This document shows positions 1 to 64,000 of a stretch of DNA of 64,000 nucleotides, piece by piece. Made by a program: the position numbers and the translations under genes. The first letter of the stretch is position 1. Each line of letters starts with the position of its first letter. The notes below the pieces were generated by a model. The model was not told where the DNA came from. It saw only the letters and a list, made by a program, of their open reading frames with translations, and made no database searches. Source of the DNA: Frigidibacter albus (lineage in GTDB: Bacteria > Pseudomonadota > Alphaproteobacteria > Rhodobacterales > Rhodobacteraceae); NCBI RefSeq assembly GCF_009908165.1, contig NZ_JAAAUC010000001.1, positions 62,001 through 126,000 on the forward strand, given 5' to 3'.

Positions 1-1
1 G

Positions 2-478
2 CGAGTGGGACCGGTGGACGTGGCCGAACTGGTCGGCACCGCGCGTCACCGCCTGCGCGCGCCGTTGCGGGGGCATGTTCTGGAAACCGATGTGCCGGAT
101 CTGCTGCCGCTGGTGCTGGCCGACGGGATGCTGCTGGAACAGGTGCTGGTCAACGTGCTGGACAACGCCGCGAAATATGCGCCCATCGGGTCGGCGATCT
201 CCATTGCCGCGCGCAGGGTGGCTGCGCAGGTGGAGCTGTCGGTCGCCGATACCGGCCCCGGCATCCCGCCCGATGAACGGGCCCGCGTGTTCGACATGTT
301 CTACCGCGTGAGCGAAGGCGACCGGCAGCGCGCCGGGACCGGCCTGGGGCTGGCGATCTGCAAGGGGCTGATCGAGGCGATGGGCGGCACCATCCGCGCC
401 GAGTCGGCATCGCCGGACGGCAGCGGGACGCGTATGGTGATCGGCATACCGATCTTCAGTCCTGAGGCCCCCGCATGA
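2..478 (+). CDS. kdpD: Sensor histidine kinase KdpD, C-terminal part (5' end outside window)
   Basis: This is the catalytic ATP-binding half of an osmosensing/potassium-responsive histidine kinase; the N-terminal sensor, membrane and DHp parts lie left of the window. The frame is open from base 2 to the TGA at 476-478. Visible are the N box (LVNVLDNAAKYA), the G1 box (DTGPGIP), an F-box-like FDMFYR and the G2 box (GTGLGLAICKGL), in HATPase_c order. The end (GGTIRAESASPDGSG) is typical of KdpD. The stop overlaps the ATG of the downstream response regulator by 4 bases, so the two are translationally coupled. Naming as KdpD rather than another kinase rests on the family look of the C-terminus and on the KdpE-like partner; the kdpFABC genes would be expected further left. 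Confidence 0.8.
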   Translation, partial: RVGPVDVAELVGTARHRLRAPLRGHVLETDVPDLLPLVLADGMLLEQVLVNVLDNAAKYAPIGSAISIAARRVAAQVELSVADTGPGIPPDERARVFDMFYRVSEGDRQRAGTGLGLAICKGLIEAMGGTIRAESASPDGSGTRMVIGIPIFSPEAPA

Positions 479-1158
479 CCGACCCGACGCGCATCCTGGT
501 GATCGACGACGAGGCCCCGATCCGCCGCTTTCTGCGTGTGCCGCTGGAGGCCGAGGGCCATGCCGTGATCGAGGCCGCGACCGCGCGCGAGGGCATCCTT
601 GCCGCCGCGCGAGAAACGCCCGGGCTGATCATCCTCGACCTTGGCCTGCCCGATGCCGACGGCCTGACCGTCCTGCGCGAGGTTCGGACCTGGAGCAAAG
701 TTCCCGTCTTGGTGTTGTCGGTGCGCGCGGATGAGGCGGGCAAGGTGGCTGCCCTGGATGCCGGGGCGCAGGATTATGTCGTCAAGCCGTTCGGGATCAA
801 GGAGCTTCTGGCCCGCATCCGCGGCGTGCTGCGCGACAGGGGCGGACCCGCGTCGCCGACGGTGCTGGAGATCGCCGATCTGCGGATCGACCCTGCCAAC
901 CATACCGTCACCAAGGCCGGCGGCGCCCTTCACCTGACCCGCCGCGAGTTCGATCTGTTGTGGCTGCTTGCCAGCAACGCGGGCCGCCTGGTCACCCAGG
1001 CCATGATCCTCAAGACGCTCTGGGGCCCGGCGCATGCCGAGGACAGCCAGTATCTGCGCGTCTATGTGCGCCAGTTGCGCCAGAAGCTGGGCGATGACGC
1101 CGCCAACCCCCGCTTCATCATGACCGAGCCAGGGATCGGCTATCGGTTCGTGGGGTAG
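475..1158 (+). CDS. kdpE: Response regulator KdpE (OmpR/PhoB family)
   Basis: Two-component response regulator of 227 aa, expected to activate the high-affinity K+ uptake operon kdpFABC when phosphorylated by KdpD. The receiver domain (about 1-120) has the acidic pair D11/D12, phosphoacceptor D55 (ILDLGLPDADG), S82 and K104 (VVKPFG). The winged-helix DNA-binding domain (about 130-227) contains LTRREFDLLWLLASNAGRL and ends with the family-typical PGIGYRF. Start is the ATG in the ATGA overlap with kdpD. The gene is complete. An IS3-family remnant begins about 60 bases after the stop, so the insertion did not disrupt it. Confidence 0.88.
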   Translation: MTDPTRILVIDDEAPIRRFLRVPLEAEGHAVIEAATAREGILAAARETPGLIILDLGLPDADGLTVLREVRTWSKVPVLVLSVRADEAGKVAALDAGAQDYVVKPFGIKELLARIRGVLRDRGGPASPTVLEIADLRIDPANHTVTKAGGALHLTRREFDLLWLLASNAGRLVTQAMILKTLWGPAHAEDSQYLRVYVRQLRQKLGDDAANPRFIMTEPGIGYRFVG

Positions 1159-1274
1159 GTATCGCTCGTTGTTTGCTGCACCGAGTAAGAAGCGCAGATA
1201 GGAAGCCACACACTTACACTGTGAACCGCTCCGGGTTTGCCGGAGGCTCCAACTCCTGAGTAGGATGGAGCATC

Positions 1275-1598
1275 ATGAGCAAGACCACGGACAAGTTTTC
1301 CCCCGAAGTGCGCGAACGCGCTGTGCGGTTGGTGTTGGACACCGAAGGCCAGCACGGGTCGCGTTGGCAGTCCATCGTGTCGATCGCCGCAAAGATCGGC
1401 TGCTCGGCGCATACGCTGAATGACTGGGTCAAGAAGGCCAAGGTCGACAGCGGCGCGCGCGCGGGCGTTCCGACCGAACTGGCCGAGCGGATGAAGGCGC
1501 TGGAGCGAGAGAACCGCGAGTTGCGCCAGGCGAACGAGATCCTCCGCAAGGCCAGCGCGTATTTTGCGATGGCGGAGCTCGACCGCCGGTCGAAGTGA
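1275..1598 (+). CDS. IS3-family transposase OrfA
   Basis: 107-aa OrfA of an IS3-type transposase. The N-terminal half has the HTH of this group ([15 protein letters not shown], then [16 protein letters not shown]). The C-terminal half carries the leucine-zipper-like helix ([20 protein letters not shown], then [10 protein letters not shown]) used for multimerisation with OrfAB. Start is the ATG at 1275 after GGATGGAGC. Its stop overlaps the orfB frame; in intact relatives OrfAB is made by a -1 programmed frameshift, but no strong slippery run is obvious here. The reading frame is intact, although the element as a whole is dead. Confidence 0.85.
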
Positions 1599-1876
1599 TG
1601 GTGTCATTCATTGACGCGCATCGGGATGCACACGGGGTCGAGCGGATCTGCGACGTTCTGCCGATCGCCCCGTCGACTTACTATGATCATCTGGCCAGGC
1701 GGGCTGATCCTGTCCGGCTGTCGGACCGTGCGCGGAGGGACAAGGCGCTACGCCCCGAGATCCGGCGTGTGTTTGAGCAGAACTGGCGGGTCTACGGCGT
1801 CCGGAAGGTCTGGCGGCAGCTTCGCCGCGAGGGCTTGATGTCGCCCGTTGCACGGTGGCACGGCTGATGAAGAGCA
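1595..1876 (+). pseudogene. IS3-family transposase OrfB, N-terminal fragment with frameshift
   Basis: The frame from GTG 1595 encodes the N-terminal part of an IS3 OrfB ([51 protein letters not shown]) with the HTH_21 region before the catalytic core. About base 1835 the frame breaks: it runs to a TGA at 1867, while a shifted frame continues the family sequence as VARCTVARLMKSM. One base appears lost in GGCTTGATGTCGCC. The sequence then leaves the family entirely near 1876, so the whole DDE (rve) integrase core is missing. Non-functional. Confidence 0.8.
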
Positions 1877-2021
1877 TGACGGGCCCCGGCGATGTTCCGG
1901 CTTATCTGAGGTCGCATGCTGGGGTGGCTGCCCGGCAGGATGGCCAGGCGCACGCCCGCCTCGACAGCAGCGATGGCAGTGTCGGCACAGGCCGCGGCGG
2001 GAAAGCGATTCCAGGCATGTT
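1877..2021. other. Unassigned scrap between IS remnant and GntR gene
   Basis: 145 bases with no assignable gene. The minus-strand frame reading out of the GntR stop gives a low-complexity but codon-like stretch (NRFPAAACADTAIAAVEAGV followed by RLAILPG) without a start codon. It may be the tail of a gene cut off by the IS-associated rearrangement. I do not recognise the family. Confidence 0.3.
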
Positions 2022-2753
2022 CTAGCCGGTCAGCTTGCTTGACGCGATCGCGCGGGTCGGCTCCAGCGACAGGATCGTGGTCACGATCCGGTTGCGGAAC
2101 AACTCTACATGCTCGCCCGCGCAGCGTTCGGCGGTGTCCGCATCCCTGTCGGCAATGGCCTGCACGATGGTACGATGGTCGTTGATCGTCGCATCCAGAT
2201 GTTCATGCTGGCGCGCGCGCACCCCGTCATGTTCCGCGAACGTGACATGGCCGATGCGCATCCCCTCGACCAGGCTGCGCAGATAGGCCGTGTGGAGGTA
2301 GCCGGACTGCGCCGCGGCACCGATGGCAGCATGAAAGGCATAGTTGATCTCGTTGATCTGATCGACATCCCGGCGCGCGGCGGCACCTTCGAAGGCCGCC
2401 ATATGGGCGCGGATGCCGGTCAGGTCGGCATCGGTCCGGCGCAGCGCGGCCAGCCGGGTCAGCGAGCGTTGCAGTACATCCAGCCCCTCGAAGAAGTCCC
2501 GCAGATTGGCAAGGTTCATCGCGGCCACGCGCGCGCCGCGGCCACGGGTGGAACTGACCAGCCCCTCTGCCGTCAGCCGGATCAGCGCCTCGCGCACGGG
2601 GGTGCGGGACACATCGTAGCGAACTGATATCGCCGCTTCGTCCAGATCGGCGCCGGGGGGCAGATCCAGCCGCAGGATCGCCTGGCGCAGCAGCTTGTAG
2701 ACCATGTCGCCGCCCGAGCTTGCCGCCACGATGGTGTCTTCGCTCTTGGTCAT
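2022..2753 (-). CDS. GntR-family transcriptional regulator (FadR/FCD subfamily)
   Basis: 243-aa regulator with an N-terminal GntR winged helix (about 15-80: MVYKLLRQAILRLDLPPGA, YDVSRTPVREALIRLTAEGL, RGRGARVA) and a C-terminal all-helical FCD ligand-binding domain (about 90-230) with the FHAAIGAAA, ARQHEHLDATINDHRTI and GEHVELFRNRI segments. The His/Asp residues of such segments usually bind metal and a carboxylic acid effector. It is transcribed divergently from hyuA, and a GTATAC-containing inverted repeat lies in the 160-bp gap, so it very probably controls the hydantoinase/TRAP operon. Start ATG at 2753 has an AGGAAA about 13 bases upstream. Its ligand is unknown. Confidence 0.85.
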   Translation of the reverse strand: MTKSEDTIVAASSGGDMVYKLLRQAILRLDLPPGADLDEAAISVRYDVSRTPVREALIRLTAEGLVSSTRGRGARVAAMNLANLRDFFEGLDVLQRSLTRLAALRRTDADLTGIRAHMAAFEGAAARRDVDQINEINYAFHAAIGAAAQSGYLHTAYLRSLVEGMRIGHVTFAEHDGVRARQHEHLDATINDHRTIVQAIADRDADTAERCAGEHVELFRNRIVTTILSLEPTRAIASSKLTG

Positions 2754-2862
2754 TGTCTCGGCTCGTTTCCTGAAAGTTCAACTTTTGGGCAGCAGCGGCA
2801 GGCATCCCGGGATCATCGCGGTTTTCTGCGGGTGATCCAAGAAGATGACTTGACGCAGTGTC

Positions 2863-2892
2863 TGTATACTTTGAGCATACACATAACATACA
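2863..2892. promoter_or_regulatory. Probable GntR operator in the GntR-hyuA intergenic region
   Basis: TGTATAC (2863-2869) faces GCATACA (2875-2881) as an imperfect inverted repeat with a 5-base spacer. A third half-site, ACATACA, ends at 2892, so that CTGTAT (2862-2867) and ATACAG (2888-2893) also form a perfect 6-bp inverted repeat. FCD-type GntR proteins often bind short A/T-centred palindromes of the TTGTATACAA kind (family knowledge). The site is 24-50 bases before the hyuA start. Binding is inferred. Confidence 0.55.
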
Positions 2893-2915
2893 GTCAGAAC
2901 ACGGATTGCACCAGA

Positions 2916-4970
2916 ATGAAGACAGGCAGCTGGACGGTAGGGGTCGATGTGGGTGGCACGTTCACCGACCTTTGCGCCGTGGATCAGCAGACGGGGCAGG
3001 TGGCGCTGCACAAGGTCTCCAGCACACCCGCAAATCCGGCCGCCGCGATCATCGCTGGGCTGGAGGGGCTGGCCGCCAAGATCGGCATTGATCTGGCAGA
3101 CGTCAGCGCGGTTGCGCATGGCACGACCGTGGCGACCAACGCCCTGATCCAGCGCCGGGGTGCGCGCGTGGCGATGGTCACCACCCGCAATTTCCGCGAT
3201 CTGGTCGAGATCGGGCGCCAGATCCGGCCCAGGATGTATGACCTCAAGGCCGATTTCCCGATGCCGCTGGCCCCGCGCGAGTTGCGGTTCGAGGTGGATG
3301 AGCGCGTCGGCCCGGCGGGTGAGGTGATCACTCCGCTGGACATGGCAAGCGTGGACGCAGTGATCGACCGGCTGCGGGCGGAGGAGGTGGAGGCGGTCGC
3401 CATCGCCTTCCTCTTCGCCTATCTCAACCCCGCGCATGAGCGGGCGGTGAAGGCCCGCATCGCGGCAGCGCTGCCGGGCGTCGCAATCTCCACCTCGTCC
3501 GAGGTGCAGCCGGAATTCCGGGAATATGAACGGTCTTCGACAACCCTGCTGAACGCCTATCTGCAGCCCACCTTTTCGACCTACATGACCACCCTGAAAG
3601 ACGAAGTGGCGGCGCGCTCGCCGGGCGCGACGCTGGGGGTCAACCAGTCCAACGGCGGGCTGATGTCGGTCGATACCGCCCGCGACTTCCCGATCCGCAC
3701 GGCACTGTCCGGCCCGGCGGCGGGCGCGATGGGGGCGATTCACACGGCGCGCGCCTCGGGCCTGTCCAGCATCATCACCTTCGATGTCGGCGGGACCAGC
3801 GCCGATGTGGCCCTGATCCGCGACCTGCAGGTGAAGCTGTCCTTCGACCGCGATGTGGCGGGCTTCCCGGTGCGGATGCCGATGGTGGATATCAACACGG
3901 TCGGCGCGGGCGGCGGCTCGATCGCCTGGCAGGACCGGGACGGGCTGCTGAAGGTCGGCCCGGCCAGTGCCGGCGCGCAGCCGGGGCCCGCCTGCTATGG
4001 CCGCGGCGGCACGGACCCCACGGTGACCGATGCGAATGTGGTTCTGGGCCGGCTGTCCACCCGCGGCCTGCTGGGGGGCACCATGTCGCTGGACACGGAC
4101 GCATCGTTCCGCGTGGTGGGCGGGATGGCGACGCAGCTGGGGCTGAGCGTCGAGCAGGTGGCGCGCGGGATCCTCGAGATCATGTCGGCGAACATGGTGC
4201 GGGCGATCCGCGCCATTTCGGTAGAGCGGGGGCATGATCCGCGCGACTTCGTGCTGATGCCGTTCGGCGGGGCAGGGCCCCTTCACGCCGAGGGCTGCGC
4301 GCGTGCGCTTGGGATCACCCAGATCCTGATCCCGCTTCTGCCGGGTATCCTGTGCGCGCAGGGTCTGCTGGTGTCCGACCGGTCGGAAAGCTTCGTCCGT
4401 TCCAAACGCATCGCCGCGCGGGACGAGAATGCCGGCGCGCTGGCAGAGATGGTCAGCGCGATGCAGGCAGAGGCCGATGACTGGTGGGCGCGCGAGAACA
4501 TCGCGCCCGCCGACCGCAAGGTGCAGCTGGCCGCCGACATGCGCTATGCCAGCCAGAATTATGAGCTGCAGATCACGCTGGACGCGCTGCCGGGCATCGC
4601 CACCCTGAAGCAGATGTTCTTCGCCGCCCATGCGCAGGCCTACGGCTTCTTCAACCCCGACGATCCGGTGGATGTGGTGGCGCTGCGCCTGACCGCCATT
4701 GGCACGCGGCCCGCGCTGGAGGCCCCGGCGCAATCGGGCACGGCGACGGCGGCGCCCCAGCCCCGCTCGCACCGCCCGGTGTGGTTCTATGGCGCCGCGC
4801 CGATCACCGCGCCCGTCTATGACCGCGCCGATTTCGCGGCGGGCACCACGCTTTCCGGCCCCGCCGTCATCGACCAGTTCGACGCGACGCTGCTGCTGTT
4901 CCCCGGCGACACGGCGCGGGTGGACGATGCCCTCAACATCCTAATCCAGCGCGGGAACCTTGACCTGTGA
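2916..4970 (+). CDS. hyuA: Hydantoinase/5-oxoprolinase subunit A (HyuA family)
   Basis: ATP-dependent amidohydrolase large subunit of 684 aa, acting with HyuB to open a cyclic amide such as N-methylhydantoin or 5-oxoproline, in the cytoplasm. Family hallmarks are the N-terminal nucleotide-binding signature VGVDVGGTFTDLCAVD (about 7-22), VAHGTTVATNALIQR, the second actin-fold phosphate loop FDVGGTSADVALI, NTVGAGGGSIAW and PGPACYGRGGTDPTVTDAN. The ATG at 2916 is chosen because homology begins a few residues after it; a longer in-frame reading from 2832 would run through the operator. It overlaps hyuB by 4 bases (GTGA). Length fits bacterial HyuA (about 680-700). Co-transcription with a TRAP transporter implies an imported anionic substrate. 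The exact substrate cannot be read from sequence. Confidence 0.85.
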   Translation: MKTGSWTVGVDVGGTFTDLCAVDQQTGQVALHKVSSTPANPAAAIIAGLEGLAAKIGIDLADVSAVAHGTTVATNALIQRRGARVAMVTTRNFRDLVEIGRQIRPRMYDLKADFPMPLAPRELRFEVDERVGPAGEVITPLDMASVDAVIDRLRAEEVEAVAIAFLFAYLNPAHERAVKARIAAALPGVAISTSSEVQPEFREYERSSTTLLNAYLQPTFSTYMTTLKDEVAARSPGATLGVNQSNGGLMSVDTARDFPIRTALSGPAAGAMGAIHTARASGLSSIITFDVGGTSADVALIRDLQVKLSFDRDVAGFPVRMPMVDINTVGAGGGSIAWQDRDGLLKVGPASAGAQPGPACYGRGGTDPTVTDANVVLGRLSTRGLLGGTMSLDTDASFRVVGGMATQLGLSVEQVARGILEIMSANMVRAIRAISVERGHDPRDFVLMPFGGAGPLHAEGCARALGITQILIPLLPGILCAQGLLVSDRSESFVRSKRIAARDENAGALAEMVSAMQAEADDWWARENIAPADRKVQLAADMRYASQNYELQITLDALPGIATLKQMFFAAHAQAYGFFNPDDPVDVVALRLTAIGTRPALEAPAQSGTATAAPQPRSHRPVWFYGAAPITAPVYDRADFAAGTTLSGPAVIDQFDATLLLFPGDTARVDDALNILIQRGNLDL

Positions 4971-6676
4971 GTGCCACCGTAGATCCCATCACCATCGAAA
5001 TCGTCACCAGCGCCTTCCGGTCTGTCGTGGACGAGACGTTCATCGCGCTGATGAAAAGCGCCTATTCCACCAACATCAAGGAACGGCACGACCACTCCAC
5101 CGCCATCTGCGACCGCGACGGGCGGCTGATCGTGCAGGCGGAAATGTCCTTGCCGATCCACATTGCCTCGATGACCGGGCTGATGGAGACGCTGCTTGCC
5201 AAGTACCGGCTGGACGAGATCCACGAAGGCGATGTGTTCGTCGCCAATGACCCGCATGTGGCTGGCGGCACGCACCTGCCTGACATCAACTACGCCGCCC
5301 CCCTGTTTCTGGAAGGGGAGCTGGTCGGCTTCATCTGCAACATAGCCCACCATGCCGATATCGGCGGCATGGTGCCCGGGTCGATGGCGGGCGGCATGTC
5401 GGAAATCTATCAGGAGGGGCTGCGGATCCCGCTGGTACGCCTGTTCCGCAAGGGCGAGCTGCAGCAGGACATTATGGACCTGTTCCTGCTGAACGCCCGC
5501 ATCCCCGATGAACGCCGGGGCGATCACTTCGCGCAGATTGCCGCCTGCAAGTTGGGGGTGCGCCGCGTGGCCGAGATCGGCACGCGATACTCCCTGCCGC
5601 TGATCCGCGAAGTCTGGGACGAGCTGATCCGCCGCACCCATGACCGGATGCGCGCCGCCATCGCCGCGGTTCCCGATGGCGTCTATGCGTTCGAAGACGT
5701 GATGGACGATGACGGGCTTGGCACCACCAACATCCCGCTGAAGCTGAAGATCACCGCCACCGGCGACCGCGTGGTGTTCGATCTGCGCGGCTCTGCCCCG
5801 CAGGTGCGCGGCAACATCAACCTGCCGCTGAACGCCACCAAGGCGGCGGTGGCCTATGCGCTGCGCACGCTGCTGGACCCCGAGATCGCCAACAACCAGG
5901 GCATCATCGACTGCTGCGAGATCGTCGCCGATCCGGGCAGCATCGTGCATTGCCAGGCGCCCGCCCCGGTGGCACAGCGTCTCAACACCTCGCAGCGGTT
6001 GGTGGATGTGATCATCGGTGCCTTCGCCCCGGCGATTCCGGGCCGGGTCGTGGGGGCCGCGAACGGGGCCAACACCACAGCGGTGTTTTCGGGCACAGAT
6101 CCGCGCAACGGCCAGCCCTACCTGTATTTCGAGACGCTTGGAGGGGGTTTTGGCGGGCGCAACGACCGCGACGGCAAGGACGGCGTGCAGGTGCATATCA
6201 CCAACACCTCGAACCTGCCGATCGAGGCGATCGAGACCGAATACCCCCTGCGCGTCATCAGTTACGGCTTCATCGAGGATTCGGGCGGCGCGGGCCAGTA
6301 TCGCGGCGGGGCGGGGCTGCGCCGGGTGATCCAGCCCGTGGGCCATGACTGCACCTTCAACGGCGCGGGCGAGCGGTTCTCGAACCCGCCTTGGGGCATC
6401 TTCGGCGCAGGACCGGGGGGCACCGGCCGCTTCGTGTTGAACGGCCCCGCCGGCGAGGCGGTGCTGGAGGTGAAACCCTCGGCGGTGGCTGTGCCCGAAG
6501 GCAGCTCCGTCACCGTCGAAACCCCCGGATCGGGCGGATACGGCCCCGCCAAGGAACGCAGCGCCGAGGCGGTGGCCGAGGATGCACGGTCCGGCAAATT
6601 CTCGGACGGCTTCTTGCGCCGGAACTACCCCGCCCAGATGACTGCCCAGATGACTGCGCGGACCGAACCCGCGTGA
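4967..6676 (+). CDS. hyuB: Hydantoinase/5-oxoprolinase subunit B (HyuB family)
   Basis: 569-aa partner subunit of HyuA. Recognisable segments are DPITIEIVTSAFRSVVDETF at the N-terminus, HSTAICDRDGRLIVQAE, VANDPHVAGGTHLPD, the CNIAHHADIGG region, and ETLGGGFGGRNDRDG with GGAGQYRGGAG near the C-terminus, in the order seen in N-methylhydantoinase B. It starts with GTG overlapping the hyuA stop (GTGA), implying translational coupling and 1:1 assembly. The C-terminus carries an imperfect MTAQMTAR repeat that looks like a small tandem duplication. A 97-bp gap separates it from the TRAP genes on the same strand, so a single transcript is likely. Confidence 0.85.
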   Translation: MSATVDPITIEIVTSAFRSVVDETFIALMKSAYSTNIKERHDHSTAICDRDGRLIVQAEMSLPIHIASMTGLMETLLAKYRLDEIHEGDVFVANDPHVAGGTHLPDINYAAPLFLEGELVGFICNIAHHADIGGMVPGSMAGGMSEIYQEGLRIPLVRLFRKGELQQDIMDLFLLNARIPDERRGDHFAQIAACKLGVRRVAEIGTRYSLPLIREVWDELIRRTHDRMRAAIAAVPDGVYAFEDVMDDDGLGTTNIPLKLKITATGDRVVFDLRGSAPQVRGNINLPLNATKAAVAYALRTLLDPEIANNQGIIDCCEIVADPGSIVHCQAPAPVAQRLNTSQRLVDVIIGAFAPAIPGRVVGAANGANTTAVFSGTDPRNGQPYLYFETLGGGFGGRNDRDGKDGVQVHITNTSNLPIEAIETEYPLRVISYGFIEDSGGAGQYRGGAGLRRVIQPVGHDCTFNGAGERFSNPPWGIFGAGPGGTGRFVLNGPAGEAVLEVKPSAVAVPEGSSVTVETPGSGGYGPAKERSAEAVAEDARSGKFSDGFLRRNYPAQMTAQMTARTEPA

Positions 6677-6773
6677 CCGCACACCCATAACGACAGAGGC
6701 GCCAAAGCGCCCGAATGAACCCCAACCTGCCAAATGGTCCCCGGACCGACGGCACCCAACAGGGAAACGACAC

Positions 6774-7760
6774 ATGATCACACTCCGCAGCGCCCTTTTC
6801 TCGCTTGGCCTTGCCGGTCTTGCAGGGGCCGCATCCGCCCAATCCGTCAGCTGGGATCTGGCGAACGAATACCCGCCGAACTCGGTCCACGCCCAGTCGG
6901 CCGACACCTTCATTGCCGCGCTGGCAGAGGTCAGCGCCGGCGACATGGTGGTGACCGCCCATCACGGCGCCGCCCTTGGCTACAAATCGGTGGACCAGTA
7001 TGACGCTGTGGGGGATGGCGCGGTCGATATCGCGTCATCCTTTGCCACGCCGTGGTCGGGCGTTCACCCGGTCTTCACGCTGTCTTCGATCCCGTTCCTG
7101 GCGAAGACCGCGGACGAGAACCGCAAGCTCTATGACATCGCCAAGCCCTATTACGCCGCGGTGCTGGAAGAGGATAACCAGATCCTGCTGTTCGCCACGC
7201 CCTGGCCGCCGAGCGGCCTGTGGGGGCGCGAGCCGCTGGATTCGATGGAGGCCATCGCCGGCGTACGCATCCGCACCTATGACGCGAACGGCACGGTCAC
7301 CTTCGGCAATGCCGGCGCCACCCCGATCCAGCTGTCCTGGGCCGATACCGTGCCGCAGCTGACCACCAACGGCCTCGACGCGGTGCTAACCTCGGCCGAT
7401 GGCGGCGCGGCATCGCAGCTGTGGGAGCATCAGTCGCACTTCACCGAAGTGAATTATGCGATGCCGCTGCAATTCGTGCACATCAACCGCGATGTCTATG
7501 AAGACCTGTCGGACGAACAGAAGGCCTGGGTTGCTGAAGCCGCGGCCACGGCCGAGGCTTTCGGATGGGACCTGCTGGCGAACCGCGTGGGTGAGAATTA
7601 CGCGCAGATGGAAACGAACGGCATGACCATCGTCAAGGACGTGTCGCCCGAGTACCTTGCCGCGCTTGCGACCGCGGCAGAGCCGACGCTGGTCGACTGG
7701 AAACAGAAGCTCGGCGCCGATGCCGAGGCTATCCTGTCTGCCTATGAGGCTGCGAAGTAA
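6774..7760 (+). CDS. TRAP transporter solute-binding protein (DctP family)
   Basis: 328-aa periplasmic binding protein of a tripartite ATP-independent transporter. A Sec signal peptide (about 1-22, LFSLGLAGLAGAASA then cleavage before QSVSW) precedes the DctP fold. The region around 160-170 (VRIRTYDANGT, matching the conserved 'R-x-R' ligand contact of this family) should bind the carboxylate of the substrate. The start ATG at 6774 follows CAGGGAAACGACAC. It is followed by a strong hairpin and then the two membrane subunits, the usual P-Q-M order. Context with hyuAB suggests uptake of the cyclic amide or its carbamoyl/acid relative. Confidence 0.85.
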   Translation: MITLRSALFSLGLAGLAGAASAQSVSWDLANEYPPNSVHAQSADTFIAALAEVSAGDMVVTAHHGAALGYKSVDQYDAVGDGAVDIASSFATPWSGVHPVFTLSSIPFLAKTADENRKLYDIAKPYYAAVLEEDNQILLFATPWPPSGLWGREPLDSMEAIAGVRIRTYDANGTVTFGNAGATPIQLSWADTVPQLTTNGLDAVLTSADGGAASQLWEHQSHFTEVNYAMPLQFVHINRDVYEDLSDEQKAWVAEAAATAEAFGWDLLANRVGENYAQMETNGMTIVKDVSPEYLAALATAAEPTLVDWKQKLGADAEAILSAYEAAK

Positions 7761-7775
7761 GCCATCATGGTCTTC

Positions 7776-7796
7776 GGGCCGGCTGTCCGCCGGCCC
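7776..7796 (+). terminator. Intercistronic hairpin between dctP and dctQ
   Basis: GGGCCGGC (7776-7783) and GCCGGCCC (7789-7796) form a perfect 8-bp GC stem with a 5-base loop, 15 bases after the dctP stop. There is no downstream U-run, so it is more likely an attenuator or mRNA-stabilising structure than a full terminator. Such hairpins commonly keep binding-protein levels above those of the permease. Confidence 0.6.
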
Positions 7797-7838
7797 GGGC
7801 CTGACCGGGGCGTCCCCACCTTCATCAGCGGAGCGCGA

Positions 7839-8366
7839 ATGAACACCTTCCAGACCGCGGCTTTTGGCCTGTCCCGGTTCTGCGCCGCCCTTGCGGCGCT
7901 GATGATCGTGGCGATGACCCTGCATATCCTGATTGAAATCGTGCTGCGAAGCTTCTTCGCGACCTCGACCTTCGTGCTGGATGAGATGGTCGGCTACTGC
8001 ATCGCGGCGGCGACCTTCCTGTCGCTTGGCTATGCGTTTGAGCATTCCAGCCTCGTGCGCGTCGGGCTGCTGGTCGACAGGCTGTCCGGCCGCCCGCGCC
8101 GGGCGCTGGAGGCGTTCTGCGCGCTCGCGACGCTGGCGGTGATGGGGCAGATCACCTGGTATCTGATCAATACCGCCCTGCGCAGCCATGAACGCGGCCG
8201 CGTCAGCAGCTCGGTTGCCGAGATCCCGATGTGGATCCCCGAGGCGCTGTGCGCCTTCGGCCTTGCCGCCTTCTGCCTGCAGGTCATCGCCTACCTTCTG
8301 CGCCAGATCACCGGCGCGCCCGGCCCGGTGCAGGTGCCCGACGGCGACCTGCAGAACGACCTCTGA
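7839..8366 (+). CDS. TRAP transporter small permease (DctQ family)
   Basis: 175-aa inner-membrane protein with four predicted hydrophobic helices (around residues 12-35, 48-68, 88-110, 130-152), the DctQ pattern. DctQ-like motifs include IVLRSFFATSTFVLDEMVGY and SLGYAFEHSSLVRVGLL. The ATG at 7839 is preferred over the in-frame ATG at 7767 because the latter would read through the intercistronic hairpin and give a non-hydrophobic, proline/glycine-rich leader; a GGAGCG lies just upstream of 7839. It scaffolds the large DctM subunit, whose gene starts 18 bases downstream. Confidence 0.85.
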   Translation: MNTFQTAAFGLSRFCAALAALMIVAMTLHILIEIVLRSFFATSTFVLDEMVGYCIAAATFLSLGYAFEHSSLVRVGLLVDRLSGRPRRALEAFCALATLAVMGQITWYLINTALRSHERGRVSSSVAEIPMWIPEALCAFGLAAFCLQVIAYLLRQITGAPGPVQVPDGDLQNDL

Positions 8367-8384
8367 CCCTTTACGGAGACGCCG

Positions 8385-9695
8385 ATGGACCCCTTTATCG
8401 CCGGTGCTGCGCTGACCCTCTTCCTGATCGTGTTTCTGGGAAGCGGCATCTGGATCTTTGCGGGGCTGATCCTCGTCTCGGTTGCGGCGCTGCATTTCCT
8501 TGTCGGGATGAACCTTGACCGGATCGGAACAATCGCCTCGTCCATCGCCTATCGCAGCGCGGCGACATGGGAGCTGGCGGCGGTGCCGCTGTTCATCTGG
8601 ATGGCCGAGCTGATCTTTCGCACCGACGTGTCGGAACGCCTGTTCCGCGGGCTTGTGCCCTTTGTCGACAAGATCCCGGGCCGGCTGCTGCACACCAACG
8701 TTCTGGGTTGCACGCTGTTCGCCGCCATCAGCGGATCCTCTGCCGCAACCACCGCGACCGTCGGCAAGATCACCATGGGTGAACTGAGCCGCCGCGGCTA
8801 CGACACCAAAATTGCTGTTGGCTCTCTCGCCGGGGCGGGCAGCCTCGGCCTGCTGCTGCCGCCTTCGATTGCGATGATCATCTATGGCATTCTCGCCGAG
8901 GTCTCGATCAGCCGGCTCTTCGCCGCCGGGGTGCTGCCCGGGCTGCTGGTGGCCGCGCTCTACTCCGCCTACATCATCGTTGTCGCACTGATCCGCCCGG
9001 ACATCGCGCCCGAGGGCTCGAACCGCTATCGCGCGATGGATTATCTGTTTGCGCTTGGCAACCTGACGCCGATCATGTTCCTGATGACGGTCGTCCTCGG
9101 CTCCATCTATTCCGGCATCGCCACCCCGTCCGAGGCGGCCGCGGTCGGGGTCTTTGCCGCCGTGGTGCTGGTCAGCGTGATGGGCAAGATGTCCTTCGCC
9201 CTGTTGCGCGACAGCCTGATGGGCACGGTGCGGACCAGCTCGATGGTCTGCATCATCCTTGTATCGGCGGCTCTTCTGTCTACCACCCTCGGCTATCTGC
9301 ACCTGCCGCAGGAGCTTGGCGCGGCAATCGCATCGCTGGAGCTTGGGCCGGTGGCGCTGATCCTCATCCTCAGCCTGTTCTACCTCGCGCTCGGGATCTT
9401 CGTCGACGGCGTGGCGATCATCGTGATGAGCCTGCCAATGACCCTGCCGCTGGCGCTCGCCGCCGGTTATGACCCGATCTGGTACGGGGTTTTTCTGGTG
9501 CTGATGATCGAGATCGGAATGCTGACCCCACCCGTGGGCATCAATCTCTTCATCCTGCAGGGCATGACGCGCTGGACCCTGTGGCAGGTCTCGGTCGCGT
9601 GCTTCCCGTTCTTCCTGCTGTTCAGCTTTGCCGTTGTGCTGCTGGTGCTGTTCCCCGAGATCGCGCTTTGGTTGCCAAGGGTGCTGTATGGCTGA
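8385..9695 (+). CDS. TRAP transporter large permease (DctM family)
   Basis: 436-aa, 11-12-helix Na+-coupled transport subunit. DctM hallmarks seen are FAAISGSSAATTATVGKI (the conserved serine/threonine-rich loop that forms part of the Na+ site), GYDTKIAVGSLAGAGSLGLL, LPPSIAMIIYGILAEVSISR, ATPSEAAAVGVFAA and LTPPVGINLF near the end. The ATG at 8385 follows TTACGGAGACGCC. The gene closes the hyuAB-dctPQM operon and is convergent with the following LysR gene, with only 19 bases between the stops. Confidence 0.9.
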   Translation: MDPFIAGAALTLFLIVFLGSGIWIFAGLILVSVAALHFLVGMNLDRIGTIASSIAYRSAATWELAAVPLFIWMAELIFRTDVSERLFRGLVPFVDKIPGRLLHTNVLGCTLFAAISGSSAATTATVGKITMGELSRRGYDTKIAVGSLAGAGSLGLLLPPSIAMIIYGILAEVSISRLFAAGVLPGLLVAALYSAYIIVVALIRPDIAPEGSNRYRAMDYLFALGNLTPIMFLMTVVLGSIYSGIATPSEAAAVGVFAAVVLVSVMGKMSFALLRDSLMGTVRTSSMVCIILVSAALLSTTLGYLHLPQELGAAIASLELGPVALILILSLFYLALGIFVDGVAIIVMSLPMTLPLALAAGYDPIWYGVFLVLMIEIGMLTPPVGINLFILQGMTRWTLWQVSVACFPFFLLFSFAVVLLVLFPEIALWLPRVLYG

Positions 9696-9714
9696 GGGGC
9701 CAGCCCGGCGCCAC

Positions 9715-10704
9715 TCAGGCCCGCATTGACGGGTCCGAGGGTGCAAGCTCGAAGAGCTTGGAAGTGTCGGCATCGTCCAGCTGGCGGTAGCCCGGCACCA
9801 GCACCGCCAGCTGCTCCTTGAAGTCGCTGATCAATCGCTCGACCAGTGGCGGCAGTGGCCGGCCCGCCGCGGTGATCACGCCAAAGCGGAACGGAATGTG
9901 AAAGCTCAGCGGGATCACGGCGACACCCGCCACGGGCAGGCCTATGGTCGTCAGCGGCTCTACCACCGCCACGCCAAGCCCCTCGCGGGCGAGCGCCATC
10001 GACACCGGACTTGAGTTGCTGTCGATCAGCGCCATCGGCGTCACATCGAAGGATCCAAGCGCCTGATTGATCGCAAGGCGCAGTCGGTAGGGGTTATGCG
10101 AGGCGATCAGCCGCTCGCCCACCAGATCCTCGGGTGTGATCTCGGCGCGCCCGGCAAGGCGATGGCTGCAGGCCACGACCGCGACGCAGGGCACTTCGGC
10201 CGTCCAGTGAACCTCCACACCCGGGTTATCCAGCGGCAACGAGGTCAGCCCGATATCGGCGGTGCGGTCGGCTACGGCCTGGACGATGGCCTCAGCCGCG
10301 GCAGTGCGCAGATGGATGCGCGCCGGCGTCTCGTCCGCGGTCAGCCCCGCCAGAACCTTCGGCACCACGCTGGCCGCCAGCGACGGCAGCGAGGCGATCT
10401 CGATGGGCTGCGGCGCGGCGCCCGCGATGCCGCGCGCCCGTTCGGCAATGGTGCGAAGCCCGCCAAGGATCATCTCGGCCTGCCCGTAGAACGCCACGCC
10501 CTGCTGGGTGGGCGAGATGCGCGGCCCGTTGCGGTGCAGCAGCGGGAAACCTAATTCCGCCTCCAGCTCCTGGATCAGCCGCGTCACCACCGGCTGCGAG
10601 CGACCAAGCGCCCGCGCGGCCCCGGTCATAGAGCCGATCGAGATCACCGCGACAAAGGCCTCCAGCTGCCGCGTATCCAGATAGGGGCTCGTCATGGGTT
10701 GCAT
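9715..10704 (-). CDS. LysR-family transcriptional regulator
   Basis: LysR-type regulator of about 329 aa. The N-terminal winged HTH (about 6-66) reads LDTRQLEAFVAVISIGSMTG then AARALGRSQPVVTRLIQELE; the C-terminal part (about 95-300) is a periplasmic-binding-like effector domain. Start ATG at 10704 (MQPMTSPYLDTRQL) is chosen because the HTH follows directly; ATG 10695 is equally possible, while a start at 10752 would lie inside the neighbouring remnant. It is convergent with dctM and on the same strand as the esterase/ABC operon upstream, so its target is not obvious. It may control the TRAP/hyu genes, the operon behind it, or neither. Confidence 0.8.
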   Translation of the reverse strand: MQPMTSPYLDTRQLEAFVAVISIGSMTGAARALGRSQPVVTRLIQELEAELGFPLLHRNGPRISPTQQGVAFYGQAEMILGGLRTIAERARGIAGAAPQPIEIASLPSLAASVVPKVLAGLTADETPARIHLRTAAAEAIVQAVADRTADIGLTSLPLDNPGVEVHWTAEVPCVAVVACSHRLAGRAEITPEDLVGERLIASHNPYRLRLAINQALGSFDVTPMALIDSNSSPVSMALAREGLGVAVVEPLTTIGLPVAGVAVIPLSFHIPFRFGVITAAGRPLPPLVERLISDFKEQLAVLVPGYRQLDDADTSKLFELAPSDPSMRA

Positions 10705-10905
10705 TCGGACCAGATCCCGGAGTTGAGGAATGTCTCGATCATCCGCTGCCACGGCGCGATGTCGAGGTCGTTCGCAACCAGCCAGTCCGGATTGTGGCAG
10801 GTTGCGGCATATCGGCCGCCGCTGTCGCAGATCAGGGTGAACAGATCGCTATCTGCGGACCGTCGGCCATCCTGCTCCATCAGTCGAGCATCCTAGCCAT
10901 CTGTT
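10692..10905 (-). pseudogene. C-terminal remnant resembling a PLP-dependent cysteine synthase-like protein
   Basis: The minus-strand frame ending at 10692 reads LFTLICDSGGRYAATCHNPD then WLVANDLDIAPWQRMIETFL, which resembles the C-terminal end of cysteine synthase-like PLP enzymes (family pattern VTLLCDGGDRY...). Just upstream, in another frame, ARMLD matches the preceding part of the same family, which indicates a frameshift. No PLP-lysine region or other enzyme core is present; upstream sequence belongs to the esterase gene. The scrap overlaps the probable LysR start by about 12 bases. Assignment is from memory of the family and is moderate. Confidence 0.45.
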
Positions 10906-12395
10906 GCCGCGCGCCACAGGGCCACGCGCGCATCGAACGGGTCGCGGGTGACTTCGGCGCCGCCCGGCGTCAGCCAGATCAGCCGCGGCTCGTCCACGGT
11001 ATAGCGCGGTGCGGCAACACCGCCGGTGGCCGGCGTCTCGCCCCGGATGAACGACAGCCACAGCTGATGGGTTCGCGCGGCGGCGTGCGGGTCGCTGATG
11101 CGCTGTCGCTCGGGGCGGGCGGACTGGTCCATCCCGGGGCGATACCAGACCTCGCCCACTTCGGCCCCATGCGCCGCGCCGGTCTCATCGGCGGCAAGCT
11201 CCCCCCACAGGTATTTCCACACCGGCTGATGGTCGGCATGGGCGCGTGCAAAGCGGATCGCCGGGGCCTGAAACACCAGATCCCCGCCGATCGCCCGCCA
11301 GAGGCCCTGCGGGCCATGATCCGGCAGCGCCGTGCGGTAGCGGGCGACGATCTGCGCGCCGGTCAGCCCCAGAGGGCGGACGCGCTGGTCCAGCAGCGCG
11401 GCGGCACCCCCCCAGGTCAGGTCCGAGGGCACCACGGTGGAATGCGTCAGGTATTCCGCCGTGGTGCAGCCGATCATCATCGGCACCGGCGCCGTCTGAC
11501 CCCGCAGCGCCGCGGCCTCGGGGTGGTCCGGCAGGCTGTCGCCGTCGATCACCGGCACGAAGGGCACGCCCAGCATCGCCGCGCGCCCGTCGCGGGCTGC
11601 GTCGTGGCGGTCATAGCTTTCGTTGCACAGGTCGCGCTGCGCGGCGATCAGCGCCTGCAGCGGCGCGCGGGCAATCCCCAGGGACTCGGTACCAAGCGCC
11701 GCTGCCATCCGCCGCGTCAGCTTCGCCGCATCCTCGGGCATCGCCAGCCCGGTCGAGGCGCCCGACTGCGGCATCGCGCGGGCGAACAATCCGCGCGCGG
11801 CGGGCATGGCCATCACCGCCGCGACCGCGAAGCCCCCGGCCGAGCGGCCGGCGAAGGTGACTTGCGTGGGATCACCGCCAAAGGACGCGATGTTGCGCTG
11901 CACCCAGTCCAGCGCTGCGATCTGGTCCAACAGGCCGCGGTTGTCCGGCTTGCCCGGCAGGCTGAGAAAGCCAAGCGCACCAAGGCGATAGTTCACCGTC
12001 ACCTCGACCACGCCCGAGGCGGCGAAGGCGCCTGACTGCAGCACGGGTTCATTCGCCGAGCCAACGGCATAGCCCCCCCCGTGGATCCAGACCAGCACCG
12101 GCGCCCGGCCAAAGAGGGTGGGCGTCCGGATATTGAGGCTTAGAAAATCTGAGCCCTGTTCCAGATCCGAGGCTGCCGCGGTGCCGACGGGCCCATAGGT
12201 GGGCAGCTGCGGACAGACCGGCCCCAGCCGGTCGCAGACCCGCACCCCGGCCCAGGGTTCGACCGGCGCGGGCGCCTCGAAGCGCCGCGCCTCGGTCACC
12301 GGCGCGGCATAGGGCACGCCGAGGAAGGCGTAGGTGCCCCCCGGCTCGATCAGGCCCGAGACGCGGCCGGCCTCGGTCTGGACGACAGGCGTCAC
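10893..12395 (-). CDS. Type-B carboxylesterase / p-nitrobenzyl-esterase-like hydrolase
   Basis: 500-aa alpha/beta-hydrolase of the carboxylesterase type-B family. Seen are the N-terminal substrate-entry motif YAFLGVPYA, the oxyanion hole VWIHGGGYAVGS (about 102-113), the nucleophile elbow FAGRSAGG with Ser185, and a C-terminal GAAHGAEVGEV that can supply the catalytic His. The usual elbow is GESAGG; here the Glu is Arg184. No signal peptide, so probably cytoplasmic. Start is the GTG at 12395, overlapping the stop of the upstream ABC permease by 4 bases (GTGA), which makes this the last gene of the eight-gene operon. It presumably hydrolyses an ester or amide in the imported compound. Confidence 0.85.
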   Translation of the reverse strand: MTPVVQTEAGRVSGLIEPGGTYAFLGVPYAAPVTEARRFEAPAPVEPWAGVRVCDRLGPVCPQLPTYGPVGTAAASDLEQGSDFLSLNIRTPTLFGRAPVLVWIHGGGYAVGSANEPVLQSGAFAASGVVEVTVNYRLGALGFLSLPGKPDNRGLLDQIAALDWVQRNIASFGGDPTQVTFAGRSAGGFAVAAVMAMPAARGLFARAMPQSGASTGLAMPEDAAKLTRRMAAALGTESLGIARAPLQALIAAQRDLCNESYDRHDAARDGRAAMLGVPFVPVIDGDSLPDHPEAAALRGQTAPVPMMIGCTTAEYLTHSTVVPSDLTWGGAAALLDQRVRPLGLTGAQIVARYRTALPDHGPQGLWRAIGGDLVFQAPAIRFARAHADHQPVWKYLWGELAADETGAAHGAEVGEVWYRPGMDQSARPERQRISDPHAAARTHQLWLSFIRGETPATGGVAAPRYTVDEPRLIWLTPGGAEVTRDPFDARVALWRAATDG

Positions 12396-13168
12396 AGGGC
12401 GCGTCTCAGGCCGATCAGCTTCTCGACCGCGATCACCACCACGATGGAAATCGCGATCAGCAGCACCGACAGCGCGGCGATCTGCGGATCGGTCGAAACC
12501 TCAAGGTAGTTGTAGATCTCGGTCGGCAGGGTCGAGACCTTCACCGACACGATGAACAGCGAGATCGTCGCCTCGTCGAACGAGATCAGGAAGGCGATGA
12601 CCCCGCCCGCGATCAGGCCCGGCGCGATCAGCGGCAGGGTGATGCGGCGGAACACCGCGAAGGGGGTGGCGCCATGGACCATCGCCGCCTCTTCCACCCG
12701 CCGGTCGACCGACATCAGGCTCATGGTGATGGTGCGGACGGTGTAGGGCACGGTGATGCCAAGATGGGCGAGGATGATGCCGGTATAGCTGTCCAGCAAT
12801 TGCATCGGGGCCAGCACCAGCATGATCCCCACCGCCAGCACGATATGCGGCACAAGGAAGGGCGCGAGGATCAGGAAGTTGACCCCCTCGCGCCCGCGGA
12901 AGCGGTAGCGCACCAGCGCCATCGACAAGAGCGTGCCGATCACCACCGCCGCCAGCCCGACGGCCAGCCCGATCATCACGCTGCGCCCGAAGGCCGAGAT
13001 GAAGGTCTGGTTGGCGAAGACCTTGGCATAGCTGCCGAATGACAGGCTTTCGGGCGGGAAGGCCAGATACTGGCGGGTGTCGAAGGACACGATCACCACC
13101 ACAAGGATCGGCGCCAGCAGGAACAGGTAGATCAGCGCGATCAGGCCGTGCCAGAGAAAGCGGGACAT
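12392..13168 (-). CDS. ABC transporter permease (PotC-like, polyamine/opine/Fe type)
   Basis: 258-aa inner-membrane permease with about six hydrophobic helices; the N-terminus FLWHGLIALIYLFLLAPILV is a membrane segment. The EAA loop reads EEAAMVHGATPFAVFRRITLPL then IAPGLIAGG, the ATPase contact. The SFDEATISLFI segment following it is characteristic of PotC-type spermidine/putrescine importer subunits. The ATG at 13168 lies one base after the upstream permease gene, and the stop overlaps the esterase start. It pairs with the 13170-14045 permease. Confidence 0.85.
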   Translation of the reverse strand: MSRFLWHGLIALIYLFLLAPILVVVIVSFDTRQYLAFPPESLSFGSYAKVFANQTFISAFGRSVMIGLAVGLAAVVIGTLLSMALVRYRFRGREGVNFLILAPFLVPHIVLAVGIMLVLAPMQLLDSYTGIILAHLGITVPYTVRTITMSLMSVDRRVEEAAMVHGATPFAVFRRITLPLIAPGLIAGGVIAFLISFDEATISLFIVSVKVSTLPTEIYNYLEVSTDPQIAALSVLLIAISIVVVIAVEKLIGLRRAL

Positions 13169-13169
13169 G

Positions 13170-14045
13170 TCAGGCCTCCAACCGGCGCAGGGCGCGTTGA
13201 TAGATCACGATGACGGACGAAAACAGCGCCAGCAGCACCACCGACAGCGCGGCGGCAAGCGGCCAGTTCAGCGTGACCGTCGCCTCCTGGAACACCTCGG
13301 TTCCCAGCACGAAGACCCGGCCGCCACCCATCAGACGCGGTGTCACGAAGGCAGAGATCGCCAGCACGAAGACCAGCAGCGCCCCGGTCAGGATGCCGGG
13401 CAGCGACAGCGGCAGGATGATGCGCCAGAACACCCGCAGCTTGCTGGCGCCCAGCATCGAGGCGGCCTCTTCCAGCTGCGGGTTCAGGCGGCCAAAGCCG
13501 GCAAGCATCGCCAGAATCGAATAGGGCATCAGGATTTCGACCAGCGCGACGGTGGCGCCGAAGGTGTTGTTGGACAGGCGCACCGGGTCCGTGGTCAGCG
13601 ACAGTGCCTGCAGCGTGCCGTTGATGACGCCGCGGTCGCCCAGGATCACCATCCAGCCATAGGTCCGCACCACGGCCGAGGTCAGCAGCGGGGCGACGGC
13701 CAGCGCGGTCAGCACCCCGCGCCAGCGGCTGGTGCTGCGCGTCAGGAACAGCGCGATCGGATAGGACAGGATCACCGCAAAGAAGCTGACCGTCACCCCA
13801 AGCGAGAGGGTGTTCATCGCCACCTTCCAGTAGAAGGGATCGGTCAGCGCGGCATGGTAATGCTCCAGCGTCATCCCGCCGCCAAAGGCGGCCATCGACG
13901 AGGTCGAGAACGACGCCCGCGCCAGCCAGATCATCGGCAGCAGGAAGGTGGTCATCAGCGCCAGCAGACCCGGCACCAGCAAGATCAGCAGCATGAAACG
14001 GTTCGATCCCGTTATCTGCTGCGCGGGGGCTCCGGTGGCGCTCAT
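13170..14045 (-). CDS. ABC transporter permease (PotB-like)
   Basis: 291-aa permease; hydrophobic N-terminal helix (FMLLILLVPGLLALMTTFLL) and about six helices in all. The EAA loop reads EEAASMLGASKLRVFWRIIL then PLSLPGIL. The periplasmic stretch SFSTSSMAAFGGGMTLEHYH is like the first loop of PotB/opine permeases. The start overlaps the stop of the ATPase gene by 4 bases, and the next permease begins 1 base after its stop. It forms the heterodimeric channel with the PotC-like subunit. Confidence 0.85.
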   Translation of the reverse strand: MSATGAPAQQITGSNRFMLLILLVPGLLALMTTFLLPMIWLARASFSTSSMAAFGGGMTLEHYHAALTDPFYWKVAMNTLSLGVTVSFFAVILSYPIALFLTRSTSRWRGVLTALAVAPLLTSAVVRTYGWMVILGDRGVINGTLQALSLTTDPVRLSNNTFGATVALVEILMPYSILAMLAGFGRLNPQLEEAASMLGASKLRVFWRIILPLSLPGILTGALLVFVLAISAFVTPRLMGGGRVFVLGTEVFQEATVTLNWPLAAALSVVLLALFSSVIVIYQRALRRLEA

Positions 14046-15103
14046 GCCGCGGCCTCGGACAAGAAGGTCACGTCGCCGGGGGCCACGGCCAGCGTCACCG
14101 TCTCACCCTTGGCAGGCAGGTGGCCGGCATGGGTGTGCAGATCCGCCGTCAGCCGCTTGCCGCCGACGCTGATGCCAAGCGTCAGGATCTGGCCGCGATA
14201 GACCAGGCTGTCGACCTGCCCGGTAAAGGCGTTCGGCCCCGGAGCGGCCAGCTTGAAGCGGTGCGGGCGCACCATCAGGTTGACCTGCGAGCCGATACGG
14301 GCGGGTGCCTCGAACCGCAGCGGCCCCAAGCCTTCGATCTCGGCCTCGCCCGGCGCGGTCACGCGGCCGGACAGGAAGTTGCCGGCGCCGATGAAGCCCG
14401 CGACGAATTCGTTGGCAGGCGCGTCGAAAATCTCGCGCGGGGTGCCGATCTGCTCGATCTTGCCGGCGGACATGACCGCCAGCCGGTCGGCCATCGACAG
14501 CGCCTCGTCCTGGTCATGGGTGACGAAGATCGCGGTGACGCCGGTGCGCGACTGGATCTCGCGGATCTCATCGCGCATCTCGTCGCGCAGCTTGGCGTCA
14601 AGGTTCGACAGCGGCTCGTCCAGCAGCAGCAGTTCAGGTTCAATCACCAGCGAGCGGGCGATGGCGCAGCGCTGCTGCTGGCCGCCCGAAAGCTGCGTCA
14701 CCCGCCGGTCGCCCAGATGGCCAAGCTTGACCATATCCAGCGCGCGCTGGACCTTGGGCCCGCGTTCCGAATGCGGGATGCCGCGCATTTCCAGCCCGAA
14801 GGCGACATTGCCCGCCACCGTCATATGCGGGAACAGCGCATAGGCCTGAAACACCATACCCATGTTGCGCTTGTGGACCGGGGTTTGCGAAATCTCGCGC
14901 CCGTTCAGCTGGATCGCGCCCGAGGTCGGCTCGATCAGCCCGGCAATCATGCGCAGGATCGTGGTCTTGCCGCAGCCCGAAGGCCCCAGCAGCGCCAGCA
15001 TCTCGCCCTTGGGCAGCGCGAAGCTGACATGGTCGACAGAGGGCGTGGCCGCACCCGGATAGGTTTTCACCAGGTTGTCCACGACGACGTGATGTTCGGA
15101 CAT
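14042..15103 (-). CDS. ABC transporter ATP-binding protein (PotA-like)
   Basis: 353-aa ATPase. Walker A GPSGCGKTT (about 39-47), Q-loop MGMVFQAYALFPHM, signature LSGGQQQRCAIARSL, Walker B LLLLDEPLSNLD, H-loop FVTHDQDEALSM. Residues about 240-353 form a TOBE/MOI domain of the PotA/FbpC kind that may sense substrate. All catalytic motifs are intact. It lies 24 bases after the binding-protein gene and is coupled to the permeases, completing an importer for a small cationic or zwitterionic amine, opine or related compound. Confidence 0.88.
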   Translation of the reverse strand: MSEHHVVVDNLVKTYPGAATPSVDHVSFALPKGEMLALLGPSGCGKTTILRMIAGLIEPTSGAIQLNGREISQTPVHKRNMGMVFQAYALFPHMTVAGNVAFGLEMRGIPHSERGPKVQRALDMVKLGHLGDRRVTQLSGGQQQRCAIARSLVIEPELLLLDEPLSNLDAKLRDEMRDEIREIQSRTGVTAIFVTHDQDEALSMADRLAVMSAGKIEQIGTPREIFDAPANEFVAGFIGAGNFLSGRVTAPGEAEIEGLGPLRFEAPARIGSQVNLMVRPHRFKLAAPGPNAFTGQVDSLVYRGQILTLGISVGGKRLTADLHTHAGHLPAKGETVTLAVAPGDVTFLSEAAA

Positions 15104-15127
15104 GGCTCGCCCTCCGTCTGTTTGAGG

Positions 15128-16168
15128 TCAGTTGAACGCGATGACTTCGCGGTTGATGCGCTGGATCCACTCGGAATAGACCGTGGCGATCCAGGGCCAG
15201 TCGAGCGACATCTGCGCCGCCTGCGCCTCGGGCGAGCCATAGATCCGCTCTGCAATTTCGGGGGACAGCTCGACCTTGCTGTTCACCGGGCCGTAGAAGC
15301 TTTGCTCGGCGAAGGTCGCTTGCGCCTCGGCGGAGAGGGCGTAGTTGATGAAGGCCTTGGCCGCGTCGGCATGGGCCGAGCCCTCGACCAGGTTGATCGT
15401 GTTAGTCTGGCCGATGGAGCCTTCCTTTGGGGCAGACACGCCGATGATGCCGCCCTGGGTGTCATGCAGGTATTGCGAGCGGCCGTTCCAGCAGATCGAC
15501 AGGTCGACCTCGCCGCTTTGCACGACGGCGTAGCAATCGGGCGCGGGTTCCCAGGTTGAAACGTTGGGGGCGAACTGGTTCATCAGCTCGATGGCCGGGT
15601 CGATGCTGTCCTTGTAATCCGCGCCGGCGATCTTGTTCAGGATCGGGATCAGGATCACGCCGCGGGTGTCGGCCAGCTTGGCGGCGATCTTGCCCTTGTA
15701 TTTGGGGTCCGCGAGGTCGGTCCAGCTGGTCGGCGGTTCGCTGACCGTTTCGGTGTTGTAGAGGATCGTCAGATTGTCCTGGCTGAAGGCGATGGATTTG
15801 TCGCCGTCGATGCGCGCCCAGTCAGGCTGATCGGCGAGGTTGGGGACCGAGGCTTCATCGAGCGTGGCGAACAGCCCCTCGCCATTGGCCTTGATCGCCA
15901 CCGATACGTCGATCAGCGCCACGTCCACCGTCGGGTCCGACCGCTGCAGCGTCAGCAGCGCCAGCGTCTCGGCCGAGTTCTTCGATGGCTGGTAGATGAC
16001 GTCGATGTCGGGATGGGCCGCCTCGAACGGGGCGATGATGAACTTCTCGTAGTTCTCGGCAAAGACGCCCGAGAAGCCGACGACGTTCAGCGGGGTCTTG
16101 TCCTGCGCATGGGCGGCGCCGGAGGCGGCGAGCAGCGCAAGCAGCGATAGGGAGAGGCGTTTCGTCAT
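15128..16168 (-). CDS. ABC transporter substrate-binding protein (PotD/PotF-like)
   Basis: 346-aa periplasmic protein with a Sec signal peptide (MTKRLSLSLLALLAASGAAH, cleavage after AHA before QDKTP). The mature part is a family-1/6-like extracellular binding fold: LNVVGFSGVFAENYEKFIIA, PFEAAHPDIDVIYQ, QDNLTILYNTETVSEPPTSW then TDLADPKYKGK, INYALSAEAQ. It is the specificity determinant of the importer. The segment DVALIDVSVAIKANGEGLF suggests a hinge and pocket like that of Fe3+/polyamine SBPs, but the ligand is not deducible. SD-like GGAGACC precedes the ATG. Confidence 0.85.
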   Translation of the reverse strand: MTKRLSLSLLALLAASGAAHAQDKTPLNVVGFSGVFAENYEKFIIAPFEAAHPDIDVIYQPSKNSAETLALLTLQRSDPTVDVALIDVSVAIKANGEGLFATLDEASVPNLADQPDWARIDGDKSIAFSQDNLTILYNTETVSEPPTSWTDLADPKYKGKIAAKLADTRGVILIPILNKIAGADYKDSIDPAIELMNQFAPNVSTWEPAPDCYAVVQSGEVDLSICWNGRSQYLHDTQGGIIGVSAPKEGSIGQTNTINLVEGSAHADAAKAFINYALSAEAQATFAEQSFYGPVNSKVELSPEIAERIYGSPEAQAAQMSLDWPWIATVYSEWIQRINREVIAFN

Positions 16169-16212
16169 GGGGGCGGTCTCCTTTGGAGGGTGAGCAGTCA
16201 GGCGGTGAGCAA

Positions 16213-17238
16213 TCAGGTGGTGGGGGTCCAGGCGCGGTCGAACAGCGTCAGCCAGTTCAGGCCCAGGACCTTGGTCACGTTCTGCTCGCCCCAGCCGCGG
16301 GCGAGCATCCTGCCGGTCATGTTCGGCAGGTCGGTCATCCGGCGGATGCCGGCAGGCTTGTTGATCTTCACGTTGCCGAACTCCGTCAGCTTGCGGGCGG
16401 TGCCCTTGTCACGGTTGGCCCAAAGCAGCCAGTCGGACGGGCGCGGCCGGTCGAGCGAGAAATCGGTGCCGATGCCGACATGATCGAAGCCGACAAGGCC
16501 GATCACATGTTCCATCGCGTCCAGCACATCCTCGACTGTCGCATCATTCCCGGCCTTCAGCCCCGGCGCGAACAGCGACAGGCCGATCAGCCCGCCCTTT
16601 TCGGCGCAGGCGAGGAACAGGTCATCATTCTTGTTGCGCTTCACGTCGTGCAGGGCGCGCGGCAGGATATGGCTGATGCAGACCGGCGCCTTGGAATAGG
16701 CGATGGTATCGGCCGAGGTCTTGTCGCCGACATGGCTGAGATCGCACAGCACGCCGAGGCGGTTCATTTCCGACACCACCTCGCGGCCAAAGCCGGTCAG
16801 GCCGCTGTCATGCTCTTCCAGATAGCCCGCGCCCGAATAGTTCTGGGTGTTGTAGGTCAGCTGCATGATGTTCACGCCCAGATCCTTGAAGATCTCGACG
16901 TAATCCAGCTTGTCCTCCAGCGGCGAGGTGTTCTGCCAGCCCAGGATGATGCCGGTCTTGCCGGCGGCCTTGGCGGCGTGGATATCGGCGACCGTCCTCA
17001 CCGGGGCAAGGATGTCGGCATTCTCACGCAAGAAGTGCTTCCACATCGACACATAGCCGATGCCTTCCACGAAATTCTCCCACAGCACGGTCGAGACGTT
17101 GACGGCGGTGATCCCGCCCGCCCGCATCTCTTCGAAGATCGGCCGCCCCCACAGCGAGGTCTGCAGCCCATCGACGATGACGGCGCCGTCATGAAGGGCC
17201 TGCGCCTCGGGGGAAATGGTCCAGCCTTGGGATTCCAT
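16213..17238 (-). CDS. M19 (renal/membrane dipeptidase)-like metallohydrolase with altered metal site
   Basis: 341-aa TIM-barrel protein of the membrane-dipeptidase family: NRLGVLCDLSHVGDKTSADT, APVCISHILPRALHDVKRNK, VIGLVGFDHVGIGTDFS and a C-terminal NMTGRMLARGWGEQNVTKVL that match M19. The first metal motif is not conserved: where M19 has DGHND this protein has DGLQT (His to Leu25, Asp to Thr27), and the bridging Glu region (VEGGHS in the family) is LGWQNT. H169, H190 and the Asp of GTDF remain. ATG 17238 is preferred to GTG 17241 because AGGAG is 8 bases away; it overlaps the preceding stop (TGATG). No signal peptide: cytoplasmic. Likely a lyase or hydrolase with a different or single-metal site. 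Confidence 0.8.
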   Translation of the reverse strand: MESQGWTISPEAQALHDGAVIVDGLQTSLWGRPIFEEMRAGGITAVNVSTVLWENFVEGIGYVSMWKHFLRENADILAPVRTVADIHAAKAAGKTGIILGWQNTSPLEDKLDYVEIFKDLGVNIMQLTYNTQNYSGAGYLEEHDSGLTGFGREVVSEMNRLGVLCDLSHVGDKTSADTIAYSKAPVCISHILPRALHDVKRNKNDDLFLACAEKGGLIGLSLFAPGLKAGNDATVEDVLDAMEHVIGLVGFDHVGIGTDFSLDRPRPSDWLLWANRDKGTARKLTEFGNVKINKPAGIRRMTDLPNMTGRMLARGWGEQNVTKVLGLNWLTLFDRAWTPTT

Positions 17239-17855
17239 CACGCGATCTCCTTCTGCTTGGCCGCTGCCAGCGCCCGCGCCACGAAATCCAGCCGGTCCTG
17301 GCCCCAGAACAGCTCGTCATTCAGCACGTAGGTCGGGGTGCCGAAGATCCCGCGATCCTCTGCCTCGGCGAGGTTGGCGTGCCAGTCGGCCACGATATCT
17401 GCGGGCTGCGGGTCGCGGACCAGCGCCGCTCCGGCCTCTCCCACCGTGGCCAAGGCGAGCTCGCGCAGCGTGGCAAGATCGGCGATGTCGCGGTCCTCGG
17501 CCCAAAGCGCGCGCTGGATGGCGAAAGCGAAATCCGCGACCTCGATCCCGGCCTTTTGCACCGCGATCACCGCCTGCGCCGCCGTCTCGATGGTGCGGCA
17601 GGGGTAGAATTTCGGCTTGAGGTTCAACGGAGTGCCCAGATGCTTGCGCCAGCGGTCCAGTTCGACCTCATGGTATTTCTGGCGATAGTCGGGCCGGGTG
17701 CGCAGCGGGATGCCGCCATTGGCCTCGATCAGCCGGATCGGGCGATGCACCAGCGTGGCGCCGGCGTCACGGGCGATGGCGACCAGCCGCTGCGCCCCCA
17801 GATAGGCCCAGGGGGACGACATGCCGTAGAAGGCCTGAAGGACAGGCTTAGACAT
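17238..17855 (-). CDS. DsbA-fold 2-hydroxychromene-2-carboxylate isomerase-like protein
   Basis: 205-aa kappa-class GST/DsbA-like protein. It opens VLQAFYGMSSPWAYLGAQRL, where the SPW-Y pattern and serine correspond to the catalytic region of glutathione-dependent 2-hydroxychromene-2-carboxylate isomerase. It lacks a CxxC thiol pair, so it is not a disulfide oxidase. The C-terminal GIFGTPTYVLNDELFWGQDR then LDFVARAL is the conserved cis-Pro segment. The ATG at 17855 overlaps the end of the FAD oxidoreductase gene by 8 bases, and its stop overlaps the M19-like start. It probably performs a glutathione-assisted isomerisation in the pathway served by this operon. Confidence 0.8.
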   Translation of the reverse strand: MSKPVLQAFYGMSSPWAYLGAQRLVAIARDAGATLVHRPIRLIEANGGIPLRTRPDYRQKYHEVELDRWRKHLGTPLNLKPKFYPCRTIETAAQAVIAVQKAGIEVADFAFAIQRALWAEDRDIADLATLRELALATVGEAGAALVRDPQPADIVADWHANLAEAEDRGIFGTPTYVLNDELFWGQDRLDFVARALAAAKQKEIA

Positions 17856-19263
17856 AGGAAGGTTCCTCAAGATCGGCATCGGTCCATTCGTCGCCGAAAA
17901 GCTCGGGCGTGGCGAAGTCGCGGAAGCGTGCCAAGTGATGCTCTGCGTCCTCGACGAAGAGCGAACGGGCGATGCCTTGCGCGAGGCGCGTCGCGCCATC
18001 GCTGATCGCCGGCACGCCGCTGGTGATCTTGCCGTGGCTGGGCACCGCCGGGTAAGCGAAGCAGTGGATATGCGAGACGTTGTCGCCGGGCGCCCGCGGC
18101 AGGAATTCGAAGGCGGGGCCGAGATAGGGCATCTGGCCGATGCCGGCATGGTCCATGCCCGGGGCGGGATCATGGGCATCGCGCCACAGCTTGATGCGGC
18201 CGTCGAGCGCGGCGAATTCCGGTCGTTCCGACAGATCGGCGGAGAAACCGGTGGCGAAGATGGCGAAATCGACCCTGTAACGGCCCTTGGGGGTGACGAC
18301 GGTCAGCCCGCCATCTTCGGCCACCAAATCGTCGATCGGGCTGGCGAGATGAAAGCGCGCGCCGGAGTGTCGGCTGACGCGCAGCACGGAATGGCGCGGC
18401 GGCGGGATCTGGGCGCGCTCGCCTTCAACCATATAGGCCCATTTCACCGCATCCGGCAGGCCAAGATAGCCGTGGGTCATGCCCGGCGAGCCGATGCCGG
18501 TGAACTTATCGATGCGCGGAATGTCGGGGCGGCGCACGAAGATATCGACCTGTGCGGCCCCCGCCTCCAGCGCCGCAGCGGCATTGTCCATCGCCGAGGC
18601 GCCTGCGCCGACCACCGCGACGCGGCGGCCCTTCAGCGCGGCCATGTCGATCATGTCGGCGCCATGCGCGACCAGCCGCGGGTCCACGCGCCGGGCAACC
18701 TCGGGCAGGGCCGGGGCGCCGAGGCCGTCGAGCCCGGTTGCAAGGACCACGCGGCGGGCCTGGACGGTGCGGGCGCCATCCAGCTGAAGCTCGACAAACG
18801 GGCCCCTGGGGATGACGGCGGTGACCTTGGTGTCATTCTCCACCGGCAGGTTCAGCACGCGGCGATACCATAGCAGGTAGTCCATCCACATCTCGCGTGG
18901 GGCGAGGGTCATGCGGGTCCAGGCGTCCCGGCCGAACTGCGCCTCGAACCAGGCGCGGAAGGTCAGCGACGGCACGCCAAGCGCCGGGCCGGCGGCCTCC
19001 TTGCGGGTGCGCAGCGTCTCCATGCGGGCATAGGTGACCCAGGGCCCCTCGCGCCCGGCGGGGGCACGGTCGAAGGCGCGGGCGTTGAAGATGCCGATGC
19101 GGCGCAGGGCTGCCAGTGTCACCAGCCCCATCACACCGCCGCCGATGACCGCGACGTCCAGCACGCCGGGGCGCGGGATCATCCAGTCCTTGGCGGGCTG
19201 GCCCAGCCAGAGCAGATCCTCTGCCAGGCGGTCTTCCAGTGCGGCAATCGAATTGGGAATCAT
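17848..19263 (-). CDS. FAD-dependent oxidoreductase / flavin monooxygenase-like protein
   Basis: 471-aa two-dinucleotide-domain flavoprotein. The first Rossmann motif is DVAVIGGGVMGLVTLAALRR (about 35-54) for FAD and the second is VAVVGAGASAMDNAAAALE (about 205-223) for NAD(P)H; the ATGFSADLSERPEF segment is the usual C-terminal 'ATG' motif. The strict FMO fingerprint FxGxxxHxxxY is not obvious. ATG 19263 (MIPNSIAALEDRLAEDLLW) is chosen over 19320, which lies in the presumed promoter repeat. It is the first gene of the eight-gene minus-strand operon and probably starts catabolism by hydroxylating or dehydrogenating the imported substrate. Confidence 0.8.
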   Translation of the reverse strand: MIPNSIAALEDRLAEDLLWLGQPAKDWMIPRPGVLDVAVIGGGVMGLVTLAALRRIGIFNARAFDRAPAGREGPWVTYARMETLRTRKEAAGPALGVPSLTFRAWFEAQFGRDAWTRMTLAPREMWMDYLLWYRRVLNLPVENDTKVTAVIPRGPFVELQLDGARTVQARRVVLATGLDGLGAPALPEVARRVDPRLVAHGADMIDMAALKGRRVAVVGAGASAMDNAAAALEAGAAQVDIFVRRPDIPRIDKFTGIGSPGMTHGYLGLPDAVKWAYMVEGERAQIPPPRHSVLRVSRHSGARFHLASPIDDLVAEDGGLTVVTPKGRYRVDFAIFATGFSADLSERPEFAALDGRIKLWRDAHDPAPGMDHAGIGQMPYLGPAFEFLPRAPGDNVSHIHCFAYPAVPSHGKITSGVPAISDGATRLAQGIARSLFVEDAEHHLARFRDFATPELFGDEWTDADLEEPSYV

Positions 19264-19291
19264 CTGGTCACCCGGGTGGCATCTTGTGAGA

Positions 19292-19323
19292 TGATTGTAT
19301 GCGCTTTCAGTATGCTGCAATCA
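19292..19323. promoter_or_regulatory. Repeat cluster upstream of the FAD oxidoreductase operon
   Basis: TGATTG (19292-19297) and CAATCA (19318-19323) form a perfect 6-bp inverted repeat. Inside it are direct copies TGTATGC (19296-19302) and AGTATGC (19309-19315). TGTATGC is also the right half-site of the GntR operator at 2863-2892, so the same or a related regulator could act here. It lies 29-60 bases before the chosen start. Confidence 0.4.
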
Positions 19324-19801
19324 ATATTATGCCAAATACGGATGATAATCCACTTGTTTGCGGTTCGCGCGTTTGGTGAGCATGAAATAGGGGGGACTGC
19401 TTGAACTGTGGCGTTTGGGGTGTCGCCTTCGGGCAGCGGACACCAGCTGTTCAGTCCCGGCATTTGGCGCTGCTGCCCGCCACCTGCGTAGAACCCGCGG
19501 CTTGCCCGGAAGGGCAGGGACCGCGCACCTTCATGGCATTCGCAACGATGCGGCACAGTTCACCTGCGCTGCCTGCCGCGTCGGCGCCTGAGGTATGGGC
19601 TGGTTGCGGGGCGTCGGGAGCCCGGTGAGGCAGGTTGGCCGCCACGCAGCGCCACAGCTGGAGCTTCGCCTATAAATTGGTCACACGCAGAGCTTTTGCG
19701 CAAGTATTGGGCTGTTCAGCTCGAACCTCTGCCCTGCCTGCGTGCGCACGTTGCCTCGACCTTCGATCCCGCGGAAACGGAGGCGTCAGGAGGGCCCCGT
19801 C
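19324..19801. other. Long divergent intergenic region before nasT, no gene recognised
   Basis: About 480 bases between the minus-strand operon and nasT. Only short, unconvincing open frames are present. Visible are AT-rich patches near 19324-19350 (ATATTATGCCAAATACGG) and CTATAAATTGG near 19671, either of which could supply promoters. A strong AGGAGG ribosome-binding site for nasT sits at 19788-19793. No sigma-54 -24/-12 element with correct spacing was found. Confidence 0.5.
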
Positions 19802-20383
19802 ATGGCGCGTCTATCCATAATTGTCGTCGAACGCGACCGCGACCGCGCCTTGCGCATCGTCGACGGGCTGATGGCATCTGGTGACCACGCGATTACCGTG
19901 ATTGCAGAGGAAACGGGCTTGGCTCGCCGCATCGCCGAGCAGAAGCCCGACATCGTGCTGATCGATGTCGCCGACCCTTCTCGGGACGTTCTGGAGGAAC
20001 TCGCGCTGGTCTCTGGGCCGATGGAACGGCCCGTCGCGATGTTTGTCGATCGTTCAGACGAGCAACTGACCCGGGCTGCCATCGAGGCAGGGGTTTCGGC
20101 ATATGTCGTCGATGGCCTGCAGCCAGAGCGGATCAAACCGATCCTTGATGCAGCGATTGCACGGTTCCACATGTTTCAGAAGATGCGCGCCGAGCTTGCC
20201 GCTACCAAGGCCGCTTTGGAAGAGCGCAAGATCATCGACCGCGCCAAGGCAATCTTGATGAAGGCGAGGGGGATCGACGAAGAAGCCGCATATGCCCTGC
20301 TGCGCAAGACGGCGATGGACCAGAAGCGCCGGGTGGCCGACATCGCGCAGCAACTGGTGATGGCGGCGGGGTTGCTGACATGA
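19802..20383 (+). CDS. nasT: NasT, ANTAR-domain antitermination response regulator
   Basis: 193-aa protein with an N-terminal pseudo-receiver/receiver domain (about 4-120; LSIIVVERDRDRALRIVDGL, D55 in LIDVADPS) and a C-terminal ANTAR RNA-binding domain (about 136-190; ALEERKIIDRAKAILMKARG then IDEEAAYALLRKTAMDQKRR). NasT binds paired hexaloop hairpins in nas leader RNA and prevents termination; without nitrate it is held inactive by NasS (known biology). ATG 19802 has AGGAGG 9 bases upstream. It overlaps nasS by 4 bases, giving stoichiometric expression. A matching two-hairpin target is present before nrtA. Confidence 0.9.
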   Translation: MARLSIIVVERDRDRALRIVDGLMASGDHAITVIAEETGLARRIAEQKPDIVLIDVADPSRDVLEELALVSGPMERPVAMFVDRSDEQLTRAAIEAGVSAYVVDGLQPERIKPILDAAIARFHMFQKMRAELAATKAALEERKIIDRAKAILMKARGIDEEAAYALLRKTAMDQKRRVADIAQQLVMAAGLLT

Positions 20384-21555
20384 GCCTGTCAACGCTGCGC
20401 CTCGGCTATGTGCCGCTGATCGACGCGGCCCCGCTGATCGTGGCGCGCGAGCTTGGCTTTGACGCCGAAGAAGGGCTGAGCTTTGAGCTGATCCGCCTGC
20501 AAAGCTGGGCGCAAAGCCGCGACCTGCTGGGGATGGGTGGCATAGATGCCGCGCATATGCTGGTGCCCTTGCCGATTGCGCAGACCCTTGGTCTGGGCCC
20601 GGTCTATCCGCGCTTTGATCTGGTGATGGTGCTGTCGGTGGGCGGGCAGGCGATAGCCGTCAGTGCGGCTCTGGCAGATGCCATGCGGACGCAGGGCCAT
20701 GGTTTCGGCTTTGGTGACCCACTGGCCGCGCGTGATGCCCTGATCGCAGTGGCGGGCGGGCGCCTGCGCGTGGGGGTGCCGTTCCCGTTTTCGACCCAAG
20801 CCGAACTGGTCCGGCGCTGGCTGGCCGGCACCGGCCTTGATGCCGGGGTCAGCATCCACACCGTGCCCCCGCCGCTGATGGCCGATGCGCTGGCCGCAGG
20901 CGAGGTCGATGCCTTCTGCGTCGGTGAACCCTGGGCCTCTTATGCTGTGGAACGCGGTGTTGCGGCGCTGGTGCTGGCCGGGCGATCGATCTGGGCATCG
21001 CCTCCGGAAAAGGGGCTGGTGCTGACCCGCGACTTCACGGCATCGCGCCCGGAGGAAACCGGCCGCATGATGCGGGCGCTCTGGCGGGCCTGCCGCTGGC
21101 TGGACCAACCCGACAACCGGAGCACGGCAGCCGAAATCCTGTCGCGTCCCGATTATCTGAACCTGCCGCCGGAACTGAGCGAGCGCGGCTTGCTGGGGCG
21201 ACTGCATATCAGCATGTCAGGCGAGGTGCGGCAGTATCCGGGATTCATCCGCTTTCATGACGGAGCCGCGAATTTTCCTTGGCGCAGTCTCGCCGCGCTG
21301 CTCGCGCAAAGGATCGCCACGGTACACGGCCTGGATGTGAATTGGGCGATGGATCAGGCGATGGGCTGTTTCCGGACCGATCTTTATCGCCAGCACCTGC
21401 GTCAGGCGGGGGCCGATCTGCCCGGCGCATCCGCCCGGATCGAGGGATCGATGCTGCATGCCACGGCAGTTGCGTCGGAAATGGGCCAGATGATTCTGGG
21501 CCCGGACGCGTTCTTTGATGGCGAAACATTCGACCCGGCGCTTGCTGCGCGCTGA
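20380..21555 (+). CDS. nasS: NasS, cytoplasmic nitrate/nitrite sensor
   Basis: 391-aa NrtA/CmpA-like binding-fold protein that lacks a signal peptide (MSLSTLRLGYVPLIDAAPLI), consistent with a cytoplasmic sensor rather than a transporter component. Conserved segments shared with NrtA are LGYVPLIDAAPLIVARELGF, GGIDAAHMLVPLPIAQTLGL, EVDAFCVGEPWASYAVERGV and VRQYPGFIRFHDGAANFPW. In known systems NasS sequesters NasT and releases it on nitrate or nitrite binding. The start overlaps nasT (ATGA). A 281-base leader region, not a gene, follows the stop. Confidence 0.88.
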   Translation: MSLSTLRLGYVPLIDAAPLIVARELGFDAEEGLSFELIRLQSWAQSRDLLGMGGIDAAHMLVPLPIAQTLGLGPVYPRFDLVMVLSVGGQAIAVSAALADAMRTQGHGFGFGDPLAARDALIAVAGGRLRVGVPFPFSTQAELVRRWLAGTGLDAGVSIHTVPPPLMADALAAGEVDAFCVGEPWASYAVERGVAALVLAGRSIWASPPEKGLVLTRDFTASRPEETGRMMRALWRACRWLDQPDNRSTAAEILSRPDYLNLPPELSERGLLGRLHISMSGEVRQYPGFIRFHDGAANFPWRSLAALLAQRIATVHGLDVNWAMDQAMGCFRTDLYRQHLRQAGADLPGASARIEGSMLHATAVASEMGQMILGPDAFFDGETFDPALAAR

Positions 21556-21662
21556 TATTTTGGGCGCGGCCAGCATCGGCTGCGGAAATGCTATGCTGCG
21601 CCGCCGAAACACTCGCGCCGCCCTTGAACATGGGCCCTGGGCCCGACAGGATTGAGTCATCG

Positions 21663-21708
21663 GGCAAGCAACGGCGCTTGCCGGTCACAGATTTCCGCAA
21701 AGATGCGG
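21663..21708 (+). promoter_or_regulatory. Two-hairpin ANTAR (NasT) target in the nrtA leader
   Basis: Hairpin 1: GGCAAGC (21663-21669), hexaloop AACGGC (21670-21675), GCTTGCC (21676-21682). Hairpin 2: CCGC (21695-21698), hexaloop AAAGAT (21699-21704), GCGG (21705-21708). Both loops are six bases with A at position 1 and G at position 4, the recognition rule known for ANTAR proteins, and the hairpins are 12 bases apart. The position, between nasTS and nrtA and upstream of a terminator-like structure, fits NasT-controlled antitermination. Confidence 0.75.
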
Positions 21709-21728
21709 TCCCCCCACATGGCAATGAC

Positions 21729-21774
21729 GCCGCCCATCCTGCGCCCTTCGGGCCAGAGATCGAGGCGGCTTTTT
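21729..21774 (+). terminator. Leader terminator of the nrt-nir-nas operon (antitermination target)
   Basis: GCCGCC (21729-21734) can pair with GGCGGC (21764-21769), followed directly by TTTTT (21770-21774). An inner GCCCTTCGGGC hairpin stabilises the loop. It starts 20 bases after the second ANTAR hairpin and ends 62 bases before the nrtA start. GCGG of hairpin 2 could also pair with the CCGC inside the 5' arm, giving alternative folds. Function as regulated terminator is inferred. Confidence 0.6.
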
Positions 21775-21836
21775 GTCGTTCAGCCAAAGCCTGCCCCGCC
21801 CGATGCACCGGGGCCTTAAGCCCGAGGAACCGCTCG

Positions 21837-23129
21837 ATGACCCTGATCCAACCGCCCACTCGCCGCAGCTTCCTGAAATCCGCCATCGGCGCCGCCGCAA
21901 CGGTCGCGGCCGCCCGCATCGCCCTTCCGGGCGGAGCCTGGGCGGCGACCACCACCCCCGAGGTGACGGGGGCCAAGCTGGGCTACATCGCCCTGACCGA
22001 CAGCGCCCCTTTGATCATAGCAGTGGAAAAGGGATTCTTCGCCAAGCACGGCATGCCCGACGTGCTGGTGGAAAAGCAGGCAAGCTGGGGGGCCACGCGC
22101 GACAACATGACCCTGGGGTCGGCATCGGGCGGCATCGACGGGGGGCACATCTTGCGGCCCAAGGTGCATCTTTATGCCACCGGCAAGGTGATGCAGAACA
22201 ACCAGCCGCTGCCGATGTACACGTTGATGAATCTCAACGAGGACTGCCAGGGCCTGTCGGTCGCCCAGGCCCTGGCCGAGACCGGCGTCGGTCTCGACAG
22301 CGCGCCGCTGCGCGAGGTGTTCGCCGCCAAGCGGGCCGCCGGAACCGAGATCCCGGTTGCGATGACCTTTCCGGGCGGCACGCATGATCTGTGGATGCGC
22401 TATTGGCTGGCGGCAGGCGGGATCGATCCGACCAAGGACGTCGACCTGATCGTGGTGCCGCCGCCGCAGATGGTGGCCAACATGAAGGTCGGCAACATGG
22501 AGGCCTTTTGCGTAGGCGAGCCCTGGAATGAACAGCTGGTCAACCAGGGCATCGGCTTTACCGCCGCCACGTCGGGCGAACTGTGGAAGCATCACCCCGA
22601 AAAGGTTCTCGGGATGCGCGCCGAATGGGTCGACGCCAACCCGAACGCGACCCTTGCCCTGATGATGGCGGTGATGGAGGCGCAGATGTGGTGCGAAGAC
22701 GCCGCCAACAAGGACGAGATGGCCGAGATCATCGGCCGCCGCCAATGGTACAACGTGCCGGTCAAGGACATCAGCGGTCGCATCAAGGGCGATATCAACT
22801 ATGGAAACGGGCGCGTCGTCTCGGATCCGACGCTGGCGATGAAGTTCTGGCGCGGCGGGGCGACGTCCTTCCCCTGGAAGTCGCTCGACAGCTGGTTCAT
22901 CACCGAGAACAAGCGCTGGGGCCATCTGCCGGGCGATCTCGACACCAAGGCGCTGGTCGATGCCACCAATCGCTCTGACCTGTGGCTTCAGGCGGCGGCC
23001 GGGCTGGGGTTGGACACCTCCGGCTTTGGCGACAGCCGCGGGATCGAGACCTTCTTCGACGGCAAGAGCTTCGATCCTGCCGACCCCGAAGCCTATCTTG
23101 GCAGCCAGTCGATCAAGGCCGTGGCATGA
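21837..23129 (+). CDS. nrtA: Nitrate ABC transporter substrate-binding protein NrtA
   Basis: 430-aa periplasmic nitrate-binding protein with a Tat-type signal (TRRSFLKSAIGAAATVAAAR, then IALPGGAWA). The mature part is the NrtA/CmpA fold: AKLGYIALTDSAPLIIAVEK, GGIDGGHILRP, FPGGTHDLWMRYWLAAGGID, NMEAFCVGEPWNEQLVNQGI and GATSFPWKSLDSWF. ATG 21837 is supported by GAGGA nine bases upstream and by the twin-Arg motif a few residues in; longer upstream frames run through the RNA leader. It overlaps nrtB by 4 bases. It captures nitrate for the NrtBC importer. Confidence 0.9.
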   Translation: MTLIQPPTRRSFLKSAIGAAATVAAARIALPGGAWAATTTPEVTGAKLGYIALTDSAPLIIAVEKGFFAKHGMPDVLVEKQASWGATRDNMTLGSASGGIDGGHILRPKVHLYATGKVMQNNQPLPMYTLMNLNEDCQGLSVAQALAETGVGLDSAPLREVFAAKRAAGTEIPVAMTFPGGTHDLWMRYWLAAGGIDPTKDVDLIVVPPPQMVANMKVGNMEAFCVGEPWNEQLVNQGIGFTAATSGELWKHHPEKVLGMRAEWVDANPNATLALMMAVMEAQMWCEDAANKDEMAEIIGRRQWYNVPVKDISGRIKGDINYGNGRVVSDPTLAMKFWRGGATSFPWKSLDSWFITENKRWGHLPGDLDTKALVDATNRSDLWLQAAAGLGLDTSGFGDSRGIETFFDGKSFDPADPEAYLGSQSIKAVA

Positions 23130-24025
23130 TGGGGCGATCGATGACTGTAACCGCTCTCAATCCCACCCCCGCCTCCGCGCAGAAAGCTGAAGCGCAGGTT
23201 GTGCCGCTGCCGCGACCCGCCAAGCGCCCGCAGCGACTTGCCGCCCTCGGGCGCATCGTCGCCGAAAGGATCGCTCCGCCGGTTGTCGTGCTGCTTGTCC
23301 TGCTGCTGATCTGGCAGCTGTCGTTTTCCGGTGCGGCGTCGGGCCTGCCCGCCCCCACCGATGTCTGGGAGCAGAGCCGCGAGCTTATCCTCGACCCCTT
23401 CTTCGTCTACGGAACCCAGGACATAGGCCTTGGCTGGCGGGTCCTCACCTCGCTGGAGCGCGTGGCCTACGGCTTTGGCCTTGCCGCCGTGGTCGGCGTG
23501 CTGGTGGGTGCCATCCTTGGCCAGTCCGCGCTGATGATGCGGGGCTTCGACCCGATCTTCCAGGTCCTGCGCACCGTGCCGCCGCTGGCGTGGTTGCCGA
23601 TCTCGTTGGCGGCGTTCATGGACAGCGGCCCCTCGGCGATCTTCGTGATCTTCATCACCGCGATCTGGCCGATCATCATCAACACCGCCGCCGGCGTCCG
23701 CGCCATCCCGCAGGACTACCGCAACGTCGCCGCCGTGCTGCGCCTGAACCAGATCGAGTTCTTCTGGGAGATCATGGTGCCCTCCGCTGCGCCCTACATC
23801 TTTTCCGGCCTGCGTATCGGGGTGGGCCTGTCATGGCTGGCCATCGTCGCGGCGGAAATGCTGACCGGCGGCGTCGGGATCGGCTTCTTCATCTGGGATG
23901 CGTGGAACAGCAGCCGCCTGACCGACATCATCGTGGCCCTGGTCTACATCGGCGTCACCGGCTTCGTGCTCGACCGGCTGGTCGGCTGGCTTGGCCACGT
24001 CGTCTCTCGCGGCACAACGGAATAG
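23126..24025 (+). CDS. nrtB: Nitrate ABC transporter permease NrtB
   Basis: 299-aa permease with about six membrane helices. The N-terminal 45 residues are hydrophilic and basic; the first helix is PPVVVLLVLLLIWQLSF. EAA-type loop: AVLRLNQIEFFWEIMVPSAA then PYIFSGLRIG. The family feature VLRTVPPLAWLPISLAAFMD and the C-terminal ADIIVAL-type VYIGVTGFVLDR are seen. The start ATG overlaps the nrtA stop (ATGA at 23126); ATG 23129 or 23141 are alternatives. It is followed by the ATPase gene after 8 bases. Confidence 0.88.
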   Translation: MMGRSMTVTALNPTPASAQKAEAQVVPLPRPAKRPQRLAALGRIVAERIAPPVVVLLVLLLIWQLSFSGAASGLPAPTDVWEQSRELILDPFFVYGTQDIGLGWRVLTSLERVAYGFGLAAVVGVLVGAILGQSALMMRGFDPIFQVLRTVPPLAWLPISLAAFMDSGPSAIFVIFITAIWPIIINTAAGVRAIPQDYRNVAAVLRLNQIEFFWEIMVPSAAPYIFSGLRIGVGLSWLAIVAAEMLTGGVGIGFFIWDAWNSSRLTDIIVALVYIGVTGFVLDRLVGWLGHVVSRGTTE

Positions 24026-24033
24026 GGATAGCC

Positions 24034-24828
24034 ATGAAATACCTGCAAATCGACCGGGTCTGCAAATCCTATCCCGGCAAGGGCCGCGTGACCGAAGTTC
24101 TGTCCGACATCCGCCTGACCATCGACAAGGGCGAATTCGTGTCGATCATCGGCCATTCCGGCTGCGGCAAGTCCACCCTTCTCAACCTGATCGCCGGGCT
24201 GACCGATATCACGACCGGCGTGATCAAGCTGGAGGGCCGAGAGGTCAACGCCCCCGGCCCCGACCGCGCCGTGGTGTTCCAGAACCACAGCCTGCTGCCG
24301 TGGCTGTCGGTCTATGACAACGTCAAGCTGGCGGTGACAAAGGTGTTCGGAAGCACGAAGTCACGGGCCGAACGGCATGACTGGATCATGCAGACGCTCG
24401 AACTCGTGCAGATGACCCATGCCATCGGCCAGCGCCCCGGAGAGATTTCGGGCGGGATGCGGCAAAGGGTGGGCATTGCCCGGGCCCTGGCGATGGAGCC
24501 GAAGATCCTGCTGCTGGACGAGCCCTTCGGCGCGCTCGATGCGCTGACCCGGGCGCATCTTCAGGACGCGGTGATGGATATCCATGCACGGCTGAAGAAC
24601 ACGATGATCATGATCACCCATGATGTCGACGAGGCCGTTTTGCTGGCCGACCGCATCGTGATGATGACCAACGGCCCCGCCGCGACGATTGGCGAGGTGT
24701 TGCCCGTCGCCATCCCCCGGCCGCGGGACCGGATCGTGCTGGCCTCCAACCCCGACTACGTGCGCACCCGCGAGGCGGTGCTGCGCTTCCTCTACGAACG
24801 TCACCGTTTCGTGGAGGCCGCGGAATGA
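24034..24828 (+). CDS. nrtC: Nitrate ABC transporter ATP-binding protein (NrtD/NrtC-like)
   Basis: 264-aa ATPase with Walker A GHSGCGKST, Q-loop VVFQNHSLLPWLS, signature ISGGMRQRVGIARAL, Walker B ILLLDEPFGALD and H-loop MITHDVDEAVLLAD, all intact. It is a single-domain ATPase without the C-terminal NrtA-like domain of cyanobacterial NrtC, so it should act as a homodimer. ATG 24034 is preceded by AATAGGGATAGCC, and the end overlaps nirB by 4 bases. Confidence 0.88.
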   Translation: MKYLQIDRVCKSYPGKGRVTEVLSDIRLTIDKGEFVSIIGHSGCGKSTLLNLIAGLTDITTGVIKLEGREVNAPGPDRAVVFQNHSLLPWLSVYDNVKLAVTKVFGSTKSRAERHDWIMQTLELVQMTHAIGQRPGEISGGMRQRVGIARALAMEPKILLLDEPFGALDALTRAHLQDAVMDIHARLKNTMIMITHDVDEAVLLADRIVMMTNGPAATIGEVLPVAIPRPRDRIVLASNPDYVRTREAVLRFLYERHRFVEAAE

Positions 24829-27257
24829 CCGGCAGACAGAAACTTGTTGTCATCGGCGCCGGCATGGCCTCGGGCCGGATGCTGGAACAGCTCTTTGACG
24901 CCGGAGCCGATTTCGACGTCACCCTGTTCAACGCCGAGCCGCGCGGCAACTACAACCGGCTGATGCTGTCGCCGGTACTGTCGGGCGAAAAGAGCTATGA
25001 GCAGATCGTGACGCATGATGCGGGCTGGTATGCGGCGCATGGCGTGGATTGCCGCTTTGGCGAAGCCGTGGTGAAGATCGACCGCGCCAACAAGGTGGCC
25101 CTGTCGGGCTCTGGCGGCGTGCCTTACGACGCGTTGGTGATCGCCACCGGCTCTGCCCCCTTCATCATACCGGTCCCGGGCAAGGACCTTCCGGGTGTCT
25201 GCACCTATCGCGATCTTGAAGACACAAACGCGATGATCGCGGCCAGCCTGCCGGGGTCGAAGGCCGTTGTGATCGGCGGCGGCCTTCTGGGGCTGGAGGC
25301 TGCCGCCGGCATGGCCGCCCGCGGTGCCGAGGTCACGGTCATTCATCTGATGGGTCATTTGATGGAACGCCAGTTGGACCCGGCGGCCGGGTATCTGCTG
25401 CAAAAGGACCTCGAAAGGCGCGGCATCCGCATCCATTGCAAGGGGGCCACCAAGGCAATCCTGGGAAAGGACCGGGTCGAAGCGGTGCTGCTGGAGGATG
25501 GCACCGTTTACGGCGCTGACCTTGTCTGCATGGCAGTGGGCATCCGCCCCGAAGTGAGGCTTGCCAACGATACGCATCTGCACGTGGGGCGCGGCATCAC
25601 CGTCGATGACCAGATGCGCACCTCCGATCCTGCGATCTTTGCGCTTGGCGAATGCGTGGAGCATGACCGGCAGCTCTTTGGCCTCGTCGCCCCGCTTTAC
25701 GATCAGGCGAAAGTGCTGGCTGCCACGCTTCTGGGCCAGACCGCAGCCTTCCAGCCGGTCCAGACCGCGACCAAGCTGAAGGTGACTGGCGTCGACCTCT
25801 TCAGCGCGGGCGATTTCGCCGATGCGCCGGGGCGCGAGGAGATCGTGTTCCGGGATCCGGGGCGCGGTGTCTACAAGCGGCTGATCCTCGACGGCGACCG
25901 GCTGATCGGCGCGGTGCTGTATGGCGACACCGCGGACGGGTCCTGGTTCTTTGACATGATCAAGCAGGGCAAGGACGTCTCGGGCATCCGCGACACCCTG
26001 ATCTTCGGCCCCGCCTTCGCCGGGGGGCCCACCGCAAACCCTTTGGCAGCCGTTGCAGCCTTGCCGCCTGAAGCGGAGATCTGTGGCTGCAACGGCGTCT
26101 GCAAGGGCCGGATCGTTACCGCCATCGAAGGTGGTGCCACAACGCTGGACGCGGTGCGCAGCGCCACCAAGGCAAGTGCAAGCTGCGGAACCTGCACGGG
26201 CCTTGTGGAACAGGTCATGGCCCTGACCCTTGGCGCCGGCTTCACTGCCAACACCAATCCAGCCATGTGCAAATGCACTGACCACACGCATGAGGATGTG
26301 CGGCGGCTGATCAAATCCATGGCCCTCAAATCCATCCCTGCCGTGATGCAGGAGCTGGGATGGAAAACCGGTGGCGGCTGCGCTTCGTGCCGCCCGGCGC
26401 TGAACTACTACCTGATCGCCGACTGGCCGACCGACTATGTCGACGACCGGCAGTCGCGCTTCGTGAACGAACGCAACCATGGCAACATCCAGAAGGATGG
26501 CACCTATTCGGTGGTCCCCCGGATGTGGGGCGGGGTAACGACCTCGGCTGAGTTGCGGGCGATTGCAGATGCCGCCGACCGCTATGCCGTGCCGCTGATC
26601 AAGGTGACAGGCGGCCAGCGGATCGATCTTCTGGGCATCCGCAAGGAAGACCTGCCTGCGATCTGGACCGACCTCAACGCCGCCGGGATGGTGTCGGGGC
26701 ACGCCTACGCAAAAGGCTTGCGCACGGTGAAGACCTGCGTCGGGACCGATTTCTGCCGCTTCGGGACGCAAGACAGCACAGGCCTCGGGATCAGGCTTGA
26801 AAAGATGCTCTGGGGCTCCTGGACCCCTGCGAAGGTGAAACTGGGCATCTCCGGCTGCCCGAGGAACTGCGCCGAGGCCACCTGCAAGGATATCGGCGTG
26901 GTCTGTGTGGACAGCGGATACGAGATCAGCGTCGCCGGGGCGGCGGGCATGGACGTGAAGGAAACCGAGTTTCTTTGCAAAGCCGTGACCGAGGCCGAGG
27001 TGATGGAGATCATCGCAGCCTTTACCCAACTCTACCGGGAAAACGCGCGATACCTGCACCGCATCTACAAATGGGTGGCAAAGGTGGGCCTCGAGTGGTG
27101 CCGCGCGCAGGTCGAGGATCCCGGGACCCGCCGCGCGCTGCATGACCGGTTCATGCTCAGCCAGTCGATCTATCAGACCGACCCGTGGGCAGAACATGCC
27201 GGCAAACCCGCCGATTGGGCACCGATTGCCGACCTGACGCTGAGGGCTGCCGAATGA
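24825..27257 (+). CDS. nirB: Assimilatory NAD(P)H nitrite reductase large subunit NirB/NasB
   Basis: 810-aa cytoplasmic siroheme nitrite reductase converting nitrite to ammonium. Domain order: FAD site VVIGAGMASGRMLEQL (about 6-21); NAD(P)H site AVVIGGGLLGLEAAAGMAAR (about 146-165); BFD-like [2Fe-2S] segment EICGCNGVCKGRIVTAIEGG with CGTC (about 420-465); GGGCASCRPALNYYL; and the siroheme/[4Fe-4S] half with TCVGTDFCRFG (C-x5-C) and GISGCPRNCAEATCKDIGVV (C-x3-C). All four siroheme-cluster cysteines are present. It is coupled by ATGA overlaps to nrtC and nirD. Length fits NirB (about 810-850). Confidence 0.93.
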   Translation: MTGRQKLVVIGAGMASGRMLEQLFDAGADFDVTLFNAEPRGNYNRLMLSPVLSGEKSYEQIVTHDAGWYAAHGVDCRFGEAVVKIDRANKVALSGSGGVPYDALVIATGSAPFIIPVPGKDLPGVCTYRDLEDTNAMIAASLPGSKAVVIGGGLLGLEAAAGMAARGAEVTVIHLMGHLMERQLDPAAGYLLQKDLERRGIRIHCKGATKAILGKDRVEAVLLEDGTVYGADLVCMAVGIRPEVRLANDTHLHVGRGITVDDQMRTSDPAIFALGECVEHDRQLFGLVAPLYDQAKVLAATLLGQTAAFQPVQTATKLKVTGVDLFSAGDFADAPGREEIVFRDPGRGVYKRLILDGDRLIGAVLYGDTADGSWFFDMIKQGKDVSGIRDTLIFGPAFAGGPTANPLAAVAALPPEAEICGCNGVCKGRIVTAIEGGATTLDAVRSATKASASCGTCTGLVEQVMALTLGAGFTANTNPAMCKCTDHTHEDVRRLIKSMALKSIPAVMQELGWKTGGGCASCRPALNYYLIADWPTDYVDDRQSRFVNERNHGNIQKDGTYSVVPRMWGGVTTSAELRAIADAADRYAVPLIKVTGGQRIDLLGIRKEDLPAIWTDLNAAGMVSGHAYAKGLRTVKTCVGTDFCRFGTQDSTGLGIRLEKMLWGSWTPAKVKLGISGCPRNCAEATCKDIGVVCVDSGYEISVAGAAGMDVKETEFLCKAVTEAEVMEIIAAFTQLYRENARYLHRIYKWVAKVGLEWCRAQVEDPGTRRALHDRFMLSQSIYQTDPWAEHAGKPADWAPIADLTLRAAE

Positions 27258-27589
27258 GCAAGTTCATCGACATCGCCGCTCTGGACGACATCCCCCGCCG
27301 GGGAGCCCGGGTGGTGAAGACACCGCAAGGCTGCGTCGCGCTCTTCCGCACCGCGGATGACAGGGTGTTCGCGCTGGAGGATCGCTGCCCCCACAAGGGC
27401 GGCCCCTTGTCCGAAGGGATCGTGCATGGCACCTCTGTCACCTGCCCGCTGCATGGCTGGGTGTTCGACCTGAACACCGGTCAGGCGCAGGGAGCGGATG
27501 AGGGAGAAGTGCGCACCTTCATTGTGTGCCTAGACGGCGGCCGCGTCCTGGTGGATGCCTCCTTCCTTTCCGGGCGATCCGCGGCATGA
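27254..27589 (+). CDS. nirD: Nitrite reductase small subunit NirD (Rieske)
   Basis: 111-aa Rieske [2Fe-2S] protein of the NirD type: CPHKGGPLSEGIVHG followed by CPLHGWVFDLNTGQAQG gives the C-x-H...C-x2-H ligand set. It associates with NirB. ATG 27254 overlaps the nirB stop and homology starts immediately (KFIDIAALDDIPRRGARVV). The stop overlaps the nasA start (ATGA). Complete. Confidence 0.92.
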   Translation: MSKFIDIAALDDIPRRGARVVKTPQGCVALFRTADDRVFALEDRCPHKGGPLSEGIVHGTSVTCPLHGWVFDLNTGQAQGADEGEVRTFIVCLDGGRVLVDASFLSGRSAA

Positions 27590-30231
27590 CGCGCCCAACC
27601 CCCATCGCCACCCCGCGCCCGGCAGGGGCGGCCCGCGAAACCACCATCCGCACCACCTGCCCCTATTGCGGTGTGGGCTGCGGGGTGCTTGCGACGCCCG
27701 ACGCGCATGGCGGGATTGCCATCAAGGGCGACCCGGACCATCCCGCCAACCGGGGGCGGCTTTGCGTGAAAGGCGCGGCATTGGGCGAAACCCTTGGAAC
27801 CCGAGGACGGCTGAAGGCGCCGACCGTTCACGGGCAGACTGCGACCTGGGACGTGGCGCTCGATTTGATCGCCGCGCAGTTCACCCGCACGATCGCCGCA
27901 CATGGGCCCGACTCGGTCGCGCTGTACGTTTCCGGTCAGTTGCTGACCGAAGATTACTATGTCGCCAACAAGCTGATGAAAGGGTTCATCGGCTCCGCGA
28001 ATATCGACACCAATTCACGGCTCTGCATGGCGTCCAGCGTGGCGGGTCATCGCCGTGCCTTTGGGACGGATACCGTCCCCGGCCAGTACGAGGATCTGGA
28101 AATTGCCGATCTGGTGGTACTGGTCGGATCGAACCTTGCCTGGTGCCATCCGGTCCTGCATCAGCGTCTTATGGCGGCCAAGGCGACGCAGGGCACGAAG
28201 ATCGTTGTGATCGACCCGCGCCGCACCGCCACCTGCGAGGGGGCAGACCTGCATCTTGCACTTGCGCCGGGGGCCGATGCGCATCTGTTCAACCTGCTTC
28301 TTTGCCACATCTTCGACCGGGGCCTCCTGAACCGCGATTTCCTGCCCCATGTCACGGGTGTCGAGGCCTCCCTTGCCGCAGCGCGCCACAGCAAGCCGGG
28401 CGACACCGGCATCCCCCCGGACGATCTCGCGGCGTTCCTCGCGCTCTGGGCGGCCAGCGAGAGGGTCGTCACCGTCTATTCGCAGGGCATCAACCAGTCC
28501 GACAGCGGCACCGACAAGGTGAATGCCATCATCAATTGCCATCTCGCCACGGGCCGCATCGGGCGCCCCGGCATGGGGCCGCTTTCCGTGACCGGCCAGC
28601 CCAATGCGATGGGCGGACGCGAGGTGGGGGGGCTGGCCAATATGCTCGCCTGCCATCTTGAACTCGACAACCCCATTCACCGGGACGCGGTGCAAGGGTT
28701 CTGGGCCAGCCCGCGCATGCCGGCCAAGCCGGGGCTGAAGGCGGTGGACATGTTCCGCGCCGTTGAACAGGGTCAGATCAAGGCGCTTTGGGTGATGCAC
28801 ACCAACCCTGCGGTGACCATGCCCGATGCCTCGCGCGTAGCGGGCGCAATCGCGGCCTGTGATTTCGTGGCGGTCAGCGACATCTGGGCCACCACCGACA
28901 CGGCGCGTCTGGCGCATGTGTTGCTCCCCGCAACCGGGTGGGGCGAAAAGGACGGCACTGTCACCAATTCCGAACGCATGATCAGCAGGCAGCGCGCATT
29001 CATCCCTGCCCCCGGTCAGGCACGTGCAGACTGGTGGCAGCTGGCAGCAGTGGCACGTCGGATGGGCTTTCCCGGGTTTGACTGGGCCTCGCCTGCGCAG
29101 ATCTTCGCAGAATACTCGGCGCTTTCCGGTGTGGCGGGCCAGTTGGGCAGCGACTTCGACATCTCGGCTTTGCAAGACATTGACTATGACCATCTTGCCC
29201 CCGTCACCTGGCCGCAGGCGGCGCGGAAGGGTGGCAGGTTCTTTGGCGACGGGCAGTTCCATACGCCGGATCGCAAAGCGCGGATGCTCCCCGTCGCGGC
29301 CTGCCTGCCTGCCGCACTGTCACCCGGTCATCCGTTCCGCCTCAACACCGGGCGGGTGCGCGACCATTGGCACACCATGACCCGCACCGGACTTGTGCCG
29401 CGCTTGCAGCAGCACCTGGGTGAGCCGTATCTTGAGATCAACCCGGACGATGCCGCCCGCCTTGGCCTTGCGCCCGCGACATTGGCCGAAGTGACGAGCC
29501 CGCAAGGCCGAGCCATCCTGCGGGTGCTGATCAGTGACCGTGTTGCGCCCGGCCATCCCTTCGCGCCCATGCACTGGACTGCCGAGACCGCACCGACCGG
29601 CCGCATAGACACGCTTGTGGCGGCCGTCACTGACCCGATTTCGGGCCAGCCGGCCAGCAAGTCCACACCCGTCGCCATCCGCCCCTATGCGGCCCGCTGG
29701 CATGCCTTTGCCGTATCACGCCATGATCTGCGCCCAAGCTGCGAGTACTGGGCCAAGGCACAGGTGGCCGGAGGCGTGCAGATGGAGCTGGCAGGAGCAG
29801 GTCCGCCCGCCGATTGGGCGGTATGGGCCAGCGCGCTCTTCGACGGTGCCGTGCCGTCCTCTGCGCTGTCGGACCCTGCGCGAGGGATGCAACGGTTCGC
29901 CTTTGTCTCCGGCGGGCGATTGCAGGGCGCAGTCTTCGTGTCGCGTGATCCGGTGCTTGTGGCACGCGCCCATCTTGCCGGACTGCTGGGCGCAGAGGGC
30001 GAGGATGTGCTGGCTGGACGCCCGGGCATCGATCAACCCGATCCCGGCCCCGCCGTCTGCGCCTGCCTGAACATCGGCCGGAACACCATCCTTCGGGCCA
30101 TCGCCCAGGACGGCGCGCTGAGCGTCGAGGCGCTTGGTGAATGCCTGGGCGCCGGTACCAGCTGCGGGTCCTGCCGCCCAGAACTGGCCGCGCTGATTTT
30201 TAGCCACACCCACCGCGAGGCCGCTGAATGA
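27586..30231 (+). CDS. nasA: Assimilatory nitrate reductase catalytic subunit NasA/NasC
   Basis: 881-aa molybdopterin (bis-MGD) enzyme reducing nitrate to nitrite in the cytoplasm. The N-terminal [4Fe-4S] ligands are C25, C28, C32 (CPYCGVGCGV) and C60 (GRLCVKGA). The molybdopterin core shows LCMASSVAGHRRAFGTDTVP, GINQSDSGTDKVNAIINCHL, GRPGMGPLSVTGQPNAMGGR and the MCD-binding FRLNTGRVRDHWHTMTRTGL. The C-terminus ends in a BFD-like [2Fe-2S] domain (VCACLNIGR, then GTSCGSCRPELAALI), the arrangement of NADH-linked or NasB-linked assimilatory enzymes. No Tat signal. Start ATG overlaps nirD; overlap with cobA is also ATGA. Confidence 0.92.
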   Translation: MTRPTPIATPRPAGAARETTIRTTCPYCGVGCGVLATPDAHGGIAIKGDPDHPANRGRLCVKGAALGETLGTRGRLKAPTVHGQTATWDVALDLIAAQFTRTIAAHGPDSVALYVSGQLLTEDYYVANKLMKGFIGSANIDTNSRLCMASSVAGHRRAFGTDTVPGQYEDLEIADLVVLVGSNLAWCHPVLHQRLMAAKATQGTKIVVIDPRRTATCEGADLHLALAPGADAHLFNLLLCHIFDRGLLNRDFLPHVTGVEASLAAARHSKPGDTGIPPDDLAAFLALWAASERVVTVYSQGINQSDSGTDKVNAIINCHLATGRIGRPGMGPLSVTGQPNAMGGREVGGLANMLACHLELDNPIHRDAVQGFWASPRMPAKPGLKAVDMFRAVEQGQIKALWVMHTNPAVTMPDASRVAGAIAACDFVAVSDIWATTDTARLAHVLLPATGWGEKDGTVTNSERMISRQRAFIPAPGQARADWWQLAAVARRMGFPGFDWASPAQIFAEYSALSGVAGQLGSDFDISALQDIDYDHLAPVTWPQAARKGGRFFGDGQFHTPDRKARMLPVAACLPAALSPGHPFRLNTGRVRDHWHTMTRTGLVPRLQQHLGEPYLEINPDDAARLGLAPATLAEVTSPQGRAILRVLISDRVAPGHPFAPMHWTAETAPTGRIDTLVAAVTDPISGQPASKSTPVAIRPYAARWHAFAVSRHDLRPSCEYWAKAQVAGGVQMELAGAGPPADWAVWASALFDGAVPSSALSDPARGMQRFAFVSGGRLQGAVFVSRDPVLVARAHLAGLLGAEGEDVLAGRPGIDQPDPGPAVCACLNIGRNTILRAIAQDGALSVEALGECLGAGTSCGSCRPELAALIFSHTHREAAE

Positions 30232-31055
30232 GCTATCTGGACAACCCTTCGCTGATCGTCCCCGCGGCCCCGCGCGGAAAGCCGGGCCGTATCACGCTGG
30301 TAGGTGCGGGGCCCGGGGCGGCAGACATGCTGACCCTGCGGGCGATCCGCTATCTGGGCCAGGCAGATGTCGTGTTCTATGACCGGCTGGTCGACCCCGA
30401 AACGCTGGAATATGTCCGGTCCGACGCCGAACGCATCTTCGTCGGAAAAGAGATCGGAGCGCATAGCTGGCCGCAACCGCGCATCGATGCGGCGATTGTC
30501 GCTGCAGCCTTGTCCGGCAAGCAGGTCGTGCGTCTGAAATCGGGTGATCCGTCGATTTTTGGCCGCGCGACCGAGGAAATCTCCGCTGCGCGCGCCCATG
30601 GTGTCGAGATCGAGGTCGTCGCCGGCGTCACCGCCGCCAGTGCTGCCGCCGCCAGCCTGTGCCAGCCCCTTACCGAGCGCGGCGTGACCGACCGAGTGGT
30701 GCTTGCCACAGCGACCTGCCGGCCGGGTGAGAAGATGTCAAACCTGCAGGACCTGGCGCGCCCCGGAACAACGCTGGTCTTCTACATGGCGATGCGTCAG
30801 CTGAAGCAATTGACCGGCCGGCTTCTGGCGTTGGGCGTCGGGCCCGACCAGCCGGTGTCGATTGCCAGCCATGTGTCGCGCCACAACGCCCGCAGTTTGC
30901 ACACGACATTGCAGAACATGTCGGCGGATTGCGCTGCGGCCGGCATCGACAACCCGGCCGTCATCATCGTGAGCCTGCCAAAAGCGGATATCGACGAAAC
31001 CCATCGCGGAATGGCCGAGTGCTCCTCGGGCGAAGCCCTGCTTGAAGGCATCTGA
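30228..31055 (+). CDS. cobA: Uroporphyrinogen-III C-methyltransferase (SUMT), siroheme synthesis
   Basis: 275-aa SAM-dependent methyltransferase producing precorrin-2, the precursor of the siroheme needed by NirB. Motifs: GRITLVGAGPGAADMLTLRA (SAM loop), VVFYDRLVDPETLEY, VVRLKSGDPSIFGRATEE, VEIEVVAGVTAASAAAASL, PLTERGVTDRVVLATATCRP and TLVFYMAMRQL. It is a single SUMT domain without the CysG oxidase/chelatase half, so that step must be encoded elsewhere. It is coupled to nasA by ATGA and is the last gene of the nitrate operon. Confidence 0.92.
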   Translation: MSYLDNPSLIVPAAPRGKPGRITLVGAGPGAADMLTLRAIRYLGQADVVFYDRLVDPETLEYVRSDAERIFVGKEIGAHSWPQPRIDAAIVAAALSGKQVVRLKSGDPSIFGRATEEISAARAHGVEIEVVAGVTAASAAAASLCQPLTERGVTDRVVLATATCRPGEKMSNLQDLARPGTTLVFYMAMRQLKQLTGRLLALGVGPDQPVSIASHVSRHNARSLHTTLQNMSADCAAAGIDNPAVIIVSLPKADIDETHRGMAECSSGEALLEGI

Positions 31056-31382
31056 AAGCGCCATCGGGCCGATCCGGGCGGGCGCGATGATACTGGACTC
31101 TAGGGCGCCACCGCGATCGTTACAGCGGTCGGTCTGGACGCCCTCCCTTCCGCACTATATGTGCTGCGACATGACCCGCCCGGTCACCGCGGTCAGTTGC
31201 AGCGGCACCCCGCTGACGCCGCTCCGCTCGCCCTGGAACCATCCCCACAAGGGCGCGTTCGGCTGAGGCAGCCCGCACAGACGCGTTAGGTCTTGCGGCC
31301 ACGCCATGTTGCGGGCGCGGCGGGCCGGAACCGGATCTACCAGGGGCAGACCCCCACAGACGCTCATACCGACGGAGGCCGC
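31056..31382. other. Intergenic region after cobA, no gene recognised
   Basis: About 330 bases between the nitrate operon and the RND adaptor gene. A short open frame at 31042-31266 has no family look and no ribosome-binding site. GCGCC and GGCGC near 31058 and 31080 could pair weakly, but no clear rho-independent terminator was found. A GGAGG ribosome-binding site for the next gene lies at about 31374-31378. Confidence 0.5.
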
Positions 31383-32585
31383 ATGCCCAGGTTCCTCAAC
31401 GCCACGACGCTGGTTTTCGTCGCGATTGCCGGCTTTGTCGTGCTGTGGATCGGCGGTGGCATGATCGGACGCGCGCCGCCCGAAGCGCCGGCCCAGGCCG
31501 AACCCTCGGTCCCCGTTGTCGCCGCCAGCTGGAGCGAGGCCGGCCCCGTCACGCAAGAGCTGGTGATGTATGGCGATGTAGAGCCGTCGCAGCGCACCGT
31601 TCTGCGCGCCCGCGTCGATGGCATCGTCGAGGAGGTGCCGGACGAGGGCACCCGCGTTGCGGCCGGCGATCTGCTGGCGCGCCTGTCGACCGATGACCGG
31701 CTGGCACGGCTTGCTCAGGCCGAGGCGCAGCTTGCCTCTGCCGCCCGCGACTATGATGCCGCGCAGCAGTTGGCAGACCGGGGCGTCGGATCGGACGCCG
31801 AGGCACAGGCGAGGGCCGCTCAGCTGGAAGCCGCCCGCGCCGGCCTGCGGGCGATAGAGATGGAGATCGCGAATACCGAACTGCGCGCACCGAGCCGCGG
31901 CGTCATCAGCGAGGTGATGGTCGAGCCGGGCGCCTATGTCAGCGTGGGCGGCGAGGTGCTGGAAGTGGTCGACAATGATCCGCTGATCGCCGTCGCCAAT
32001 GTGCAGCAATCTGGCGTGTCGCAGATGCGGCCGGGCATGCCGGCCGGGGTGCGCTTCATCGGCGGGGCGCAGAAAAGCGGCACGGTGCGGTTCGTGGCCC
32101 CGGTGGCCGATGCCGCCACGCGGACCTTCCGCGTCGAGGTGGAGATCGCGAATGACGAGGAGGCCCTGCCCGCCGGGCTGAGCGCCGAGATCACGATTCC
32201 CTTTGCGACCCAGCCCGCGCACCGGGTTTCGGCGGCGCTTGGCCGCCTGGACGATCAGGGGCGGCTGGGGCTGTACGTCATCGACGCGGAAAGCCGGATC
32301 CGGTTCGCCCCGATAGAGGTGATCCGCGCGCGGGCCGATGGCATCTGGGTCACCGGCCTGCCGGAACGGGCGCATATCGTGACCATCAGCCAGGGATCGC
32401 TGGCCGACGGGCAGCAGGTCGAGGTGCGCGAGACGCCCGAGGAGTATCTGGGCGGTGTCGGCACCGGGACCGGGGCCGCCGGCGACGCGCCCGATCTTGC
32501 CGGAGAGGGCCGGTTGCCCTTGCCAGCCGATGCGCCGCAAGAGGGTGCAGCAGGCATCCCCAATCCCGCGGCGGAGGAGCGCTGA
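31383..32585 (+). CDS. RND efflux periplasmic adaptor (HlyD/MFP family)
   Basis: 400-aa membrane-fusion protein. An N-terminal membrane anchor (TTLVFVAIAGFVVLWIGGG) is followed by a lipoyl/barrel-sandwich half (YGDVEPSQRTVLRARVDGIV), an alpha-hairpin (about 105-160: LARLAQAEAQLASAARDYDA and the matching return helix), the second lipoyl half (TELRAPSRGVISEVMVEPGA) and beta-barrel/MP domains. The last 40 residues are acidic and Gly/Pro rich. ATG 31383 has GGAGG upstream. Its stop overlaps the RND pump start (TGATG). No TolC-like outer-membrane gene or local regulator is adjacent. Confidence 0.87.
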   Translation: MPRFLNATTLVFVAIAGFVVLWIGGGMIGRAPPEAPAQAEPSVPVVAASWSEAGPVTQELVMYGDVEPSQRTVLRARVDGIVEEVPDEGTRVAAGDLLARLSTDDRLARLAQAEAQLASAARDYDAAQQLADRGVGSDAEAQARAAQLEAARAGLRAIEMEIANTELRAPSRGVISEVMVEPGAYVSVGGEVLEVVDNDPLIAVANVQQSGVSQMRPGMPAGVRFIGGAQKSGTVRFVAPVADAATRTFRVEVEIANDEEALPAGLSAEITIPFATQPAHRVSAALGRLDDQGRLGLYVIDAESRIRFAPIEVIRARADGIWVTGLPERAHIVTISQGSLADGQQVEVRETPEEYLGGVGTGTGAAGDAPDLAGEGRLPLPADAPQEGAAGIPNPAAEER

Positions 32586-35500
32586 TGCATGCCGCGATTG
32601 CCGCCGCCTTCCTGCGCGTCCGCTCTACCATGCTGGTCCTGCTGCTGATCCTTGGCGCCGGCGCCGCGACCTATGTGGCCATCCCCAAGGAAGCCTCGCC
32701 CGAGATCGACATCCCGATCTTCATCGTCAATGTCACCTATTCTGGCATTTCCGCCGAAGACAGCGCAAGGCTGCTGGTGGAGCCGCTGGAACGCCAGTTG
32801 CAGTCCATCGAGGGGCTGCGCCAGATGACGGGGCAGGCGGGCGAGGGCTTTGCCAGCGTCACGCTGGAATTCGATCCCGGCTTTGACCAGCAGACCGCGC
32901 TGCAAAGCGTCCGGGACGAGGCCGACAACGCCGCCCCCGACCTGCCCGATGGCGCCGACGCCCCCATCGTGCGCGAGATCGACTTGTCGCTGTTCCCGAT
33001 CCTGACCGTCGCCCTGTCGGGCGAGGTGCCGGAGCGCGAGCTGATCCGCATCGGCCGCGACCTTCAGGATGCGCTGGAGGCGGTGCCGGGCGTGCTGCAA
33101 GCCGAGCTGACCGGCGAGCGCGAGGATATTCTTGAAATCCTCATCGACCCGCTGGCGATGCAGACCTATGGCATTTCCACCCAGCAGATCGCGCAGGCGG
33201 TGCAGAACAACAACCAGCTGGTGGCGGCGGGGGCGTTCGACACCGGCGCGGGGCGGATCGGCGTTTCCATCCCCGGCACCATCCGGTCGATCAGCGATGT
33301 GCTGGCGATGCCGGTGCGCGAAAGCGGTGGCACCGTGGTGCGGGTGCAGGATGTGGCCGAGGTGCGCCAGACCTTTCAGGACCCGGTCAGCTTTGCCCGC
33401 ATCGACGGAACCCCGACCATCGGGCTCGATATCAGCAAGACCGCGGGCGCCAACATCATCGACACGGTGAATGCCGTGCAGGCGGTGGTGGACGATGCGC
33501 AGCAGCAGTGGTCTGGCGGCATCCGGGTGGATTATCTGCAGAACCAGGCCGAAGACATTCAGGACCTGCTCAGCGATCTGGAAAACAACGTGATCGCGGC
33601 GGTGGTGCTGGTGATGCTGACCACGATCCTTGCGTTGGGGTTGCGGGCCGCGCTGCTGGTGACGGTGGCGATCCCGGGCGCGTTTCTGGGCGGCATCCTG
33701 GTGATCGGCCTTCTGGGCTTCACCATGAACATCGTGGTGCTGTTCGGCCTGATCCTGGTGATCGGGATGCTGGTCGATGGCGCCATCGTCGTGGTGGAGC
33801 TGGCAGAGCGCAATATCGACGAAGGCAAGCCGCCGGCCCAGGCGTTTCTGCACGCCTCGCAGCGGATGGCCTGGCCGATCACCGCCTCGACCGCGACGAC
33901 GCTGGCGGTGTTCTTCCCGCTGCTGTTCTGGCCGGGGGTGGCGGGGCAGTTCATGTTCTATCTGCCGGCCACGGTGATCGTGACGCTGACCGCATCCTTG
34001 CTGATGGCGCTGGTCTTCGTGCCGGTGATCGGCACGCTGTTCCCGGCGCGCAAGTCAGCCGAAGGGACCGATCCAGCGCCCGCAGCGCGCTCGCAAGCCA
34101 GCGCCTACGCCCGCGCCCTGCGCTCTGTCATCGGGCGGCCGGGGCTGGTGGTCGGGATCTGCCTGCTGGGCCTGCTCCTCTCGTTCTTCACCTATGGCCA
34201 GTTTGGCCGCGGGCTGGAGTTCTTCCCGGCGCAAGAGGCAGAGCGGGCGCAGATCCAGGTTCAGGCCGATGGCAACCTGTCGGTGCGCGAGGCGGACCGG
34301 CTGGTGCGGATGGTTGAAAACCGCGTCATCGGGATCGAGGGGGTGGAGAGGGTCTATTCGCGCACCATCGGCTCGGTCGAGCAGCGCACCCAGTCCAGCC
34401 TTGCCCCCGATGTGATCGGTACCCTCCAGACCGAATTTGCCGACTGGCGGCTGCGCGATCCGGCCTCGGCCATCATCGCGCGAATGCGGGATGCCACCGC
34501 CGACCTGCCCGGCATCGGCGTGCAGATCGAAGAGGCGCAGCAGGGCCCGGGCGAGGCGCGGCCGATCCAGATAGAGATTGCCGCCGAGGACAGGGCCCTG
34601 ATGCCGCAGGCGGCGCAAAAGCTGCAGGCGCTGATGGCGCAACAGGGCCGCTTCGTCGACATTTCCAGTGATGTACCGCTGGCCACCGCCGAGATCCGGA
34701 TCGAGGTCGACCGCGAGCAGGCGGCGCGCTACGGCGTGCAGATCAGCGATCTTGGAACGGCGGTGCAGCTGCTGACCAATGGCGTGGTGCTTGGCACCTA
34801 CCTGCCGCCCTCTGCCAATGACGAGGTCGACATCACCCTGCGCTATCCGGCCGAGGACCGCACCTTTGCCCAATTGGCCGATCTGCGCATTGCCACTGCC
34901 AGCGGGTCGATCCCCGTTGCGAATTTCGTGACGCTGGTGCCGTCACCCGCCGCATCGGTCGTGAACCGGATCGACGGCGAGACGGTGCAGACGGTGTCGG
35001 CCGCCGTTGCCGAAGGCAGCACCGCCGCCGCAGAAATTGCCGCCCTGCAACAGGCCATTGATGCGACCGATTTTGGCGAGGGGATCGAGATCCGCTTTGC
35101 CGGCGAGATCGAGGACCAGCAGGAAACGATGGTCTTCCTGATCGGCGCCTTCATCGTGGCCGTGTTCCTGATGTTCATCATCCTGCTGATCCAGCTGAAC
35201 AGCTTTTTCCAGAGCGCGCTTGTGCTGTCGGCCATCATCTTCTCAATGGCAGGGGTGCTGCTTGGCCTTGTGGCGCGGCAAGAGGCATTCTCGCTGGTGA
35301 TGAGCGGGATCGGTATCGTCTCGCTTGCCGGGATCGTGGTGAACAACAACATCGTGCTGATCGATGCCTATAATGAGCATCGCGCCGCCGGCATGGGCCC
35401 CGCCGATGCGGCGTTCCAGGCCGGGACGGACCGGTTTCGCCCGGTGCTGCTGACGGCCGTGACCACGATCATCGGGCTGATGCCGATGGTGCTGGGGATG

Positions 35501-35710
35501 ACGGTGGATTTCACCGGCCGCGACCTGTATTTCGGCGCGCCCTCGGGCCAGTTCTGGGTGCAGCTTGCCACGGCCATCGTCGGCGGGCTGACGCTGTCGA
35601 CGCTGGTCACCGTCTTCATGACTCCGGCGCTGCTGGCCTGGGACGGCAACCGCCGCCAGCGCCGCGCCGCGCCGCGGGGCGCCATTGCAACCAGCCTGTC
35701 TGACGCATAG
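32585..35710 (+). CDS. RND efflux transporter, inner-membrane pump
   Basis: 1041-aa proton-driven RND permease with the duplicated layout of TM1, a periplasmic domain, TM2-7, a second periplasmic domain and TM8-12. Family sequences: FLRVRSTMLVLLLILGAGAA at TM1, YVAIPKEASPEIDIP, TM4 LVIGMLVDGAIVVVELAERN and TM10 GIVSLAGIVVNNNIVLIDAY. The AcrB proton-relay pair D407-D408 is Asp-Gly here and the TM10 Lys940 position is Asn, so it belongs to a divergent HAE-like clade rather than the AcrB/MexB drug pumps. Substrate unknown. It is coupled to the adaptor gene by TGATG. Confidence 0.87.
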   Translation: MHAAIAAAFLRVRSTMLVLLLILGAGAATYVAIPKEASPEIDIPIFIVNVTYSGISAEDSARLLVEPLERQLQSIEGLRQMTGQAGEGFASVTLEFDPGFDQQTALQSVRDEADNAAPDLPDGADAPIVREIDLSLFPILTVALSGEVPERELIRIGRDLQDALEAVPGVLQAELTGEREDILEILIDPLAMQTYGISTQQIAQAVQNNNQLVAAGAFDTGAGRIGVSIPGTIRSISDVLAMPVRESGGTVVRVQDVAEVRQTFQDPVSFARIDGTPTIGLDISKTAGANIIDTVNAVQAVVDDAQQQWSGGIRVDYLQNQAEDIQDLLSDLENNVIAAVVLVMLTTILALGLRAALLVTVAIPGAFLGGILVIGLLGFTMNIVVLFGLILVIGMLVDGAIVVVELAERNIDEGKPPAQAFLHASQRMAWPITASTATTLAVFFPLLFWPGVAGQFMFYLPATVIVTLTASLLMALVFVPVIGTLFPARKSAEGTDPAPAARSQASAYARALRSVIGRPGLVVGICLLGLLLSFFTYGQFGRGLEFFPAQEAERAQIQVQADGNLSVREADRLVRMVENRVIGIEGVERVYSRTIGSVEQRTQSSLAPDVIGTLQTEFADWRLRDPASAIIARMRDATADLPGIGVQIEEAQQGPGEARPIQIEIAAEDRALMPQAAQKLQALMAQQGRFVDISSDVPLATAEIRIEVDREQAARYGVQISDLGTAVQLLTNGVVLGTYLPPSANDEVDITLRYPAEDRTFAQLADLRIATASGSIPVANFVTLVPSPAASVVNRIDGETVQTVSAAVAEGSTAAAEIAALQQAIDATDFGEGIEIRFAGEIEDQQETMVFLIGAFIVAVFLMFIILLIQLNSFFQSALVLSAIIFSMAGVLLGLVARQEAFSLVMSGIGIVSLAGIVVNNNIVLIDAYNEHRAAGMGPADAAFQAGTDRFRPVLLTAVTTIIGLMPMVLGMTVDFTGRDLYFGAPSGQFWVQLATAIVGGLTLSTLVTVFMTPALLAWDGNRRQRRAAPRGAIATSLSDA

Positions 35711-35749
35711 ACGCCCTTCCATAGATCAAGGTCCTGCGGTATCGTGAGC

Positions 35750-35768
35750 TATAGAAAGGGACTCTATA
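35750..35768. promoter_or_regulatory. Inverted repeat just upstream of the Fic gene
   Basis: TATAG (35750-35754) and CTATA (35764-35768) are inverted around AAAGGGACT, ending 4 bases before the ATG at 35773. The AT content contrasts with its surroundings. It could be a promoter/operator overlap or a hairpin masking the start codon. No clear ribosome-binding site other than AAAGGGA within the loop is present. Confidence 0.35.
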
Positions 35769-35772
35769 ACTT

Positions 35773-36913
35773 ATGCGCTGGAACTGGACGCAACCCGACT
35801 GGCCGAATTTCAGCTATGACAGCGCAGCCGTCGAACCTCTCGAGCGGCGGTTCCTGCTGTCATCCGGAGAGATCCTCGGAGCCGTACGCCATGTGACCGG
35901 CGAAGAGCGCGACCGCTTGCGCATCGAGTGGCTGAGTGAAGAGGCAATGCGGACCAGCGCCATCGAGGGCGAGGTGCTGGACAGGTCCAGCGTGCAGTCC
36001 TCCCTGCGGCGTCAGTTCGGTCTAGCGGCAGACGGCGCGCCCTCACGGCCCCGCGAGCAGGGCATCGCCGAGATGATGGTCGACGTCTATTCGACCTCCG
36101 CCGCAGCTCTGACCCACGACACCCTGTCGCTGGCACGGGATGCTTCTGTCCCATGACCGCGGCCCCGAGAGCGTCGGGGCCTACCGTCGGCATGACGACG
36201 CGATGCAGATCGTGTCCGGTCGCATCGACCGACCGACGGTGCATTTCGAAGCCCCGCCCTCGGCGCAGATCCAGGGCGAGATGGATGCCTTCGTCAACTG
36301 GTTCAACCGCACGGCGCCAGAGGGGCCCGCGCCTCTGCCCGCACTGACCCGCGCGGCGCTTGGGCATCTGTGGTTCGAGAGCATCCATCCCTTCGAGGAC
36401 GGCAATGGCCGCCTCGGGCGCGCTCTGCTTGAAAAGTCCCTCGCGCAGAACATCGGCCAGCCAAGCCTGATCGCGCTGGCCAACACGATCGAACGCGACC
36501 GAAAGGGTTACTACCACCAACTTGAAACCCATCAGAAGACGCTGGATGTCACAGGCTGGCTGCTCTGGTTCGCCGAGACCGTCCTCACGGCGCAGCAGGT
36601 GACGCTGACGCGGGTCGCCTTCTTCATCGCCAAGGCGAAGTTCTACGACCAGTTCCGTGCCCGGCTGAACGACCGGCAGGCCAAGGTGATCGAGCGCATG
36701 TTCCGTGTGGGGCCAGAGGGGTTCACGGTGGGCCTCAGCGCCAAGAACTACATTGCCATCACCGGCACATCGCGCGCGACCACGACCCGGGACCTTCAGG
36801 ACCTGGTGGAGATAGGCGCGCTCAGCCGAACCGGAGAGCGGCGGCATACGCGGTACTGGTTGATGTTCGGATCCGACCGAATGGGTCTCAGCGATCAGTC
36901 GCCCGAAAAATAG
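35773..36913 (+). pseudogene. Fic-domain protein (DUF4172-Fic), frameshifted
   Basis: Two consecutive frames encode one Fic/AMPylase-type protein of about 380 aa. Frame 1 (35773-36156) carries the N-terminal DUF4172-like part (MRWNWTQPDWPNFSYDSAAV) and the autoinhibitory motif TSAIEGE of class II Fic proteins. Frame 2 (through 36913) carries the Fic core HPFEDGNGRLGRALLEKSL, matching HxFx(D/E)GNGRxxR, and a C-terminal winged-helix-like domain (TGTSRATTTRDLQDLVEIGA). The break is near 36130, where LSLWHGML of the family is split (ACCCTGTCGCTGGCACGG; net change equal to losing two bases). The catalytic motif is intact, so the mutation is recent or a sequencing artefact. Confidence 0.75.
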
Positions 36914-36996
36914 ATCCGCACGCCAAGTGACCTGCGCCGGAACTGTCGCAGCTGCGCAAGAGGAATGCGGTCAGGAGCGGCAATGGGACGTGGGGG

Positions 36997-38481
<1,485 letters not shown>

Positions 38482-38578
38482 GAGGTCTGGCCTGCGCAGA
38501 GCTGTCCCGCGCCGGGGCCGGTGGCATGGATCAGCGATTTCAATAACTTGAAGGGGATGGACCGGAAATCCGGGTCGC

Positions 38579-38604
38579 GGGCGGCCCCCTTGCGAGGGCC
38601 GCCC
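38579..38604 (-). terminator. Strong intercistronic hairpin between glpV and glpK
   Basis: GGGCGGCCC (38579-38587) and GGGCCGCCC (38596-38604) form a perfect 9-bp GC stem with an 8-base loop, directly after the glpV stop in the direction of transcription. There is no U-run, so partial termination or 3'-end protection of the upstream message is more likely than full termination. Confidence 0.55.
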
Positions 38605-38611
38605 GGCTTGG

Positions 38612-40336
38612 TCAGTTCTGCCAGGACTTGATCAGCTCGTCATAGGCGATCGTCTCGCCCATCGGCTTTTCGTTGTCGAGTTTGGCAACCGGGGCGCCGG
38701 GCTCGTCGAGCCAGAATTGCGCGTCCTGCGGCTCGTTCATCTTCGGGCCGATGTCGCCCTGAACGCCGGCACGCTCGATCCGCTCCATCACCCGCTCCTG
38801 CTCGGCGCAGAGCGCATCGAGGGCTTCTTGCGGGCTCTTGGCGCCGGACATGGCGTCACCGATGTTCTGCCACCAGAGCTGCGCCAGCTTCGGATAGTCG
38901 GGCACGTTGGTGCCGGTGGGCGACCACTGCACGCGCGCCGGCGAGCGGTAGAATTCCACCAGACCACCAAGACGCGGGGCCCGTTCGGTGAAGCTGTCGT
39001 GCTGGATGGTGGATTCGCGGATGAAGGTCAGCCCGACATGGGATTTCTTCACGTCCACGGTCTTGGACACCACGAACTGCGCGTAAAGCCATGCGGCCTG
39101 GGCGCGGTCGACCGGGGTCGATTTCATCAGCGTCCACGAGCCCGCATCCTGATAGCCGACCTTCATGCCCTCCTGCCAGTAGGCGCCGTGCGGCGAGGGA
39201 GCCATGCGCCACTTGGGCGTGCCGTCCTCGTTCATCACCGGCAGGCCTTCCTTGACCATGTCGGCGGTGAAGGCGGTGTACCAGAATATCTGCTGGGCGA
39301 TCTGGCCCTGGGCGGGGACCGGACCGGCCTCGCCGAAGGTCATGCCCTGCGCTTCGGGCGGGGTGAAGCGTTGCAGCCAGTCGATGGCCTTGGTCACGGC
39401 ATAGACGGCGGCGGCGTCGTTGGTCGCGCCGCCCCGCTCTACGCAGGACCCCACGGGCTGCGACGCCTCGTTGACTCGGATGCCCCACTCGTCCACCGGC
39501 AGGCCGTTCGGCTCGCCGACATCGCCCATGCCGGCCATGGACATCCACGCATCGGTGTAGCGCCACCCAAGCGAGGGGTCTTTCTTGCCATAATCCATGT
39601 TGCCCCAGGCCGAGGTCGGGCCTCCGGCATAGGACATGTCGCGCCCGGTGAAGAACTCGGCGATGTCCTCATAGGCCGACCAGTTCAGCGGAACGCCAAG
39701 GTCATAGCCGTACTTGGCCTTGAAGTCGGCTTTGGTCGTTTCATGATCGAACCAGTCGGCGCGGAACCAGTAGAGGTTGGCGAACTGCTGGGTGGGAAGC
39801 TGGTAGAGCTTGCCATCCGGGGCGGTGGTGAACGAGGTGCCGATGAAGTCGGCCACGTCGAGGCCCGGGTTCGTGACCGCCGCGCCTTCGCCGGCCATCC
39901 AGTCATCGAGAATGCGAACCTGCTGATAGCGCCAGTGGGTGCCGATCAGGTCGCTGTCGTTGATATAGGCGTCATAGATGTTCTCGCCCGTCTGCATCTG
40001 GGTCTGCAGCTTTTCGACCACGTCGCCTTCGCCGATCAGGTCATGGGTGATCTTGATGCCGGTCATCGCGGTGAAGGCCGGGGCCAGCACCTTGGCTTCG
40101 TATTCGTGGGTGGTCAGGGTTTCGGAGACGACCTTGATGTCCATGCCCGCGAAGGGCTGGGCGGCGTCGATGAACCACTGCATCTCGGCTTCCTGTTCGG
40201 CGCGCGAGAGCGAAGACATGTCCCCGATCTCGGCATCGAGGAAGGCCTTCGCAGCCTCGATGTCGGCCCAGGCCGGGGTGACCCCGGTGGCCATCAGCGC
40301 AAGCGCCATGGCGGTTGTCGTGTGGCGGAATCTCAT
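38612..40336 (-). CDS. glpV: Glycerol ABC transporter substrate-binding protein GlpV
   Basis: 574-aa large periplasmic binding protein with a Sec signal peptide ([20 protein letters not shown], then PAWA before DIEAA). The mature protein is of the GlpV type ([34 protein letters not shown]-like [40 protein letters not shown]). The length (about 550-580) is much greater than ordinary SBPs and is characteristic of the rhizobial glycerol importer. ATG 40336 is supported by GGGAGG nine bases upstream. It is the last gene of glpDSTPQUV; specificity is from family and context. Confidence 0.9.
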
Positions 40337-40428
40337 GATGTATCCTCCCGAAATTATGAGACCTTGTTTTCTTTTTTTGCCGGGGGGCCTCGTCGCATTT
40401 CCCTGCCCCCCGGCGACGTCATTCCCGT

Positions 40429-40850
40429 CTACACCCAGCGGAACACCGCCGCGGCATAGACGAGGCACAGGATCAGCGCGCCCCAAAGCGGCGCGCCGAA
40501 GAAGAAGAGCCAGCCGAGGTTGAGAAAGGCCGAGCCCAGAAGCGAAATGAACAGGCGGTCGCCGCGCGTCGTCTCGATCCGAAGGATGCCGATGCGCGGG
40601 GTTTCCGGAAACCGGATGGCAAGGATCGTGAACAGCACCAGCAGGCTGGAGATCACCCAGAAGAACAGCGCGACCGGCAACGTCCAGGCCATCCAGCCGC
40701 CGGGGATCATCGGGGCGAACCAATCCACCGCGCCCTCTTCGCGCGGGGCGGCCCAGAAGATGGCGGCGAGGGCGGCCAGCATCACGGCGGCGGCGGCGCC
40801 TTGGATCGCGGCCCAGTTGGTGCGGGGGGGATGGGCGTTCGGCAAGGTCA

Positions 40851-40851
<1 letters not shown>
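40429..40851 (-). CDS. glpU: Small membrane protein GlpU (DUF2160) of the glycerol transporter operon
   Basis: 140-aa inner-membrane protein with four predicted helices (around 15-33, 52-72, 100-118, 120-138). It matches the small DUF2160-type product found between the permease and binding-protein genes of glycerol ABC operons (ILRIETTRGDRLFISLLGSA, FLNLGWLFFFGAPLWGALIL). The ATG at 40851 overlaps the glpQ stop (TGATG). Role unproven; perhaps an accessory subunit. It is easily missed because longer overlapping frames exist on the same strand. Confidence 0.85.
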
Positions 40852-42525
<1,674 letters not shown>

Positions 42526-42526
<1 letters not shown>

Positions 42527-43602
42527 CAGGCAGCCCCCCCTTCGATGCGCCAGTCGTCGGCGTAGACGTTGATCCGCTCTGCGGCAAAGCTGACATGGGT
42601 CAGATGCGCGCCAAGCGCCTGCCCCTCGGGCACGACCACGTTGACGGGTTGGCCTTCGACGGTGCCGCGCACGATGCGGTGGCGGCCGACGTCTTCCACC
42701 CGGGTCAGGGCGAAGGGCAGGCCGGTCCCTTCGGTCAGGGTGACGTATTCGGGGCGGATGCCGATCTGGGTGCGGCCCTGCGGCGTGCCATAATCGCGCG
42801 CCAGCGCAAGCTCGGCCCCGGCCAGGCGGGCGCAGGTGCCGGCAATGCTGGCGTCCAAGAGGTTCATCCCCGGCGAGCCGATGAAGTAGCCCACGAAGGT
42901 GTGGGCCGGGGTCTCGAACAGTTCTTCGGGCGTGCCAAGCTGGACCACGGTGCCTTCGGACATCACCACCACCTTGTCGGCGAAGGTCAGCGCCTCGGTC
43001 TGGTCATGGGTGACGTAGATCATCGTGTGGCCGAATTCGCGGTGCAGCGATTTCAGCTGGGTGCGCAACTCCCACTTCATGTGCGGGTCGATCACGGTCA
43101 GCGGCTCGTCGAACAAGATGGCGTTCACATCCTCGCGCACCATGCCGCGGCCAAGGCTGATCTTCTGCTTGGCATCCGCCGTCAGGCCCTGCGCGCGACG
43201 ATCGAGGATCGCCTCCATCCCGATCATGGCGGCGATCTGATCGACGCGGGCCTTGATATAGGCCGCGTCCTTGCCGCGGTTGCGCAGCGGGAAGGCAAGG
43301 TTCTGGCGCACGGTCATGGTGTCGTAGACGACCGGGAACTGGAACACCTGCGCGATGTTGCGGGCGGCGGTTTCGGCATCGGTCACGTCGCGGTCGCCGA
43401 ACAGCACCCGGCCCTGCGACGGGCGCACGAGGCCCGAGATGATGTTCAGCAGCGTGGTCTTGCCGCAACCCGAGGAGCCAAGCAGCGCATAGGCGCCGCC
43501 GTCCTGCCAGACATGATCCATCTGCTTCAACGCAAAGTCGGCCGGCGAGGCGGGGTTCGGCAGGTAGCTGTGGGCGAGGTTGGACAGGGTGATACGGGCC
43601 AT
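42526..43602 (-). CDS. glpT: Glycerol ABC transporter ATP-binding protein GlpT
   Basis: 358-aa ATPase with Walker A LGSSGCGKTTLL, Q-loop QVFQFPVVYDTMTVRQN, Walker B NAILFDEPLTVIDP and an intact H-loop MIYVTHDQTEALTF, plus a C-terminal TOBE-like domain. Its signature motif is strongly degenerate: LTADAKQKISLGRGM where LSGGQ is expected. The partner GlpS has an intact LSGGQ. The pair therefore forms one consensus and one degenerate ATP site. Transcribed 3 bases after glpS. Not to be confused with the MFS antiporter GlpT. Confidence 0.9.
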
Positions 43603-43605
43603 GGT

Positions 43606-44694
43606 TCAGGCCGCCATCGCATAGGCCGCCGGCGCAGCAAGCTGCCCCTTCGGGGTGAACAGATAGATATGCGCGGGGTCGAGCCACAGGCGGACCTGCG
43701 CGCCATCGGTCAGGTCGTGGATGCCATGCACCAGCGCGACCCAGCGGTCGGGGCCGTGAGTGATATGCAAGAACGTCTCCGATCCGGTGATCTCGGTCAC
43801 GCCAAGGGTGCAGTCAAACCCCATGGCCGAAGGCGAGGCCGCGTGCAGGTGCAGGTGGTTGGCGCGGAATCCGGCGGTGTAGGGGCCATCGGCCAGATCG
43901 GCGAGCGGGCCGGCGGCGGGCAGCACCGCGCCATCCGCGAAGGTGATGCGCCCGCCAGCCTTGTCGCAGGGCAGGAAGTTCATCGGCGGATCGCTGAACA
44001 CCCGCGCCGTGGTGGCGTCGGCAGGGCGGCGATAGACCTCGGTCGTCGGGCCGAACTGGGTGACGCGTCCCTGCCACAACGTGGCGGTGCGGCCCCCCAG
44101 CAGCAATGCCTCCTCGGGTTCGGTTGTGGCGTAGACGAAAATCGCGCCTGACGCTTCGAAGATCTTGGGAATCTCTGCCCGCAGTTCCTCGCGCAGCTTG
44201 TAGTCGAGGTTGGCCAGCGGCTCGTCCAGCAGCACCAGCCCCGCGCCCTTCACCAGCGCGCGGGCGAGGGCGCAACGTTGCTGTTGGCCGCCCGACAGTT
44301 CCAGCGGCTTGCGCGCCAGCATCGGCGTCAGCTTCAGCATCTCGGCAGTTTCTCGCACGGCCCGGTCGATCTCGGCCCGGGGCTTGCCCATCAGGCGCAT
44401 CGGCGAGGCGATGTTGTCATAGACCGACATGGCCGGATAATTGATGAACTGCTGGTAGACCATGGCGACCTTGCGGTCCTGCACGCGCTGGCCGGTCACG
44501 TCCTGCCCGTGCCAGCGGATGCGGCCCGTGGTCGGCGCGTCGAGCCCTGCCATCAGCCGCATCAGCGAGGTCTTGCCCGACAGCGTGGGGCCAAGCAGCA
44601 CGTTCATCGTGCCCTTGTCGAGCGTCAGGGTGGTGGGCTGGATATGCACCTGCCCCTTCACCGCCCGGCCTACCTCGTCCAGTTCAAGCGCCAT
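43606..44694 (-). CDS. glpS: Glycerol ABC transporter ATP-binding protein GlpS
   Basis: 362-aa ATPase: Walker A LLGPTLSGKTSLMRLMAG, Q-loop MVYQQFINYPAM, intact signature LSGGQQQRCALARAL, Walker B GLVLLDEPLANLDY. The switch region reads FVYATTEPEEALLLGGRTAT, so the H-loop histidine of the usual VTHDxxEA is threonine. A TOBE-like domain follows. ATG 44694 (MALELDEVGRAV) is chosen; it overlaps the glpD stop by 11 bases. It partners GlpT, which keeps the histidine but has lost LSGGQ. Confidence 0.9.
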   Translation of the reverse strand: MALELDEVGRAVKGQVHIQPTTLTLDKGTMNVLLGPTLSGKTSLMRLMAGLDAPTTGRIRWHGQDVTGQRVQDRKVAMVYQQFINYPAMSVYDNIASPMRLMGKPRAEIDRAVRETAEMLKLTPMLARKPLELSGGQQQRCALARALVKGAGLVLLDEPLANLDYKLREELRAEIPKIFEASGAIFVYATTEPEEALLLGGRTATLWQGRVTQFGPTTEVYRRPADATTARVFSDPPMNFLPCDKAGGRITFADGAVLPAAGPLADLADGPYTAGFRANHLHLHAASPSAMGFDCTLGVTEITGSETFLHITHGPDRWVALVHGIHDLTDGAQVRLWLDPAHIYLFTPKGQLAAPAAYAMAA

Positions 44695-46282
44695 ACGTTC
44701 CCTCTTGCAGTCGGATATCGTCACCTTCGGCCATGAAGGCATCAAGCGCAGCGACTTGGTCGGTGGTCAGGCGCAGCCCCAGCTTGGTGCGGCGCCAGAC
44801 GATGTCTTCGGCGCGCTCGGCCCATTCGCGCGACATGAGCCAGCTCACCTCGGCCTCGGTCAGGGTCGCGCCGAAATCCCGCCCCAGATCGGCGGCGGAT
44901 CTTGCCGGGCCCAGCAGTGTGCGCGCCTCGGTGCCATAGGCGCGGATCAGGCGGGCTGCCCAGAATTCGGTCAGGAAGGGATAGTCGGCCAGCAGGTCGG
45001 TGCGCAGCGCGGCAACGCCGTCGACCGGGAAGTCTCCGCCGGGCAAGGGAGCGCGGGCTGTCCAGACCGGCCCTGCGGCGGGGAAGAAGGGGGCGAGCTT
45101 GGCCAGCGCAGACTCGGCCAGGCGCCGATAGGTGGTGATCTTGCCGCCGAACACGTTCAGCATCGGCGGGCCAGCCTCGTCCAGCGACAACACATAATCG
45201 CGCGTGGCTGCCGTGGCCGATTTCGCACCATCGGCATAAAGCGGGCGGACGCCGGAATAGGTCCAGACCACATCGCCCCTGGTGACCGGCTTGGCAAAGT
45301 AGCGGCTTGCGAAGGCGAGGAGATAGTCCCGTTCCTCATCCGTGCAACGCGCTTCGGACGGGGTGCCGGTGTGGTCCTGATCCGTCGTGCCGATCAGGGT
45401 GAAGTCCTGCTCGTAGGGGATGGCAAAGATGATCCGGCCATCGGTGCCCTGGAAGAAATAGCAGCGGTCGTGGTCATAAAGCCTGCGCGTGACGATATGG
45501 CTGCCGCGCACCAGCCGCACCCCTTCGGTGGAGTTGATGCGGGCCACGCGGCTGATCACGTCGCTGACCCAGGGACCGCCGGCATTGACCAGCACGCGGG
45601 CGCGGTGGGTGGTGGGGCCGCCGGGGCCTTCGGTCGTGACCTGCCAGTGATCGCCCATGCGCTCGGCCCGGGTGACGCGGGTCCGCGTCATCACCTGCGC
45701 GCCGCGATTGGCGGCGTCGCGGGCATTCAGCGCGACCAGACGCGAATCCTCGATCCAGCAGTCGGAATACTCGTAGGCGCGCTGAAACTCCGGGCGCAAG
45801 TCTCGGCCCACGGGATCGGTCTTCAGATCCAGCGTGCGCGTGGCGGGCAGGATCTTGCGGCCGCCCAGGGTGTCATAAAGGAACAGCCCCAGACGGATCA
45901 GCCAGGCCGGACGACGGCCCTGCATCCAGGGCATCAGGCGGGACAAAAGGCGCGAAGTGGGCGTGTCACTCTCGAACCGCATGTCAGGGTGCATGGGCAG
46001 CACGAAGCGCATCGGCCAGGAGATGTGCGGCATGGCCACCAGCAGGGTTTCGCGTTCCTCCAGCGCCTCGCGCACCAGTCGGAACTCGAAATACTCCAGA
46101 TAGCGCAGCCCACCATGAAACAGCTTGGTAGATGCAGAGGAGGTGGCCTGAGCAAGGTCACCCTGTTCGGCAAGCAGCACCGACAGGCCCCGGCCGGCGG
46201 CGTCACGGGCAATCCCGCAGCCATTGATGCCGCCCCCGATGATGAAAAGATCAGCCATGTCGGGCCGTGCTGCGGTGCTCAA
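44684..46282 (-). CDS. glpD: Glycerol-3-phosphate dehydrogenase GlpD
   Basis: FAD-linked dehydrogenase oxidising sn-glycerol 3-phosphate to DHAP at the inner membrane, passing electrons to quinone. The N-terminal FAD motif is DLFIIGGGINGCGIARDAAG, followed by ASTKLFHGGLRYLEYFEFRL, VLVNAGGPWVSDV, TLIGTTDQDH and TYSGVRPLYADGA. The TTG at 46282 (532 aa) is preferred because GGAGGGG lies 8 bases upstream, whereas ATG 46258 (524 aa) has no ribosome-binding site; both retain the FAD motif. It is the first gene of the operon, divergent from glpR. Confidence 0.92.
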   Translation of the reverse strand: MSTAARPDMADLFIIGGGINGCGIARDAAGRGLSVLLAEQGDLAQATSSASTKLFHGGLRYLEYFEFRLVREALEERETLLVAMPHISWPMRFVLPMHPDMRFESDTPTSRLLSRLMPWMQGRRPAWLIRLGLFLYDTLGGRKILPATRTLDLKTDPVGRDLRPEFQRAYEYSDCWIEDSRLVALNARDAANRGAQVMTRTRVTRAERMGDHWQVTTEGPGGPTTHRARVLVNAGGPWVSDVISRVARINSTEGVRLVRGSHIVTRRLYDHDRCYFFQGTDGRIIFAIPYEQDFTLIGTTDQDHTGTPSEARCTDEERDYLLAFASRYFAKPVTRGDVVWTYSGVRPLYADGAKSATAATRDYVLSLDEAGPPMLNVFGGKITTYRRLAESALAKLAPFFPAAGPVWTARAPLPGGDFPVDGVAALRTDLLADYPFLTEFWAARLIRAYGTEARTLLGPARSAADLGRDFGATLTEAEVSWLMSREWAERAEDIVWRRTKLGLRLTTDQVAALDAFMAEGDDIRLQEGTYGA

Positions 46283-46336
46283 GGTCGGTCCCCCTCCAGG
46301 TAAAGCGAAGGTGAAGCGATTTCGTCGACCGGTCAA

Positions 46337-46434
46337 CGAAAATCTTCGCTTTTGCGCGTTTTCGAAAGAAACGACAATTTTCGCGCGCGCGGCATAGGCC
46401 AAGGCGTTGATCTGTCGGACGAAAGGCCCGAAAG
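46337..46434. promoter_or_regulatory. Cluster of TTTCG/CGAAA half-sites in the glpD-glpR divergent region (probable GlpR operators)
   Basis: CGAAAA (46337-46342), the palindrome TTTTCGAAA (46359-46367), ATTTTCGCG (about 46377-46385), CGAAAG (46420-46425) and CGAAA (about 46429-46433) occur within 100 bases, with another CGAAAG near 46517. DeoR-type GlpR proteins bind repeated TTTCG-containing half-sites (family knowledge). The density supports operator function for both glpD and glpR promoters. Confidence 0.55.
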
Positions 46435-46558
46435 CCGAAGAATCGCGCTGCAATGCGGAACAATCGCGGCCTTCACGGCTGCAGGATTTTCGGCTTGATC
46501 CCCTTGGCCCCTTATCCGAAAGTTCGCCGCCGGCATCCGAACGCAAAGGAACTTCAGC

Positions 46559-47317
46559 GTGGCTCTCAGTTTTCGGCAGAACGAGATTCTGGAGATCGCG
46601 CGCGCCGAAGGCCGCGTGGTGGTGGAGGATCTGGCGCAGCGGTTCGAGGTGACGCTGCAGACCATCCGCCGCGACCTGAGCGAACTGGCCGACGCGGGGC
46701 ATCTGGACCGGGTGCATGGCGGCGCACGGCCGCGCACGGGGGTGGCCAATCTCGGCTATGTCCAGCGCCGCCGGATGAACGAGGAGGCAAAAGCCGCGAT
46801 TGCGCGGTCCTGTGCAGCGGCGATCCCGGAAAACTGCTCGATCATCCTGAACCTCGGCACCACGACCGAGGCGGTCGCGCGCGAGTTGCTGGGCCATCGC
46901 AACATCACCGTCATCACCAACAACATGAACGTGGCCAACATCCTCGTGGCGAATGAAGGCTGCGAGATCATCGTGGCAGGCGGGGCGCTGCGCCGGTCGG
47001 ACGGGGGGCTGGTGGGAGAGCTGACGACCGAGTTCTTTGGCCTGTTCAAGGTGGATTACGCGGTGATCGGCGCCTCGGCCATGGATGCCGAGGGGGATCT
47101 GCTGGATTTCGATCTGGCCGAGGTGCGGGTGTCAAAGGCGATCATCCGGCAGGCGCGGCAGGTGTTTCTGGTTTGCGATGCGTCCAAGCTGGGGCAGTCG
47201 GCCCCGGTGCGGCTGGCGTCACTGCAGGAGGTGACGACGCTGTTCACCGACGCAGCCCTGCCGGACGGTCTGGCCAATCGCTGCGCAGACTGGGGCACGC
47301 GGGTCGTGGTGGGGTGA
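46559..47317 (+). CDS. glpR: GlpR, DeoR-family glycerol regulon repressor
   Basis: 252-aa DeoR-family repressor. The N-terminal HTH (about 5-58) reads RQNEILEIARAEGRVVVEDL then FEVTLQTIRRDLSELADAGH. The C-terminal DeoRC sugar-phosphate domain (about 75-235) has LNLGTTTEAVARELLG, ITVITNNMNVANIL, IIVAGGALRRSDGGLVG and VFLVCDASKLGQ. It should be relieved by glycerol 3-phosphate. Start is a GTG at 46559 with AAGGAA upstream. Divergent from glpD. Confidence 0.92.
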   Translation: MALSFRQNEILEIARAEGRVVVEDLAQRFEVTLQTIRRDLSELADAGHLDRVHGGARPRTGVANLGYVQRRRMNEEAKAAIARSCAAAIPENCSIILNLGTTTEAVARELLGHRNITVITNNMNVANILVANEGCEIIVAGGALRRSDGGLVGELTTEFFGLFKVDYAVIGASAMDAEGDLLDFDLAEVRVSKAIIRQARQVFLVCDASKLGQSAPVRLASLQEVTTLFTDAALPDGLANRCADWGTRVVVG

Positions 47318-47475
47318 CTCTCAGGGTGTTTGCCAGGGCAGGCGGGCCTGATTGCCGACCTTGATTCGGGGCGCTAGTTTGCTGGTGATGGGGCGAAGGT
47401 CCAGGGAGGCGCGGTGCATGACAGCTGCCGATTATCGCACTGGCCCCGGGGCTTGCCCGCCCCTAATATGACGGA

Positions 47476-47904
47476 ATGACCGATCCAACAGACGACCAGG
47501 TTGCCAGTCTCGCCGCCGCGCTCGATGTATTCTCTCGGCGCTTCAAGCTGAAGGATGCCGGTGCCGGCAGGCCGCTTGCCGAGATCGACAAGCACATCTT
47601 GCACTATGTCGAGGCGCACCCGGGGTGCGGGCCGACGGATGTGGCACGCAATTTTGGTGTGGCGATGACGACGATCTCTTCGGCAACGGACCGTCTTGCC
47701 AAGCGCGGGTTTCTGGAACGGCTGCGCCCGTCGGAGGATCGGCGGGCGGTCGCCTTGCGGCTGACGGGCGATGGCACAAGTTACACGGCCGCCCAGAAGC
47801 AGGCCTACCTGATCATGTTCCGGGCGATGCTCGCGCCGCTGTCGCCGGCAGAGCGGGATACGTTTGTTGCCATGATGACGAAAATCTCGTCATACGAAGG
47901 TTGA
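47476..47904 (+). CDS. MarR-family transcriptional regulator
   Basis: 142-aa winged-helix regulator. The HTH/wing region reads HPGCGPTDVARNFGVAMTTI, SSATDRLAKRGFLERL, RPSEDRRAVALRLTGDG, the MarR core with conserved Asp-Arg-Arg. Flanking N- and C-terminal helices form the dimer. It is just upstream of, and on the same strand as, the molybdenum oxidoreductase operon. A perfect 7-bp palindrome starts right after its stop, so it probably represses that operon. No promoter-sized motif was identified before its own ATG. Its ligand, perhaps an aromatic or aldehyde substrate, is unknown. Confidence 0.85.
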   Translation: MTDPTDDQVASLAAALDVFSRRFKLKDAGAGRPLAEIDKHILHYVEAHPGCGPTDVARNFGVAMTTISSATDRLAKRGFLERLRPSEDRRAVALRLTGDGTSYTAAQKQAYLIMFRAMLAPLSPAERDTFVAMMTKISSYEG

Positions 47905-47905
47905 A

Positions 47906-47924
47906 TAATACGAACTACGTATTA
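47906..47924. promoter_or_regulatory. Perfect palindrome, probable MarR operator
   Basis: TAATACG (47906-47912), spacer AACTA, CGTATTA (47918-47924): a perfect 7-bp inverted repeat, the size and AT-rich type bound by MarR dimers. A weaker repeat TCGTCATACGA lies just upstream at the end of the marR gene. The palindrome is 52 bases before the first oxidoreductase gene and could overlap its promoter. Confidence 0.6.
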
Positions 47925-47975
47925 AACTGATAGCCACTCCGTCATCGCTCCAGCCAGACGCAAGGGGATGCAGAC

Positions 47976-48479
47976 ATGGCCATATCCGTCAACGGCACCG
48001 ACATTCCCGTCCCGGACGATCCGCGCGTTTCGCTGCTGGATCTGCTGAGGGAGCGCGCGCATCTGACCGGCACCAAGGTCGGCTGCAATCAGGGAGCCTG
48101 CGGTGCCTGCACCGTGCTTCTCGATGGCGAGCGGGTGCTGTCTTGCCTGACGCTGGCCGTGCAGGCCGATGGCCGGTCGGTCACCACCATCGAGGGGCTC
48201 GGCGATGGCGCGGCCCTGCACCCGATGCAGCAGGCCTTCATCGACCATGACGGTTTTCAATGCGGCTATTGCACGCCCGGCCAGATCTGTGCCGCCGTCG
48301 CCATGCTGCGCGAGCTGCAAGGCGGCGTGCCCAGCTATGTGACCGCCGATCTGGCGGGGCAGGGGACCGTGACCGCCGAGGAAATCCGCGAGCGGATGAG
48401 CGGGAACCTATGCCGCTGCGGCGCGCATAACGGCATCGTCGAGGCGATCTTGCAGGTCGCGAAGGAGCAGGCGGCATGA
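47976..48479 (+). CDS. Molybdenum oxidoreductase [2Fe-2S] subunit (PaoA/YagT-like)
   Basis: 167-aa iron-sulfur subunit of a xanthine-oxidase-family enzyme. The plant-type cluster ligands are in CNQGACGACTVLLDG plus C of LSCL; the second cluster is in FQCGYCTPGQICAA and LCRCGAHNGI. Unlike E. coli PaoA there is no Tat signal (starts MAISVNGTDIPVPDDPRVSL), so this complex should be cytoplasmic. ATG 47976 has AAGGGGA upstream. It is coupled to the FAD subunit by an ATGA overlap. Confidence 0.88.
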   Translation: MAISVNGTDIPVPDDPRVSLLDLLRERAHLTGTKVGCNQGACGACTVLLDGERVLSCLTLAVQADGRSVTTIEGLGDGAALHPMQQAFIDHDGFQCGYCTPGQICAAVAMLRELQGGVPSYVTADLAGQGTVTAEEIRERMSGNLCRCGAHNGIVEAILQVAKEQAA

Positions 48480-49462
48480 CCCCGTTCACCTTCGCCCGCG
48501 CTACCTCGCCCGAAGACGCCGCCCGGCTTGCCGCGCTGGAAGGGCACCGGCTGCTGGGGGGCGGCACCAACCTTGTCGACCTGATGCGCAAGGGGGTCGA
48601 ACATCCGACAACGCTGGTGGATGTGACCGCGCTCTCTACCGAGATCATCGAGACGGCAAGGGGCGGCCTGCTGATCGGCGCCGCCACCCGCAACACCGCG
48701 CTGGCCGCCCACCCGCTGGTGCGGACGCGCTATCCGGTCCTGTCGCGCGCGATCCTTGCCGGGGCCTCTGCGCAGATCCGCAACATGGCGACGGTCGCGG
48801 GCAATATCCTGCAGCGCAGTCGCTGCGCCTATTTCAACGACCCCGCCGCCTCTCGCTGTAACAAGCGCGCGCCCGGCAGTGGCTGCGACGCGCGCGAGGG
48901 CTTCAACCGCTATCACGCGATCATCGGTGGCTCGCCTGCCTGCATCTCGGCCCATCCGTCAGACATGTGCGTGGCGCTGGTCGCGCTGGATGCGCAGGTC
49001 CACCTGCTTGGCATGACAGGCGCAAGAACGGTGCCACTGGCGGAGTTCTACCGCCTGCCCGGCGACACGCCGCAGATCGAGACCGTGATGGCCCCGGGCG
49101 AGATCATCACCGCCATCGAGCTGCCACCCTTGCCGGTTGCGGCCCGGTCCGACTATCGCAAGGTCCGGGACCGAGCGAGCTATGCCTTCGCGCTGGTTTC
49201 GGTCGCGGCCTGCGCCTCGGTGCAGGACGGCGTGCTCACAGAGCTGCGGCTGGCCTTCGGCGGCATCGCGCCAAAGCCATGGCGGGCCCTGCACGCCGAA
49301 CAGGCGCTGCTTGGCGGCCCGGTCACGCGCGAAGCGGTTTTCGCGGCGATGGATCTGGAACTGGCGGAGGCCGCGCCCCTGGCCGGCAACGCCTTCAAAC
49401 TGGAACTTGCCCGGCGCACCGCAGTTGCCGTGCTTGCCGACCTGACCGGAGTGACAGCATGA
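48476..49462 (+). CDS. Molybdenum oxidoreductase FAD subunit (PaoB/YagS-like)
   Basis: 328-aa FAD-binding subunit: HRLLGGGTNLVDLMRKGVEH and ATVAGNILQRSRCAYFND are the flavin loops. It contains the four-cysteine insertion characteristic of PaoB (RCAYFNDPAASRCNKRAPGS then GCDA), which in E. coli binds an extra [4Fe-4S] cluster. The C-terminal CO-dehydrogenase-like domain has VRDRASYAFALVSVAACAS and LRLAFGGIAPKPWRA. Coupled by ATGA overlaps to the subunits on both sides. Confidence 0.88.
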   Translation: MTPFTFARATSPEDAARLAALEGHRLLGGGTNLVDLMRKGVEHPTTLVDVTALSTEIIETARGGLLIGAATRNTALAAHPLVRTRYPVLSRAILAGASAQIRNMATVAGNILQRSRCAYFNDPAASRCNKRAPGSGCDAREGFNRYHAIIGGSPACISAHPSDMCVALVALDAQVHLLGMTGARTVPLAEFYRLPGDTPQIETVMAPGEIITAIELPPLPVAARSDYRKVRDRASYAFALVSVAACASVQDGVLTELRLAFGGIAPKPWRALHAEQALLGGPVTREAVFAAMDLELAEAAPLAGNAFKLELARRTAVAVLADLTGVTA

Positions 49463-51771
49463 GCAGGGTTCAGAATGCCGTCATCGGGTCGGTCAAGACG
49501 GTGCTTGGCTGGATGCCGGAACGCTGGCTTCCAGGCGGTACGCCCGATCCGCTGATCGGGCGGCATGGCGAGGTCGGGCGGCAGGCCTCGCGCCTTGACG
49601 GCCCGCAAAAGGTGCAGGGCAAGGCCCGCTTTGCGGCGGAAGTGGCAATGGAGGGCATGTGCTATGCCACGCTGATCAACAGCCCCATCACCCGCGGCCG
49701 CATCGCCCGGCTGGACACGGCGGCCGCCGAGGCGGCCCCCGGCGTGGTGCTGGTTCTAACCCACCGCAACATGCCGCGGCTGGAGATCGTGCCGGTGATG
49801 AGCATCAGCAACATGGGCGCGGTCGGCAACAGCGCGCTGCCGATCCTGCAGGACGACCAGATCCGCTATAACGGTCAGGTGATCGCGCTGGTGCTGGCCG
49901 AGACGCAGGAACAGGCCGACCATGCCGCAACGCTGGTCGAGATCGGCTATGAACAGGCCCCGGCACGGACGCGGTTCGAGGAGGCCAAGGCGAACGCCCG
50001 CACCCCGGCCTCGATCCTGACCGAGAAGAACCAGGTCTCGGTCGGGGACGCGCCGCGGGAATTGCAGCAGGCCCCCTACTCTGTCGACAACCTCTATCGC
50101 ACCCCCGGCCACAACCACGCGGCCATCGAGTTGCACGCGGTCACCACCGCCTGGGACGGCGATGCGCTGACGCTGCACGACGCGACGCAGGCGATTGCGC
50201 CGACGGCCAATGCGCTGGCCAAGCTGTTCGGCGTCAGGCGCGAGGGCGTTCGCGTGCTGTCGCCCTTCGTCGGCGGTGGGTTCGGCGGCAAGGCGTTCTG
50301 GGACCATCAGGTCGTGGCAATTGCCGCCGCCCGGATCGCCGCCCGCCCGGTGCGCCTGATGCTCAGCCGCGAGGCGGTCTGCCGGATGATCGGCGGCCGC
50401 ACACCGACCGAGCAGCGGGTGGCGCTGGCGGCAGACGCGGCTGGCAAGTTCACCGCGGTCGTCCACACCGGCTTTTCCGTGATGCCGACCTACGCGGTCT
50501 GTCCCGAGCAATACTCCCTTGGCAGCCGGGCGGCCTATCGCTCGAAGACCTATCAGTTCGGGCAGCGCCACCTCGACCTCGACGTGGTGCCCAACACCTA
50601 TATGCGCGGCCCGGGCGAGTCGGTCGGCAGCTTTGCAATGGAAAGCGCCGTGGACGAGTTGGCCCACCAGATGGGCATCGACCCGATCGAACTGCGCCGA
50701 CGCAACGAGCCCGAGACGCATCCGCTGTCCGGCACAGCCTTCTCGCAGCGCGGGGTGCTGGAGGCGTATCGCATGGGTGCTGAACGGTTCGGCTGGGACC
50801 AGCGCAGCGCAGCGCCCGGCACCCGGCGCGAGGGAGAATGGCTGACCGGCATGGGCTGCGCCACGGGCAGCTTTCCCTATGTGCGGATGCCCGCGGGCGC
50901 GGTACGCATCCATCTGACGCAAGGCGGGCAGGCGACGGTTTCGTGCTCGGCGCAGGACATGGGCATGGGTACCTCGACCGTGCAAAGCCAGCATGCCGCC
51001 GACAGGCTTGGCCTGCCGCTGGAGGCGATCACCTTCGAGATGGGCGATTCCGACCTGCCGCCGGCCCCGATGGCAGGCGGCTCGGCGCAGACGGTGTCGA
51101 TCGCCGCCGCCATCGCAGCGGCTGCAGACAAACTGACGGGCGAGTTGCTGCGGATGGCCGGCAATGCCAGCCCGGTCGCGGGCCTGCGCGCGGGCGAGGT
51201 GCGGCTGGTCGGCGGCGAGCTGGTCAGCCTCGAAGACCCGGCGCGGCGCGACAGCTTCCACGCCATTCTGTCGCGTGCGGGACGCGAGACGGTCACCGTG
51301 ACCGCCAGCGCCAGCGCGCCGCTGGAGATGCTGAAATTCGCCATGCAAAGCATGTCCGCGATCTTCTGCGAGGCGCGGGTCAGCGCGGTGACCGGCGAGG
51401 TCCGCGTCACCCGCCTGCTGGGGTCCTTCGACTGCGGCACGATCCTGAACCCCAAGACCGCCGCCAGCCAGTTCCGCGGCGGCATGATCATGGGGCTGGG
51501 AATGGCGCTGACCGAGGAGACCCTGTTCGATGAGCGCAGCGGCCGGATCATGAATGCCAGCCTGGCCGACTACCACATCCCCGCGCATCTCGACGTGCCC
51601 GATATCGAGGTGATCTGGACCGGCATCCCCGACCCGCGCTCGCCGCTCGGGGCGCGCGGGATCGGGGAGGTCGGCATCACCGGCGTCGCCGCGGCCATCG
51701 CCAACGCCGTGTTCAACGCCACGGGCAAGCGGGTGAGGGATCTGCCCCTGACGCTCGACAAACTGCTGTAA
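49459..51771 (+). CDS. Molybdenum oxidoreductase catalytic subunit (PaoC/YagR-like)
   Basis: 770-aa molybdopterin-cytosine-dinucleotide subunit of an aldehyde or heterocycle hydroxylase. Features: the entry domain RLDGPQKVQGKARFAAEV; PFVGGGFGGKAFWDHQV and the CSAQDMGMGTSTVQSQHAAD cofactor loops; GARGIGEVGITGVAAAIANA with the catalytic Glu at about 737. The substrate-side stretch MRGPGESVGSFAMESAVDEL corresponds to the conserved R-x-P-G-E region. PaoABC oxidises a broad range of (aromatic) aldehydes; purine or nicotinate-type substrates remain possible. The maturation chaperone gene follows 9 bases downstream. Confidence 0.87.
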   Translation: MSRVQNAVIGSVKTVLGWMPERWLPGGTPDPLIGRHGEVGRQASRLDGPQKVQGKARFAAEVAMEGMCYATLINSPITRGRIARLDTAAAEAAPGVVLVLTHRNMPRLEIVPVMSISNMGAVGNSALPILQDDQIRYNGQVIALVLAETQEQADHAATLVEIGYEQAPARTRFEEAKANARTPASILTEKNQVSVGDAPRELQQAPYSVDNLYRTPGHNHAAIELHAVTTAWDGDALTLHDATQAIAPTANALAKLFGVRREGVRVLSPFVGGGFGGKAFWDHQVVAIAAARIAARPVRLMLSREAVCRMIGGRTPTEQRVALAADAAGKFTAVVHTGFSVMPTYAVCPEQYSLGSRAAYRSKTYQFGQRHLDLDVVPNTYMRGPGESVGSFAMESAVDELAHQMGIDPIELRRRNEPETHPLSGTAFSQRGVLEAYRMGAERFGWDQRSAAPGTRREGEWLTGMGCATGSFPYVRMPAGAVRIHLTQGGQATVSCSAQDMGMGTSTVQSQHAADRLGLPLEAITFEMGDSDLPPAPMAGGSAQTVSIAAAIAAAADKLTGELLRMAGNASPVAGLRAGEVRLVGGELVSLEDPARRDSFHAILSRAGRETVTVTASASAPLEMLKFAMQSMSAIFCEARVSAVTGEVRVTRLLGSFDCGTILNPKTAASQFRGGMIMGLGMALTEETLFDERSGRIMNASLADYHIPAHLDVPDIEVIWTGIPDPRSPLGARGIGEVGITGVAAAIANAVFNATGKRVRDLPLTLDKLL

Positions 51772-51780
51772 GGTCACCAG

Positions 51781-52743
51781 ATGTACCCACAATTCACCCT
51801 CGCGCCACTCCGGACGCCCCGGCATCCCGCGATGCTGGACCCGTGGGACAGCGCCTTGGCATGGGGCGCCGGCACGGTCTTGGCCGTGCTGACCGCGACC
51901 GAGGGCCCGGCCTATCGCAACGCGGGCGCGGGAATGGCCATTCACCCCGATGGCCGGTTCGCGGGGGCGATCACCTCGGGCTGCATCGAGGCGGACCTGA
52001 TCTCGCGGGCAACGGAAGTCCGCCAGACCGGGCAGGTCCAGGACCTGCGCTATGGGCGGGGCTCGCCGTTCTTCGACCTGCGCCTGCCTTGTGGCGGTGC
52101 AGCCCAGATCCGGCTTTTCGCGCTGCAGGATACCGACATTCTGGACGATCTGGCCCAGGCCCGCGCCCGCAGGCAGCCCGCCTCGCTGCGGGTCTCGGCA
52201 GAGGGTCGGCTTGCGCTTGAGGGCTGGCAGCCGACCGCTCTGCAGGGCACCGCGCTCCAAATCGGCTTCCTGCCGCCCCTGCGGTTCCTTGTCTTCGGGA
52301 CGGGCGCCGAGGCTGCGGCCTTCACCGGCATCGTGCGGGGGATGGGCCATGAGCACATCCTGCTCTCGCCCGAGGATCTGAGCCTTGGGGCCGTGCGCGC
52401 CGCCGGCAGCCCGGTCATGCAGATCGGCACTGACCTCCCGGCGCCCTTGCAGGCCGATGCCGACACCGCTGCGATCCTGTTCTTCCACGACCACGATCTG
52501 GAACCGGCCATCCTGAAGCACCTTCTGCAGACGCCGGCCTTCTACATCGGCGCCCAAGGCAGCCGTGCCGCGCAGGCGGTGCGCCTGTCCCGCTTGCGCG
52601 TGATGGGCGTGCCCGAGGATCAGCTGGCGCGCATCCACGGGCCGGTCGGCCTGATCCCCTCCTCGCGCGAACCTAACGCGCTGGCGGTTTCAGTGCTGGC
52701 CGAGATCATCGGCCTGCATGCAAGTCGGGCCGCCACAGCGTGA
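51781..52743 (+). CDS. XdhC/CoxI-type molybdenum cofactor insertion chaperone (PaoD-like)
   Basis: 320-aa protein of the XdhC family that binds and sulfurates or inserts the molybdenum cofactor into xanthine-oxidase-type enzymes. N-terminal half: GAGTVLAVLTATEGPAYR-like LAWGAGTVLAVLTATEGPAY and FAGAITSGCIEADLISRA, with the Cys typical of XdhC. The C-terminal Rossmann-like half has LRFLVFGTGAEAAAFTGIVR and FYIGAQGSRAAQAVRLSRLR then HGPVGLIPSSREPNALAVS. Same strand as the three subunits, and convergent with the SDR gene. Complete. Confidence 0.87.
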   Translation: MYPQFTLAPLRTPRHPAMLDPWDSALAWGAGTVLAVLTATEGPAYRNAGAGMAIHPDGRFAGAITSGCIEADLISRATEVRQTGQVQDLRYGRGSPFFDLRLPCGGAAQIRLFALQDTDILDDLAQARARRQPASLRVSAEGRLALEGWQPTALQGTALQIGFLPPLRFLVFGTGAEAAAFTGIVRGMGHEHILLSPEDLSLGAVRAAGSPVMQIGTDLPAPLQADADTAAILFFHDHDLEPAILKHLLQTPAFYIGAQGSRAAQAVRLSRLRVMGVPEDQLARIHGPVGLIPSSREPNALAVSVLAEIIGLHASRAATA

Positions 52744-52774
52744 TCCGAACCGCTTGCACCCCAGGGGGGGGCGC

Positions 52775-52804
52775 GAAAAGCCCGACCCGCGGCTGCGGAT
52801 CGGG
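52775..52804 (-). terminator. Rho-independent-type terminator downstream of the SDR gene
   Basis: CCCGA (52781-52785) and CCGC (52787-52790) pair with GCGG (52795-52798) and TCGGG (52800-52804) across a GGCT loop with one internal C/A mismatch. Read on the minus strand it is followed by CTTTTC (complement of 52775-52780). It lies in the convergent gap between the chaperone and SDR genes and could also stop plus-strand transcripts weakly. Confidence 0.55.
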
Positions 52805-52827
52805 CCATGCAGGTCACGCGCCCGGGA

Positions 52828-53595
52828 TCAGAGGAACATGCCCCCCGAAACCTCGATGCGCTGCCCGGTTACCCAAGTCATGTCGCCCATCAGCAGGCTG
52901 GAGATGGCGCCGCCGATGTCATCGGGCAGGCCGACGCGGCCCATCGCGGTCTGGCTGGCGATGTATTGGTTGACCTCGGTCACGTCGCGCACTACGCCGC
53001 CGCCGAAATCGGTTTCGATCGCGCCCGGAGCGACAACGTTCACGGAAATGCCGCGCGGCCCCAGCTCCTTGGCCAGATAGCGGGTCATCACCTCGACCCC
53101 GCCTTTCATCGCGGCATAGGCCGAGTATCCCGGCAGGCTGAACCGCGCGAGGCCGGAGGATATGTTGACGATCTTCCCGCCACCGCGGATCAGCGGCAGC
53201 ATTCCTTGCGTCAGGAAGAACACGCCCTTGAGGTGGACGGCCATCATGTCATCGAACTGCGTTTCGGTGGTGTCCGCAAACGGCACGTTGATCCCGGTGC
53301 CGGCGTTGTTCACCAGAAAGTCCAGCCGCGCCTCGCCGCGCAGATCGGTCAGCGCCGACTGCAGGCGCGTGGTGAAGTCCGCGAAACCTGCGGTCTTCGC
53401 GGTGTCGAGCCGCAAGGCAACCGCCTTGCGCCCCAAGGCCGCGATCTCGGCGACGGTGGCTTCGGCCTCGTCCTTGCGGCTGTGATAGGTCAGTGCGACA
53501 TCGCAGCCTTTGCGGGCGAGGTGCAGCGCTGTGTTGCGGCCAAGGCCGCGGCTGCCGCCCGTGATCAGGGCGATGGGGGTGGTACGGTCGGTCAT
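52828..53595 (-). CDS. Short-chain dehydrogenase/reductase (SDR)
   Basis: 255-aa classical SDR. The cofactor loop is TGGSRGLGRNTALHLARKGC (about 12-31), a TGxxxGxG motif whose neighbouring YHSRKDEAE suggests NADP(H). NNAG at about 96-99; catalytic S146, Y160 and K164 (YSAYAAMK). The end, WVTGQRIEVSGGMFL, is typical. ATG 53595 is chosen over longer readings that extend into the AraC regulator. Divergent from an AraC-family gene across 158 bases, a pairing that usually means that regulator controls it. Substrate unknown. Confidence 0.87.
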   Translation of the reverse strand: MTDRTTPIALITGGSRGLGRNTALHLARKGCDVALTYHSRKDEAEATVAEIAALGRKAVALRLDTAKTAGFADFTTRLQSALTDLRGEARLDFLVNNAGTGINVPFADTTETQFDDMMAVHLKGVFFLTQGMLPLIRGGGKIVNISSGLARFSLPGYSAYAAMKGGVEVMTRYLAKELGPRGISVNVVAPGAIETDFGGGVVRDVTEVNQYIASQTAMGRVGLPDDIGGAISSLLMGDMTWVTGQRIEVSGGMFL

Positions 53596-53753
53596 CTGGT
53601 GTCTCCATGCTGGTGATGCCCTCAATCTAGCAACGAGGCCCCGCCACTGCCTGCCACATGCTCCGGCATATCTGCCTGATCCTCCACAGATGCGGGTTCG
53701 GGCTGGGCGGTGCCCGGGGCCCGTGGCACTGTCGTCCGCAGGAGACTGCCAAC

Positions 53754-54659
53754 ATGACGAACAGCTTGATCGACCGCATCCTGCAGTTTGCCGCTGAACG
53801 CGGCGGAGGCGACGTGCATCATCCAACATCCGTGCCGGGCCTTGCGATGGTGCAGACCCGCGCGCCGACGCAATTGCTGCACACGGTATTTGCCCCGGTC
53901 TTCTGCCTGGTCCTGCAGGGCGAGAAGCAGATCATCGCCGGCCCGCGAACCGTTGCCTTCGGGCGTGGCGAATCGCTGATCGTCAGCCTCGACCTTCCTG
54001 GCCTGTCGCGCATCACCCGTGCCAGCCTGGCCGAGCCCTATGTCGCCCTCGCGCTGGAGCTGGATCCGCTGCTGCTGCGCGACCTTGCCGCCGAGATGCC
54101 AGCCCTCCCCTGCGCCAATGCGCAGGCGATTGCGGCCGCGCCGGCAGACGCCGAGATCGCTGGTGCCATGGAAAGGCTGTTCGGCTTGATGGCCAAGCCG
54201 CGGGCCATCCCCGTCCTCGCGCCGCTGATCACGCGCGAGATTCACTTCTGGCTGCTGAGTTCGGCCCATGGCGCGATGCTGCGGAACCTCGCCCTGGCCG
54301 ACAGCCGCGCCGCGGGCATTGCCCGCGCCATCGCCGAAATCCGGCAGGACATTGCCACCACCCAGCCGGTGGCCACCCTCGCGCGTATCGCAGGGATGAG
54401 CGCCTCGGCCTTCCACGACCACTTCCGCACCATCACCGGAACCACGCCGCTGCAGTTCCAGAAGCAGCTGAAACTGGCCGAGGCGCGGCGGCTGATCCGC
54501 GACGGCGGATTGTCAGTGTCGGGCACCGCCTTTGCCGTGGGATATGAAAGCCCCACCCAGTTCAGCCGCGACTATGCCCGCCTGTTCGGCGCCCCACCGC
54601 AGCGCGACCGCGACAAGGCCGCCTGGCCTGTACCCGCGCCCGCAGCGACGATCACATAG
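53754..54659 (+). CDS. AraC-family transcriptional regulator (AraC_N type)
   Basis: 301-aa regulator. The N-terminal AraC_N (cupin-like) domain, about 10-170, includes FAPVFCLVLQGEKQIIAGPR and VSLDLPGLSRITRASLAEPY. The C-terminal double-HTH (about 200-290) has TTQPVATLARIAGMSASAFH, FRTITGTTPLQFQKQLKLAE then ARRLI and VGYESPTQFSRDYARLFGAP. ATG 53754 has AGGAGA upstream. Divergent to the SDR gene; probably senses an aldehyde or alcohol-type substrate of that reductase (inference). Confidence 0.87.
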   Translation: MTNSLIDRILQFAAERGGGDVHHPTSVPGLAMVQTRAPTQLLHTVFAPVFCLVLQGEKQIIAGPRTVAFGRGESLIVSLDLPGLSRITRASLAEPYVALALELDPLLLRDLAAEMPALPCANAQAIAAAPADAEIAGAMERLFGLMAKPRAIPVLAPLITREIHFWLLSSAHGAMLRNLALADSRAAGIARAIAEIRQDIATTQPVATLARIAGMSASAFHDHFRTITGTTPLQFQKQLKLAEARRLIRDGGLSVSGTAFAVGYESPTQFSRDYARLFGAPPQRDRDKAAWPVPAPAATIT

Positions 54660-54804
54660 CGAAGCGGGCGCCCCAGCGGGGTGGCGATCATGTCCTGCTC
54701 CAGTTGCCAACCACCAAGCCCGCAGTCGACAAGGCATCACAGTTGTGAACCGACGCGGCGTGATGGATTCTGAATGGGATTGGACAGGGACGCGCACCCG
54801 GGGT

Positions 54805-54822
54805 CCTCCTCGGAAGAGGAGG
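54805..54822 (+). promoter_or_regulatory. Hairpin sequestering the ribosome-binding site of the WGR gene
   Basis: CCTCCTC (54805-54811), tetraloop GGAA (GNRA class), GAGGAGG (54816-54822): a perfect 7-bp hairpin whose 3' arm is the Shine-Dalgarno sequence, 7 bases before the ATG at 54830. If formed, it would block translation initiation. Confidence 0.65.
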
Positions 54823-54829
54823 TGGCGTC

Positions 54830-55060
54830 ATGTCTGCCGTCTGTCTGCGCAAGATCGATCCCACCAGAAACATGGCGCGCTTCTACCATGTCGATCTGGC
54901 ACCGAACCTTTTCGGCCAGGTCACGGTCCTGCGCAGCTGGGGACGGATTGGCCCGCGGGGGCGGGCGATGATCGAGACCTGCAGCTCTGCGGAGTCAGCG
55001 CTGGTGAGTGTAGCCCGGCTGACACGGGCAAAGCTTCGCCGGGGATATTCGCCCGTGTGA
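54830..55060 (+). CDS. Small WGR-domain protein
   Basis: 76-aa protein that is almost entirely a WGR domain: KIDPTRNMARFYHVDLAPNL, LFGQVTVLRSWGRIGPRGRA then MIETCSSAE, with the Trp-Gly-Arg triad in SWGRIG. WGR domains occur in PARPs and in short bacterial proteins and bind nucleic acid ends (family knowledge). It stands alone between the AraC gene and the convergent RraA-like gene. Its perfect ribosome-binding site is inside a hairpin, suggesting translational control or dependence on a helper. Confidence 0.82.
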   Translation: MSAVCLRKIDPTRNMARFYHVDLAPNLFGQVTVLRSWGRIGPRGRAMIETCSSAESALVSVARLTRAKLRRGYSPV

Positions 55061-55129
55061 CAGAGCCGTGTCTGCCGATCGGGCAGACTGCTGGAAAGCG
55101 ACCGCGGTCACAGGTCGGCCTTGGTCTCG

Positions 55130-55804
55130 CTACCCGTCCAGCGCCGCAGCGACCAGCTTGCTGGCGCCCGACAGATCGCCCAGCTTCTGCCCCGCCTCGA
55201 TCAGGCCGCGGTTGCGGCCTGCGCGGGCCTGCCGGGCCGTGGCCTCGGCCAGCACCTCATGCGCCTCGTCCGGCGGCAGGATCAGCACGCCGCAGGCATC
55301 CATCACCACCAGATCGCCGGGCATCACCGGCACGTTGCCGCAAGACACTGGCAGGTTCAGCGCGCCGCCCAGATCGTTCAGCCGCGTGGTGATGGCCGAG
55401 ACCCCGGTGCAGAACACCGGCAGGCCGACCTCGATGATCTCATCGGGATCGGTGCAGGGACCGTCGAGCACCACCGCCACCGCCCCTGCGACCTTGGCGG
55501 CAAATGCGACGCCGCCGCCAAGGCAGGCGTGGCGGGCATCGCCAAGCCGGTCGATCACCACCACATCGCCCGGCTGCACCACCGACATCGCATGGTGCAG
55601 CATGGTCGAACAGGTGCCGGGGATCGCCACCGTCACCGCCGTGCCGGTCAGCGTGCCGGTGATCGGCGCAATCGGGCGCAGCGCGCGGCTGACAAAGCCG
55701 CGGTGGCGGAAATGGCCGATGGTGGCGATCTCGACCTCGCGGAAACCGGCAAGGAGGTCATCCGCCACTGCGACGGGGCGCGGGCCGATCCGGTATTTCT
55801 TCAT
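55130..55804 (-). CDS. RraA-family protein (HMG/CHA aldolase-like), signature Arg replaced
   Basis: 224-aa RraA-fold protein (IAPITGTLTGTAVTVAIPG, SVVQPGDVVVIDRLGDARHA, FAAKVAGAVAVVLDGPCTDP, GNVPVMPGDLVVMDACGVLI). In HMG/CHA aldolases and RraA relatives the active or ring-forming signature is DGxxRD; here it reads DGPCTD, so the Arg is Thr118 while Asp119 stays. It may be a non-aldolase member or have another activity. It is the last gene of the peptide-type ABC operon, with an ATGA-type 4-base overlap with the ATPase gene. Confidence 0.8.
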   Translation of the reverse strand: MKKYRIGPRPVAVADDLLAGFREVEIATIGHFRHRGFVSRALRPIAPITGTLTGTAVTVAIPGTCSTMLHHAMSVVQPGDVVVIDRLGDARHACLGGGVAFAAKVAGAVAVVLDGPCTDPDEIIEVGLPVFCTGVSAITTRLNDLGGALNLPVSCGNVPVMPGDLVVMDACGVLILPPDEAHEVLAEATARQARAGRNRGLIEAGQKLGDLSGASKLVAAALDG

Positions 55805-57426
55805 GGCTGCGGTCCTTGGCTCGGGCGGTCCTGCCAGTCGCGCCCGGGCACGGCCGACAGCAACTCGCGGGTATAGGCATTGCGCGGATGGGCGAAGAGG
55901 TCGGCCGCGGGCCCCTGCTCCACGATCTCGCCCCGCTGCATCACCGCGATCCGGTCGCAGATGCGCGAGGCGACGCGCAGGTCATGGGTTATGAACAGCA
56001 GGCCGAACTGCAGGTCCTTCTGCATCCGCGCCAGCAGCTCGAGGATCTGTGCCTGCACCGACACATCCAGCGCCGACACGCTTTCATCGGCGATCAGCAG
56101 GTCGGGCCGCACGGCCAGCGCGCGGGCGATGCAGATGCGCTGGCGCTGCCCGCCCGAAAACTCATGCGGGAAGCGCCGGGCGGCGCTACGCTCCAGCCCC
56201 ACCGCCTCGATCAGCTCCAGCGCGCGGGCCTTCGCCTGCTCGCGCGGCAGGCCGTGGATGATCGGGCCCTCGGCAATCGCGTCGCCGACGGCGTGGCGCG
56301 GGTCGAGCGCGGTGTAGGGATCCTGGAAGACGATCTGCACCTTGCGCCGCGCGTGGCGCAGGGCGCTGCCGGTCAACCCGGTGAAGGCCCCATTGTCGAT
56401 GACCACCTCGCCGCCGTCCGGCTCCACCAGACGGATCACGCATTGCGCCAGCGTGGATTTGCCGCTGCCGCTTTCGCCCACCAGCCCCAGCGTCTCGCCC
56501 CGCCGCAGGGTCACGTCCACGCCCTTAAGCGCCTGCACCTCGCGGCCGGTGCCGAGCATGGTGCGGGTCTTGTAGGTCTTGGTCAGGCCTTCGGCGCTCA
56601 GCACCGGCGCGCCCAGAACCGCGGCCGTGGTCTTGGGCGCCAGACGCGGCACCGCGGCGATCAGCTGCCGGGTATAGTCGGCCTGCGGATCATTCAGCAC
56701 CGCATCGCGGGTGCCGATTTCCACCAGCTTGCCATGGCGCATCACCGCCACGCGGTCGGCAATCTCGGCCACCACCCCGAAGTCATGGGTGATGAACAGG
56801 ATCCCGGTGCCATGTTTGCTGCGCAGGTCCAGCATCAGCTTCAGGATCTGCGCCTGCGTGGTCACGTCCAGCGCCGTCGTCGGCTCATCCGCGATCAGCA
56901 GCGCCGGGTCCAGTGCCAGCGCGGTGGCGATCATCACCCGCTGGCATTGCCCGCCCGACAGCTGGTGTGGATAGGCGCGCAAAATCGCTTCGGGGTCCGG
57001 CAGGCGCACCTCGCGGAACAGGTCGATGACCTTGTCGCGGATCTCGTCGCGCTTGAGGTCAGTATGCAGGCGGAACACCTCGGAGACCTGCGCGCCGACG
57101 CGGTAGATCGGGTTCAGCGCGGCGATGGGTTCCTGAAACACCATCGCCAGCCGCCGGCCCGACAGCTGCAACCGGTCGCGCCGGGACAGACCCAGCAGGT
57201 CGCGGCCCTCGAACAGGATCTCGCCTTGTGGGCGCGGCAGGTTGGTCGGCAGCAGCCCCATCAGCGACAGCGCGGTCAGCGATTTGCCCGACCCGGTTTC
57301 GCCCACGACGCACAGGATCTCGCCGCGGTTCAGCGTCAGCGACAGGTCTTCCACCGCAAAGGCGCGGTCGGCACCGCGGGGCAGAGGCACCGAGAGATGG
57401 CGGATGTCGATCAGCGGTTCGGTCAT
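55801..57426 (-). CDS. Fused dipeptide-type ABC transporter ATP-binding protein (DppD-DppF/GsiA-like)
   Basis: 541-aa protein with two complete ATPase modules. Module 1 (about 5-265): Walker [20 protein letters not shown], signature [15 protein letters not shown], Walker [13 protein letters not shown]. Module 2 (about 275-535): Walker [13 protein letters not shown], signature [15 protein letters not shown], Walker [14 protein letters not shown]-loop [13 protein letters not shown]. The second Walker B has DES instead of DEP, common in Dpp ATPases. It energises the DppBC-type permeases of this operon. 4-base overlaps with the creatininase and RraA-like genes. Confidence 0.9.
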
Positions 57427-58229
57427 GATGCGGCCCCCACATTCAGCTGGCGCGGATCATGCTGGCGCAGGTGGGCCACCAGCCGCGCGCAATGACCGGT
57501 CAGGTGCTCGACGATCAGCCGCCCCGCCTCGGCCGAAGCCAGCGCCGGATCGCCGCCCATCATCCCGTCAGGGTGCAGCTCATGCCCGTCCAGCGGCAGG
57601 TTCAGCGGCAAGCCTTCGAACCGCACCCCGGTCACCCCGATGGCTGGCAAGCCCATCGCCTGTGCAGGCACCGCGGCGCGCATCAGGTCGGGACGCATCT
57701 CGGCGGGGCGCAGGTACATCGACACAGAGGTGACAGGATCGCCGCCGTGCCCCCGCGCCTGCGCGGCTGCGGGGCCGTGGATCTGCGTCCACAGGCTGTC
57801 GGGGATCGAGCGCCACAGGTCGATCGAGGCAACGGCGACCCCGGTCCTGCGGCGGAGGCCGCGCAGCGCCTCGTCGATCAGCGCGGCGTTGGTGGAATGG
57901 CCGTTCACGATCAGCAGGCGCGTGATGTCATGGTCGAGGAAAGAGGTGACCATATCCTCGATCACCGCGCGGAAGGTCGCGGCGCGCAGCTGCATCCCGC
58001 CCGGATAACCGCGGAAGAACTCGGCATAGCCAAAGGGCAGGCAGGGCGCGGCGATGGCGCCCGAGGCCTTGGCCGCGCGCAGGGCGATCTCTTCGGCCAG
58101 CAGGTAGTCGCCCATCGGCGCATGGGGCCCCTGCTCCTCATGGCTGCCAAGCGGCAGCAGGATCACCGGGTCATCCGCCAGACGGTCGCGGAACTCCGCG
58201 ACCGTCATGTCTTTCAGCGCATGTTTCAC
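57423..58229 (-). CDS. Creatininase-family amidohydrolase
   Basis: 268-aa creatininase/formamide-amidohydrolase-fold enzyme. The metal motif reads PLGSHEEQGPHAPMGDYLLA (about 26-45) where creatininase has GSxEQHGPH; the His of EQH becomes Gln33, but Glu31, His36 and Asp41 stay. Also LLIVNGHSTNAALIDEALRG and the RGHGGDPVTSVSMYL region (GHAGExxTS in relatives). Start is GTG 58229, overlapping the stop of the binding-protein gene (GTGA). It should cleave a cyclic amide or formamide-like bond in a solute imported by the flanking ABC system. Confidence 0.85.
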   Translation of the reverse strand: MKHALKDMTVAEFRDRLADDPVILLPLGSHEEQGPHAPMGDYLLAEEIALRAAKASGAIAAPCLPFGYAEFFRGYPGGMQLRAATFRAVIEDMVTSFLDHDITRLLIVNGHSTNAALIDEALRGLRRRTGVAVASIDLWRSIPDSLWTQIHGPAAAQARGHGGDPVTSVSMYLRPAEMRPDLMRAAVPAQAMGLPAIGVTGVRFEGLPLNLPLDGHELHPDGMMGGDPALASAEAGRLIVEHLTGHCARLVAHLRQHDPRQLNVGAAS

Positions 58230-59812
58230 GCCGGCAGCGCCATGTAATCGCCGAACATCCGCATCTCGCCATCCGGGCGCGGCACGAACTCGATATCGGC
58301 GCGGTGGGCCCAGTTGTAGACGCTCTTCCACAGGTAGTAGCCCGGGGTCACGTCCTGCCAGGCCTGCGACAGCTTGAGATAGGCGGCCTTGCGGTCCTCG
58401 AACTCTACCGCCTCTTCGAACTCCTTGCCGGCGGCGAGGTATTCGGGCGTCGGGTCCCAGGTCTTCCAATGCGCGGTGGACCGGCTGGCCGTCGGGCCCC
58501 AGTCGAGCCACAGCGGCTGATAGGGGTCGCCGGGGATGAAGTCCGTCGACATCGACATGTTCATCAGGTGGTAGGGGCGGGTGTAGACCAGCTCGAAATT
58601 GTCGAGGATCACCGCCTGCACGTTGACGCCGATCTGGCGCCACTGTTCCACCATGATCTCGGCCGCGGCCTCGTAGTTCGGGTAGAACTGCCGGGTGATA
58701 TGCCAGCGCAGCACCTGCCCGTCATAGCCCGACGCCTCGACCAGGGCCCGCGCCGCCTCGGGGTCATAGGGCAGCGGGTTGACCATGTCGGGGTCGTAGA
58801 AGTCGCCATATTCGGGGAAGTTGAACGGCACCGGCGGGTGGAAGGTGGTCTCGCCGAACAGCGCCTGCACGATGGCATCCATGTCGATGGCCTGCACCAT
58901 CGCCTTGCGCAGGTTCACATCGACCAGCGGGTTGTCTTCCGGGTCCGGCCGGGTGTTGAACGCAAAGGCCGGGTAGTTGCCGGCCAGCGCCCGCGCGACG
59001 ATCACCTCGTCATAGCTGGCAAGCTGCGCTTCCTGATCGGTAGGGATGTTGGCGATGAAGTCGAACTCGCCCGACACCAGCCCCGCCATCCGGCCCGCGA
59101 ATTCCGGCACGATGCGCCAGATCAGCTTTTCGGCTGGCGGCGTGCCGCCCCAATAATCGTCAAACGCCTCCATCTCCAGCACTTCGCCGGACCGGAACAG
59201 CGTCACCCGATACGGCCCGGTGCCGATGGGCGCCTGGCCAAAGGCATCGACGCCCATTTCCAGATAGGCCGCCTTCGGCACGACGAAGCCGATATAGCCG
59301 GTCAGCTTGCCGGGGATGTAGGGGTCTTCGCGCGCAGTCTCGATCTCGACCGTCAGGTCATCGATCGCCTCGACCCGCACGAAGCCCGCGGTGAAGGTCT
59401 TGCCCCGCGGCTCGAACGGGCTCTCGCCCCACAGCCGCTCCGGGCCAAGCGTGAAGGCCACATCCTCGGCCGTCATCGTCTCGCCGTTATGGAACTTGAC
59501 GCCCTCGCGCAGCTTCAGCGTCCAGACAGTGCCTTCGCGCGACCATTCTGTCGCAAGGCCGGGCACCAGCGCCAGCCCCTGTTCATCGGCGATGTAATCG
59601 CGTTCGACCAGATGCGAGTAGATGTTGGGGAAGAACCGCCGGGTGGTGGTGGAAATCCCGTTGATGGTGTTGATGTTGGCCCAGAGGTTGTCCACCGCGA
59701 TGGTCAGCGTCGGGCGGGTGCCGTCCTGCGCAAGCGCCATGCCCTGCGGCAACCACAGCGTCGCCGCCCCGGCTCCAAGCGAATATTTCCCAAAGTTGCG
59801 TCTGCTGATCAT
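58226..59812 (-). CDS. ABC transporter substrate-binding protein (dipeptide/oligopeptide family 5)
   Basis: 528-aa SBP_bac_5 protein with a Tat-like signal (ISRRNFGKYSLGAGAATLWL, then PQGMALA before QDGTR). Mature landmarks: LTIAVDNLWANINTINGIST, LATEWSREGTVWTLKLREGV, FHNGETMTAEDVAFTLGPER, LRKAMVQAIDMDAIVQALFG and PEAARALVEASGYDG. This cluster-C fold binds peptides, but also glutathione, nickel or opines. Preceded by both permease genes (29-base gap) and coupled to the creatininase. Confidence 0.87.
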   Translation of the reverse strand: MISRRNFGKYSLGAGAATLWLPQGMALAQDGTRPTLTIAVDNLWANINTINGISTTTRRFFPNIYSHLVERDYIADEQGLALVPGLATEWSREGTVWTLKLREGVKFHNGETMTAEDVAFTLGPERLWGESPFEPRGKTFTAGFVRVEAIDDLTVEIETAREDPYIPGKLTGYIGFVVPKAAYLEMGVDAFGQAPIGTGPYRVTLFRSGEVLEMEAFDDYWGGTPPAEKLIWRIVPEFAGRMAGLVSGEFDFIANIPTDQEAQLASYDEVIVARALAGNYPAFAFNTRPDPEDNPLVDVNLRKAMVQAIDMDAIVQALFGETTFHPPVPFNFPEYGDFYDPDMVNPLPYDPEAARALVEASGYDGQVLRWHITRQFYPNYEAAAEIMVEQWRQIGVNVQAVILDNFELVYTRPYHLMNMSMSTDFIPGDPYQPLWLDWGPTASRSTAHWKTWDPTPEYLAAGKEFEEAVEFEDRKAAYLKLSQAWQDVTPGYYLWKSVYNWAHRADIEFVPRPDGEMRMFGDYMALPA

Positions 59813-59841
59813 CGGCTAGCCTCCGGTTGGCTTTCAGGGTT

Positions 59842-60681
59842 TCAGGTCGTTCTCGTCTTCAGCATCGGGTCGAGCCGGTCGCGCAAGGCATCCCCCAGCA
59901 ACGACATGGACAGGGTGATCAGGAAGATCAGCAGCCCCGGCCAGACCGAGATCCACCAGGCGGTGGACAGGTAATCGCGCCCATCGCCCAGAATCTGCCC
60001 AAGGCTGGTATTGGGCGGCTGGATCCCCAGCCCGAGGAACGACAGCGAGGTTTCCAGCAGGATGATCTGCGGGAAAGTCAGTGTCACCTGCACGATCAGC
60101 GCCGAGGCGACATTGGGCAGGATATGGCGCAGGTAGAGCCGCCCCGGCCCTGCCCCCAACGCCTCGACCGCGCGGGCATAGGGCTGCGCGCGGGCCGACA
60201 GCACCACGCCGCGGGCAAGGCGGGCATAGGTTTCCCAGCCGAACATCCCCATCAGGATGACGAACAGCACCATCGAGTTGCCGAAGAAGGCCAGCAGCGT
60301 CAGCGCGATCAGGATGAAGGGCAAGGATGCCTGAAAATCCACGAACATCATCAGGATTTCCTCGGTCAGCCCACGGAAGTGGGCGGCAAGGAAGCCGACG
60401 AAGGTGCCGAAGATCGCGCCGATGAGCGTGCCCGCCAGTGCCACCGACAATGACATCTGCAGCCCCGCGACCAGCCGGGCGACCATGTCGCGCCCGATCC
60501 GGTCGGTGCCGAGCGGAAACTCTGCGCTGCCGCCTTCCATGAAGGCGGGCGGCTGCAAGCGGCTGAGCAGCGCCTGATCGGTCACCAGATGCGGGGTGAA
60601 GACGTTGCCGAACACGGCGACGGCAACGGCCGCGGTCAGGATGCCGCTGGCCAGAACGGTGATGACGTTCGGACGGCTCAT
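59842..60681 (-). CDS. ABC transporter permease (DppC-like)
   Basis: 279-aa permease with the OppC_N N-terminus and about six helices. FPLGTDRIGRDMVARLVAGL is the typical DppC motif; EAA loop: YARAVEALGAGPGRLYLRHI then LPNVASALI; the C-terminal LETSLSFLGLGIQPPNTSLG then QILGDGRDYL is diagnostic. A 4-base overlap couples it to the DppB-like gene. It completes the heterodimeric channel. Confidence 0.9.
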   Translation of the reverse strand: MSRPNVITVLASGILTAAVAVAVFGNVFTPHLVTDQALLSRLQPPAFMEGGSAEFPLGTDRIGRDMVARLVAGLQMSLSVALAGTLIGAIFGTFVGFLAAHFRGLTEEILMMFVDFQASLPFILIALTLLAFFGNSMVLFVILMGMFGWETYARLARGVVLSARAQPYARAVEALGAGPGRLYLRHILPNVASALIVQVTLTFPQIILLETSLSFLGLGIQPPNTSLGQILGDGRDYLSTAWWISVWPGLLIFLITLSMSLLGDALRDRLDPMLKTRTT

Positions 60682-61601
60682 TTCGCGCCCTCCCGGATGC
60701 GGGGGTCAAGCAGGCCGTAGAGCAGGTCCACGATCAGGTTGGCCAGCACCATCGTCACCGCGATCACCAGCACCAGCCCCTGCACCACCGCCAGATCGCG
60801 CTGCGACACCGCCACGACCAGCAGCCGACCGATCCCGGGCCAGGCGAACACCGATTCAATCACGATGGCCCCGGCGACCAGCTGCCCGAGGTTGAGGCCG
60901 ATTACCGTGACGATGGGGATGGCCGCATTGGGCAGGGCATGGAACAGCACGCGCTGCCAGAACGGCACCCCACGGGCCGCGGCGGCGCGCATGTAGGGCT
61001 TCTCCAGCACCTCGAGCATCGCCGACCGGGTGAAGCGGGCCAGCGTCCCGGCGGTGAAGGTCGCCAGCGTGATCGAGGGCATCAGCAGGTGCAGGAAGGT
61101 GCCCGTACCGGAAGAGGGCAGGATTTGCAGGTAAAGCGAGAAGAGAAGGATCAGCAAGATGCCCAGAAAGAAGTTGGGCAGCGCAAAGCCGAACACCGCA
61201 AAGACCATCACGATCCGGTCGGTCAGCCGCCCGCGCCGCAACGCCGCAACGATTCCCGCCGGGATGCCGATGACGGCGGCGATCAGGAATGCGGCCAGCC
61301 CCAGCTGCGCCGTCGCCGGCAAACGCTCCAGAATGATGTCCATCACCGGGCGGCTGTCGCGCAGAGAGTTGCCGAACTGCCCCGTGGCCATCTGGCCTAT
61401 GTAGCTGATATATTGGGCAAAGAGCGACCGATCAAGCCCCCAGAGCTCACGGAAATGCTCGATCTCGTCCGGCATGGCATCGGCGCCAAGCAGCGCCACC
61501 ACCGGGTCGCCCGAGGTGCGCAGCACGATGAATGCGAAGGTCACGACGAACCACAGCGTGATGATCGTGCGCAGAAGCTTGATCAGCCAGAAACGTGTCA
61601 T
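60678..61601 (-). CDS. ABC transporter permease (DppB-like)
   Basis: 307-aa permease, first gene of the operon. N-terminal helix LLRTIITLWFVVTFAFIVLR and FRELWGLDRSLFAQYISYIG are DppB-like; EAA loop: EVLEKPYMRAAAARGVPFWQ then RVLFHALPNA; C-terminal SVFAWPGIGRLLVVAVSQRD then LAVVQGLVLVIAVT. About six helices. Divergent from a LysR gene across 91 bases containing two palindromes, so operon transcription starts in that gap. Confidence 0.9.
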   Translation of the reverse strand: MTRFWLIKLLRTIITLWFVVTFAFIVLRTSGDPVVALLGADAMPDEIEHFRELWGLDRSLFAQYISYIGQMATGQFGNSLRDSRPVMDIILERLPATAQLGLAAFLIAAVIGIPAGIVAALRRGRLTDRIVMVFAVFGFALPNFFLGILLILLFSLYLQILPSSGTGTFLHLLMPSITLATFTAGTLARFTRSAMLEVLEKPYMRAAAARGVPFWQRVLFHALPNAAIPIVTVIGLNLGQLVAGAIVIESVFAWPGIGRLLVVAVSQRDLAVVQGLVLVIAVTMVLANLIVDLLYGLLDPRIREGAK

Positions 61602-61648
61602 GAACCCCTTGCCTGTCGATAAGCCCCCAGCGAACCACGCGTTTGCAC

Positions 61649-61694
61649 AGGGATCAATTCCCTAATCGGCAATGGTTTGATATGTTCCGCATAT
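61649..61694. promoter_or_regulatory. Two palindromes in the LysR/ABC divergent promoter region
   Basis: AGGGA (61649-61653), spacer TCAAT, TCCCT (61659-61663); and ATATG (61680-61684), spacer TTCCG, CATAT (61690-61694). The second overlaps the LysR start codon at 61693. LysR proteins typically bind palindromes with a T-N11-A core, one recognition and one activation site. Spacing of 31 bases centre-to-centre (about three turns) fits such a pair. Confidence 0.45.
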
Positions 61695-62637
61695 GAATAC
61701 CGGGATCGATCTTCGCCAGCTTCGCTACTTCGTCTGCCTTGCAGAAGAGCTGCACTTTGGCCGCGCCGCCCAAAGGCTGGGCATCGCGCAGGCCCCGCTC
61801 AGCCAGCAGATCCGCGCGATGGAGGAACGCCTTGGCGTGGCGCTGTTCCACCGCACCACCCGCCGCACCCGGCTGACGGCGGCGGGCGACACGCTGCTGC
61901 GCCACGCCCGCGGCCTGCTGGGGGGAATGGACCTTGCCGTGGCGCAGACCCGCGCGATGGCTGGCGAGACGACGGGGCGGATCACCGTCGCCGGCGTCAA
62001 CCTGGCGATGACGCATGTGATCCCGCCGATCCTTGCCGAGTTTCGCAAGACCTGGCCGGCGGTCATCGTCGACATCATCCACCTCAGCACCTCGGAACAG
62101 CTGCGCAGGCTGGAACTGGCCGAGATCAACGTCGCCTTCATCCGCCCCACCGAGCGGCCGCCCCACGCGCAGGTGGAAACGCTGATGCGCGAGGGCTTCG
62201 TCGCGGCCCTGCCCACCGGCCATCCGCTGACGGCCAAAGAGTCAGTGAGCCTGCAAGACCTCGCGCAAGAACCCCTGATCGGCTATGCGCCGATCCTCGG
62301 GGCCAGCTATGCCACCTTGCTGCGGAACGAGTTTCGGCGCGCCGGACTGCATCTGCGGATCGTGCAGGAATGCACCCACACCACCTCTGTCGCAGCACAT
62401 GTCGCCTCGGGGCTGGGGGTGGCGGTGATGCCGGCCTGGATCACCAATATCCGCTCGCCCTATCTCGAGTTCCGCCCGGTTCCCGAGCTGCCCCGCGCCA
62501 TCGAGCTGGTGGCAGCATGGCCCGGCGGTGAAAGCTCGCCCATCGTTCTGGACTTCCTGGAGACCACGCGGCGTGTGTCACGGCGGATCGCGGGCGAGCT
62601 TGGGATGGATGCTGTCGGCGCGGCCACAGCCGGCTGA
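61693..62637 (+). CDS. LysR-family transcriptional regulator
   Basis: 314-aa LysR regulator. HTH about 6-65 (LRQLRYFVCLAEELHFGRAA, QRLGIAQAPLSQQIRAMEER, TTRRTRLTAAGDTLL), effector domain about 92-300 (ITVAGVNLAMTHVIPPILAE, FVAALPTGHPLTAKESVSLQ, HVASGLGVAVMPAW), close to the BenM/CatM-like group. It is divergent from the DppBC-SBP-creatininase operon and probably activates it in response to an imported product. ATG 61693 is within a palindrome; no strong ribosome-binding site is visible. It is convergent with the dehydrogenase gene (7-base gap). Confidence 0.87.
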   Translation: MNTGIDLRQLRYFVCLAEELHFGRAAQRLGIAQAPLSQQIRAMEERLGVALFHRTTRRTRLTAAGDTLLRHARGLLGGMDLAVAQTRAMAGETTGRITVAGVNLAMTHVIPPILAEFRKTWPAVIVDIIHLSTSEQLRRLELAEINVAFIRPTERPPHAQVETLMREGFVAALPTGHPLTAKESVSLQDLAQEPLIGYAPILGASYATLLRNEFRRAGLHLRIVQECTHTTSVAAHVASGLGVAVMPAWITNIRSPYLEFRPVPELPRAIELVAAWPGGESSPIVLDFLETTRRVSRRIAGELGMDAVGAATAG

Positions 62638-62644
62638 CATTCGA

Positions 62645-63604
62645 TCAGACGAGGATGTCGATCTCCCGCGGGGCCCTACCGCTGTCGATGGCCTGGAGGT
62701 TGCCGAACATCCGGGTCAGCGAGGTCGCAAAGCTGTCGGCCGAGATGGCGGCGATATGCGGGGTCAGCACCACGCGCTCCAGCCCCAGCAACGGGTTGTC
62801 CGGCTGGATCGGCTCGGCCGCGAACACGTCGATGCCGGCTCCGCGCAGGCGGCCCTCGCGGATCGCGTCGGCCAGCGCCTGTTCGTCGAGAACCCCGCCG
62901 CGGGCGGCGTTGATCAAGATCGCCTCGGGCTTCATCAGCGCCAACTGCTCGGCGCCGATCATGTCGCGGGTCGATGCGTTCAGCTCGCAATTCAACGTCA
63001 CCACATCGGCGGCCGCCAGCAACTCTGCCAGCGGGGCGAAGCGGAGGCCAAGTTCCGCTTCCTCCTCCGCAGGCAGCGGGCTGCGCTTGGTGTAGAGCAC
63101 CGTGCAGCCGAAGCCGCGCAGAAGCTGCACAAGCGCCTTGCCGATATAGCCCATGCCGATGATGCCGACAGTCTTGCCCGATAGCGTCATCGAGGTCGGC
63201 GCCAGCGAGCCCTTGAGCCAGTCGCCGCCGAGGATCCCCACATGGCCGCGCACCAGATTGCGGTTCACCGACAGGATCAGCCCCAGCGTCGTTTCCGCCA
63301 CCGTCACCGCATTCGACCCCGTGGTCCGCAGCACCCGCACCCCGTGCTGGCGCGCGGCCCCGAGGTCGATCCCGTCATAGCCGACGCCCCATTTGTGGAC
63401 CGCCCTTAGCCCCGGCGCCGCCATCATCGCCACTGTCACCGGCACGTCGCCGGTGATGGCAAATTGCGCACCGCTGATCGCCGCGAGCTGATCTTCGGGC
63501 GCGCGCGAGGCGGCGGTCGTCAGGCTCCACCCCTCTGGCAGGAAGGCCGCAATCCGCTCCAGCCGGTCCGGCATGGCAGGGTCGAGCATCACAACAGTGG
63601 TCAT
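62645..63604 (-). CDS. D-2-hydroxyacid dehydrogenase (NAD-dependent)
   Basis: 319-aa D-isomer-specific 2-hydroxyacid dehydrogenase. The Rossmann loop is GKTVGIIGMGYIGKALVQLL (about 140-159). Catalytic Arg is in LNCELNASTRDMIGAEQLAL, followed by MKPEAILINAARGGVLDEQA, the Glu in AGIDVFAAEPIQPDNPLL and the His in LTPHIAAI. Substrate class is glyoxylate/hydroxypyruvate/phosphoglycerate-like. ATG 63604 is chosen over 63682, which runs into the neighbouring gene. It is 16 bases after the gamma-glutamyltransferase gene on the same strand, so likely co-transcribed. Confidence 0.85.
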   Translation of the reverse strand: MTTVVMLDPAMPDRLERIAAFLPEGWSLTTAASRAPEDQLAAISGAQFAITGDVPVTVAMMAAPGLRAVHKWGVGYDGIDLGAARQHGVRVLRTTGSNAVTVAETTLGLILSVNRNLVRGHVGILGGDWLKGSLAPTSMTLSGKTVGIIGMGYIGKALVQLLRGFGCTVLYTKRSPLPAEEEAELGLRFAPLAELLAAADVVTLNCELNASTRDMIGAEQLALMKPEAILINAARGGVLDEQALADAIREGRLRGAGIDVFAAEPIQPDNPLLGLERVVLTPHIAAISADSFATSLTRMFGNLQAIDSGRAPREIDILV

Positions 63605-63620
63605 CGAAATCTCCGTCTGG

Positions 63621-64000
63621 TCAGATCTGAAAGCGCACGCCGGGGCGCGCAAGCCCGCCGCCCTGCGCCATGACGGTGCCATCGGCGCGCCAGCAGGCGG
63701 CGCCGGTCATCATGCCATCCTCTGCAAAGGCAATGGCGTTCATGCCGCCGCCGATGGTCTTGGCCAGCCGCACTTCATGCCCCCGTTCCCGCAGCGCATC
63801 CGCCATGCCCGCATAGGCCGGCTCCAGCTCGACATGCGGCCCGTCGGTCCAGAGGCGCGGCGCCTCGACCGCCTCCTGCAGCGTCATGCCGTGGTCGATC
63901 AGGTTGACGATGGCCTGCATCGCCGAGGGGAAGATCCGCACCGCCCCCGGCAGGCCGAGCGCATAGAGCGGGCGGCCGTCCTTCAGCACCATCATCGGCG
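63621..64000 (-). CDS. Gamma-glutamyltransferase, C-terminal end (start outside window)
   Basis: At least 126 codons of the small-subunit end of a gamma-glutamyltranspeptidase-family Ntn hydrolase; the reading frame continues past base 64000. Seen are MMVLKDGRPLYALGLPGAVR, IFPSAMQAIVNLIDHGMTLQ, EAVEAPRLWTDGPHVELEP and RGHEVRLAKTIGGGMNAIAF, the conserved tail of this family (family pattern LKDGKP...LGSPGG.R...V..VIDHGM). The autocatalytic Thr lies further right, out of sight. It may process gamma-glutamyl compounds or glutathione derivatives, in line with neighbouring peptide-type ABC genes. Confidence 0.82.
   Translation of the reverse strand, partial: PMMVLKDGRPLYALGLPGAVRIFPSAMQAIVNLIDHGMTLQEAVEAPRLWTDGPHVELEPAYAGMADALRERGHEVRLAKTIGGGMNAIAFAEDGMMTGAACWRADGTVMAQGGGLARPGVRFQI

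Follow-up and report, generated by a model that had tools for sequence, protein, structure and literature searches.

A three-hairpin leader ahead of a nitrate assimilation operon in Frigidibacter albus, very probably read by nitrate-controlled NasT

The analysed window, a 64-kb stretch of the Frigidibacter albus genome, carries a regulatory gene pair, a leader and an operon for nitrate uptake and reduction on its forward strand. The genes, and the profile matches on which they were named, are as follows:

19802..20383, + strand: nasT, REC-ANTAR RNA-binding regulator (Pfam ANTAR PF03861, E 1.6e-19)
20380..21555, + strand: nasS, NrtA-like nitrate sensor (Pfam NMT1_2, E 4.8e-63)
21556..21836, + strand: leader between nasS and nrtA (sequence, hairpin scan and covariance-model matches)
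21837..23129, + strand: nrtA, nitrate-binding protein with a TAT-like signal (Pfam NMT1_2, E 1.5e-99)
23132..24025, + strand: nrtB permease, start approximate (NCBIfam TIGR01183, E 6.2e-91, above cut-off)
24031..24828, + strand: nrtC ATPase (Pfam ABC_tran, E 1.2e-34)
24825..27257, + strand: nirB (TIGR02374, 847.8 bits, above cut-off)
27254..27589, + strand: nirD (TIGR02378, 93.6 bits, above cut-off)
27586..30231, + strand: molybdopterin oxidoreductase (Pfam Molybdopterin, E 3.2e-70)
30228..31055, + strand: uroporphyrinogen-III C-methyltransferase (cobA), siroheme supply (TIGR01469, 245.8 bits, above cut-off)

The start of nasT at 19802 was picked via an alignment, the frame being open from 19742, and the TAT_signal match of NrtA (E 0.00088) lay under the cut-off of that Pfam model. 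An earlier sequence-only reading of this DNA had placed nasTS directly upstream of the leader. The ANTAR and NMT1_2 matches agreed with this placement, and the order nasT-nasS-nrtA relative was kept at all 50 family loci examined, the own genome included. The same reading had named the downstream operon nrtABC-nirBD-nasA-cobA; the gene families were recovered with Pfam and NCBIfam models, with nasA being probable. The product of 27586..30231 scored 383.9 bits with the NCBIfam NasC model, below the cut-off of 1100, and on its domain content is probably an assimilatory nitrate reductase of the nasA/nasC type. The NtrC-type pattern with at most two mismatches was matched 105 times in the whole window, against 83.4 expected (sd 9.7), and since this is only moderately above chance no NtrC site is claimed. 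One such pattern, with a single mismatch, lies at 19522-19538 on the + strand, about 280 nt 5' of nasT; the same pattern has been reported upstream of nasT in P. denitrificans. Elsewhere in the window, at 1556-1672 on the + strand, the Rfam ALIL pseudoknot (RF01497) was matched with 105.1 bits; this pseudoknot is a frameshift element of IS3-family transposase genes.

The ANTAR domain of NasT was the sole strong ANTAR match in the 4.19-Mb genome, and the receiver (REC) match of the protein (23.5 bits) remained below the curated Pfam cut-off of 30.2. The solved structures aligning with NasT were EutV (6wsh/6ww6), the nitrate regulatory protein 4akk and AmiR (1qo0). In EutV the hexaloop is contacted by Arg142, Lys149, Glu160, Tyr164 and Met172 (PMC8934654), and all five align with identical residues of NasT, found in columns 143, 150, 161, 165 and 173 of the NasT alignment (one less with numbering from the ATG at 19802). 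That the EutV chain index differs by two from the numbering of that article is our own reading. The five residues were identical in 15 of 15 aligned NasT proteins; two further EutV contacts come from the opposite ANTAR domain, and in NasT one of them, Lys143, is retained and the other, Lys147, is replaced by Arg. Relatives of NasS in the PDB were NrtA 2g29 and 2i48 (deposited as bicarbonate transporter), and no signal peptide was seen in NasS when judged by eye. The pair thus presents what is expected for NasS-NasT control: a NasT with a REC domain (below cut-off) and an ANTAR domain bearing the RNA-contact residues, adjoined by an NrtA-like NasS without a visible signal peptide.

A systematic scan of the leader for hexaloops with A at position 1 and G at position 4 (A1/G4) on stems of at least 4 pairs returned three hairpins, the last of which runs into an intrinsic terminator:

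21663..21682, + strand: H1, GGCAAGC-AACGGC-GCTTGCC, hexaloop AACGGC, 7 bp
21695..21708, + strand: H2, CCGC-AAAGAT-GCGG, hexaloop AAAGAT, 4 bp
21719..21732, + strand: H3, TGGC-AATGAC-GCCG, hexaloop AATGAC, one G-U pair
21729..21774, + strand: intrinsic terminator with an inner hairpin, GCCGCC (21729-21734) pairing with GGCGGC (21764-21769), then T5 (21770-21774)

The sequence-only reading had described the hexaloops AACGGC and AAAGAT, 12 nt apart, the short stem of the second hairpin and the GCCGCC/GGCGGC stem with its T-run before nrtA, and all of these letters are present as described. It paired H1 with H2 and overlooked H3. The linkers measure 12 nt between H1 and H2 and 10 nt between H2 and H3, and the first and last hairpins are spaced 53 nt apart, loop to loop. 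According to PMC3369931, ANTAR leaders are defined by at least two hairpins of at least three pairs with A1/G4 hexaloops and by an ANTAR protein encoded in the genome; in the dual-hexaloop eut leaders of E. faecalis described there, the linkers are 5-12 nt long and the last hairpin extends into the terminator's 5' arm. Three such hairpins are present here, both linkers fall into that range, the overlap is made by H3 and not by H2, and the genome holds the one strong ANTAR match given above. As judged by sequence comparison with the published dual motif, H1 is an extra upstream hairpin, and H3 is proposed to be the antitermination hairpin.

The 5' arm of the terminator is also the 3' arm of H3, which makes both structures mutually exclusive. 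In RNA folding, the terminator reached a probability of 0.99-1.0 once its 3' arm existed, H3 then falling to 0.01 or less, while the pair probability of H3 was 0.15-0.45 before that arm was made. As the terminator dominates the fold once complete, termination would be the default and H3 would need a holder. At some intermediate transcript lengths the folder preferred the H1 sequence paired with the H3 region. RNAfold also closed A1-U6 of H2 into a tetraloop, and this predicted pair may be closed in the free RNA. The overlap of H3 with the terminator arm was retained in 11 of 11 aligned clade members, three of which have fewer than four T after the terminator stem, and such a conserved overlap is likely to be the switch. 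Leaders of the P. denitrificans type have no common arm, their H3 stopping short of the apparent terminator, so that the switch may differ between branches. The sequence-only reading had put the switch one hairpin earlier, with the 3' arm of H2 pairing with the 5' arm of the terminator, and GCGG (21705-21708) is indeed complementary to CCGC (21730-21733). However, the probability of this pairing was only about 0.04-0.05 in the 91-nt transcript, the terminator arm reads GCCACC, which cannot pair with GCGG, in the ten other members of the 11-member clade, and the sign is wrong, as an H2 stabilised by NasT would free the terminator arm and favour termination. An H2 switch was rejected on these three grounds and is extremely improbable. 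The earlier interpretation is supported in that the nitrate operon is preceded by an ANTAR-target leader, with regulator class, gene order and loop rule all borne out and conserved; the hairpin likely to compete with the terminator is H3.

The 50 family loci were drawn from the 59 of 149 family genomes in which a NasS relative was found. An upstream A1/G4 hairpin was assigned in 47 of the 50 leaders, and an A1/G4 hairpin over the terminator arm was located by script in 41 of the 50, including L005, where it is the middle hairpin. For the family leaders, the A1/G4 rule itself was the criterion by which the first and last hairpins were selected, apart from two G1 last hairpins included manually, and in the close relatives H1 and H3 were positioned manually. 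The loop letters of these hairpins therefore count only in part as independent evidence, whereas the middle hairpin was free of this selection. The L005 leader differs in a further respect: its middle hairpin (2783-2827), GGCCGC-AAGGGC-GCGGCC followed by TTTT, is terminator-like, and its usual terminator has no T-run.

An alignment of the window leader with 16 close relatives, P. denitrificans DSM 413 (L083) among them, contained all three hairpins in every row. Loop G4 was invariant in H1, H2 and H3, in line with the loop conservation expected from the sequence-only reading; loop position 1 was always A in H1 and H2 and either A or G in H3. H2 was the most conserved hairpin of the three, too conserved for covariation, and the H3 stem consisted of three pairs only in several relatives. 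L088, L091 and the too short L079 were left out of this alignment; by reading, L088 has G4 in all three hairpins, but its H1 has three pairs and its H2 and H3 loops begin with G, and L091 lacks H3. In three loci of the same genus three hairpins were likewise present, each with G4 and either A or G as first loop base; the last stem of one locus has three pairs.

Within these 17 leaders, 95.2% of the stem cells were paired, against 86.2% in shuffled alignments, and none of 500 shuffles reached the observed share, a measure that relatedness can inflate. Double-sided changes affected two pairs in H1 and two in H3. A wider alignment comprised 51 of 65 leaders; left out were L004 (a duplicate of L073), L005, L006, L007, L012, L021, L032, L035 and L047-L052, mostly for an irregular H1, middle hairpin or length, which favours regular leaders. 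Its covariation score was 0.461, against 0.151 in shuffles, with 0 of 500 reaching the observed value; relatedness can inflate this score as well. Pair counting was not above the shuffles in either alignment and counts against covariation: the 4 pairs changed on both sides and the 10 pair types of the narrow alignment were reached by 95 and 130 of 500 shuffles, and the 7 pairs and 29 pair types of the wide one by 461 and 70 of 500, respectively.

The middle hairpin bears on a reading in which NasT would pair H1 with the terminator-overlapping H3, H2 serving as a structural spacer that shortens the distance between them. The distance from first to last loop is held at 42-57 nt in 46 of 47 family leaders (63 in L012) while the length of the middle loop varies, as such a spacer would allow. 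However, the middle loop of the wide alignment, which played no part in leader selection, carried G4 in 47 of 51 leaders and A1 in 35 of 51, and H2 tops conservation among the three hairpins of the window and its close relatives; we consider a mere spacer unlikely. In a register-blind search, G4 was found in 23 of 46 middle hairpins, as a loop of five or seven bases is possible in many of them; scores averaged 7.5, compared with 5.4 for shuffled linkers. Beyond the clade of the window, the middle hairpin often had a 7-nt loop or another register. As judged from these sequences, a middle hairpin is present across the family, and its exact loop is unsettled outside the window's clade.

Chance was assessed by dinucleotide shuffling of the leader (281 nt). 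Of 20,000 shuffles, 62 contained a tandem A1/G4 pair, one a tandem pair with at least 11 Watson-Crick pairs and two a triple of A1/G4 hairpins. Elsewhere in the 64 kb, tandem A1/G4 pairs occurred three times on the two strands, and the triple was unique to the leader. These three pairs would suit an ordinary terminator behind nasS that is accompanied by chance hexaloops, with nrtA transcribed from its own promoter independently of NasT. A sigma-70 scan of 19300-22000 found no such promoter, though the scan may not suit this organism and a promoter of its own is possible for nrtA. Over the same interval, a terminator scan called 4 sites where shuffles gave 2.0; one site is part of the leader terminator. 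The rarity of the triple argues against chance hexaloops, as do conservation, covariation and the gene neighbourhood, and we give this explanation very little credence.

Covariance models were used in two versions, R1, which had the window among its training sequences, and R2, whose 38 training leaders excluded the window and its nrtA-type clade but included P. denitrificans-type leaders. R2 placed the leader first in its own genome (35.7 bits, E 1.5e-4), and the next matches had E-values of 0.39, 0.41 and 0.50. At the Rfam gathering threshold, no family was matched in the leader or in six related loci. Below that threshold, the narK RNA model (RF03032) matched over H1 with 15.4 bits, the gathering score being 43.2. 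Its hairpin at model positions 31-50 has the same loop, AACGGC, and aligns with H1; unlike the leader as a whole, only this one hairpin is matched. The narK RNA may itself be an ANTAR target, to judge from this likeness; our literature search on the motif returned no relevant paper. The remaining permissive-threshold Rfam matches in the leader were taken as chance.

Nitrate assimilation is likewise governed by nitrate-responsive ANTAR antitermination at the NasR-dependent nasF leader, where NasR is a one-component NIT-ANTAR protein, in contrast to NasS and NasT here. This leader, from Klebsiella oxytoca, is mentioned in PMC3369931, PMC5424462 and PMC3795266. The closest parallel is the NasS-NasT system of P. 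denitrificans, in which nasTS also lies directly upstream and a hairpin leader precedes nitrate genes. As reported in PMC3795266, nitrate or nitrite dissociates NasS-NasT there, and NasT, once released, is roughly hexameric and able to bind the nasA leader in vitro. According to PMC5424462, which names the hairpins HI and HII and gives the position of HI as 137 bp, mutation of HI severely lowered expression, chromosomal replacement of the 37-bp HI sequence abolished growth on nitrate, and nasA, the gene behind the leader, is required for nitrate import. The leader of P. denitrificans DSM 413 aligned hairpin for hairpin with that of the window, and its positions 5369-5433 in L083 hold three tandem G4 hexaloops. 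The two systems differ in that no nrtA relative was found behind the P. denitrificans leader, and in that its H3 and apparent terminator have no common arm.

Measured from the ATG behind the P. denitrificans leader, the stretch from the start of H2 (134 bp) to the end of H3 (97 bp) covers 37 bp. This span equals the length of HI and lies near 137 bp, so HI, as described in PMC5424462, would correspond to H2 plus H3 and HII to the terminator, which would leave H1 outside the published mutational work. The canonical dual motif could then be sufficient, with H2 and H3 as the NasT pair and H1 as a spacer or idle. The 10-nt linker between H2 and H3 lies within the range of the eut leaders (PMC3369931), H2 plus H3 match in size the HI deletion that abolished growth on nitrate (PMC5424462), and two other alphaproteobacterial leaders, L055 and L061, have just two such hairpins side by side. 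Against an idle H1 stand its invariant A1/G4 and its two stem pairs changed on both sides in the window and 16 relatives, and its assignment in nearly all family leaders, where its loop letters were selected by the A1/G4 rule. H2 and H3 as the only NasT pair are therefore a tentative reading, at roughly one chance in three.

The EutV-controlled eut leaders share A1/G4 hexaloops, short linkers, a terminator-overlapping last hairpin and the same protein contact residues with the window leader; they have two hairpins instead of three, and EutV is activated by phosphorylation, whereas NasT is activated by release from NasS. In the model proposed for EutV, a dimer first occupies a recruitment hairpin and then passes to an antitermination hairpin; lengthening of the linker by 20 nt abolished the effect, and PMC8934654, the structural article reporting this, treats the need for both hairpins as an open question. 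The 53-nt spacing between H1 and H3, with a recognition-type hairpin between them, would fit a three-step hand-over.

Taken together, the sequence comparisons confirmed a regulatory kind that is known, here in a three-hairpin variant, and the leader is very probably read by nitrate-controlled NasT. We propose, with a probability of roughly 0.83, a NasT-controlled transcription-antitermination leader in which H3 decides and H1 and H2 are extra NasT sites taking part in a hand-over. Without nitrate, NasS would hold NasT, the terminator at 21729-21774 would fold and transcription of nrtABC-nirBD-nasA-cobA would halt. Nitrate or nitrite would release NasT, which could then bind the tandem A1/G4 hexaloop hairpins; nitrate control is inferred here by analogy with the P. 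denitrificans homologue. The outcome would depend on NasT at H3 (21719-21732), as a held H3 excludes the terminator, and H1 and H2 would load NasT or pass it on as RNA polymerase nears the U-tract. Such binding and hand-over would amount to a three-step form of the recruitment-to-antitermination transfer proposed for EutV. One specific form of this proposal has NasT dimers on all three hexaloops, with H1 and H2 as successive loading sites until H3 blocks the terminator; it is possible but tentative, in our estimate about as probable as the H2 plus H3 pair. If it were true, the roughly hexameric NasT reported in PMC3795266 would be three dimers matched to three hairpins, and ANTAR recognition would extend beyond hexaloops, since the middle site of the wider family would be a seven-base loop with G4.

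Titles and abstracts of the open-licence literature gave no description of a three-hairpin ANTAR leader, and the terms 'three hairpin' and 'third hairpin' are absent from the main text of PMC5424462. The sequence data support the way in which nitrate assimilation would be switched on in this lineage and correct the likely antiterminator hairpin to H3. Among NasT leaders of the family, one recognition-type hairpin beyond those foreseen by the dual-hexaloop model is conserved, and a natural three-hairpin leader makes the hand-over model testable loop by loop.

Model R1 was run on 60 of 80 named-genome loci, the other 20 being training members, duplicates or too short. At E of 0.01 or less, 55 of the 60 loci showed a leader where nasS ends, and 57 did so at E of 1 or less; the misses were L118, L120 and L129, with L118 matched on the opposite strand. 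In loci of other families, a leader followed nasS in 2 of 19 (L059 and L060). Since 150 of the 2483 candidates in the own genome were scored in the first look, a second, weaker target is possible there. A lower-ranked match in the own genome (G000:C11:20740, L154) was discarded, as it spans the end of one coding sequence and the start of the next. An order-wide model search found matches at E 0.001 in 66 of 195 genomes. Eight further matches, from five other genomes, were read together with a Pfam analysis of the downstream gene; one (L202), at the start of an arginase-family gene, was considered false. The genes downstream of the other seven were of the tetrapyrrole-methylase/siroheme-synthase (three), MFS transporter (one), nirB-like (one) and nrtA-like (two) kinds, most of which lie in one operon behind one leader in the genome of the window. 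NasT-type leaders were located directly 5' of tetrapyrrole-methylase or siroheme-synthase genes in L195, L198 and L199, which suggests, from gene order, that cofactor supply is under separate nitrate control in these genomes. L118 contained three leader-like matches on the minus strand (3126-3191, 6678-6732 and 1513-1562), none of them after nasS; judging by these positions, several operons are possibly under one NasT there.
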